A stretch of DNA of 39,230 nt. Source: Deltaproteobacteria bacterium. Its GTDB lineage: Bacteria; Desulfobacterota; Desulfobulbia; Desulfobulbales; S012-135. This document shows positions 1 through 39,230 of the stretch, piece by piece. The DNA lies in NCBI GenBank assembly GCA_015488275.1, contig WFOD01000033.1, forward strand, positions 1 to 39,230, in the 5' to 3' direction. The notes beneath the pieces were generated by a model. It saw nothing but the letters and a program-made list of their open reading frames with translations. It was not told the origin of the DNA and ran no database searches. The translations under genes and the position numbers were made by a program. Position 1 is the stretch's first letter, and every line of letters starts with the position of its first letter.

Positions 1-1700
1 ATGTTGGTGTCGGCGCCGGTCATTGCGGCGAGCTGTTGCACATGGTCGGCCAGTTGGCGGGCCATTTGGTGCATGCTGGCGGAGGAAGATGCCACCTCGT
101 CGGCGTTGTGCGCGGTTTGCTGGGTCACCTTGTCGATCTGCGCCACGGCGATGGTGATCTGCTCCACGCTTTTGGTCTGTTCAGCCGAGGCTGAAGCGAT
201 TTCCGCGATCAGGGCCCCCGCTTTGTCGATCAGGTCGGCCAGGGCCAGGAACTCCTCGTTCGCCTCAGTGGCCATGTCGCTTCCCGCCGTTACCTTGGCG
301 GCCGTGGACTCGATGAGCTGGGCCGTCTCCTTGGCCGCCTCGGCCGAGCGGGCGGCGAGATTGCGCACCTCGTCGGCCACCACGGCGAAGCCGGCCCCGG
401 CCTCGCCGGCCCTGGCTGCCTCCACCGCTGCGTTCAGGGCCAGCAAGTTGGTCTGAAAGGCGATTTCGTCGATGGTCTTGATGATGCGCGAGGTCGCCTC
501 GCTCGCCTCGCGGATCTCCTCCATCGCCCGGCTCTGGTTGGCCACCACTTCCTTGGCCCGCTCCGCCCGGCCGCGGGCCTCCTGCATCAGGGTGTCGCCC
601 TCCTGGGAATTGTCCGCCGTGGTCCGCACCATTGAGGCGATCTCTTCCAGCGACGCCGAAGTCTGCTCAATAGAGGCGGCTTGCGAGCCAGCCCCGTCAG
701 AGAGTTGCTGGCTTGACTCCATGAGCGTGGTGGCGTTGCTTGTGATGCCGGCGGCCACTTGGGCAAGGCCCTGGCTCGCCTGGGTCACCGGGCCGGTGAT
801 CGACCGCACCAGCCACCAGAGGACGCCGATGCCCAACACCACGGCCACGGCGATACCCAGCAACGTGGCGGTGCGCAGCGCCTTAAGGGCGCTGTACGCC
901 ACCTCTTCGGGCATGCCAATGACCAAATCCCAGCCGAGCGAGTCAAAGGGGGTGTTGGCCGTTACCCATCCCTGGAGGGAGCCGTTGGCGAGGAATTTGG
1001 CCGTGTCGGCGTTCAGGGAGGCGCTGTGGGCCAGGATCGTGCCCGCCGAGTCGCGGATGACCATGGCGATCTGATTCTTGGCCGCCATCTCCATATGGTG
1101 TTGGATCAGCGAGCCGATCGGCTGGTAGAGCCATAGCAGGCCCTCGGTGGCGCCGTCCACCACCACCGGGGCGGTGGAGAGGAGGACGAGGCCGTCCTCG
1201 CCGCTGATCCTGGTTTGGTGCAGCACACGTTTTTTCTGGCCGCGGCTGGCCAGGGCGGCGCTCGCCCTCTTGGCGTCAAAGGGGTGGAACTGCATGGTCC
1301 GCTCGCCGTTGGCGATCTCAAGCAAGGGGGTGCCGGCGGCATCCGAGAGCTGCAGGATCGTGTAGCGCGGCTTGGCTTGGACAAAACGCTGGAAGAACGC
1401 CTCCAAGGCGCCTTCGGCGTCGGTCATCCCATCGCTGTCTTCAAAGATCTTGGCGGTGAAGTAGTCCTCGAACGCCTTGTGGGCCAAGAGCACCGGCATG
1501 TCGCCTTCGGTCTCCTCGAGGATCGTCCTGATCGTGTTGCTCTGCATCCGGGCCGAGGATGCGAGTTGGCGCTGGACGTTGGCCTCCAGGTCGTCGGTGA
1601 CCAGCCACTGTCCCACTCCTCCTTGCAGCAGGAGGAGAAAGATGAGCAGGGCCCCGATGAACAGAAAGATCCGGGAGCCGATGGTGAGTTCCTTGCGCAT
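1..1700 (-). CDS. Methyl-accepting chemotaxis protein, C-terminus cut by window edge
   Basis: The minus-strand frame from the ATG at 1698-1700 stays open to the left edge, giving 566 complete codons without a stop. A first membrane helix (about residues 8-28) is followed by a periplasmic sensor of about 240 residues, probably Cache-like, and a second helix (about 277-298). The cytoplasmic part is a long coiled coil with the conserved MCP hairpin around residues 412-455 ([20 protein letters not shown], then [13 protein letters not shown]). This is the tip that binds CheA and CheW. No full HAMP domain is obvious after the second helix. The gene starts 41 bp after the PstS-like gene, so the two are probably co-transcribed and the binding protein may present ligand to this receptor. 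The family call is firm; the ligand is unknown. Confidence 0.93.
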
Positions 1701-1741
1701 GGCGACACCCTGAGAGGTAAGGGCTGTGTGGGGGCGTTTGG

Positions 1742-2620
1742 CTACTTCAGGCCAAACTGGGCCTTTTTGGCCGCCCACAGGGAGGTCAGCGCCTTGCCCT
1801 CGGCCAGGTTCACCGTTCCTTGGGCCGAGATGATCGCTTGGCCCTCGTCGCTGAGGATGAAGTCGAGCACCTTTTTCGCTTCGGCAGGCGCGTTTTTGTT
1901 GGTGGCGATGTACAGGGGGCGGAAGAGGGGGTACTTGCCCGCCGCGATGTTCTCTTTCGTCGGCGCCACGCCGTCCAGCTTGAGAAATTTGACGTTGCGC
2001 TTGCGCGCTGAGCTGATGCCGTCAAGCCCCATGGCCATAGCCGTCTTTTCCACCTTTTTTTCCAGCGGGCCGGTGGATTTCACCTTGAGTGAGCGGGCCT
2101 TGAACTCGTAGTTGGCATCGTTGAAGATGAGCAGGCGGGCCATGTAGCCCACGCCGGAGATCTTGCCCTGCCGGGTCACGAGCACGATGCGTTTGTCCGG
2201 GCCGCCAAGATCCTTCCAGTTGACGATCTCGCCGTCGTAGATCTTCTTCAGGTCGGCGAGGCTGATGTTGTCAACCGGATTGGCGGGGTTGACGATGACC
2301 ACAATGGCGTCCCACGCCACCTGGGTGAGCACGGCGTCTTTTTCCGCCGGGTGCTTGTTGCCCGTGGCGTCAAAGAGCCAGTGCCGGCAGGTGCCGCCCA
2401 TGTCTGAGGTGCCAGCGGCCGCGGACCGGATACCCTTGGTGGCGCCGCCGCCGGAAAGGGCGATCTTTGTGCCCGTTTTTGCCTCATAGGCCTTGGCGAT
2501 CTCGCTCATGAAGGCCTTCTTGGTGATGCCGCAGCCGGTCCAGGTCACCTCGCCGGCCAGGGCGGAAACGGTCAGGACGCACGTTGCAGCGATGGCGAGT
2601 AACAAACTGGTGATCCGCAT
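1742..2620 (-). CDS. PstS-like periplasmic substrate-binding protein
   Basis: The protein has 292 residues and a clear signal peptide (about residues 1-22, hydrophobic core [17 protein letters not shown]). It follows the PstS/type II periplasmic-binding-protein pattern: a glycine/serine ligand loop ([21 protein letters not shown]), then [31 protein letters not shown], and a late [13 protein letters not shown] segment. The phosphate loop of classical PstS (R-x-D-x-SGT) reads RQGKISGVG here, so the aspartate is not in its usual place and the ligand may not be phosphate. A strong GGAGG ribosome site lies at about 2625-2632. No PstC, PstA or PstB gene is adjacent. The only visible partner is the chemoreceptor downstream, which favours a sensing role over uptake. 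Confidence 0.85.
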
Positions 2621-2954
2621 GTCTCCCCTCCTTTGCCTCTTTTGATGGACGTGGTTGATGTTGTGGGGCGTCGGCTCGGTGCTGGCCGATTTTTTGTTCG
2701 GTATTCCACCGTTAGGAAGTGCGCTTCAGGATTCGTTATGTCACTATGTGGTATTTCTGTGGCTTTACGCATATTATCGTATCATCTTCTGCCCGGTGGC
2801 TGGCAAGAAAAAAATATCAGAGGCGGCAAAAAATCCGGCGCACCCTGTTGCCGCAAGAGGCGGAGGAGAGGAAGAAAGGCGTCTCTCTTCTCGGGGGTGA
2901 CTCTCTCCTTCGAGTTGACGCCATATTGAAAGTTGTTTATTGTTGCAGGTTCAG
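2621..2954. other. Intergenic region between the pstS-like gene and tRNA-Leu
   Basis: This stretch separates the divergent PstS-like gene and tRNA-Leu. It carries the Shine-Dalgarno of the former near 2625-2632 and the tRNA promoter at 2915-2943. The centre (about 2690-2800) is AT-richer than its surroundings and probably holds the promoter of the PstS-like gene, but I could not identify a convincing -35/-10 pair or Pho box. Short open frames here lack family features and I do not regard them as genes. Confidence 0.5.
2915..2943 (+). promoter_or_regulatory. Sigma-70-type promoter of tRNA-Leu
   Basis: TTGACG (2915-2920) and TATTGT (2938-2943) are separated by exactly 17 bp. The predicted start falls about 5 bp before the mature tRNA end at 2955. 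The -35 box matches consensus at 5 of 6 positions. Confidence 0.65.
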
Positions 2955-3038
2955 GCGAGAGTGGCGGAATTGGCAGACGCACTGGACTTAGGATCCAGCG
3001 CCTTGGGCGTGGGGGTTCGACTCCCCCCTCTCGCACCA
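2955..3038 (+). tRNA. tRNA-Leu (anticodon TAG)
   Basis: A complete class II cloverleaf of 84 nt including encoded CCA. The acceptor GCGAGAG pairs with CTCTCGC. The anticodon loop CTTAGGA is closed by TGGA/TCCA. There is a long variable arm, as expected for leucine tRNA, and a TTCGA T-loop. It reads CUA/CUG-type codons. It lies just upstream of tig. Confidence 0.97.
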
Positions 3039-3068
3039 CGGTAAGGGTTTGAGAGAGCGTTGGCAAAG

Positions 3069-3108
3069 GTCCCCGCCGGTCGCTGGCCGCCGGGGCCGTT
3101 GATTTTTT
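3069..3108 (+). terminator. Possible terminator after tRNA-Leu
   Basis: A GC-rich imperfect inverted repeat (CCCCGCCGG against CCGCCGGGG) is followed by GTTGATTTTTT. It lies between the tRNA and tig. The stem has a bulge, so the call is tentative. Confidence 0.4.
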
Positions 3109-3151
3109 CGCGCATTACCCATTTTGTTCATCACGTCAAGGAAGGAAGATC

Positions 3152-4555
3152 ATGCAAGTGAATGTGGAAGAGGTCGCCGGCCTCACAAAAAAACTCGTCG
3201 TCACCCTGCCGGCCGACATGGTGGAGGCCCGGCTGGACGCGGCATACGACAAGCTGAAAAAAGAGGTGCGGATCAAGGGATTCCGCCGCGGCCGGGTGCC
3301 GCGGCCGGTGCTGGAGAAAACCTTCCGGCCGCAGGTGGAGGCCGAGGTGGCCGAGGAGTTGGTGAAAGAGACCTACTTTGACGCCCTGGAAAAGACCGAC
3401 CTCGAGCCTGTGGTCCACCCGCAGGTGGAGGCCCACCGCTTTCAAGACGACGGCTCTTTCTGCTACGAGGCCAAGGTGGACGTGCGGCCCGAGTTCGAAC
3501 TGGCCGACTATGCCGGCATCACCGTCCAACTGCCAGAGGTGGCGGTGAGCGAGGAGGAAGTGGAAGAGCGTTTGGCGTCCCTCCGGCGGCAGCACGCGCC
3601 GCTGCGCACCGTGGAGGACCGGCCGGTGGCCGAGGGCGATATCGTGCTCATCGACTTCACCGCTGTTGACGAGGAGGGCAAGACCATCGAGCAGGTGCGC
3701 GGCTCAGACGTGTCGGTGGAGGTGGGCAGCGGCCAGATGGGTGAAGAGTTCGAGGCCGCGCTTGTGGGGCTGGAAAAGGGTAAGCCCGCCGAGCGGACGA
3801 TCAGCTTTTCCCCAGGCTTCGCCAACCAGTTTCTGGCGGGCAAGACCGTTACCTTCTCCATCACGGTCAAGGATATAAAGGAGCGGCTTTTGCCAGAGCT
3901 GGACGATGAGTTCGCCGCCGACGTGGACGAGAAGTTCTCTTCCATCGCCGATCTGCGGCAGCATATCCGCCAACAGATCATTGAAGAGAAGACAAAGGCC
4001 CAGGAGGGCGATCTCGCCGACAAGATCATGGCCGAACTCTTGGCGCGGCACGACTTTCCGGTTCCCGAGCGGCTGGTGGTGTATGAGGCCGAAATGATGG
4101 TCAAGCAGTTGGAGCAACGGCTGCTGGCCCAGGGGGTATCCATCGAGGCCGCTGGCCTGGACCGCGACAAGCTGGCGGCCAATTACCGGGAGCCGGCGGA
4201 AAAGCGGGTGCGCGGCGATTTCATTCTCAAGAAAATAGCAGAGAAGGAAGAGATCAAACTGTCCGAAGAGGATATCGAGGCAGGCTTTGAGCGGGTGGCC
4301 CGTGAGTACAACATGGACGTCAACGAGGTGAAACAGTATTTCCGCGCCCGGGAAGACGCCTTGCCGTTCATGCACGAGTTGCTCAACGAAAAGATCCTGG
4401 ATTTCCTGCGGCAAAAGGTCACGGTTGAGCGGGTGGCGCCGGCAGAGGCGCGTGAGGGCGAACAGGAGCCGGCCGATGCCGCCGCTGCCGAGGGAGCGGC
4501 GGCTGGCGGGGAGGCAAAGGACGAGGCGGCGGCAGCCGCGAACAGCGAGGCGTGA
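3152..4555 (+). CDS. tig: Trigger factor, ribosome-associated chaperone and prolyl isomerase
   Basis: A protein of 467 residues with the order N-terminal ribosome-binding domain, FKBP-like prolyl isomerase domain, C-terminal substrate cradle. The ribosome-docking signature appears as GFRRGRVPRPVLEKTF at about residues 43-58. The isomerase domain starts around residue 155 (AEGDIVLIDFTAVDEEGK). The end is a low-complexity Ala/Glu-rich tail of about 35 residues, longer than in E. coli and probably disordered. It binds nascent chains at the ribosome exit tunnel. A good AAGGAAGGA site precedes the ATG. The gene is followed after 3 bp by clpP, the conserved tig-clpP-clpX-lon order. Confidence 0.97.
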   Translation: MQVNVEEVAGLTKKLVVTLPADMVEARLDAAYDKLKKEVRIKGFRRGRVPRPVLEKTFRPQVEAEVAEELVKETYFDALEKTDLEPVVHPQVEAHRFQDDGSFCYEAKVDVRPEFELADYAGITVQLPEVAVSEEEVEERLASLRRQHAPLRTVEDRPVAEGDIVLIDFTAVDEEGKTIEQVRGSDVSVEVGSGQMGEEFEAALVGLEKGKPAERTISFSPGFANQFLAGKTVTFSITVKDIKERLLPELDDEFAADVDEKFSSIADLRQHIRQQIIEEKTKAQEGDLADKIMAELLARHDFPVPERLVVYEAEMMVKQLEQRLLAQGVSIEAAGLDRDKLAANYREPAEKRVRGDFILKKIAEKEEIKLSEEDIEAGFERVAREYNMDVNEVKQYFRAREDALPFMHELLNEKILDFLRQKVTVERVAPAEAREGEQEPADAAAAEGAAAGGEAKDEAAAAANSEA

Positions 4556-4558
4556 GCC

Positions 4559-5161
4559 ATGAACCTGATACCAATGGTCGTGGAGCAGAGTCCGCGGGGC
4601 GAACGCGCCTACGACATCTACTCCCGCTTGCTCAAGGAACGGATCGTCTTTCTCGGCACGCCGGTGAACGATGCGGTGGCCAACGTGGTCATCGCCCAAC
4701 TCCTCTTTCTTGAGGCCGAGGATCCGGACAAGGACATCACCTTCTACATCAACTCGCCGGGCGGTTCGGTCACCGCCGGCCTGGCGATCTACGACACCAT
4801 GCAGTACGTGCGCTGCGACATCGCCACCCTGTGCATGGGCCAGGCGGCGTCGATGGGCGCGGTCCTGCTCGCCGCCGGGGCCAAGGGCAAGCGCTACGCC
4901 CTGCCGCACAGCCGCATCCTCATCCATCAGCCGATGGGCGGCTTCCAGGGCCAGGCCACGGATATCGATATCCACGCCCGGGAGATCCTGCGGATGCGTG
5001 AAGAGCTCAACGCCATTCTCGCCGACCATACGGGCCAGGAGATCGGCCGCATCCAAGCCGACACGGAACGCGATTTTTTCATGGGTGCCGAGGAGGCCCG
5101 CGCGTATGGTATCATTGATAAGGTGTTGGTGCAGCGCGATCCCGTCTCTGAGGAGGAGTGA
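4559..5161 (+). CDS. clpP: ATP-dependent Clp protease proteolytic subunit
   Basis: A 200-residue serine protease forming the tetradecameric chamber used by ClpX. The catalytic triad is visible: Ser98 in [14 protein letters not shown], His123 in [10 protein letters not shown], and Asp172 in [11 protein letters not shown]. The length is that of an ordinary ClpP with a short propeptide. The ATG lies 3 bp after the tig stop, so the two are probably translationally coupled. The stop overlaps the ribosome-site and start region of clpX, consistent with one operon. Confidence 0.98.
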
Positions 5162-5163
5162 AT

Positions 5164-6402
5164 ATGGGCGACCATGAGATCTGCTGCTCGTTCTGCGGCA
5201 AGAGCCAGGAAGACGTCAAAAAGCTCATCGCCGGACCGGCGGTCTATATCTGCGACGAGTGTATCGTCCTGTGCGAGGATATCCTGCGCGAGGACCGGGA
5301 GAAGGAGCTGGAGGCCGAGCGGCGGGAAGGCACCCTCAAGCCGGCGGACATTAAGCGTCATCTTGACGAGTACGTCATTGGCCAGGAGCGGGCCAAAAAG
5401 GTGCTTTCCGTTGCGGTGCACAACCACTACAAGCGGATCGAGTCGTCCCTGCGCGGCGACGACGACGTGGAGGTGCAGAAAAGCAATATCATCCTCATCG
5501 GCCCCACGGGCAGCGGCAAGACCCTCATGGCCCAGACCCTGGCCCGTATCCTCAAGGTGCCCTTCGCCATTGCCGACGCCACCACCTTGACCGAGGCGGG
5601 CTATGTGGGCGAGGATGTGGAGAATATCCTTGTGAGCCTGTTGCAGGCCGCAGACTACGACGTGGACCAGGCCAGCCGCGGCATCGTGTATATCGACGAG
5701 ATCGACAAGATCGCCCGCAAGGCCGACTCCGCCTCCATTACCCGCGACGTGTCGGGCGAAGGCGTGCAGCAGGCCCTGTTGAAGATCATCGAGGGCACGG
5801 TGGCCAACGTGCCGCCCAAGGGTGGCCGCAAGCATCCGCAGCAGGAGTACGTGCGGCTTGACACCACCAATATCCTGTTCATCTGCGGCGGCGCCTTTGT
5901 CGGTCTCGACGCGGTGATCAAGCGCCGCACCGGCACCAAGTCGATGGGGTTTGGCGCCAAGGTGGTGAGCAAGATCGACAAGAAGATGGGCGAGATCCTC
6001 GCCGAGGTGGAGCCGGAGGACCTGCTGTCCTTTGGCCTCATTCCCGAGTTGGTGGGCCGCCTACCGGTGATCGCCACGATGGACGAGCTGGAGGAGGACG
6101 ACCTCGTCCGCATCCTGCGCGAACCGAAGAACGCGCTCACCAAACAGTACGAAAAGCTGTTCGCCTACGACGACATCCGCCTGCGCTTCACCGAGGGCGC
6201 GTTGCGGGCCATTGCCCGCGAGGCCATGCGGCGCAAGGCCGGCGCCCGCGGGTTGCGCTCGGTGATGGAGAAGGCGATGCTCGATATCATGTTCGACCTG
6301 CCGAGCTCCGAGAACGTGGCCGAGTGTGTGATCAGCGAGCAGGTGATCGTCGGGGGAGAACCGCCGGTGATTCTCTACAAGAACGATAAAAAGAGCGCCT
6401 GA
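5164..6402 (+). CDS. clpX: Clp protease ATPase subunit ClpX
   Basis: An AAA+ unfoldase of 412 residues that feeds substrates to ClpP. The N-terminal zinc-binding domain has cysteines 8, 11, 30 and 33 (CSFC and CDEC). Walker A is GPTGSGKT and Walker B is YIDEIDK, followed by sensor and pore-loop regions ([22 protein letters not shown]). A GTG at 5158 would also open the frame. I prefer the ATG at 5164 because AGGAGG at 5151-5156 is correctly spaced from it and the usual ClpX N-terminus ([14 protein letters not shown]) starts there. The coding regions of clpP and clpX are only 2 bp apart. Confidence 0.98.
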
Positions 6403-6406
6403 GCCT

Positions 6407-8806
<2,400 letters not shown>

Positions 8807-8903
8807 GGAGCCAGGGGGGCGCAGGGTCTCCGGCAGTAATTCTCTGGAACGCCTCGCCCCGCGACCGCTTATGCCAGAAGGGGCTTGCGGGACGAAAAAG
8901 GTG

Positions 8904-8932
8904 TTGACGGAAGGACCGCTTCTTGGTAAGTA
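8904..8932 (+). promoter_or_regulatory. Candidate promoter for the tRNA-Val/tRNA-Asp pair
   Basis: TTGACG (8904-8909) lies 17 bp before TAAGTA (8927-8932), about 58 bp upstream of tRNA-Val. The -35 box is good and the -10 is poor, so confidence is modest. The rest of 8807-8990 holds no gene that I can support. Confidence 0.4.
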
Positions 8933-8990
8933 GAGCGCGTCCCGCCTGTGGGACGCCGGGAGCCCGTACCTGCACGGGCCGCCAAAGGCG

Positions 8991-9066
8991 GGGCGGATAG
9001 CTCAGCTGGGAGAGCATCGGCCTTACAAGCCGGGGGTCACAGGTTCGAGCCCTGTTCCGCCCACCA
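8991..9066 (+). tRNA. tRNA-Val (anticodon TAC)
   Basis: A complete 76-nt cloverleaf with encoded CCA. The acceptor GGGCGGA pairs with TCCGCCC. The D arm is AGCTCAGCTGGGAGAGC, the anticodon loop is CTTACAA, and the T arm is ACAGG-TTCGAGC-CCTGT. Confidence 0.97.
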
Positions 9067-9108
9067 CCGTTTCCCCCAGGGGTTTCGAAACCCCTCTTAC
9101 ATATTTGC

Positions 9109-9186
9109 GGGGTCGTAGTTCAGTTTGGTTAGAACGCCGGCCTGTCACGCCGGAGGTCGCGAGTTCGAGTCTCGTCGGCCCCGCCA
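9109..9186 (+). tRNA. tRNA-Asp (anticodon GTC)
   Basis: A complete 78-nt cloverleaf with encoded CCA. The acceptor GGGGTCG pairs with CGGCCCC (one G-T pair). The anticodon loop is CTGTCAC and the discriminator base is G, as usual for tRNA-Asp. It lies 42 bp after tRNA-Val and is followed directly by a terminator. Confidence 0.97.
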
Positions 9187-9195
9187 GAGGTGCAG

Positions 9196-9236
9196 AAAAC
9201 GCCCAACGCCATCTTCAGGCGCTGGGCGTTTTCTTT
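9196..9236 (+). terminator. Rho-independent terminator of the tRNA pair
   Basis: A long inverted repeat (AAAACGCCCA-CGCC against GGCG-TGGGCGTTTT, loop ATCTTCA) runs into TTTTCTTTT. The symmetric A and T tracts could let it work on both strands. Confidence 0.85.
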
Positions 9237-9267
9237 TCAGGAAAGGTGGATGTCCTCTCAAAGCTGT

Positions 9268-9295
9268 TTGTTTCCTTCAGCTTTTTCCCTATAAT
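9268..9295 (+). promoter_or_regulatory. Candidate promoter of the exopolysaccharide operon
   Basis: A perfect TATAAT at 9290-9295 is preceded by a weak TTGTTT at 9268-9273 (16 bp spacing). It is the best candidate between the tRNA terminator and the operon. A 7-bp inverted repeat, AATAAAC (9293-9299) and GTTTATT (9325-9331), overlaps the -10 box and could be an operator. Confidence 0.45.
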
Positions 9296-9341
9296 AAACG
9301 AGAACTACTCGTGCAGTAACCGAGGTTTATTCGTACACTAA

Positions 9342-9363
9342 CAGTCCGTTTTTCAACGGGCTG
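9342..9363. repeat. Solo 22-bp palindrome of the dispersed hairpin element, with CTAA duplication
   Basis: A 22-bp near-perfect hairpin starting CAGTCCGTT and ending AACGGGCTG, flanked on both sides by CTAA (9338-9341 and 9364-9367). It equals the first hairpin of the 152-bp elements at 17697 and 28568. The perfect flanking repeat shows insertion, or an internal deletion of a full element that kept both ends. It lies in the leader region of the exopolysaccharide operon and could attenuate transcription. Confidence 0.8.
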
Positions 9364-9452
9364 CTAAAAGAGATCCACTCGCACCCTCGGGAATCGCGGT
9401 GGGAAGTCTTCTGGAGGCTAACACCGGCCGGGGGCAACGTTGTTTTGAGGTC

Positions 9453-11690
9453 ATGCCCTTGCCCGCAAGCCGCCTGCGATCCTCTACGTCTTGCTTTGTC
9501 TGGCTGCTTTGTTCCGTGGGCGTGGCCGTGCTTCTTTGTTCTGCCCCCGCCTTGCCCGCCCCTGGCTACCAGCCGGATCTCTCCTTGTCGCTCACTCCCA
9601 GGTTCGAGGGGGCTCGCTCCAACCAAGCGGGAACTCCCGCCTCCACTGCTCTGTCCCCCAGCGGGCAAGACTCATTTCTCCTTGCGCCCGGCGCATCCGA
9701 CGGTCCCCTGGAGCCGGACAGTGGGTGGTGGGAGCGGATGGAGGCCTTCCGTAGCCAGGTGCGGAGCCTGCTCCGGCGGGAACGGTTCGTGCTCGAACGG
9801 GCCGGCGGCCGGTACGGTCTCCTCGGCGCCCTGTTCGCCTTCGAGTGCGCGAGCCCCAGGCCAGATCTTCGGCGGCGTGAGTCCTTGGCCGCGCAGGAAG
9901 CTTTCCAACTGGCTGACATTGGCCTTGCAATGGAGGCTGGGGTTGAGGACGCTTCCGGCCGGGCGGTGGATGACGGCCTCAGTGCGTGGGCCGGCCTGTC
10001 GTGGGATCTTCTGAACCGCGGCTTGCGGGAGAACCGCAGCCGGGCGGAGAGGTTACGGCTGCGCCGTGCCGTGGATGCGCTCAAGGCTCAGGGGCGCCGG
10101 AACGTGGAGTTGTACGAGTGCCGGGATGACGCCTTGCTCCGGCACTTTCTCCTCTTACGGCGCCAAGAGCTCGACCGGCGGCAGGAGATCCTGCAGCAGT
10201 TCCGGGCGTTCGTCCGCCAGGCCTATTTCACTGGAGAGGAGCTCCTCGATCCTCTCTTGCGGATCGAAGGGGCCCTCTATGCGGTCAAGTCCCGTTTGAC
10301 GGACACCGAACTGCTCGTGGACCGTCTTCCCGTTTTGCCTGGAGCGGGAGAGAGCGAGCCGCCGTTGTTGGCCCTCGACATCGATCAGCTCCAGCGGGCG
10401 GCCGCGGCCCGGAGCCGTGACGCCTTGCTCTCCCGGCTCCAGGAGCGCATCGTCGATCTGGAGTACGATGCGCTCGACGATGTTACCCTCCGGCTGTACG
10501 CCAGGGCCGGGATCGATGCGGACAACGGTGATGAGCACATGGTTGACGACCGGGTGGCCGTCGGGCTCCGCTTTCGCGCGCCTATCACCTGGAGGAACTA
10601 CGATCAGATGCGGCTGGCGGCGAAACGTACCCTTGCCGCCAAGGCCGCGCTGGAGCGGCAGCGCCGGGTCCTTGAGATGACCCGGCGGGTGCACGCCTAT
10701 CGCGAGAAACTCCAGGACGCCTTTCGTCTGCTCCATACCCGGCAAGTGATTGCCGAGCGGCTGCGGCGCTCGCTGTTGCTGCTGGAAGAGAACCGGACGG
10801 GCCGCGCGAACCTGCGCGTGCTTCGCGATATGCTCCAACAGTTGGACGAATACTATGACAACCGCGCCGAGACCCTGGCGGTGAAGGAGGCCCTATACCG
10901 GCGGTTGCTCTTGCTCTTCACTGATCTTGGGATCACACCGGAACCCCGTTTCTTCCGCGCCGCCAACAGTGGCCTCCCCTACGCCCGCGCCCGCCTGGGC
11001 CATCGGGGCGTCTATCTCTGGAGTTCAGCGATCAACAAGTTGGAGCCGGAGGATATCGTCTGGTTCTGCGTCACCAAGAGTATTGATCGCGTTTTTGTCT
11101 CCCTGGGCCGCCGGACGGATGACGAGCGGCTGGCGGCGCTGCTCAAGCGTTGCCGGGAGCAAGGGATCCAGGTGGTGCCGATGGCCAGCAATACCGCCTG
11201 GATCGAGCCGGCTTCCAGACCCGCCATCCAACGTTTTTTCGACCGGTTGCCGCCGGAGACCAAGCTTGTGCACCTGGATATCGAGCCGCAGACCAGGCCC
11301 GATTTCCGGCAACGGCGGCAGGAGTATCACCGGCGCTACGTGGCGATGCTCGCCTGGATCGCCGAACATAAACCTGCGGGCGTCGCTGTGGATATCGCCG
11401 CGCCGGTTTGGTGGAGCGCTGAAGAGGTGGCGGCCGTGGCGCCGTATGCCGATTCCTTGACGGTGATGGCCTATGGCACGAGGGACGCCGAACGGCTGCG
11501 GCAGCGCCTCGCGTCCTTTGCCGCCGTGGAGCCCCGGCGGATAGCCGTGGCCCTTCGGCCTACCGACTTTCAAGACGAAGCCGAGCTCGAAAGATTCGTT
11601 GACCGGTTGGTGGCCATTAGCCCGTACCGCCGCTTCCTCTTTCATGATTTCGCTCGCTATCTCTCGCTCATTGGAGCCTCCATGCCATGA
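9453..11690 (+). CDS. TolC-like outer-membrane channel fused to a GH18-like TIM barrel
   Basis: A protein of 745 residues from the ATG at 9453; a GTG at 9399 also opens the frame, but a normal signal peptide starts at 9453 (core CFVWLLCSVGVAVLLC). The first 480 or so residues are mostly helical coiled coil. Two strand-then-helix units recall outer-membrane efflux proteins: GLSWDLLNRGLRENRSRAER and GLRFRAPITWRNYDQMRLAA. The C-terminal 230 residues look like a TIM barrel: GVYLWSS, VFVSLG, IQVVPM, VHLDIEP, GVAVDIA, SLTVMAYGT. LDIE and VMAYG resemble the active-site strand and the MxY strand of GH18 enzymes. A likely role is outer-membrane export of a polysaccharide with on-site trimming. It overlaps the next gene (ATGA). 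Channel assignment is moderate, hydrolase assignment weaker. Confidence 0.7.
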   Translation: MPLPASRLRSSTSCFVWLLCSVGVAVLLCSAPALPAPGYQPDLSLSLTPRFEGARSNQAGTPASTALSPSGQDSFLLAPGASDGPLEPDSGWWERMEAFRSQVRSLLRRERFVLERAGGRYGLLGALFAFECASPRPDLRRRESLAAQEAFQLADIGLAMEAGVEDASGRAVDDGLSAWAGLSWDLLNRGLRENRSRAERLRLRRAVDALKAQGRRNVELYECRDDALLRHFLLLRRQELDRRQEILQQFRAFVRQAYFTGEELLDPLLRIEGALYAVKSRLTDTELLVDRLPVLPGAGESEPPLLALDIDQLQRAAAARSRDALLSRLQERIVDLEYDALDDVTLRLYARAGIDADNGDEHMVDDRVAVGLRFRAPITWRNYDQMRLAAKRTLAAKAALERQRRVLEMTRRVHAYREKLQDAFRLLHTRQVIAERLRRSLLLLEENRTGRANLRVLRDMLQQLDEYYDNRAETLAVKEALYRRLLLLFTDLGITPEPRFFRAANSGLPYARARLGHRGVYLWSSAINKLEPEDIVWFCVTKSIDRVFVSLGRRTDDERLAALLKRCREQGIQVVPMASNTAWIEPASRPAIQRFFDRLPPETKLVHLDIEPQTRPDFRQRRQEYHRRYVAMLAWIAEHKPAGVAVDIAAPVWWSAEEVAAVAPYADSLTVMAYGTRDAERLRQRLASFAAVEPRRIAVALRPTDFQDEAELERFVDRLVAISPYRRFLFHDFARYLSLIGASMP

Positions 11691-12934
11691 AGATCCACAA
11701 TCGCCACAGCCACTTCACCACCGTGCCCGAGGCGCCGACGCCAAAACGGCGGCGGTTTTCGGTCTCCCGCGCCCTTTATCTTCTATTTCTCACCAGTATC
11801 CTGTTGTATCTCTTGTTTCTTGCGGGCAGGGCGGCCCTTTTCCTTTCTGCCCGTGGCTATGTGATGGTGGAGGGAGACCGGCTGCTTCAGGCCGAGGTCG
11901 CCGGCCGGGTCATCGAAATCGCGGCCCAACGGGATGACATGGTGCGCAAGGGGCAAGTGCTCGTCCGGTTACGGCCTGCGGCCGGCGGAAGAGCCGATCT
12001 CACGCCTTCCACCTCCTTGTTGCGCGAGCGTCTCCGAGCCCGGCGAGAGCTTGAGCTGGCCAAGAGCGAGCTTGCGAGCGTCCGGCGGGAGCTGCGGGCC
12101 TCTCAAGGGCTCTCCGTAGACCGCCTGCTTGCCGGCAAGAGTGTTGCGGTGCTGCCCGATGCGCTCGAACGCGCCCGCCTTGATTATTTGCAGCGGCAGG
12201 CGCGGTTGGCGGCCGCCGAGGAGGCATTGCGCCAGTGGGAGGATGCTGCGTCGGCGGCTGGGGCGAAAGCGCGGCGCCGCCGGGTGTACGAACTCGAAGC
12301 CTTGCCTGTGACGGCGCGTTCGGCCCCGGCCAGCGGTACGTGGCAACGCTTGACGGTCGAGGTTGAAGCCAATCGCAACCTTCTTGCCGTCCAGCGCCAG
12401 CGGATCGTCCGGCTCCTTGACGAGCATCGTCGTCGGCTGGCGGGCGAGGTGCAACGTCTCAAGGCCGAGCTCGCGGCCAGGTCCACTTATCTCCGTGGGG
12501 TGCAAGAGATCGTCACAGGAGGTGAGAGCGCCGGAGGCCAAGGTGGCCGTATCTTGCTGATAACAGCGCCGACTGACGGGAGGTTGGAGGAAGTTTTTGT
12601 CACGCCGGATATGGTGATCGAGCGTGGCCGTTCGCTCGTCCTTCTGCGGCCCGCCAACACACGGGTGCGGATCGACGCCTTTTTCAAACTCTCAGCCCTG
12701 GATAGGTTGGAGGAGGGGAAGAGGGCTTGGATTCGCTTTCCGGATGGAAGCAGGGGCAAAGGCGTGGTGCAGCGGGTCCTGTCCACGGCCCGCACCGTGC
12801 CTCGTCCCGAGTACAAGGATTATATGCCGCTTTGGGTGCGGAGCGACGTGGTGATCGTGCCTGAGAACGCGGCCGAGGCGGCCCACTGGCGGCGCTACGA
12901 ACAGATGGATGTCAAGGTGAGGATACGACGGTGA
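11687..12934 (+). CDS. HlyD-like periplasmic adaptor (membrane fusion protein)
   Basis: A 415-residue protein with one N-terminal membrane helix (about residues 25-48, YLLFLTSILLYLLFLAGRAALF). A lipoyl-like half follows (GYVMVEGDRLLQAEVAGRVIEI, DDMVRKGQVLVRL), then long Arg/Leu/Glu-rich coiled-coil helices (about 100-280). The second lipoyl half is ITAPTDGRLEEVFVTPDMVIERGRSLVLL, followed by a beta-barrel segment (RIDAFFKLSALDRLEEGKRAWIRFPDG). This is the HlyD/EmrA/Alg44-type adaptor plan that bridges an inner-membrane machine to an outer-membrane channel. Start and stop overlap both neighbours (ATGA upstream, GTGA downstream). The partner here is a GT2 synthase, not an ABC or MFS pump. Confidence 0.85.
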   Translation: MKIHNRHSHFTTVPEAPTPKRRRFSVSRALYLLFLTSILLYLLFLAGRAALFLSARGYVMVEGDRLLQAEVAGRVIEIAAQRDDMVRKGQVLVRLRPAAGGRADLTPSTSLLRERLRARRELELAKSELASVRRELRASQGLSVDRLLAGKSVAVLPDALERARLDYLQRQARLAAAEEALRQWEDAASAAGAKARRRRVYELEALPVTARSAPASGTWQRLTVEVEANRNLLAVQRQRIVRLLDEHRRRLAGEVQRLKAELAARSTYLRGVQEIVTGGESAGGQGGRILLITAPTDGRLEEVFVTPDMVIERGRSLVLLRPANTRVRIDAFFKLSALDRLEEGKRAWIRFPDGSRGKGVVQRVLSTARTVPRPEYKDYMPLWVRSDVVIVPENAAEAAHWRRYEQMDVKVRIRR

Positions 12935-14331
12935 AGTCTTGGGTGGTGGTGACAGAAAACGGCGATCATGGAGTCGCTGCCCACTTCGGCGGGCAGGCCC
13001 TGGCCCTTGCCCAGCTCGATATGTTGGAGCCTGCCCCCGGCCTGGTGATCGTAGCGCTCGGGCTCGACGAGCAGGGGGTGCTCGCCCTGTGCCGCGGCAT
13101 TCGCATGCGGCCGGAGCCACGCTGCTATCTTGCCCCCATCGTGGCCGTTGACCGCTATCTCCCGCAGCGGCCCGAGCTGGCCTCCACGGTGGACCTCCTC
13201 CTGGAATCTCCGCTCTCTTCTGCTGCCACCCAGACCGAGATCGAACGGGTCGCGGACCCTATCCTCCACGCGATCGACGGGCTTCCAGAGGTTGGTCGCG
13301 ACGCCAATGTCGGGGCCAAGGTTCTCCGTTATCTTTGGAGCCGCAACCTGGAACTCGTGCCGCAGCCAAGCAGCGGGAACGTGCGGGGCTACGTCTATCC
13401 GCCGGTGGAGCCGTTTTTCGACCGGAGCGACGAGTCGGCCTTTCAGGTGCTCGATTTCCTGGAGGCCGAGCACCTGGTGCGTGGCGAGTTCGTCGATCAC
13501 GTGCACCTGTGCCATTTTTGCGGCAGCGCCTTTCTCAACTTTGTGGAAACCTGTCCGCAGTGCGAGGGGAAGGATCTGGAACGTGACGATCTCGTCCATC
13601 ATTTCCCCTGCGGTTATATGGGCAATAGCCGAGAGTTCGGCGGAGACGGCCGCGATAAGATCTGCCCCAAGTGCGGCGAGCGGCTTCGGGGACTCGGTAC
13701 GGATTACGACAAGCCCTCCCTCGTCTATTCCTGCCGCTCCTGCCGGCACGTGTTCCAGGAGCCGGAGATCGCCACCCTTTGCTACAACTGCCGTCGGCCC
13801 GGCCGCCCCGAGGACCTGGTCGAGCGGGACGTGAAACGCTACGCGCTTACCGCCCTGGGAGAGCACAGCGCGGTCCACGGTCTCGACGCTCTCTTTCACC
13901 GTCTCTTGGATGAACGCCTCCACTTGGTGGACATGGAGACCTTCAAGCTCTTTCTCCAGGTGGAAGCGGCGCGTATCCGCCGCTACAAGATCTCGACTTC
14001 GACCGTCGCCCTGTTGGAACTCCCTGGCCTGCAGCATCTGTACGCCCGGTTCGGCAGCCGCGCCCGGGAGGTTTTTGGAGAGTTCGCCTCCATTCTCAAA
14101 GGGGTGCTGCGCATGACCGACATTGTCGCCTCGCTCAGCGATACGGCCTTTTTGATCCTGCTGGTCGAGACGCCGAGTGAAGGGGCCGAGGTGGCCATGC
14201 GGCGGCTTCGGGAAGAGGCCGGGCGAGTCTTTGCCGACGAGGCCGAGGTGGCCGCCACCCTGCGGACCAAAATCGTGCCGGTGGATCCTGAAGCGGACCC
14301 TGAATCCTGCATTGAGGCCCTTCTCGCCTGA
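12931..14331 (+). CDS. TackOD1 zinc-ribbon protein with degenerate GGDEF domain
   Basis: A protein of 466 residues starting at GTG 12931, which overlaps the previous stop. The N-terminal 100 residues resemble an atypical receiver fold (WVVVTENGDHG, LVIVALGLDEQG). The middle has five CxxC pairs (CHFC, CPQC, CPKC, CRSC, CYNC) with HHFPCG and LRGLGTDYD, the pattern I know as TackOD1, a predicted signalling output domain. The last 150 residues follow the GGDEF fold, but the signature loop reads SLSDTAFLILL, so cyclase activity is not expected. It is probably a cytoplasmic regulator of the synthase next door, perhaps a c-di-GMP-independent or inhibitory-site sensor. The domain name rests on pattern memory; function is inferred. 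Confidence 0.75.
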   Translation: MKSWVVVTENGDHGVAAHFGGQALALAQLDMLEPAPGLVIVALGLDEQGVLALCRGIRMRPEPRCYLAPIVAVDRYLPQRPELASTVDLLLESPLSSAATQTEIERVADPILHAIDGLPEVGRDANVGAKVLRYLWSRNLELVPQPSSGNVRGYVYPPVEPFFDRSDESAFQVLDFLEAEHLVRGEFVDHVHLCHFCGSAFLNFVETCPQCEGKDLERDDLVHHFPCGYMGNSREFGGDGRDKICPKCGERLRGLGTDYDKPSLVYSCRSCRHVFQEPEIATLCYNCRRPGRPEDLVERDVKRYALTALGEHSAVHGLDALFHRLLDERLHLVDMETFKLFLQVEAARIRRYKISTSTVALLELPGLQHLYARFGSRAREVFGEFASILKGVLRMTDIVASLSDTAFLILLVETPSEGAEVAMRRLREEAGRVFADEAEVAATLRTKIVPVDPEADPESCIEALLA

Positions 14332-14339
14332 GGAGTGTC

Positions 14340-15671
14340 ATGGAGCTGCTCCACGAGCTGTTCGCCGAGGTCGTGTTTTTCTTCCAAGAGCGCTCCTGGC
14401 AGCAGCTTGTTGTTTTTTTTTGGTATTTCATCATTTTCGACTTCACGCGCTACGTGCTCATGGATATCGTCTTCGTGCCGTGGTACCTCTGGCGGCGGCG
14501 CAGACAGCGGCCGCTCAGGGCGTTGGCCCGGCGCCGGTTGTTTCGCGATCGCCCGCTCGTCTCTGTCCTGGTGCCGGGCAAAAACGAAGGACGCCATTTG
14601 CCGCTCCTGGCCGAATCCCTTCAGACCCAGACCTATCCCCACATTGAACTTATCGTGGTGGACGACGGATCGGATGACGACACGCCCGAGATCTGCCGCC
14701 GGCTCCAAAGGGAAGGCTTGATCGATAAGTTCTTCCGGAACTCGCAGCGGGGCGGGAAAGCGTCCGCCGCCAACCTTGGCCTGCGGTACGCCCAGGGAAA
14801 GTATATTGTCCATCTCGACGCCGACTCTCATCTGCGGCCCGACTCCATCGAGCAAATTCTCATCCCTTTTTTTCTTGATGAGCGCACCGGCGCAGTTGGG
14901 GGCGACATTCGGGTCGCCAACGTGATGGACTCCCTGGCGACCACCCTTCAGGCCATCGACTACGTCAAGTCGATTTCCACCGGTCGGGTGATCTACTCCA
15001 TGCTTGGCATCCTGCGGATCGTCTCCGGCGCCTATGGCGCCTTCAGGACCGATATCCTACGCCGGATCGGGGGATGGGACGTGGGGCCGGGACTGGATGG
15101 CGACATTACCTTGCGGATCCGTAAACTCGGCTTTCGGATCGTGCACGAGGCAGAGGCCGTTTGCTATACTAACGTACCGGATTCATTTAAAAAACTTGCA
15201 CGGCAACGGTACCGTTGGGACCGTTCACTGGTCCGGTTTAGGATCCGGAAACACAGAGATCTCTTTGATTGGAGTAATGCGCATTTTGATATGCTTAATT
15301 TTTTAACGGTTGTTGATAATGTTTTTTTTAATTTTGTTCTTAATATAAAATGGTGGGTATATGTCGTACAGATATTATTTTTTTATCATGAATTTGTTCG
15401 TGTTGTTCTTCCTGTTAACTACATGATATATTTCTTGGCGAATGTCGTCGAGTTCAGCTTGGCGATGATTTTGTTTGGTAACACTTTACGCCGCTCGGAC
15501 AAGCTTCTGTTTCTTTATCTTCCTCTCGTTCCGCTCTATGTTGGGGTCTACCTTCGTTTTGTGCGCACCTTCGCTCATCTTATGGAGCTTTTTTTTCGGG
15601 CTTCCTATTACGATCCCTGGAATCCCTGGAAGGTCTCCAGGGTGAGAAAAGTGGAAGATGAGCTACGGTGA
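14340..15671 (+). CDS. Processive family 2 glycosyltransferase (BcsA/hyaluronan-synthase-like)
   Basis: A 443-residue integral membrane glycosyltransferase. An N-terminal helix (VVFFWYFIIFDFTRYVLMDIVF) is followed by a GT-A domain: SVLVPGKNE, ELIVVDDGSDD (about residue 106), HLDADSHL (about 158), LDGDITLRIRKLG as the TED-type motif, and RQRYRW, the Q-x-x-RW signature of processive synthases (about 290). Three or four C-terminal helices form the translocation channel. No PilZ domain is present, so any c-di-GMP control would have to act through another protein. AGGAG at 14331 precedes the ATG. The stretch 15171-15440, encoding the channel helices, is sharply AT-rich compared with the rest. The polymer is unknown. 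Confidence 0.9.
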   Translation: MELLHELFAEVVFFFQERSWQQLVVFFWYFIIFDFTRYVLMDIVFVPWYLWRRRRQRPLRALARRRLFRDRPLVSVLVPGKNEGRHLPLLAESLQTQTYPHIELIVVDDGSDDDTPEICRRLQREGLIDKFFRNSQRGGKASAANLGLRYAQGKYIVHLDADSHLRPDSIEQILIPFFLDERTGAVGGDIRVANVMDSLATTLQAIDYVKSISTGRVIYSMLGILRIVSGAYGAFRTDILRRIGGWDVGPGLDGDITLRIRKLGFRIVHEAEAVCYTNVPDSFKKLARQRYRWDRSLVRFRIRKHRDLFDWSNAHFDMLNFLTVVDNVFFNFVLNIKWWVYVVQILFFYHEFVRVVLPVNYMIYFLANVVEFSLAMILFGNTLRRSDKLLFLYLPLVPLYVGVYLRFVRTFAHLMELFFRASYYDPWNPWKVSRVRKVEDELR

Positions 15672-17147
15672 ATGCCTGTCGTTCCGTTGGGCTCCGGTCT
15701 CCGTGGCCGTGGGCGGCGGCGGTTGCAACGCCTGAAAGGTGTATCGGGCCGTGGCCTTGTGGGCGGCGGTGAGGGCCGCCTGCGACCAGGGGTGGAGAGA
15801 GTCGTCCGTCTCACCCCAGAAGATACGGACCAACTCGTCGGCGCGCAACCGGTCGCCCGTGGTGGCCGGGACAAAGGCCTCCTCCTCCCCTTCGTCGGTC
15901 CGGCGCAAGAGGCCGGCGGCGTGCAGCCGCTCGACCACGGAACGCACCTCTTGGCTGTTGACGCCCAGCCGCTCCTCAAGGAGGGATTGGGTGACGGTGC
16001 GGCGGTCGGCGAAGGCGGCGAGCGCCTCTGTCATCACCTGGATGGCGGTGTCGAGGATACGGACAGGGGAGAGGTGCGGCGCCGTAAGCCGGTAGTGATA
16101 GGTGCGCCAGGTCTGGCAGGCAAAGGCCACCTCGGCGCCGGCCAAAAACACCAGCCAGCCAGAATAAATCCAGAGCAGGAAGAGGGGCAGGCTGGCGAAG
16201 GAGCCGTAGATCGCGTTGTAACGGGCCACGCCGATCTGCAGCGAGACGTAGAGCCCCTGGAGGAGCAGCCAGCCGCCCCCGCCCGCCAGGCCGCCGATGA
16301 CGGCGGGAAAGAGGCGCACGCGAGTGTTGGGCAGGAAGCGGTACATGATGGTGAAGGTGCCGGCTACCAGCAAGAGCGGCAGGAGGGTGAGCAGCAGGTG
16401 TTGGAGCCAGGCCAGGGGCAGGATCTGTTGCAGGCGGCCGAGAAGGACCGGGGTCTTGAGGGTGGTTTCCGTGGCCAGGGCCAGGTTGACGGCCAGGGGC
16501 AGGAGCACGGTGAGGGCCAGGTAGTCGATGACCTTGCGGCCCAGGGGCCGGGTGCTGGCCGACTGCCAGATGGCGTTCATCGCCCGTTCGATATTGCCGA
16601 GCAGGGAAAGGACGGTGAAGAGCAGACCGGCGATGCCAAAGGCGCCAAGGGTGGCGAAGTTGGTGCGGTCCACGTAGTCGAAGACCGTGTCTGCCGCTTG
16701 CCGGAGGTGATCGGTGAGCGAGGCGCCGTTCTCGCGGGCGGCCGGTTGCTGTTGGTCTGCGCCCGGAGCGGCCCCGCCCGCAGAGGCGGGCGGCGGCAGG
16801 GCGACGGTATCGGGCGCGGGCAGGGCCCGGCCGGTTTCCTCCATCTGTTCGATGAAGCGGTAGGCGGCCTGCCGCATCTGATCCCCGGCGCCGAGTCCTT
16901 TGAGCACCGCGGTGCCGAGCGCCAGGGTGGGGACAAGGGAGAGGACCGCGGTGAAGGTGAGGGCGCTGGCCCGCAGAGTCAGGCGATCGCGCCTGCTCTC
17001 CCGGATGGTGATGAGCCAAATCCGGCACAGGGCATGGGCTAGCCGGCGCCAGCCCTGTTCGTTGTCGGCGAGTGGCCGCCAGAGCCAGGCGATGAATCGG
17101 GTGCGGCGGTCAGCAATGGTGCGCTGCCAGTGGGTCAGGGAAAGCAT
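15663..17147 (-). CDS. YihY/BrkB-family inner-membrane protein with C-terminal winged-helix-like extension
   Basis: A protein of 494 residues from the ATG at 17147. An ATG at 17231 would add 28 residues but has no ribosome site and overlaps the divergent gene. The UPF0761/YihY core is visible: RASALTFTAVLSLVPTLALG, FGIAGLLFTVLSLLGNIERAMNAIWQ, RPLGRKVIDYLALTVLLPLAV, PNTRVRLFPAVIGGLAGGGGWLL, YGSFASLPLFLLWIYSGWLVFLAGAEVAF. That gives about six membrane helices. The C-terminal 130 residues carry a helix-turn-helix-like stretch (SLLEERLGVNSQEVRSVVERLHAAGLLRRTDEG), as in the longer members of the family. The biochemical role is unknown. Its end overlaps the glycosyltransferase gene by 9 bp, tail to tail. 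Confidence 0.85.
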   Translation of the reverse strand: MLSLTHWQRTIADRRTRFIAWLWRPLADNEQGWRRLAHALCRIWLITIRESRRDRLTLRASALTFTAVLSLVPTLALGTAVLKGLGAGDQMRQAAYRFIEQMEETGRALPAPDTVALPPPASAGGAAPGADQQQPAARENGASLTDHLRQAADTVFDYVDRTNFATLGAFGIAGLLFTVLSLLGNIERAMNAIWQSASTRPLGRKVIDYLALTVLLPLAVNLALATETTLKTPVLLGRLQQILPLAWLQHLLLTLLPLLLVAGTFTIMYRFLPNTRVRLFPAVIGGLAGGGGWLLLQGLYVSLQIGVARYNAIYGSFASLPLFLLWIYSGWLVFLAGAEVAFACQTWRTYHYRLTAPHLSPVRILDTAIQVMTEALAAFADRRTVTQSLLEERLGVNSQEVRSVVERLHAAGLLRRTDEGEEEAFVPATTGDRLRADELVRIFWGETDDSLHPWSQAALTAAHKATARYTFQALQPPPPTATETGAQRNDRHSP

Positions 17148-17229
17148 AGCCTTGTGCCAAAGCGAAAAGATTTGCAGTAAGGGGGCGATGCCTTGCAAAT
17201 CCTGGGCATGGAGGTAGAATGCCGGCTCC

Positions 17230-17760
17230 ATGCCCGACGAACCGCCCGATACCGCCGCCTTGCGCGAGGCGATCTGCGCCCAGGCCGAGACCCTTACCGT
17301 CTCCGCCCGGGAGATCGTCCGCCATTTTCAGGTACTCAGAAGCGCTCGCGCCCCGCGGTTGATGATGGACGCGCCCGGCCTGTTCTATCCCGATCTCGAT
17401 CTGTACGTGATCTCCAAGGCCGGTGCCCACCGGGGCCATGCGGTGTTGTATACCATGATCGCTCCCCTCTTGCCCACGGGGCGGTTTCCGGCCTACGGGT
17501 TTGTCCTCTATCCAGAGAGCTATGTCCGTTCCTGCCTCGATCGCCTGTTGCGCAAGACCGTGCGGCCGGTCTGCGCGGAGATGCGCGTCTCTTTGGAAAA
17601 CGTGTTCAACAAAAAATACCATCCTGGGGAATCTCTAACCGATGGACCGGTGCTCCGGTCCCTGATCGCCCTCTTACGCGCGGATCTCGGTCTTAGCAGC
17701 CCGTTGAAAAATGGGCTGTGTGCGGCACAGGGACGTGCCGCCGAATTCCGCCGGCTCTGA
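17230..17760 (+). CDS. Unrecognised protein whose C-terminus is encoded by a mobile element
   Basis: A frame of 176 codons that I do not recognise. About 155 residues appear native. There is no signal peptide or membrane helix; the content is mixed alpha/beta with PRLMMDAPGLFYPDLDLYVISKAG, FPAYGFVLYPESYVRSCLDRLLRK and a final helix GPVLRSLIALLRADLGL. The last 21 residues (SSPLKNGLCAAQGRAAEFRRL) and the TGA come from the 152-bp element at 17697, so the element ended or changed the original C-terminus. GGAGG at 17210-17214 is 15 bp from this ATG, further than ideal; it is better spaced from the ATG at 17219, which opens only about 38 codons. I favour the 17230 start on coding length alone. Confidence 0.55.
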   Translation: MPDEPPDTAALREAICAQAETLTVSAREIVRHFQVLRSARAPRLMMDAPGLFYPDLDLYVISKAGAHRGHAVLYTMIAPLLPTGRFPAYGFVLYPESYVRSCLDRLLRKTVRPVCAEMRVSLENVFNKKYHPGESLTDGPVLRSLIALLRADLGLSSPLKNGLCAAQGRAAEFRRL

Positions 17761-17848
17761 AAGAGCCAAGGAATTCGTGAGGTTGGCCGGAACTCGGTTT
17801 TGGCCAACCGTGGTAGAAAAAGTCAGGGATGACTTTTTCGACGGGCTG
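17697..17848 (+). mobile_element. 152-bp non-autonomous hairpin element, complete copy, TTAG duplication
   Basis: The element runs CAGCCCG...CGGGCTG and is flanked by TTAG at 17693-17696 and 17849-17852. The ends form terminal inverted repeats of about 15 bp (CAGCCCGTTGAAAAA against CAGCCCGTCGAAAAA). It is almost entirely five successive hairpins: 17697-17718, 17722-17741 (GCGGCAC/GTGCCGC), 17742-17777 (CGAATTCC/GGAATTCG with an inner GGCTCT/AGAGCC), 17781-17809 (GGTTGGCC/GGCCAACC) and 17813-17842. It has no coding capacity, so it must be moved in trans. The right-hand TTAG contains the TAA stop of the GT41 gene. Confidence 0.85.
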
Positions 17849-19771
17849 TTAGCTGCCCGCTACTGACCTCCATTGGGTGTAGAGCGCTTCGAGATCCCGG
17901 CAGAAGCCGGCCTCGTCGCGCAGGGGGGAGTTCTCGAACCGTTGGCGCAGGGCGGGCGTGTCCTGACGCACAGCGCTGACCGCCTGCGCCAGGCGGCGGA
18001 CAATGGCCCGGTATTCTTCCTGATCATGGGCGATCCACTGCGTCTGTCCGACAGCGGTCAATAGCGAGGCGCCCACTCGGCCGGCGTGGCAAGCGTCCGC
18101 CAGGGTGACCACGGGCGTGCCCATCCACAGGGCCTCGCAGGTTGTGGTCGTGCCGTTGTACGGAAAGGTGTCCAGGGCGATGTCGATTTCCCGGTAAAAG
18201 GCAAGATGGTCCGCCGCCCGCGGCCGGAAGCCGGTGAGCCGCACCCGTTGCCCGGCGTTTGTTACCCCCCGGCTGGCAAAGGCGTTGAGGGTCGCGGCGC
18301 GCACCCCTGGATCGTCCAGGGAGCGGTTCTTGAGCAGCAGGCGGCTGTCGGGCAACTCGCGGAGGAGTGTTGCCCAGCAGTCGAGCACCGTATCGGTGAT
18401 CTTGGCGATGGTGCTGCAGGAGCCAAGAACCGCCGGCCCTGAGAGGGTTTTGCGCGCATCGATGTCGGCTGGCGGCCGAAAGCAGAGAAAGGCGCGGTCC
18501 ATCCGGGCCGGCGTTTCGCTCATGCGGCTGGGGAGATGGGGCGGATCGGCCGTGATGTCGGTGATGCGGTAGTCAACGGTTGGCAGGCCCGTGGTATCCG
18601 GATAGCCAAGCCAGGTGGCCTGGACAGGGGCTGCCCGCCGGGCCAGGAGGGCGAGGCGGTTGCCTTGGGTATGGCCGGCGAGATCGACGAGGATATCGAT
18701 GCGGTCGGCGGCGATCAGGCGGGCGGCGCTTTCGTCGTCCAGGCCGGCAATGGTGCGGAAGCCGTTTGCCAGGGAAGCGAGACGGGCGGTGATGCTGTCA
18801 TGGTGGTGCGTGGTGGCGTAACAAAACACGGCAAACCGCCGGCGATCGTGATGTTCCAGCACTGGTTCGAGGAACGAGGCCACGGGATGGCGGCGCAGGT
18901 CGCCGGACAGATAGCCGACGCGGATACGGGCGTCGTGTCTGGCGCCTGCGGGAGGGTGGCCGTTTGCCAGGGTGGTTCTTCCGGCCTTTGCCATGAGGGC
19001 GGCGCCAAAGCGCTGGTGTTCGGTGAACAGGGATTCTGGATCATCGCACTGGTAGTGCAGGGCCAGGAGCAGATTGCTGTGGAGCCAGGTGCCTGGGCCG
19101 CCCAGGGCGACAGCCTGTTGGTAGGCGGCCACGGCCTCGGACAACCGGCGGCTGTCGCGCAAGACGTTTCCCAGGTTGTTCAAGATGCGTGGGTCAGAGG
19201 GTGCCAAGGAGCGCGCTTTCTCGAGGGTCGCCCGGGCGGCGGTGAGCTCGCCGTTCAGGTGCTGGGCCGTGGCGAGCCCGAGAAGGAATCCCGGGTCTGC
19301 CGGCTCCCGCCGCACCGCCTGGCGGTGAGCGGCGAGCGCGCCAGGATAGTCCCCCATATCTCGCAAGAGGTTGCCCAAGTGATGGTGGGCCATTGCCTGG
19401 TCCGGCGCCAGGCGCACGGCCTGTTCGTAGCAACGGCGGGCGGCGGGCAAGTCGCCGGCCTGCCGGTGGAGGTTGCCGAGGTTGATCCAGGCTGCTGTCT
19501 GCTTTGGGGCCAAACGGAGAATGGCCTCCAACTGGCGGCGGGCCTCGTCGGGCTTGCCGCACCGCCGGTAGGCCACGGCCAGGTTGTTCCGGGCCTCCAC
19601 GTCCTCGGGCCGCCGGCGCACCAATTCCCGGAGGCAGCGGACGGCTGCGGGCCAGCGCTGCTGGCGGAGATGGGTCAGGGCCTCCTGTTGCAACCGTTGC
19701 TCCCTTTCTCCCTTGGAGGTGGATGCGGCCCTTTGCTGCCGGCGCTGCTTGCGGAAGCGGCGGAGGCGCAT
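17849..19771 (-). CDS. TPR-GT41 glycosyltransferase (O-GlcNAc-transferase-like)
   Basis: A cytoplasmic protein of 640 residues. After a basic N-terminus, about six tetratricopeptide repeats (about residues 30-230; for example AWINLGNLHRQAGDLPAARRCYEQAVRLAP) lead into a GT41 catalytic region: IRVGYLSGDLRRHPVASFLEPVLEHHD, DILVDLAGHTQGNRLALLARRAAPVQATWLGYPDTTG, IAKITDTVLDCWATLLRELPDSRLLLKNRSL, and DTFPYNGTTTTCEALWMGTPVVTL, the UDP-sugar site. Such enzymes attach sugars to Ser/Thr of target proteins or work on surface glycans. The target is unknown; the pilins in this window are one possibility only. The stop codon lies in the target duplication of the 17697 element. A small gene starts 4 bp upstream in the same operon. 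Confidence 0.9.
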   Translation of the reverse strand: MRLRRFRKQRRQQRAASTSKGEREQRLQQEALTHLRQQRWPAAVRCLRELVRRRPEDVEARNNLAVAYRRCGKPDEARRQLEAILRLAPKQTAAWINLGNLHRQAGDLPAARRCYEQAVRLAPDQAMAHHHLGNLLRDMGDYPGALAAHRQAVRREPADPGFLLGLATAQHLNGELTAARATLEKARSLAPSDPRILNNLGNVLRDSRRLSEAVAAYQQAVALGGPGTWLHSNLLLALHYQCDDPESLFTEHQRFGAALMAKAGRTTLANGHPPAGARHDARIRVGYLSGDLRRHPVASFLEPVLEHHDRRRFAVFCYATTHHHDSITARLASLANGFRTIAGLDDESAARLIAADRIDILVDLAGHTQGNRLALLARRAAPVQATWLGYPDTTGLPTVDYRITDITADPPHLPSRMSETPARMDRAFLCFRPPADIDARKTLSGPAVLGSCSTIAKITDTVLDCWATLLRELPDSRLLLKNRSLDDPGVRAATLNAFASRGVTNAGQRVRLTGFRPRAADHLAFYREIDIALDTFPYNGTTTTCEALWMGTPVVTLADACHAGRVGASLLTAVGQTQWIAHDQEEYRAIVRRLAQAVSAVRQDTPALRQRFENSPLRDEAGFCRDLEALYTQWRSVAGS

Positions 19772-19774
19772 CGT

Positions 19775-19981
19775 TCACACCTCTTCCAACTGGATCTCCT
19801 CCGCGTCCACCCCCAAGCGGGCGGCAAGATGCTGGGCCAGGTCGGCAAAGCTGGAGAAGCGGTCGGCGGCAGAGACGAGAAAGGTGTAATCAGCACCGCT
19901 TTCATGCCGGAGTTCCACCACCTGGAAGGTGTCGCCAGTGGGGCTGTACTCGCAGATGACCGAGAAGCGTATCTCTTCCAT
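19775..19981 (-). CDS. Small conserved-looking protein upstream of the GT41 gene
   Basis: A 68-residue acidic protein (FSVICEYSPTGDTFQVVELRH, then FSSFADLAQHLAARLGVDAEEIQLEEV) ending 3 bp before the GT41 start. I do not recognise a family. Tight spacing and third-position GC support a real gene co-transcribed with the glycosyltransferase. It may be a partner or acceptor-binding subunit, which is speculation. No strong ribosome site is visible at the ATG. Confidence 0.6.
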   Translation of the reverse strand: MEEIRFSVICEYSPTGDTFQVVELRHESGADYTFLVSAADRFSSFADLAQHLAARLGVDAEEIQLEEV

Positions 19982-20009
19982 TGGGAGCGCGCCAGGGGGG
20001 AGTAGGTGG

Positions 20010-20336
20010 TCAGCGGCTGGCCTTGCCCGCCGGCGGGGCGCAGAGCTGTACTACCTTTGGCGCGGGACGGGAGAGGCAATCCACGAGACGGCGCTGTTCA
20101 GCCGGAGACACCCGTGCGCCGTAACGCGCCATGTTTTTGAGCGTCCGCTTCCACCGGCGTTTGCTCTTTTTGCCGAGTTGCTGGCAGACCCGGGTAAGGT
20201 AGTGGCAGGACTCGCAGCGCTCGGTGAGCAGTTGGGCGCAGTCTGGGGGCGGCGACAGGGATTGGGCGGCGGCAAGGGTGGAGAGGCCCAACAAAAGGAG
20301 AGGGAGGCAGGAAAGACAGACCAGATGACGGAACAT
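20010..20336 (-). CDS. Small exported protein with one CxxCH haem motif
   Basis: A protein of 108 residues. I chose the ATG at 20336 because GAGAGGA lies correctly before it and a signal peptide begins there (LVCLSCLPLLLLGLSTLAAA). The mature part has CESCHYLTRVC, a single c-type haem motif, in a Lys/Arg-rich helical context (KKSKRRWKRTLKNMARYG). This looks like a short monohaem cytochrome c domain. No obvious axial methionine is present in the tail (APKVVQLCAPPAGKASR). The gene lies 28 bp upstream of the small gene before GT41 and is divergent from folA. Redox partner unknown. Confidence 0.7.
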   Translation of the reverse strand: MFRHLVCLSCLPLLLLGLSTLAAAQSLSPPPDCAQLLTERCESCHYLTRVCQQLGKKSKRRWKRTLKNMARYGARVSPAEQRRLVDCLSRPAPKVVQLCAPPAGKASR

Positions 20337-20474
20337 GACAGGTCCTCTCTTGATCGGTAACAATGGACAGCGCCGAATTGCTGGGGTATGGTGGGCCGCA
20401 GCCGGCAAGGCCGTAACTGGTCACGGGGGCTTTCCGACAGGCGGCCGGCAGGCGCGGCTGGACGCGAAACGATT

Positions 20475-21035
20475 ATGCGTAACTCTACCAAAAAAGCGGT
20501 GGGTGGCAAACCGGAAATCGTTCTTCTTGCGGCGATGGCGCGCAATCGGGTCATTGGCCGTCGGGGGACGATTCCCTGGCGCCTGCCGCGCGACCTGGCC
20601 CGCTTCCGGCAACGGACGATGGGGGGCGTGGTGATCATGGGGCGCCGCACCTGGCAGTCTATCGGCCGGCCCTTGCCCGGCAGGCGGGTCGTGGTCCTCA
20701 GCCGCGATCCGGGATTTGCTCCCCGGCTGCCAGGGGTGACGGTGGCCAGGGGGCTCCAGCAGGCCATCGCCCGGCATGGCCAGGAGCCGGCGCTGTTTAT
20801 CGCTGGCGGCGAGGGGGTGTACCGCGAGAGTTTGCCGCTGGCCGACCGGGTGGAGCTGTCGGTCCTCGACCGGGCGGTGGAGGGCGATACCTGGTTCCCG
20901 CCACTGCCGGCCGGGCGTTTTGTCCTTGAAAGGAGTGAACGGATCGAGGACGTGGAGCCTTTCACCTTGCGCGTGTACGTGCGGCGGCCGGAACAAGGTC
21001 CTGACGCGCGACTGGAGCCAGAAGAGGGAGAGTGA
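20475..21035 (+). CDS. folA: Dihydrofolate reductase
   Basis: A 186-residue enzyme reducing dihydrofolate to tetrahydrofolate with NADPH. Family motifs are clear: IVLLAAMARNRVIGRRGTIPWRLPRDLARFRQRTMG (with the catalytic Asp in LPRDL), VVIMGRRTWQSIGRPLPGRRVVVLSR, and IAGGEGVYRESLPLADRVELSVLDR. The start at ATG 20475 gives a slightly long N-terminus. There is no thyA next door. The TGA overlaps the ATG of the following membrane protein (TGATG), so the two are translationally coupled. Confidence 0.95.
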   Translation: MRNSTKKAVGGKPEIVLLAAMARNRVIGRRGTIPWRLPRDLARFRQRTMGGVVIMGRRTWQSIGRPLPGRRVVVLSRDPGFAPRLPGVTVARGLQQAIARHGQEPALFIAGGEGVYRESLPLADRVELSVLDRAVEGDTWFPPLPAGRFVLERSERIEDVEPFTLRVYVRRPEQGPDARLEPEEGE

Positions 21036-21802
21036 TGCGCCCAGAGCTTTCGCCCCGCGGTTTTGTCCACGGATTTCTCGCCCCTTGGCGGGCGGCGGCC
21101 TTTCTCCGCAAGCATAAGGGGTTGGTCCGTTATATTGCCATCCCCTTGACGATCAACATCGGTATCTTTTCCGCCACCGCGTGGATGGGTTTGCAGTTTT
21201 TCGACCGGATCGTGGCCCGCTATCTCCCGGCTGGCGACGCCTGGTACTGGGCCCTGCTTTCCTGGCTCGTGTGGCTCGCCGCCCTGCTCGTCGTCGCCTT
21301 GCTGGTGTTTTTTTCCTTTACCGTGATCGGCAACCTGATCGCCTCGCCGTTCAACGACCTGCTCTCCGAACAAACCGAGGCGTTGGTCCGGGGGCGCGCG
21401 GCCAGCGACGACACGCCGTTCTCCCTTGCCGTCTTCGTGCGCCAGGGACTGCGGACCATGGCCGAGGAGGGAAAGAAGATGGCGGTGTTCGTCGTTGGCA
21501 TGCTCCTCCTCCTTTTGCTCCACCTCCTGCCAGGCATTGGCGTGCTCCTCTATCCACCGCTCTCCTTTCTCTGGACAGTGTTTTTTCTTGTTGTGGAGTA
21601 CACCGGCTATGTTTTTGCCCGTAAGGGGCTGGCCTTTGCCGATCAACGGCGGTTCATCGCTGGCCGGGCCGCCACCATGTTCGGCTTTGGCTGCGGGGTG
21701 TTGTGCCTGCTCGCCATTCCCCTGCTGCAGCTCTTCTGCATCCCGCTGGCCGTGGTGGGCGCGACCCTGCTTTGGTGCGAAGCGCAGACCGATACCCCGT
21801 AG
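21035..21802 (+). CDS. EI24/CysZ-family inner-membrane protein
   Basis: A 255-residue protein with four to six hydrophobic segments. The EI24-domain features I recognise are GFLAPWRAAAFLRKHKGLVRYIAIPLTINI, FSFTVIGNLIASPFNDLLSEQTEAL, and LLLLHLLPGIGVLLYPPLSFLWTVFFLVVEYTGYVFARKGLAFADQRRFI. CysZ of this family takes up sulfate. The assignment to sulfate is not certain because the family is broad, but the sulfur-carrier operon lies just downstream on the other strand. The ATG overlaps the folA stop and follows a GAAGAGGGAG site. Confidence 0.8.
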   Translation: MRPELSPRGFVHGFLAPWRAAAFLRKHKGLVRYIAIPLTINIGIFSATAWMGLQFFDRIVARYLPAGDAWYWALLSWLVWLAALLVVALLVFFSFTVIGNLIASPFNDLLSEQTEALVRGRAASDDTPFSLAVFVRQGLRTMAEEGKKMAVFVVGMLLLLLLHLLPGIGVLLYPPLSFLWTVFFLVVEYTGYVFARKGLAFADQRRFIAGRAATMFGFGCGVLCLLAIPLLQLFCIPLAVVGATLLWCEAQTDTP

Positions 21803-22155
21803 CAGGTTACAGGGCACCCCATCTGCGGCGTCATCGGCCAGCTCGCGTAGCTTCCAAGGCGGCGCGTGCCTCTTTCCTGCATCCGGGGCGCTTGCAGCCA
21901 GTATATCTGGTCCGTGAGATTGGCCGAAATGTGCGTTTTGGCCGACCGGTGGCCGAAAAAGCCAGGACGGCTTTTTCGGCGGGCTGGCAGGGAAAGGGGC
22001 TTGGGCGTCAGTAGGAGCGCCGCCCGGATGGTTGCCGGCCGCGGCGGCCGGGGAGACCGCCGCGGCCGACCCCATGTCCGGGGGAGGAGAACATGCCGAC
22101 CTGCCTGCCGGGCCGACCCGCTGCTGTCTCCCGGCCGGCTGATCGCCATGACCTG
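21803..22155. other. Convergent intergenic region with a decayed element and a GC hairpin
   Basis: No credible gene is present. The region holds the decayed half element (21914-21986) and a strong hairpin at 22037-22067 (GGCCGCGGCGG against CCGCCGCGGCC, 9-nt loop). It lies between the 3' ends of the CysZ-like and JAMM-TusA genes. The hairpin has no T tract but could block or protect either transcript. Confidence 0.6.
21914..21986 (+). repeat. Decayed right half of the hairpin element
   Basis: The sequence aligns with the last two hairpins and the right end of the 17697 copy (GTGAGATTGGCCGAAAT..., ending GGCGGGCTG). The left half is missing and no flanking duplication is readable. The last stem is kept with paired changes (GCCGAAAAAGCC against GGCTTTTTCGGC), which suggests the structure matters. 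Confidence 0.7.
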
Positions 22156-22938
22156 TTACTGGTGTTTGCGGATGACGAGGCGCCAGGCGCCGTCGGGCAG
22201 TTGCCGGCGCTCGAGGATCGCGTGCCCTTCTTTTTCCACTGACTGGGGCACGTTTCTGATCGGCGGCCCGTCGTCGAGCACCACCTCGAGGTGCTGCCCC
22301 GGCTCGATGGCGGCCAGCGCCACCTTGACTTTGACCAGGTTCATTGGGCAGCCAACGCCGTGCAGATCAATGGCGCGGTGGATGGTCGCGGCCGTCTTGT
22401 CCTCTTGTGCCGGAGCGCCTGACATGGAGGAGGAGCCGCCGGGGAGGCTTGCGCCCTCCACCACGAGATCCAATTCGGTCACCGTTTGCTTGCGGATGCG
22501 AAAGGCGCGCACCGGTTTCTCTTCTCCTGGAAGCAGGGTAACGATGAGGTAAAGAAGGTCGGGATCGTGCGCCAGGCGGATATCTTCTGGCGACGGCCGG
22601 GCTGGGGAGGCCGGATGGCTGTGGTACACGCCGGCCAGGCGCAAGCCCTGCGACCGGATCGCCTTGACCACGGCGAACTGTTCGGCCGGATCCAGGGTGT
22701 AATGGTCTTCGGCCTTGTCTGCGTTGGTCATGGGAAAGGCGGCGCAGATACGGCCCTCGGCATCCTTGGCCAGGTAGCCGCACGCCTCGATGGGCGCCTC
22801 CCGTTGGGCGTGGGCGGCCATTTCTGCGTAAGCTTCCTGGGTGAGGCGCACGGGATCGCCGCCAGAATTTTCCTGCGCAACAGTTGCGGAGGATGGGGCC
22901 GGTCGGGGTATGGAGGGGACGGTTTGTGCGGTGTGCAT
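22156..22938 (-). CDS. JAMM metalloprotease fused to a TusA-like sulfurtransferase domain
   Basis: A protein of 260 residues. Residues about 30-160 are a JAMM/MPN+ domain: an early Glu (PIEACGYLAKD) and the zinc motif in GVYHSHPASPARPSPEDIRLA (H-x-H, then S-x-x-D). After a Gly/Ser-rich linker, residues about 190-260 form a TusA-like domain, IDLHGVGCPMNLVKVKVALAAIEPG, with the persulfide cysteine in CPMN where CPxP is usual. Bacterial JAMM enzymes such as Mec, QbsD and HcyD trim ThiS/MoaD-type carriers to expose the Gly-Gly end. TusA domains relay persulfide sulfur. The fusion thus joins carrier activation to sulfur delivery. It lies 33 bp after the E1-like gene in one operon. Confidence 0.88.
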   Translation of the reverse strand: MHTAQTVPSIPRPAPSSATVAQENSGGDPVRLTQEAYAEMAAHAQREAPIEACGYLAKDAEGRICAAFPMTNADKAEDHYTLDPAEQFAVVKAIRSQGLRLAGVYHSHPASPARPSPEDIRLAHDPDLLYLIVTLLPGEEKPVRAFRIRKQTVTELDLVVEGASLPGGSSSMSGAPAQEDKTAATIHRAIDLHGVGCPMNLVKVKVALAAIEPGQHLEVVLDDGPPIRNVPQSVEKEGHAILERRQLPDGAWRLVIRKHQ

Positions 22939-22971
22939 GGCGTTCTCCAGGATGTGGATGTGCGGTCGCGC

Positions 22972-23775
22972 TCAGGCGGCGCAGAGGATCGGGCCGCAGT
23001 CGGTCACCTCGGTGATACTCGGCTCCTTACCGCAAACCGGACAGTTGTCTTGCCGTTGGAGCGGTGTGCTTCGAAAACGCATGGCCAGGGCGTCGAAGGA
23101 GAGCAGCCGGTTGGTGAGCAACTCCCCGGCCCCGGTGAGGAACTTGAGTGCCTCGGCGGCTTGGATGGTGCCGAGCATCCCGGCCACAGCGCCCAGCACG
23201 CCGGCCTGGGAGCAGGAGGGCACAGCGTCCGGTGGCGGCGGCTCCCGGAAGACGCACCGGTAACACGCGCTCTTGCCTGGCAGCACGGTCATCGTCTGGC
23301 CGGTGAAACGCAGGATGCCGCCGTGGGAAAACGGCACGCCTTCGAGCAGACAGGCGTCGTTGACCAGGAATTTGGTGGGAAAGTTGTCCGCACCGTCGAT
23401 CACAAAATCGTACTGGCGCACCAACTGGCGCACGTTGCTGGCGTCAAGAAAGCAGTGGTGTGTAGTGACCTGGACTTCAGGGTTGATCGCCCGCATGGCG
23501 CGAGCCGCTGACTCCACCTTGGGCTGGCCGATGTCTGCGGTGGTGTGGGCGATCTGCCGCTGCAAGTTGGAGCGGTCCACGGTGTCGTTGTCCACGATCC
23601 CCACCACGCCGACGCCGGCCGCGGCCAGATAGAGGGCCACCGGCGATCCGAGACCGCCGGCCCCAACCACCAGCACCCGCCCATCCATGAGCCGTTCCTG
23701 GCCCTCAACGCCCACTTCGGCGAGAAGGATGTGGCGGCTGTACCGTTCAAGCTGCTCTTCGGTGAACTCTCTCAT
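22972..23775 (-). CDS. ThiF/MoeB/HesA-family E1-like adenylyltransferase
   Basis: A 267-residue enzyme that adenylates the C-terminal glycine of a ubiquitin-like sulfur carrier. Visible motifs: RYSRHILLAEVGVEGQERL, nucleotide loop VLVVGAGGLGSP, VDNDTVDRSNLQRQI (the Arg-finger region), VIDGADNFPTKFLVND, two zinc CxxC pairs (CYRC and CPVC), and SCSQAGVLGAVAGMLG, where MoeB proteins have a conserved cysteine. The ATG overlaps the carrier stop (ATGA), so production of carrier and activator is coupled. The surrounding genes point to thiocarboxylate-based cysteine or homocysteine synthesis, not thiamin or molybdopterin. Confidence 0.93.
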   Translation of the reverse strand: MREFTEEQLERYSRHILLAEVGVEGQERLMDGRVLVVGAGGLGSPVALYLAAAGVGVVGIVDNDTVDRSNLQRQIAHTTADIGQPKVESAARAMRAINPEVQVTTHHCFLDASNVRQLVRQYDFVIDGADNFPTKFLVNDACLLEGVPFSHGGILRFTGQTMTVLPGKSACYRCVFREPPPPDAVPSCSQAGVLGAVAGMLGTIQAAEALKFLTGAGELLTNRLLSFDALAMRFRSTPLQRQDNCPVCGKEPSITEVTDCGPILCAA

Positions 23776-24008
23776 TGTTGTCTGCCTCCTGTCAGCCGGT
23801 CGGCGCCGCCGCCCATGAAGTAGAGAAAGTCCACTTCGTCCTGGTCCGCGATAACCGTGTCGTTGTACTTGGCGCTGTAGATGATCGTGCCATTGAGTTG
23901 CACGGAGACCATCTCCGGGGCCTCCACCTTTTGGCTGCGGAGCAGTTCGGTGACGGTCAGCCGTTCGACGGGGAATTCGGCGGGTTCGCCGTTGAGGGTG
24001 ATGCGCAT
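23772..24008 (-). CDS. ThiS/MoaD-like sulfur-carrier protein with C-terminal extension
   Basis: A 78-residue ubiquitin-fold carrier: MRITLNGEPAEFPVERLTV, VSVQLNGTIIYSAKYNDTVIADQDEVDFLYFMGGG. In ordinary ThiS or MoaD the chain ends at Gly-Gly. Here ten residues (ADRLTGGRQQ) follow the GGG, so the carrier should be inactive until trimmed. The JAMM domain two genes downstream is the natural candidate, as in QbsE/QbsD, CysO/Mec and HcyS/HcyD. A second GG within the tail leaves the cleavage point open. A good AGGAGG site precedes the ATG. Confidence 0.9.
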   Translation of the reverse strand: MRITLNGEPAEFPVERLTVTELLRSQKVEAPEMVSVQLNGTIIYSAKYNDTVIADQDEVDFLYFMGGGADRLTGGRQQ

Positions 24009-24013
24009 GGTAT

Positions 24014-24094
24014 GCCTCCTGGTGTGTATGATTTTCTATTCCTTAATCCCGATCAAGTTAGTATGATTTTAAAGGACGGCTGAACGTTTGTCAA
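24014..24094 (-). promoter_or_regulatory. Promoter and candidate operator of the sulfur-carrier operon
   Basis: On the minus strand TTGACA (24089-24094), a 17-bp spacer and TAAAAT (24066-24071) form a near-consensus promoter. Just downstream an imperfect palindrome, CTTGATCGGGATTAAG (24042-24057), covers the expected start region. It fits a repressor site, most simply for the Rrf2 protein encoded upstream. AGGAGG at 24014-24019 is the ribosome site of the carrier gene. Confidence 0.7.
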
Positions 24095-24095
24095 G

Positions 24096-24124
24096 CAAAA
24101 AAAATGGCCCCGGAAAAGGGGGCC
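24096..24124 (-). terminator. Rho-independent terminator of the Rrf2 gene
   Basis: Read on the minus strand, GGCCCC-CTTTTCC-GGGGCC is followed by ATTTTTTTT. It lies between the Rrf2 stop and the promoter of the carrier operon, so the regulator and the pathway genes are separate transcripts. Confidence 0.85.
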
Positions 24125-24222
24125 GTGAGAAGCAGGCAGGCAGGAGGGTGGAGAGCGGGGGCAGATCTTCCTTGTATCCAGCCGTGGATGGAAACGGTCG
24201 GAAGGTTTTTCGGCGTGAAGTG

Positions 24223-24642
24223 CTAAATATGGAAGATGAGGGAGCGGGCCAGACGGTGCTGCCGTTCGGCCAACTCGGCGAGGGAGATGGAAAAGACTTG
24301 GCGGAGGGCGGCTTCCGCCTCCTCGAACAAGGCGGTGACCGCTTCCGGCACCGTGGCGCCGTTATCGCCCGCCAGGGCAAGACCGCCCTCCAGGGCTTCT
24401 AACGCCTCGAGGACGGAAATCTTGGCTGGCGGCCGGGCCAGACGATAGCCGCCGTGTTTGCCGCGCACGCTTTGCACCAGTTCGGTGCTGGTGAGGCGGA
24501 CGAGAATCTGTTCGAGATATTTTGGCGGGATGCCATGATGGTTGGCGATTTCTTTTGCCTGCACCAAGCCTTGCTCATAGCCTGTGGCCAGGGAGAGCAA
24601 GGCGGCGAGGCCGTAGCGCGATCTGGTGTTGAGGGTGAGCAT
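24223..24642 (-). CDS. Rrf2-family transcription regulator lacking cysteines
   Basis: A 139-residue winged-helix regulator beginning MLTLNTRSRYGLAALLSLA, the usual Rrf2 start. The recognition region is GIPPKYLEQILVRLTSTELVQSVRGKHGGYRLARPPAKISVLEALEALEG. It has no cysteine at all, so it cannot hold an Fe-S cluster like IscR or NsrR and is more like CymR, which senses cysteine status through partner proteins. The position upstream of the thiocarboxylate operon suggests control of sulfur assimilation. The promoter (24649-24677) leaves almost no leader before the ATG. Confidence 0.9.
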   Translation of the reverse strand: MLTLNTRSRYGLAALLSLATGYEQGLVQAKEIANHHGIPPKYLEQILVRLTSTELVQSVRGKHGGYRLARPPAKISVLEALEALEGGLALAGDNGATVPEAVTALFEEAEAALRQVFSISLAELAERQHRLARSLIFHI

Positions 24643-24648
24643 GGCCCG

Positions 24649-24677
24649 GTTGTACCCTAGGGGAGTCGGCTGGTCAA
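24649..24677 (-). promoter_or_regulatory. Promoter of the Rrf2 gene, implying a leaderless transcript
   Basis: On the minus strand TTGACC (24672-24677), 17 bp and TACAAC (24649-24654). Only six bases separate the -10 box from the ATG at 24642, so transcription should begin at or next to the start codon. No ribosome site is visible. Confidence 0.55.
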
Positions 24678-24745
24678 GGGGGATTCTGGCCGCGGCCGGG
24701 ACTGGCGCAACAGGAAAAAAACACATTTTGATTTTCCTGGTTCGC

Positions 24746-24751
24746 TATAAT
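24746..24751 (+). promoter_or_regulatory. -10 box for the hybrid kinase gene
   Basis: A perfect TATAAT about 80 bp upstream of the kinase ATG. No good -35 hexamer lies at 16-18 bp (TTGATT at 24729 is too close), so an activator may be needed. Confidence 0.4.
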
Positions 24752-24833
24752 TGGGAAAACATCGAAGAGGCTCCAGAGAGTTGCCGGATTCCTGCAAGTG
24801 TCATTTGCGGTGCAAAAGGTACGAAAGATACTG

Positions 24834-27800
24834 ATGAGCGTTTTCCTGTCGCCCAGGACGCGGAAGGGCGGTTGGCTCGCGCGCGGCGGTCGGGCAGGCG
24901 GCTTCGTGCCGATCTTCCTGCTGTTGTTGCTCCTGCCCACGGCCGCGCTCCGGGTCCAAGCCCAAGGGGAAGCGCCGCAGCCGGGAGACCGTTCCGTGAT
25001 CCGCCTGGCGGCTCCTGCCCTTGACGAGGAGGAGCGGCGTTTTCTCCAAGAGCATCCTGTCATCCGTATCGGCGTCGATCCTGACTATCCCCCTTTTGAC
25101 CGTCTCGCCGCTGACGGGCGCTACGAAGGCATGGGCGCGGACTATTGCCGCCTGGTGGCCGAGCGGTTGGGCGTGCGGTTCAAGGTGGTCCAGGGGCTCG
25201 ACTGGCAGGGCGCGCTTGCCGGGATTCGCGCCGGCGAGGTGGACATGATCCCTGTCATAACGCCGACGCCAGAGCGGCGGGAGTACCTGCTCTTCACCCA
25301 GAGCTATCTCCATTATCCTCTTGTTATCGTCACCAGGAAGGGCGCTTCTCCGGTGACAGGGCTTCACGACTTCATAGGCCGCCGTCTGGGGGTGGTGCGC
25401 GGCTACGCCACGGCCGAGGTCTTGCGGGAGCGCTTTCCCCAGATCGAGCCCTACGAGGTCCCCAACGTGCTGGCCGGCTTGCTGGCCGTGTCCACCGGCC
25501 AAGTGGGAGGTTTTCTCACCGACCTGGCGGTCGCCCTTTATCTGGCCGAGGAACATGCGATCACCAATGTAAAGCCCGCCGCGCCGGCCGGCATCCGGCA
25601 GCCGGGTTTCAGCATGGGGGTGCGGCGGGACTGGCCGCTTCTGGTCTCCATTCTCGACAAGGCCTTGGCCTCCATTTCTCCTGAGGAGCATCGGCGGATC
25701 CGCCAGCGCTGGCTGGGGGATGAGGAGGTCATCGACAAGATGGAGCAGGAGGTCTTGCGCCTCTCCGCAGAGGAGGAGCGGTGGCTGCAAGAGCATCCCA
25801 CGCTCCGGCTCGGGGTGGATCCCGCGTGGCCGCCGTTTGAGTTCTTCGACCAGGCCGGGGTGTACAGCGGCATCGCCGCTGATTACGTCGCCGCCCTTTC
25901 CGACCGGTTGGGCGTGCGCATGACGCCTGTTCCTGGACTTTCGTGGAGCGAAGTGCTGGAGCGGGCCGCCAAGCGGGAGATCGACCTCTTGCCCTGCATC
26001 ACCAGGACCCCGGCCCGTAGCCGTTACCTCCTTTTCACCCGTCCGTATCTCGATCTGCCGATGATCATTGTTACCCGCAGCGATTATCCGTTGGTCAGCG
26101 GCATCAGCGATTTTGCCGACGGCCGGCTCGCCGTGGTGCGGAATTATGTCAGCCATGAACTGCTCCAGCGCGACTATCCCCAAAAAAGGCTTCTTTTGCT
26201 GGAGTCCATTGACGCCGGGCTCGAGGCGGTGGTCGAAGGCCGGGCGGACGGCTTCATCGGTAACATCGCGGCGGTCTCCTACGCCACCGAGCGTTTAGGG
26301 ATGAACGGTCTCAAGGTGGCGGCCGCCACGCCCTATCGTTTTACCTTGGCGATGGCGGTGCGAGACGATTGGCCTGAGTTGGTGGCGATACTTGACCGGG
26401 CCCTGGCCGCCATCCCTAAGGAAGAAAAAGAGCGTTTTTACCAAACCTGGACCAGGGTGCGCGTGGAGCGACGCGTGGATTGGCGGGCCATGCGCCGGAT
26501 CGCCCTGGCCATCGGCGGTGTGGCCCTGCTGCTCATCGGCGCAAGCCTCTACTGGACCAGGCGGTTGGCGGCAGAGGTGAGGGTCCGGCGGCGGGCCGAA
26601 GCCGAACTGCTCAAGCTCACGCGGGCGGTGGAGTTTTCACCCGCCTCGGTGGTGATCACCGATCGCCAGGGCACAATCGAATACGTGAACCCCGCCTTTA
26701 CCGAGGTCACCGGCTACGCCCCCGGCGAGGTGCTCGGGCAAACCCCCAGAATCCTCAAATCGGGACGGCAGGACGAGGCGTTCTACGCCGATCTATGGCA
26801 GACCATCCTCGCTGGCCGGGTATGGCGCGGCGATTTCTGCAACCGCAAGAAGGATGGCAGCGAGTTTTGGGAGTCGGCGGCCATAGCGCCCATTATCGAC
26901 GAGTCTGGCGCGATCACCCACTTTGTGGCCGTCAAGGAGGACATCACCGAACGCAAGCGGGCGGAGGACGAACTGGCCAAGGCCAAGGAGCGGGCCGAGG
27001 CCGCCACCCGCGCCAAGAGTGAGTTCCTTGCCAACATGAGCCATGAGATCCGCACGCCGATGAACGCTATCCTCGGCATGTGTCACCTCTGCTTGCAGAC
27101 CATGCTCTCCGACCGGCAGCGGGACTATTTGGAAAAAATCGAGTTTTCGGCCCGTTCGCTTTTGCGCATCCTCGACGATATCCTTGATTTCTCAAAGATC
27201 GAGGCCGGCAAACTCTCGATGGAGCAAACTGAGTTCCTTCTTGCTGATGTCCTCTCCAACCTGCTCACCATGACCGCCTCGCAGGCCGAGGACAAGGGGC
27301 TTGAGTTTCTCGTCCGTCAGGATCCCGAGGTGCCCGAAGGCCTGGTCGGCGATCCCTTGCGCCTGACCCAGGTGCTGCTCAACCTGGTCAACAACGCCAT
27401 CAAGTTCACCGATCAGGGCGAGGTTGAGCTGGCCATCAGCGCCGAAGAGGTGGGCTCGTCCCAGGCCGTGCTCCGTTTCACGGTGCGCGATACCGGTATC
27501 GGCCTGTCCCCTGCGGAGCAGGAGCGGATCTTTGGCGCCTTTACCCAGGCCGACTCCTCCATCAGCCGGCGCTATGGCGGCACGGGCCTGGGGCTGGTGA
27601 TCTGCCGCCGGCTGGTGCAGATGATGGGGGGGGAGCTGTCGTTGCGCAGCGCCCCGGGACAGGGGGCCACCTTTAGCTTTACCGCGGTCTTTGGCCGGCA
27701 TGACCGGACAAAACGCAGGAGCACGGTGCCTGCTGGCCTGGCCGGAATGCGGGTTCTGGTGGTGGACGACAACGAGTCGGCCCGGCTCACCCTTGCCGAC

Positions 27801-29402
27801 ATGCTGCGCCGCATGGGCTTTGAGGTCCATCTTGCGGCGTCGGGTGGGGAGTGTCTGGCAGAGGTGATGCGGGCGGTGGAGGGCGAGGCGCCCTATGACC
27901 TCCTCTTGCTGGACTACCGCTTGGGAGATGGGGACGGCATTGCGGTTGCCCGACAGCTTCGGGAAAAGGTGGTCGAGGGCCGGCGGCCGCAGATCGTCAT
28001 GATCACTGCCTACGGCGGCGACGATGTGCGGGCCGCGGCCGCCGCTGTTGGCATCCACGCCTTTCTCGCCAAACCGGTGACGCCTTCGTCCTTGCTCGAC
28101 GCCATAGTCACTTCTCTCTGCCGCACAGAGCCTGACGCCGAGGTGTGCGCCTCCCTGGGGCCACGGTCCCAAGCCGTCCTGGCGCCAGGGTTGCGTGGCC
28201 GGCGGGTGTTGGTGGCCGAGGACAACGAGATCAACCGGCAAGTGGCGTCAGAGCTCCTTGCCTCGTGGGGGATGGAGGTGGAATGCGCGGCTGACGGCCG
28301 CGAGGCGGTGCGGTTGGCCTGCAAGCAGCGGTTCGATCTGGCGCTCATGGATATCCAGATGCCCGGAATGGACGGCCTTGCCGCCACCCGCCGCATCCGG
28401 GAGCAAGGCGGCCGTCTCGCCAGGATGCCCATCGTGGCCATGACGGCCCATGCAACCGAAGAGGCCAGGAGGCAATGCCTGGCCGCCGGGATGGACGCCC
28501 ATGTGGTCAAGCCCCTTGATCCGGATGGTTTGCAAGCGGTGTTGCTTGCACTGCTTGGCAACTCTAGCAGTCCGTCGAAAAAGCCATCCCTGGCTTTTTC
28601 GACTACGGTTGGCCAAAGCAGAGCTTCGGCCAACCTTACGAATTCCTTGGCTCTTTCAGAGCCGGTGGAATTCGGCGGCACGTCCCTGTGCCGCACACAG
28701 CCCGTTTTTCAACGGGCTGCTAGGGAGAAGGAGGCCGAGGAGAAGGCCGTTTTGCTCGATTCTGGGGCCGCCTTGCGGCGCTTGGCGGGTAATAGGCGGC
28801 TGTATCATCGTCTCCTTGCCGAGTTTGCGCGGGAACAGCGGGATGCTCCGCATAGGATACGCGCCGCCCTGGCGGCGGAGCGGGAGCGGGCCCGGCGGTT
28901 GGCCCACACCCTGAAGGGGGTGAGCGGCAATATCGGCGCAATGGCGGTGCACCTTCAGGCAAAAAAGGTGGAGGCGGCCATTGTCGAGGAGAACGATAGC
29001 GCTCTCGATCAGGCCCTGCGCGTCTTGCAGGAGATGCTGGCCGCGACCACAGCCGAGATTGCGCGTTATTCGGGAGCGGAAGCGGTGGCGGATCGCCCGG
29101 CAGAGACGGGGCAGGGCGGGGAGGAGGCCGGCGGCCTGCTGCAGGAGCTTGCGCGCCTCCAGCGGCTGGTCGAACTCCATGATCTGGAGGCGGAAGAGAC
29201 CTTTTTGCGCTTGGAGCCCCAGATGCAAAGACATTGCGCAAGCGAGTGCCAACGGCTGCGCCAGGCCCTTGCCCAGCTCGACTTTGCCGCCGCTGAGGCG
29301 ATCCTCAGGGAGATCGTTCTCCGCCAAACGGCGGAGGAAGCCAATCATCACCATCAGGAAGAAGAGGACATGTCCCATGAGCCAGCGGATTCTCATCGTT
29401 GA
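24834..29402 (+). CDS. BvgS/EvgS-type hybrid sensor histidine kinase containing an in-frame mobile element
   Basis: A protein of 1522 residues from the ATG at 24834, chosen over GTG 24798 because the signal peptide (FVPIFLLLLLLPTAALRVQA) fits it. Order: two periplasmic SBP_bac_3 solute-binding domains (about 72-295 and 320-545), a membrane helix (about 556-578), PAS-PAC (about 595-715), HisKA with phospho-acceptor His737 in NMSHEIRTPMN, an HATPase (about 850-965), two receivers (VLVVDDNES about 972; VLVAEDNEIN about 1122, Asp in LMDIQMPGMDG), and a C-terminal HPt domain with the His in RLAHTLKGVSGN (about 1357). Residues about 1244-1296, between receiver 2 and HPt, are encoded by the 152-bp element. 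It probably senses a small amino-acid-like ligand and relays to the overlapping partner gene. Confidence 0.93.
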   Translation: MSVFLSPRTRKGGWLARGGRAGGFVPIFLLLLLLPTAALRVQAQGEAPQPGDRSVIRLAAPALDEEERRFLQEHPVIRIGVDPDYPPFDRLAADGRYEGMGADYCRLVAERLGVRFKVVQGLDWQGALAGIRAGEVDMIPVITPTPERREYLLFTQSYLHYPLVIVTRKGASPVTGLHDFIGRRLGVVRGYATAEVLRERFPQIEPYEVPNVLAGLLAVSTGQVGGFLTDLAVALYLAEEHAITNVKPAAPAGIRQPGFSMGVRRDWPLLVSILDKALASISPEEHRRIRQRWLGDEEVIDKMEQEVLRLSAEEERWLQEHPTLRLGVDPAWPPFEFFDQAGVYSGIAADYVAALSDRLGVRMTPVPGLSWSEVLERAAKREIDLLPCITRTPARSRYLLFTRPYLDLPMIIVTRSDYPLVSGISDFADGRLAVVRNYVSHELLQRDYPQKRLLLLESIDAGLEAVVEGRADGFIGNIAAVSYATERLGMNGLKVAAATPYRFTLAMAVRDDWPELVAILDRALAAIPKEEKERFYQTWTRVRVERRVDWRAMRRIALAIGGVALLLIGASLYWTRRLAAEVRVRRRAEAELLKLTRAVEFSPASVVITDRQGTIEYVNPAFTEVTGYAPGEVLGQTPRILKSGRQDEAFYADLWQTILAGRVWRGDFCNRKKDGSEFWESAAIAPIIDESGAITHFVAVKEDITERKRAEDELAKAKERAEAATRAKSEFLANMSHEIRTPMNAILGMCHLCLQTMLSDRQRDYLEKIEFSARSLLRILDDILDFSKIEAGKLSMEQTEFLLADVLSNLLTMTASQAEDKGLEFLVRQDPEVPEGLVGDPLRLTQVLLNLVNNAIKFTDQGEVELAISAEEVGSSQAVLRFTVRDTGIGLSPAEQERIFGAFTQADSSISRRYGGTGLGLVICRRLVQMMGGELSLRSAPGQGATFSFTAVFGRHDRTKRRSTVPAGLAGMRVLVVDDNESARLTLADMLRRMGFEVHLAASGGECLAEVMRAVEGEAPYDLLLLDYRLGDGDGIAVARQLREKVVEGRRPQIVMITAYGGDDVRAAAAAVGIHAFLAKPVTPSSLLDAIVTSLCRTEPDAEVCASLGPRSQAVLAPGLRGRRVLVAEDNEINRQVASELLASWGMEVECAADGREAVRLACKQRFDLALMDIQMPGMDGLAATRRIREQGGRLARMPIVAMTAHATEEARRQCLAAGMDAHVVKPLDPDGLQAVLLALLGNSSSPSKKPSLAFSTTVGQSRASANLTNSLALSEPVEFGGTSLCRTQPVFQRAAREKEAEEKAVLLDSGAALRRLAGNRRLYHRLLAEFAREQRDAPHRIRAALAAERERARRLAHTLKGVSGNIGAMAVHLQAKKVEAAIVEENDSALDQALRVLQEMLAATTAEIARYSGAEAVADRPAETGQGGEEAGGLLQELARLQRLVELHDLEAEETFLRLEPQMQRHCASECQRLRQALAQLDFAAAEAILREIVLRQTAEEANHHHQEEEDMSHEPADSHR
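28568..28719 (-). mobile_element. 152-bp hairpin element, complete copy inside the hybrid kinase gene, CTAG duplication
   Basis: An inverted copy of the 17697 element with exactly the same length and about a dozen differences by eye. It is flanked by CTAG at 28564-28567 and 28720-28723. Element plus one duplication is 156 bp, or 52 codons, so the reading frame continues with no stop and yields an interdomain linker. Its internal hairpins are all preserved, including a paired change in the GTCGAAAAAGCC/GGCTTTTTCGAC stem. Confidence 0.88.
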
Positions 29403-30468
29403 CGATTCCTCCAGTGATCTCAAGATGCTTGCCAACGTTCTGCGGGACGAGTTTGCGGTGAGCCTGGCCTCCAGCGGCCGTGAGGCCCTGGAACTGGCCG
29501 TGCGGGAGCCGCCGGATCTCTTGCTGCTGGACATTCTCATGCCAGACATGGACGGCTTTGCCGTGCTCGACGCCTGGCTGGCCCAGGAGGTGACCCGCGG
29601 TATTCCAGTGATCTTCCTCACCGTGCTCGAGGCCGTGGAGGACAAGATTCGCGGCCTGGCGGCCGGCGCGGTGGACTATATCACCAAACCCTTCGAACCC
29701 CTGGAGGTCAAGGCCAGGGTGCGGGTGCACCTCGCCTTGCGGCGGGCCTTAAGGCAGCTTGAGGAGCAGAACGAGGAGTTGCGCCGCGCGGCGCGGTTGC
29801 GCGAAGAGGTGGAGGCCATTGCCCGGCACGATCTGAAAAATCCCTTGCACACCATTCTCTGCGCCACGGATCTTGTGCCCCTGCACGGCCCCCTCACCCC
29901 GGAGCAGCGGGAAGACCTGGCCACCGTGCAGCGGGCCGCGGTCACCATTCTCGATATCATCAACCGGTATTTTGATCTCTTCCGCATCGAGCACGGCCTG
30001 TACCGCTTTGAGCCGGTGGAGGTGGATCTCGTGGCCGTGGCCAGACGGGTGGTTAAGGACATCAATGGCCTGTTCCAGCAAAAGGGGCTTCGTATCGACT
30101 TGCGTTTCCGCGACGCTCCCCTTGCCGAGGACGACCGGCTTTTTGTGCGGGGTGAAGAAACCCTTTGTTATTCGCTTCTGGCCAACCTGGTGAAAAACGC
30201 AATGGAGGCCTCTCCCCCCAACGCCTTGATTCTCATCGCTTTTGATGAAGAAGAGGGACGTCCCACGGTGCGCATCACCAACGAAGGCGAGGTGCCCGAG
30301 GAGATGCGGCCTCGCTTTTTCGCCAAGTTCGCCACGGCCGGCAAGGAGCATGGCACCGGCCTGGGCACCTATTCCGCCCGCCGGATCGCCGAACTGCTGG
30401 GAGGTTCGGTGGAACTGCTGACCGATGTGCCCGGCCGGACAACGGTTCGCGTCCAGCTCTGCAAATGA
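29377..30468 (+). CDS. Response regulator-histidine kinase hybrid
   Basis: A 363-residue cytoplasmic protein. The N-terminal receiver (RILIVDDSSSDLKMLANVL; phospho-acceptor Asp about residue 52 in LLLLDILMPDMDG; KPFEPLEV) is joined by a coiled-coil helix to a kinase core with phospho-acceptor motif IARHDLKNPLHTI and an HATPase (NLVKNAMEASP, then GTGLGTYSARRIAELLGG). There is no membrane segment. The start ATG lies inside the 3' end of the hybrid kinase gene, a 26-bp overlap in another frame, so the two are coupled. The receiver is a natural target for the upstream HPt domain. No DNA-binding or GGDEF output is present in either protein. Confidence 0.92.
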   Translation: MSQRILIVDDSSSDLKMLANVLRDEFAVSLASSGREALELAVREPPDLLLLDILMPDMDGFAVLDAWLAQEVTRGIPVIFLTVLEAVEDKIRGLAAGAVDYITKPFEPLEVKARVRVHLALRRALRQLEEQNEELRRAARLREEVEAIARHDLKNPLHTILCATDLVPLHGPLTPEQREDLATVQRAAVTILDIINRYFDLFRIEHGLYRFEPVEVDLVAVARRVVKDINGLFQQKGLRIDLRFRDAPLAEDDRLFVRGEETLCYSLLANLVKNAMEASPPNALILIAFDEEEGRPTVRITNEGEVPEEMRPRFFAKFATAGKEHGTGLGTYSARRIAELLGGSVELLTDVPGRTTVRVQLCK

Positions 30469-30491
30469 GCGGGGCAGGGGCGCGCGGACGC

Positions 30492-30536
30492 GCGGCACGT
30501 CCCTGTGCCGCATCCAGCCCGTTTTGCAACGGGCTG
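30492..30536 (-). repeat. Partial hairpin element (two hairpins) at the end of the minor pilin gene
   Basis: It contains the GCGGCAC/GTGCCGC hairpin (30492-30511) and the 22-bp palindrome (30515-30536). The remaining three hairpins are absent. It is followed by TTAA at 30537-30540, whose TTA is the stop codon of the minus-strand PilX-like gene. No matching left-hand duplication is seen. Confidence 0.75.
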
Positions 30537-31961
30537 TTAATAACGGGTGGGCGTGCCGGCGTTGAAGTTGAACCGGATCGCGAGATCCTGGACTTCGGAT
30601 TTGCTGAAGGCGGTGCCGCCAAGGGCGTGGAGGCCGATTTCGTCTGGCAGGCGGGTGGAGAAGTTCTCCGAAGTCAGGCTGGTGTCCACGATGCAGGAGC
30701 AGTCGCCGGCCGCTGAGCAGTCGTTCGCGGAATCGCAGCCGCTCCACTGGACGAGGGAGAAGTCGGAATAGTCCCAACTGATGGTCCCGTAGCTGTAGCT
30801 CGTATCGGCGTAATAGGCGGTGATGAGGTTCTCCCGCACCCCTGGGCTCTGGTATTGCTCCTGGACCCGGATGATGAGGGAGGTCGGATTGTCGAAATCG
30901 CTGCCGAGCAGCAGGGCGCTTGGCGCTGGGATCATCTCGAGCACGGTCTTGACCCCAGCCTCCTGTTTCCAGAGCATGAGATACTGGGCGCCGCTGCTGA
31001 AGCTCACCGGATCGCCGTCCCGATCGACAAAGGAGGGCAGCGTCCCCCCTGAGCCCACGTCCACCAGGGAATATCCGTAAAACTCGTCGTTCGATGGATC
31101 GGTGTCGTGATCGGTATCGAGACGGAAGGAGATGCCGGTCACCACGTCGTCGGCGGTCAGGTTGAACTTGGCCTGGATTTCGTAGGTGAGGAGGTTGTCG
31201 CTGTGGAGCCAGACATCAAGGAGGTCGGGCAACGAGGAGGATGAGTTGTTCCAGTCGAAGCTCACGGTCACCGGCGTGCTTCCTTTCATGAGCAAGGTGT
31301 CGCCGCTGACCTGCGGCGAGCCGGTGGTGTTCCAGTCGTCGGGATCGAGTTGGCTCGATCCCGGGCTCGCGGTGGTAAAGGGGATCGGCGTGCCGCTCGC
31401 TCCGCCGGGCGGCCGGTAGACGTTGATTTCGTAGATTACCGCCCGGCTGGCGCTGGCCGTGGTATCGCCCGTGCTGGTCAAGGTGTAGAGATAATCGCTG
31501 TAGGTGAGGTCAAGGGTGAAGGTCGAGCCGTCGGCAAGGGTGAAGGTTTGGTCGTCCAGGCTTGCCACCAGGGCGGTCCGCTGGGCGTCCGTGGGGGGAG
31601 AGCCGCCGCCGTATTCGAGATCGACGATCTGCTTGATGGCGTACCGGCCTCCGGCCTCGGCAAGATAGTAGGCGCGGATGAAGTCGGTGGAGCCGGTCTG
31701 GAGCACCAAGGAGCTTGTGGAAAACAGGCTCATGGCCGCGCCCAGGGTGGCGACCACGGTGAGGCCGATGACGAGCACCACGAGGACCGAGCCGGATTGG
31801 TCCCGCAGGTGGCGGCCTCTGCCGCCAGACGCGGGGCCGTGATGGCCGAACAAAGGACCCGGAGGCGAATTCACCGACGGGATCGGCGCGCCACATGCTG
31901 GCTGGAGGGGGTCAGTGGATGTTGCGGGGCCGGATACGGGCTGTAAAGGTCGCTTGTTCAT
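30537..31961 (-). CDS. PilX/MshP-like minor pilin with large C-terminal domain
   Basis: A 474-residue protein from the ATG at 31961; an upstream extension overlaps the preceding gene and looks spurious. After about 50 proline-rich residues comes QSGSVLVVLVIGLTVVATLGAAMSLFSTSS and FIRAYYLAEAGGRYAIKQ, the PilX/MshP N-terminal pattern. The remaining 370 residues are Ser/Thr/Asp-rich and probably beta-sheet (FDWNNSSSSLPDLLDVWLHSD, RLDTDHDTDPSNDEF, FVDRDGDPVSF), with a cysteine cluster near the C-terminus (CDSANDCSAAGDCSC). This may be an adhesive or tip domain, which is inference. Its 5' end overlaps the previous pilin gene by 50 bp. The stop coincides with a hairpin element. Confidence 0.75.
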   Translation of the reverse strand: MNKRPLQPVSGPATSTDPLQPACGAPIPSVNSPPGPLFGHHGPASGGRGRHLRDQSGSVLVVLVIGLTVVATLGAAMSLFSTSSLVLQTGSTDFIRAYYLAEAGGRYAIKQIVDLEYGGGSPPTDAQRTALVASLDDQTFTLADGSTFTLDLTYSDYLYTLTSTGDTTASASRAVIYEINVYRPPGGASGTPIPFTTASPGSSQLDPDDWNTTGSPQVSGDTLLMKGSTPVTVSFDWNNSSSSLPDLLDVWLHSDNLLTYEIQAKFNLTADDVVTGISFRLDTDHDTDPSNDEFYGYSLVDVGSGGTLPSFVDRDGDPVSFSSGAQYLMLWKQEAGVKTVLEMIPAPSALLLGSDFDNPTSLIIRVQEQYQSPGVRENLITAYYADTSYSYGTISWDYSDFSLVQWSGCDSANDCSAAGDCSCIVDTSLTSENFSTRLPDEIGLHALGGTAFSKSEVQDLAIRFNFNAGTPTRY

Positions 31962-32469
31962 TGTCTGCCGCCTGGACGCTGAGGCTGATGGCGATGATCT
32001 TGGAGGTGGTGGTCCATGTGGAAGAGGGAGTGGAATCGTTGTAGCTGTCGTAGTAGGAAAGCGTGAAGTTGGTGACCTGGTCGAGGAGAATGTCCTGGGT
32101 GCTCCCATCGTCCATGATCAGGGTCGAGCCGTTCAAGGAGACTTGGTAGCTTTTGGGCTGCGGCGAGGCTGGCGTGCCGTGCAGGGAGGTGAAGTTGATC
32201 GACGTGGCGGTGCCGCTCGTCACCGTGCTGATGTTCAGCCCTTCCTTGATGAGCCGCAAAAGGGCGATTTGCGCCTTGCCCACGGCTTCGGAGTTGGCCC
32301 GGGCGAAGACAAAGCCGCGCGTGACCTCCTGGATGGCGGACACGCTCACCACGGCGGCGATTCCCACCACGATCAGGACGAGGATCACTTCCAACAGGGT
32401 GAAGCCAGCCGTTGTGTCCGTGGCGGCGGCAGGCCGACAGGCTCGTATGTTGGCAGGACAAGACGGCAT
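31912..32469 (-). CDS. Type IV minor pilin (MshO/PilW-like)
   Basis: A 185-residue prepilin with a long leader of about 21 residues and a cleavage/methylation site at TAG-FTLLEVILVLIVVGIAAVVSV (Glu5 present). The globular part has LLRLIKEGLNISTV and a beta-rich end (FTLSYYDSYNDST, IIAISLSVQAADNEQATFTARIRPRNIH), as in MshO or PilW. It sits 5 bp after the next pilin gene upstream, within an operon of four prepilin-like genes running from 33370 to 30537. Confidence 0.85.
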   Translation of the reverse strand: MPSCPANIRACRPAAATDTTAGFTLLEVILVLIVVGIAAVVSVSAIQEVTRGFVFARANSEAVGKAQIALLRLIKEGLNISTVTSGTATSINFTSLHGTPASPQPKSYQVSLNGSTLIMDDGSTQDILLDQVTNFTLSYYDSYNDSTPSSTWTTTSKIIAISLSVQAADNEQATFTARIRPRNIH

Positions 32470-32474
32470 GGCGG

Positions 32475-32909
32475 TCAGCGGTCTGTGAAGATGGAGGTGA
32501 CACGCACGCCGCTGGCGTCCGCGATGGTCACCTTGAGGATCTCGGTGGTTGATGAACTCTGTTCGGTATTGCTGGCGTTGAATTGGATGAAACCGTTGGC
32601 CAGCACGCTATAGACTCCGTAGTCGTTGTTCTGGTCCGTGCCGGCAAGGCCGATGGCGTTTCGGAAGGCCGTCAGGTCCACGGTGGTGTTGTTGTCCCAC
32701 GCCGTGTTGCGCCGCTCTTCATAGTCGGCGGTGATATGCTCCATTACCTTATAGATGGAGAGGGTGTCTTGAAATTGTTCGATGGGGCGTATGCCGTGCA
32801 CCATCGAAGTGGTGAGATACGGCGCCAGGGTGACGGCCAGGATCGCGCCCAGGATCAGGACGATCACGGCCTCCAGCAGGGTGAATCCGTTGTCGCGCAA
32901 GCCTCTCAT
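32475..32909 (-). CDS. Type IV minor pilin (MshD-like)
   Basis: A 144-residue prepilin with a short leader and cleavage site DNG-FTLLEAVIVLILGAILAVTLAPYL. The C-terminal part (YGVYSVLANGFIQFN, STTEILKVTIADASGVRVTSIFTDR) is short and beta-rich. The ATG overlaps the stop of the upstream GspH-like gene (ATGA). Subfamily naming is by order and size only. Confidence 0.8.
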   Translation of the reverse strand: MRGLRDNGFTLLEAVIVLILGAILAVTLAPYLTTSMVHGIRPIEQFQDTLSIYKVMEHITADYEERRNTAWDNNTTVDLTAFRNAIGLAGTDQNNDYGVYSVLANGFIQFNASNTEQSSSTTEILKVTIADASGVRVTSIFTDR

Positions 32910-33370
32910 GGGATGAAGCCCGTTTTGCGGGTCACGGTGATGGTGCGGCTGTTGGCGCCGTCTGAGATGGAGATGGAGATGGTGGTTGGGCCGGGGCTGC
33001 CCCAGCTATCAAAGGTCACGGCGGTGATCGATGAAGGGTTGACCGAAAGGGTGAGGCCAGAGGCCAGGTTCATGGTGGGAGAGTCGGTCCCCGGCAGGTT
33101 GATGGCCGCAGTGGTGCCGCCTGTTTGCAGGGTATAACTGGTGCTTCCCAGGCCGATGCCCCACGTGTTGGTGTCGTTCATCGCCCGTACTTGGGCGAAC
33201 CGCAGATGGCTTTTCATGAGAGCCGTTGCCGCCGCCACCTTGGTGTCCGCCGTGCCGCCGGCAAAGGTGGCCACCGCGGCGACGATGGCGAGCAGGATGA
33301 GCACGGCGATAATCTCGATGAGGGTGAAGCCGTTCTGCCGCGAAGTGGGGGGTAAGCGGGATGCGTTCAT
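32906..33370 (-). CDS. GspH/FimT/MshC-like minor pilin
   Basis: A 154-residue prepilin from the ATG at 33370, chosen because GGGAAAAAGG precedes it. An ATG at 33388 is too close to the -10-like TATACT (33396-33401). The leader ends RQNG and is followed by FTLIEIIAVLILLAIVAAVATFA. The body follows the GspH pattern: MKSHLRFAQVRAMNDTNTWGIGLGSTSYTLQ. It is the first gene of the minus-strand minor-pilin operon and is divergent from the major pilin gene. Confidence 0.85.
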   Translation of the reverse strand: MNASRLPPTSRQNGFTLIEIIAVLILLAIVAAVATFAGGTADTKVAAATALMKSHLRFAQVRAMNDTNTWGIGLGSTSYTLQTGGTTAAINLPGTDSPTMNLASGLTLSVNPSSITAVTFDSWGSPGPTTISISISDGANSRTITVTRKTGFIP

Positions 33371-33395
33371 GCCTTTTTCCCGTTTCATTCTTTAT

Positions 33396-33495
33396 AGTAT
33401 AGCATAGATTTTTTTGTGTTTTTTTGTGAATTGCTTGGGTATTGGGCTGGAATTTTCTATAATAAAAGTCAGGCGAATAATAAAAGTCAGGCGAA
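33396..33495. promoter_or_regulatory. Divergent pilin promoter region with 18-bp tandem repeat
   Basis: An AT-rich block in GC-rich DNA. For the plus-strand pilin, TTGGGT (33435-33440), 17 bp and TATAAT (33458-33463). For the minus-strand operon, TATACT at 33396-33401 without a clear -35 box. An 18-bp unit starting TAATAAAAGTCAGG occurs twice in direct tandem (33460-33477, 33478-33495). It overlaps the plus -10 box and start region and may be a binding site. Confidence 0.5.
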
Positions 33496-33582
33496 ACAGG
33501 ATCGTGCTTACGCCCTGGCGCGCCCAGGGCGGCTGGTCGAACTTCCGATGATCACTAACTGTTAACGAGGAGGCTCTTGGCA

Positions 33583-33996
33583 ATGACGAACGCTCGCAAC
33601 ATCGCCCGTAATCAGCAAGGTTTCACCCTCATCGAGATCATCGCCGTGCTCATCCTGCTCGGCATTCTGGCCGCAGTGGCGGTGCCCAAGTTCATGGGCA
33701 TGCAGAGCGACGCCCAGGCCAAGGCCATTGACGGCGCGCTGGCCGCTGGCGTCTCCAACGCCACGATGGCCTACAGCAAGTTCCTGCTCACCAACGGCTC
33801 GGCGCCCACCAGTATCAGCTCCAACGCCTGGTCGGATGGCTCCAACACCCAGGCGATCGAAACCGACCTCGGCGACTTCACCGCCTCCTACAGCTACAAT
33901 ACGACCACCAAGGAGGTCACCGTCACCCTCTCCGCCGGGCCTTCTTGGTTCAGCGGTTACAGCGGGAGCAAATCGAAAACGTTCACCATCCAGTAA
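33583..33996 (+). CDS. Type IV pilin, probable major subunit (MshA-like)
   Basis: A 137-residue prepilin. The start is ATG 33583, with GAGGAGG at 33567-33573. Leader peptidase site QQG-FTLIEIIAVLILLGILAAVAVPKFMGMQSDAQAKAIDGALAAGVSNATMAYSKFLL, close to MSHA pilins (AAPKFINLQSDAR in MshA). The C-terminal half is Ser/Thr-rich (NAWSDGSNTQAIETDLGDFTASYSYN, TVTLSAGPSWFSGYSG) without a cysteine pair. Strong ribosome site, own promoter and following terminator suit a highly expressed subunit. Confidence 0.9.
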   Translation: MTNARNIARNQQGFTLIEIIAVLILLGILAAVAVPKFMGMQSDAQAKAIDGALAAGVSNATMAYSKFLLTNGSAPTSISSNAWSDGSNTQAIETDLGDFTASYSYNTTTKEVTVTLSAGPSWFSGYSGSKSKTFTIQ

Positions 33997-34024
33997 GCCA
34001 TCCTAACTAGGGCGGCAAGCTGGC

Positions 34025-34066
34025 AAGAACGGCCCGGCCCGGAGCAAGGGGGCTGGGCCGTTCTTT
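34025..34066 (+). terminator. Terminator between the two pilin genes
   Basis: AAGAACGGCCC pairs with GGGCCGTTCTT and runs into TTCTTT. It should end most transcripts of the first pilin and make the second pilin a minor read-through product. Confidence 0.75.
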
Positions 34067-34118
34067 GTCGCAGGCGCTCCGGCGAAAGCGCCGTTTTTTC
34101 CAGAAGGGGAGGATAGGC

Positions 34119-34508
34119 GTGCGGAACGGACGGGGCTTCACGCTGGTCGAGGTGATCGCCGTGCTCGTGCTCCTCGCCGTGCTCGCCGCCGTTGCCGTTC
34201 CCCGCTTCGTCTCGTTGCAGGAGGAGTCCCGCCAGGGGACGGTCAACGTGGCCCTTGCCGCCGGCATCTCCAACCTTCTTCTCGCCCACGCCCGCTTTCT
34301 TCAGCAGTACGGCGCCACGCCCACGGCCATTACCGGCGAGGCGTGGAGCGACGGCGTGCACACCCAGGCGATCGAAACCGATCTTGGTGATTTCACCGCT
34401 TCCTATGCCTTGGCGCCGGACAACACCGTCACCGTGACCATCGTGGCCGGGCCAAGCTGGTTCGCCGCCTTTGGCGGCACCACGGCAAAGAGCGTCCAGA
34501 TGCCGTAA
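34119..34508 (+). CDS. Second type IV pilin, paralogue of the upstream pilin
   Basis: A 129-residue prepilin starting at GTG 34119 with GGGGAGGA before it; other starts upstream in the frame lack a ribosome site. The leader is only about six residues (VRNGRG), then FTLVEVIAVLVLLAVLAAVAVPRFVSLQEESRQGT. The body matches the first pilin closely (GEAWSDGVHTQAIETDLGDFTASYALA, VTIVAGPSWFAAFGG), so the pair arose by tandem duplication. The TAA stop abuts the solo palindrome at 34509, shared with the convergent GspF-like gene. Confidence 0.88.
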   Translation: MRNGRGFTLVEVIAVLVLLAVLAAVAVPRFVSLQEESRQGTVNVALAAGISNLLLAHARFLQQYGATPTAITGEAWSDGVHTQAIETDLGDFTASYALAPDNTVTVTIVAGPSWFAAFGGTTAKSVQMP

Positions 34509-34530
34509 CAGCCCGTTTTCCAACGGGCTG
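34509..34530. repeat. Solo 22-bp palindrome between convergent stop codons
   Basis: A perfect 9-bp stem (CAGCCCGTT/AACGGGCTG, loop TTCC). The bases on its left are the TAA of the pilin gene and those on its right are CTA, the TAG stop of the minus-strand gene. Flanks are GTAA and CTAG, so no exact duplication. It probably acts as a shared bidirectional transcript end. Confidence 0.8.
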
Positions 34531-35751
34531 CTAGCCTTGGGCCATCTGGGTGAGGTTCCACATGGGAAGGAAGATGGCCAGGGCGAAAAAGCCCACCACG
34601 CCGGTGAGGCCGGCGATGAGGATGGGCGCGATGGCCTCGGACAGGTTCTTGATCGCGTGCTCCACCTCGTCGTCGTAGTGGCGCGCCACCTCGCGCAGCA
34701 TCTCCTCCAGCGAGCCGGATTCCTCGCCAATGGCGATCATGTTGACCACCATCGGCGGGAAGGACGTGGACTCCCGCAGCGGGGTGGCGATGCCGTGCCC
34801 TTCTTCCATGTGGTGTTTGATCCTGTTGAATTCAGCGGTGATGGCCGCGTTGCCGATGGCCTCGGAGATCACGTTGATCGCCTCGATGATCGGGATGCCG
34901 CTAGCCAGCAGGATCGCCAGGATGCTGGAGAAGCGCGACATGGCCGTCTTGAGGAACAGGGGCCCGACGATGGGCAGGCGTAACAGGAGCCGGTCGCGAA
35001 CAAGGCGGCCCGTTTCGCTTCGCAAGGCAAGGCCGAGGAGCAGGGTGACGAGCGTGAGCCCGGCCAGCAGCCACGGCCATTGATGGGCCAAGAGATTGTA
35101 GAGCAGCAGGCAGATCTTGGTGGGCAAGGGGAGTTCGAGATTCGCCTTCTCAAAGATGGTGACAAACTTGGGGATCACAAAGGTCAGGAGGAAGAAAAAA
35201 GCGCCGCCCAGGGCGAGAATGACCATCTTTGGATAGGTTAGCGCTGACTTGACGTCTTCCTTGACCTTGTGTTCGTGTTCGATGATAAAGGTCAGGCGCT
35301 CGAGGATCTCGGGCAGCGAGCCGGAGATCTCGCCGGCGGCGATCATGTTGCAGTAGAGGGGGGAAAAGATGCGGGGATGCTTGGCGAACGCCTTGGCCAA
35401 GGATTCGCCGCGGTTGACGTCTTCATTGATCTGGACAATGGCCTGGCGGAGCACCGGGCTTTCGGTTTGCTCCTTGAGCACTTCCAAGGTGCGGGTGATC
35501 GGCAGGCCGGCCCGCAGGAGCGTGTTCACCTGTTTGGTGAACATGAGCAGATCCGGGAGTTTGACCCGCTGGAGACCAGCGAAAAAGGAGAGGCCGTCGG
35601 CCTGTTTTTTGGCGGCGACCTTTTTGACCTCGGTGGGAATGTTGCCCTGGTGGGCGATGAGCATCTGAGCCGCTTCGGCCGAATCGGCCTCCAGCGTGCC
35701 GTTGATGCTCTTTCCTTCCGGCGAGATGGCCTTGTAGGCGAACTGGGGCAT
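34531..35751 (-). CDS. PilC/GspF-family pilus assembly platform protein (MshG-like)
   Basis: A 406-residue inner-membrane protein with two tandem GspF domains: MFTKQVNTLLRAGLPITRTLEVLKEQ to SALTYPKMVILALGGAFFFLLTFVIPKF, and FSSILAILLASGIPIIEAINVISEAIGN to LSEAIAPILIAGLTGVVGFFALAIFLPMWNL. The N-terminal soluble stretch (FAYKAISPEGKSINGTLEADSAEAAQMLIAHQG) is typical. It converts ATPase motion into pilin insertion. It lies 6 bp after the ATPase gene in the secretin-ATPase-platform operon. Confidence 0.93.
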   Translation of the reverse strand: MPQFAYKAISPEGKSINGTLEADSAEAAQMLIAHQGNIPTEVKKVAAKKQADGLSFFAGLQRVKLPDLLMFTKQVNTLLRAGLPITRTLEVLKEQTESPVLRQAIVQINEDVNRGESLAKAFAKHPRIFSPLYCNMIAAGEISGSLPEILERLTFIIEHEHKVKEDVKSALTYPKMVILALGGAFFFLLTFVIPKFVTIFEKANLELPLPTKICLLLYNLLAHQWPWLLAGLTLVTLLLGLALRSETGRLVRDRLLLRLPIVGPLFLKTAMSRFSSILAILLASGIPIIEAINVISEAIGNAAITAEFNRIKHHMEEGHGIATPLRESTSFPPMVVNMIAIGEESGSLEEMLREVARHYDDEVEHAIKNLSEAIAPILIAGLTGVVGFFALAIFLPMWNLTQMAQG

Positions 35752-35757
35752 GACCTT

Positions 35758-37452
35758 TTAGACGAGTACGGTGTCGGCCGCTTCTTCAAAAGTGGTGATG
35801 CCTGCGGCGATCTTGGCCGCGGCCACGTCCTTGAGCAGTTTGAGTTTGCCGGCCTCGTGCAGGCGCTGGGCCATGTCTGTGGCCGAGAGGCCTTGGGTGA
35901 TCATCTCCCGCACCTCGTCGTCCACCACCAGCAGTTCGTAGAGACCGATACGGCCGCGGTAGCCAGAGTTGTTGCATAAGGAGCAGCGGCCAATGGTGCG
36001 GTAGCGGGCGTTGGGAAAGCGGTCGGTGCCCCAGAACTTGATCAGTTCGGCGGGCGGGGCAAACTCTTGGGCGCAGCTGTCGCACAGCCGCCGCAAAAGT
36101 CGTTGGGCGCAGACGCCCAGCAGCGAGGCTGAGAGCAAAAACGGCTCGATGCCCATGTTTTGCAGCCGGGTCACCGTGCTAGTGGAGTCGTTGGTGTGCA
36201 GGGTGGAGAGTACCAGGTGGCCGGTGAGCGCCGCCTGGATGGCGATGTTGGCCGTTTCCTTGTCGCGGATCTCGCCCACCATGATCACGTTGGGGTCCTG
36301 GCGGAGGATGGAGCGCAGGCCAGAGGCAAAGGTCATGCCCGCCTTGACGTTGAGCTGCACCTGGCGCACTCCCTCCATCCGGTATTCCACCGGGTCCTCC
36401 AGGGTGATGACGTTGATCTCCGGGTTGTTGACTTTGTTGAGGATGGCGTACAGGCTGCTTGACTTGCCCGATCCGGTGGGCCCCACGCACAGGAGCATAC
36501 CGTAGGGTTGGCGGGCCAGGCGCAAGAGCTTGTCGTAGTCGTCATCCTCGAGTCCCAGCTTTTCCAGGGGCAGGGCGCCAGCGCTCACGTACAGCAGGCG
36601 CATGACCACGTTTTCGCCATAGATCGTTGGCAGGGTCGAGACACGGACGCTGATTTCCTGCTGGTCCACCGTGATATTGAACCGGCCGTCCTGGGGGATC
36701 ATCGTGTTGGCGATGTCCATGTTGGCCATGATCTTGAGCCGCGAGACGATGCCGGTCATGGTGGAGCGGGGTGGAGGCGGCATCTCGTGCAGTTTGCCGT
36801 CGATACGGAACCGGAGCTGGATGCGGGTCTTTTCCGGGCTGATGTGGATATCGCTCGCCCGTTGCATCACCGCCTGCCGCAGGATCGAGTTCACCAGCCG
36901 CACCACGGGCGCGGCGTCGGCCATGTCCTGCAGCGTGCCGATGGACTCGGTTTCCTCTTCGTCGCTTGAGACCTCTAACTCGCCGTCAAGGTCGTCGAGC
37001 ACCTCGCCGACCTCGGAGCGGATGCCGTAAATACCGTTGAGCAACAGGGTGAATTCTCCCTTGGAGCAGATGTACGGCTCCACCTCGAGGCCGGTGGCCC
37101 GCTCGATCTCGTCGAGCACCTGGAGGTCCATCGGATCGACCATTGCCACCTTGAGGGTGAATTCGTCCCGCGCCAAGGGCGCTACTTGCCGCTTGGTGGC
37201 CAGTTCCTGGGGAATCAACTCGGCCAGACGGGGATCCACCGTCTGCCGCTCGAAGTTCAATTTGGGGATCTGTAGCTGCCGGCTCAAGAGGTCGATGATC
37301 GCCTCTTCCTTGACAATGCCCCGGCTGACGAGAAAGTCGCCCAGGCGCATGCCTGAGCGGCGCTGCTCGGCCAGCAGTTCTGGCAGGCGGGCTTCATCGA
37401 TGAGGCCGGCCTCGATGAGCATCTCCCCTAGGCGTTTGCGGACCCGTTTCAT
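35758..37452 (-). CDS. PilB/GspE-type assembly ATPase with MshEN c-di-GMP-binding domain
   Basis: A 564-residue hexameric ATPase. Residues about 7-60 contain two 24-residue MshEN repeats, RLGEMLIEAGLIDEARLPELLAEQ-type then RLGDFLVSRGIVKEEAIIDLLSRQ-type, separated by five residues. This is the pattern described for c-di-GMP binding in MshE. The ATPase domain has Walker A GPTGSGKSS, an Asp box (VITLEDPVEYR), Walker B (NVIMVGEIRDKETA) and His box (GHLVLSTLHTNDS). A four-cysteine zinc motif (CDSC and CSLC) follows. It powers pilus extension at the cytoplasmic membrane face. Its start overlaps the secretin stop. Confidence 0.93.
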   Translation of the reverse strand: MKRVRKRLGEMLIEAGLIDEARLPELLAEQRRSGMRLGDFLVSRGIVKEEAIIDLLSRQLQIPKLNFERQTVDPRLAELIPQELATKRQVAPLARDEFTLKVAMVDPMDLQVLDEIERATGLEVEPYICSKGEFTLLLNGIYGIRSEVGEVLDDLDGELEVSSDEEETESIGTLQDMADAAPVVRLVNSILRQAVMQRASDIHISPEKTRIQLRFRIDGKLHEMPPPPRSTMTGIVSRLKIMANMDIANTMIPQDGRFNITVDQQEISVRVSTLPTIYGENVVMRLLYVSAGALPLEKLGLEDDDYDKLLRLARQPYGMLLCVGPTGSGKSSSLYAILNKVNNPEINVITLEDPVEYRMEGVRQVQLNVKAGMTFASGLRSILRQDPNVIMVGEIRDKETANIAIQAALTGHLVLSTLHTNDSTSTVTRLQNMGIEPFLLSASLLGVCAQRLLRRLCDSCAQEFAPPAELIKFWGTDRFPNARYRTIGRCSLCNNSGYRGRIGLYELLVVDDEVREMITQGLSATDMAQRLHEAGKLKLLKDVAAAKIAAGITTFEEAADTVLV

Positions 37453-39041
37453 GGTTGCGTCGGTGCCGGCGCGTCGCTGGCCGGCTGGGGGGTGCTGAGG
37501 ACGTGGGGGGTGATGAAGATCAATACCTCCTCGAAGCCCGAGGAGTTGGCGTCGTTGCGGAACAGGCGGCCGAGAAGCGGCAGGTTCTGCAAGCCCGGCA
37601 CGCCGGTCTTGCCGCGGGAGGTGCGCTCCTTGGACAGGCCGGCGATGACCACCGTGGCCCCGTCCTCCACCAGCAGTTGGGTATGGGCCTGCTTTTTGAT
37701 GATCGTCGGGTTGCCGCCCACCGACTGGGTGAAGTCCACTTCATCCTTTTTGGCCTCCAGGTCGAGCTTGATGAGCGAATCGGCGATCACGTGGGGGGTG
37801 ACGGTGAGTTTCAGCGTGGCCTCTTTATATTCGATCTTCACCGTGTTGTCTTCAATGGTCTGAAAGGGGATGTCCCGGCCGCTTTCGATCACCGCCTCGT
37901 TGTTGTCCAGGGTGACGATGGACGGCTGGGAGAGGATGTTGATCTTGCCCTCTTTTTGCAGGGCGGAGAGCTGCATGTCGAGGATGTCGCCGCTGTTGTT
38001 GAACAGCAAAAAACCAAAGCTCGCCGGTTCGAAGTTGCCGATCGCCTGGGCGGGCAGATCAACGCCAAAGCCTTGCGTGCCTATGCCGGTGCGGTTTTGT
38101 CCCCTGGTGCCGGCCTGGTAGGTGGTGCGGCCAGTGGTCTGGTCTGTGACACCGGCTACACCGCCGGGGGTCAGGGCCAGGGTGCGGTCGGCGGCCAGAC
38201 TCTCCTGCCAGAAGCCGCCCCACTGGATGCCGAGTTCGCGCGCCGTGTCCTGCGAGGTCTCCACGATATGGGCCTCGATGAGGATCTGCGGAGTCGGCCG
38301 GTCCAGCTCGGCGATCAGGGCGGCCATACTGGCCAGGTTGTCTTCGGTCTCGGTGACGATCAGCGAGCGGGAATGCTGGTTCACGGTGATCGATCCCCGC
38401 TCCTTGCCGTCTTCGTCCTTGCTGAGCATGGGTTTGAGCGACTCGGCGATGCCAGCGGGATCGGCGTATTCGATGGGAAAGACGCGGGTGCGCAGCGGCG
38501 CCGCCTCGATCTTCTGTTGTTCGAGGTCTTGGCGTTCGACTTCCCGCTTGACGTCTTCCATTGTCAGAACGCGCAAGAGTTGGCCGTCGCGGCGCAGCAC
38601 CAGGCCATAGGCGTCGATCAGGCCGCTGAACACCACGTCCCACGGCATGTTTTCGATATGGAGGTTGACCGTGCCGCCAACACTCGGGCTGATGAGAATA
38701 TTCTGGCCGGCCATCCGGCCCAGGGCGCGGAGCACGGTGGGCAGGGCGTCGTCCACAAAGCGGACCGAGATTTTCTGGGAGGGCAGGTCCTGCCTGGCGC
38801 TGGGTGCCGCGGGTTGCGCTTTTTGGGAAGAGGCGGGCAGGCGCGCACCCTTTGCCGCGCCAATCTCGCTACCGGTGTGTTCCGGCTGGTCTGTCTTTTT
38901 CTGTTTCTGCTGCGGGGCGGCGGGGATGACCGGTCGGGAGCGCTCGGCCCGCGCCTGCCACTCTTCGAACATCCCGGGCGTTGGTTGCGTGTTCGCCTGG
39001 CATCCCAAGAGAAGGAGAGCGGCGAAGGCGGCCAGCGGCAT
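37449..39041 (-). CDS. Type IV pilus secretin lipoprotein (PilQ/MshL-like)
   Basis: A 530-residue outer-membrane secretin from the ATG at 39041. The lipoprotein signal MPLAAFAALLLLGC has the lipobox cysteine at residue 14. A TTG at 39170 keeps the frame open but that extension runs into repeat DNA. Order: Gln/Lys/Pro-rich linker, a STN-like domain (ISVRFVDDALPTVLRALGRMAGQNI, NMPWDVVFSGLIDAYGL), an N1-type domain (RVFPIEYADPAGIAESLKPML, NSRSL-type loop), then the secretin core (QILIEAHIVETSQDTARELGIQWGG, INILSQPSIVTLDNNEAVIESG, VPGLQNLPLLGRLFR). It forms the pilus exit pore. It overlaps the ATPase gene by 4 bp. Confidence 0.92.
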   Translation of the reverse strand: MPLAAFAALLLLGCQANTQPTPGMFEEWQARAERSRPVIPAAPQQKQKKTDQPEHTGSEIGAAKGARLPASSQKAQPAAPSARQDLPSQKISVRFVDDALPTVLRALGRMAGQNILISPSVGGTVNLHIENMPWDVVFSGLIDAYGLVLRRDGQLLRVLTMEDVKREVERQDLEQQKIEAAPLRTRVFPIEYADPAGIAESLKPMLSKDEDGKERGSITVNQHSRSLIVTETEDNLASMAALIAELDRPTPQILIEAHIVETSQDTARELGIQWGGFWQESLAADRTLALTPGGVAGVTDQTTGRTTYQAGTRGQNRTGIGTQGFGVDLPAQAIGNFEPASFGFLLFNNSGDILDMQLSALQKEGKINILSQPSIVTLDNNEAVIESGRDIPFQTIEDNTVKIEYKEATLKLTVTPHVIADSLIKLDLEAKKDEVDFTQSVGGNPTIIKKQAHTQLLVEDGATVVIAGLSKERTSRGKTGVPGLQNLPLLGRLFRNDANSSGFEEVLIFITPHVLSTPQPASDAPAPTQP

Positions 39042-39155
39042 GGCCGTCCGCAACCAGGGAAAACGGCGTGGCGCGGGACGCGCGCGCCCCTGTCTTGCTT
39101 TGCGTCCACGGCCCGCCAGGGCGGCGGGCCGAACCGGGCCGTGTCCAAGGAAGGC

Positions 39156-39230
39156 CCGAAAAGGAGCCAAGAAATTCGTGAGGTTGGCCGAAACTTTGTG
39201 TTGGCCAACCGTGGTCGAAAAAGCCAGGGA
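39156..39230 (+). repeat. Hairpin element running off the right edge, upstream of the secretin gene
   Basis: From about 39156 the sequence matches the third to fifth hairpins of the 17697 copy (GAGCCAAGAAATTCGTGAGG, GGTTGGCC/GGCCAACC intact, then GTCGAAAAAGCCAGGGA cut by the window end). The left part is diverged or replaced by other GC-rich palindromic DNA (39060-39130). Confidence 0.8.

Follow-up and report, generated by a model that had tools for sequence, protein, structure and literature searches.

Genes and signals of the carrier operon

Three minus-strand genes of the window (the whole 39,230-nt stretch of DNA that was analysed) form an operon headed by a small sulfur-carrier gene, and a gene for an Rrf2-family regulator adjoins it. 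The features of the locus are listed below.

22156-22938, minus strand: fusion of a JAB metalloprotease domain with a TusA domain (Prok-JAB 8.1e-23, TusA 5.8e-19)
22972-23775, minus strand: E1-like adenylyltransferase of the ThiF/MoeB family (Pfam ThiF 4.5e-84)
23772-24008, minus strand: ThiS/HcyS-like sulfur carrier, 78 aa, with GGG followed by a tail (TIGR01683 54.1 bits, cut-off 37.45)
24039-24066, minus strand: 28-bp operator-equivalent region TCATACTAACTTGATCGGGATTAAGGAA, the top match of a matrix built without the window
24042-24057, minus strand: palindrome of the initial annotation, CTTGATCGGGATTAAG, symmetrical at 6 of 8 base pairs
24051-24062, minus strand: conserved left arm and core ACTAACTTGATC, contributing 18.5 bits to the score with the 28-position matrix
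24066-24071, minus strand: -10 box TAAAAT of the carrier operon
24089-24094, minus strand: -35 box TTGACA of the carrier operon
24106-24124, minus strand: intrinsic terminator GGCCCC-N7-GGGGCC with a T-run, end of the Rrf2 transcript (-13.2 kcal/mol, z -2.27)
24223-24642, minus strand: gene of the Rrf2 regulator, a cysteine-free protein of 139 aa ending in IFHI (Pfam Rrf2 1.8e-30)
24649-24677, minus strand: probable promoter of the Rrf2 gene, TTGACC-17-TACAAC, read by eye and not flagged by the consensus scan

Upstream of the carrier gene, the minus-strand sequence is TTGACA-AACGTTCAGCCGTCCTT-TAAAAT-CATACTAACTTGATCGGGATTAAGGAATAG...AGGAGGCATACC-ATG. The TTGACA-17-TAAAAT promoter agrees with the consensus at 11 of 12 positions and was the best of four promoter-like sites in a consensus scan of positions 20000-28000, and CTTGATCGGGATTAAG lies shortly downstream of it. 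The initial annotation had placed a palindrome at 24042-24057 after a near-consensus promoter, and this was confirmed in the sequence; the palindrome is unique in the window, where the pattern CTTNATCNNGATNAAG, with up to one mismatch, occurs once against 0.01 expected. A riboswitch was set aside as an alternative, since neither the window nor four further loci gave any Rfam match beyond tRNAs.

The start of the Rrf2 gene at 24642 was picked by comparison with orthologues. The protein read from this start holds no cysteine, and the hairpin with its T-run (24124-24106) sits between the Rrf2 gene and the carrier promoter, in agreement with the earlier description of a cysteine-free Rrf2 protein encoded next door on its own terminated transcript. 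Membership of the Rrf2 superfamily was clear (TIGR00738, 97 bits against a cut-off of 73.3; PF02082, 106 against 30). CymR was the best-scoring equivalog model, and the CymR structures 2y75 and 3t8r were among the best solved-structure sequence matches. Because its score of 79.7 bits falls below the cut-off of 195 of the CymR equivalog NF047409, we file the protein as a member of the Rrf2 family and not as CymR; it may work in a CymR-like manner. Fe-S ligands were absent from the window protein, and the orthologues hold 0-2 cysteines that do not follow the IscR pattern, the IscR-type three-cysteine ligand set being found in none of the 25 Rrf2 orthologues. A separate IscR-like Rrf2 protein with seven cysteines is encoded in the same genome. 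The reading frame of the window gene is intact and the wing and C-terminal tail are conserved, whereas the recognition helix is altered compared with most relatives (IPPKYLEQILVRL).

HcyS, HcyF and HcyD are the carrier, E1 and JAB protease of the thiocarboxylate route to homocysteine. The same set, carrier, E1 and JAB protease, occurs together in the window operon, which contains no O-acetylhomoserine sulfhydrylase gene. Relatives from the window's order have, between the carrier and E1 genes, a PLP-enzyme gene of the O-acetylhomoserine sulfhydrylase family (best model TIGR01326, 336 bits, under its cut-off of 495). The window's genome carries homologues of this PLP enzyme on contigs C237 and C45, together with a metX-like gene, so named from its sequence. 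The sulfhydrylase-like enzyme of the relatives points to homocysteine and methionine, and not cysteine alone, as the likely output of their operon, with homocysteine made via a protein thiocarboxylate; such a route in Wolinella is attributed to Krishnamoorthy and Begley 2011 as cited in PMC5764234. From the gene content of the operon in the window and in relatives, and from the metX and PLP homologues in the genome, the target of the regulator would be sulfur amino-acid synthesis, probably that of homocysteine. In the papers searched, no relevant case of an Rrf2 protein controlling a homocysteine or CysO-type operon came up.

Several side observations were made. The JAB and TusA domains, fused in one gene in the window (22156-22938), are encoded by two adjacent genes in several relatives, for example at locus L051. 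At locus L048 (G000:C47), a second JAB-domain gene lies beside a large YcaO-like gene with TPR repeats (5962-6441 and 6495-8303), and similar second JAB copies are found in genomes G003, G004 and G027. Elsewhere in the window, dispersed inverted and direct repeats were seen at 17694-17852, 28564-28722, 30492-30545 and 39161-39230 (159 nt at 92 percent and 70 nt at 89 percent); they contain AGCCCGTTTTTCAACGGGCTGCTA hairpins and occur on other contigs of the genome too.

The palindrome at carrier promoters and its copy in the window

The footprint search covered 258 genomes of the order, the relatives all coming from families other than the window's; the same 258 also make up the whole set for its class, probably the Desulfobulbia of the Desulfobacterota. 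Orthologous Rrf2 genes were found in 25, the window's included, and most of them stand directly 5' of the carrier. Eighteen relatives have Rrf2 proteins without Fe-S ligands, and their carrier promoter carries a common 28-bp palindrome, CTTGACTAAnnTGATCAnnTTAGTCAAG, with arms CTTGACTAA and TTAGTCAAG and the central core TTGATC (symmetric consensus, CTTGACTAACTTGATCAAGTTAGTCAAG). It is spaced 38-42 nt from the TTGAC box, its centre about 40 nt past the -35 box. The motif was aligned on TGATCA, at first by eye, and was therefore tested with matrices built from other families. At all 18 loci, each about 2-3.4 kb long, these leave-one-family-out matrices gave the promoter site the top rank, usually well over the score of the runner-up. 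Three held-out operons with the palindrome scored 30.4, 21.5 and 15.8 bits, and two of these have it in the space that separates the divergent Rrf2 and carrier genes. Conversely, none of nine operons with the same carrier and no adjacent Rrf2 gene had the palindrome (scores of at most 6.4 bits), while it was present in 21 of the 22 testable relatives having Rrf2, two others having been left out because of contig ends. In genome G231, where the Rrf2 gene is away from the carrier, there was no convincing site in 11 kb. The footprinting upstream of orthologous carriers that had been proposed as a check thus came out in favour of an operator at the start site, conserved with Rrf2 and missing without it.

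At locus L056 (genome G007), the carrier promoter holds a perfect 40-bp palindrome, CTTAATCTTGATTAAATTGATCAATTTAATCAAGATTAAG (about 2291-2330), which may leave room for more than one dimer. Three carrier operons without Rrf2 (L039, L041 and L052) have an Lrp/AsnC-type-looking gene immediately 5' of the carrier.

When the window was scanned with the matrix built without it, 24039-24066 ranked first in its whole length and on both strands, with 8.1 bits in the symmetric version. In 200,000 random draws, none reached the 18.5 bits of the left arm and core, and this site is the only place in the 2.8-Mb genome where ACTAANNTGATC occurs exactly. The right arm has diverged (-10.5 bits), and 4 of 13 symmetrical pairs are kept. 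The distance from GATC to the -35 box is 40 nt, inside the range of the relatives. As the left arm and core are kept and the right arm is diverged, the CTTGATC that had been drawn as a half-site is in fact the conserved core. Hence the initial annotation stands in part: 6 of 8 pairs of its palindrome are symmetrical, but the half-sites as it drew them are not supported, GATTAAG falling outside the conserved register of the relatives. Similarly, its candidate Rrf2 operator over the carrier start site is supported in position and in co-occurrence with Rrf2, but not in extent, which is 28 bp in the relatives. With the right arm lost and the recognition helix changed, the window site could be weaker or differently recognised; the joint change of arm and helix may reflect co-evolution, weakening or a recentred site.

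Reach of the regulator

The window's whole genome was scanned by patterns, and the full matrix was applied to the loci examined. The 16-mer pattern gave 15 genomic sites with up to one mismatch, four of them exact, against 1 in the reversed-pattern control. The other three exact sites all lie within long open reading frames, and a 16-mer regulon was rejected. The wider regulon that had been envisaged, with the motif near cysteine and sulfate genes, was not found in the pattern scan of the genome or at the loci examined, among which the genome's own cysE-cysK-metX-metY cluster, the MetY copy on C45 and the IscR-like gene had no operator; nor did a CymR-style global cysteine regulon emerge from the examined loci and the genome-wide patterns. 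In the relatives, the listed matches to ACTAANNTGATCANNTTAGT with at most one mismatch were operon promoters, and matches with three mismatches were about as frequent as those of a reversed control. A site on G016:C52 (15.1 bits) was set aside, as the reading frames on either side both point their 3' ends towards it. Across the phylum, Rrf2 matches had no carrier match and no convincing operator in their loci, and a related-locus search of the genome's contigs gave one distant match. By the pattern scan of the genome, the regulator looks local to the carrier operon rather than global.

A model for the regulator and its relation to known systems

Conservation, position at the promoter and co-occurrence with the Rrf2 gene are shown for the palindrome by sequence comparison, and from these we infer direct binding and repression by Rrf2 at the predicted operator. 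That the cysteine-free Rrf2 protein encoded next door has its operator at 24039-24066 is given a probability of about 0.78. The ancestral site would be the palindrome CTTGACTAAnnTGATCAnnTTAGTCAAG, whose 28 bp begin at the last base of the -10 box and reach across the start site. Because of this span, a bound Rrf2 dimer would exclude RNA polymerase and so block the promoter that serves the carrier, E1 and JAB-TusA genes, acting locally on one carrier operon. In the window copy, with left arm and core kept and the right arm diverged, binding may be weaker or asymmetric.

Three other readings were weighed. The operator might be the 16-bp palindrome CTTGATC-GG-GATTAAG itself, recentred in the window's lineage. 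The 16-mer is found once in the window against the 0.01 expected, the L050/L056 promoter has similar 16-mers (TTTAATCAAGATTAAG and CTTAATCTTGATTAAA), and the right arm of the window misfits the 28-bp register; yet the position of GATC 40 nt from the -35 box is that of the relatives' 28-bp register, the 16-mer alone occurs in no relative, and its half-site spacing of 9 bp is below that of the arms of TGTAA-N9-TTACA (PMC9218516) or the 23-bp NsrR site (PMC9338935). We consider this reading unlikely. A slightly smaller chance is given to the window site being a decayed remnant, whose promoter has escaped repression while Rrf2 acts elsewhere or not at all. The lost right arm, the PLP gene gone from the window operon and the changed recognition helix would all agree with decay, but 12 contiguous bases of left arm and core are intact, the Rrf2 frame is open with its wing and C-terminal tail conserved, and no stronger site appeared in the loci examined, the genome as a whole having been scanned by patterns.

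Least probable of all is use of the conserved palindrome by another DNA-binding protein. Some Rrf2-less operons do have an Lrp/AsnC-like gene upstream, suggesting that the regulators of this operon change; the palindrome, however, follows the Rrf2 gene (21 of 22 testable relatives with it, 0 of 9 operons without it adjacent) and stands between the divergent Rrf2 and carrier genes in two genomes. The neighbouring Rrf2 protein is very probably the ligand of the site, through which it would control sulfur amino-acid synthesis.

Each of the 25 orthologous Rrf2 proteins has a variable linker and then a terminal F/Y-x-I. In B. subtilis, the CymR-CysK complex stabilises the DNA binding of CymR (PMC4961446), and CymR is listed among the C-terminal isoleucine-motif proteins that interact with CysK homologues (PMC12895370). 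The window's genome encodes a CysK above the curated cut-off, with TSGNTG and QFANPAN motifs, and the terminal isoleucine is absent from 11 of 12 CysE tails, that of the genome's own CysE included. In an out-group of the phylum, seven Rrf2 proteins (L146-L152) with 3-4 cysteines end in YQI, and in the three neighbourhoods read (L146, L149 and L150) a cysteine-synthase-like gene directly follows, which suggests a second CymR-CysK-like pair. On the strength of the isoleucine tail, the CymR-CysK precedent, the genome's own CysK and the CysE and out-group tails, we tentatively propose a CymR/CysK-like co-repressor complex at the carrier operator, at a little under even odds. The invariant isoleucine tail would dock into CysK, a step already proposed for CymR of B. 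subtilis. The complex would repress while the supply of sulfur amino acids is ample, and a shortage of sulfur would let O-acetylserine build up and lift the repression. By analogy, and somewhat more tentatively still, the protein may be this class's CymR-like repressor, with CysK, held through the isoleucine tail, as sensor and co-repressor that couples O-acetylserine/cysteine status to the thiocarboxylate homocysteine operon through a new 28-bp operator.

Such a system would provide a candidate operator and sensing mechanism for an Rrf2 protein without Fe-S ligands or, in the window protein, any cysteine, and would tie regulation to the thiocarboxylate pathway for homocysteine, which has been little studied. 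Judging by the isoleucine tail, the CymR-CysK partnership of Bacillus may exist in a distant phylum too.

Like IscR, NsrR and RsrR, the window protein has a winged-helix domain of the Rrf2 type, and its predicted operator is likewise a palindrome in the range of about 20-28 bp (23 bp for NsrR; PMC9338935); unlike these Fe-S regulators, the protein has no three-cysteine cluster ligands. The arm-spacer-arm geometry of the conserved operator (ACTAA-N10-TTAGT) resembles that of HypR/SifR (TGTAA-N9-TTACA; PMC9218516); unlike those thiol/quinone-sensing repressors, the window protein has no sensing cysteine, and the site has a conserved TGATCA centre. In its carrier, E1 and JAB protease genes, and with the O-acetylhomoserine sulfhydrylase-like enzyme found in relatives, the operon corresponds to the HcyS/HcyF/HcyD/MetY methionine pathway of Wolinella succinogenes, while the window operon departs from it in having a TusA fusion and no PLP gene. 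The closest parallel is CymR of B. subtilis and S. aureus, which likewise has an Rrf2 fold without an Fe-S cluster, a C-terminal isoleucine and a sulfur amino-acid target, and for which CysK is the co-repressor in B. subtilis. In contrast to CymR with its global regulon, the window Rrf2 scores 79.7 against the 195-bit cut-off and appears to serve one local target, a carrier-protein operon with the operator CTTGACTAAnnTGATCAnnTTAGTCAAG.
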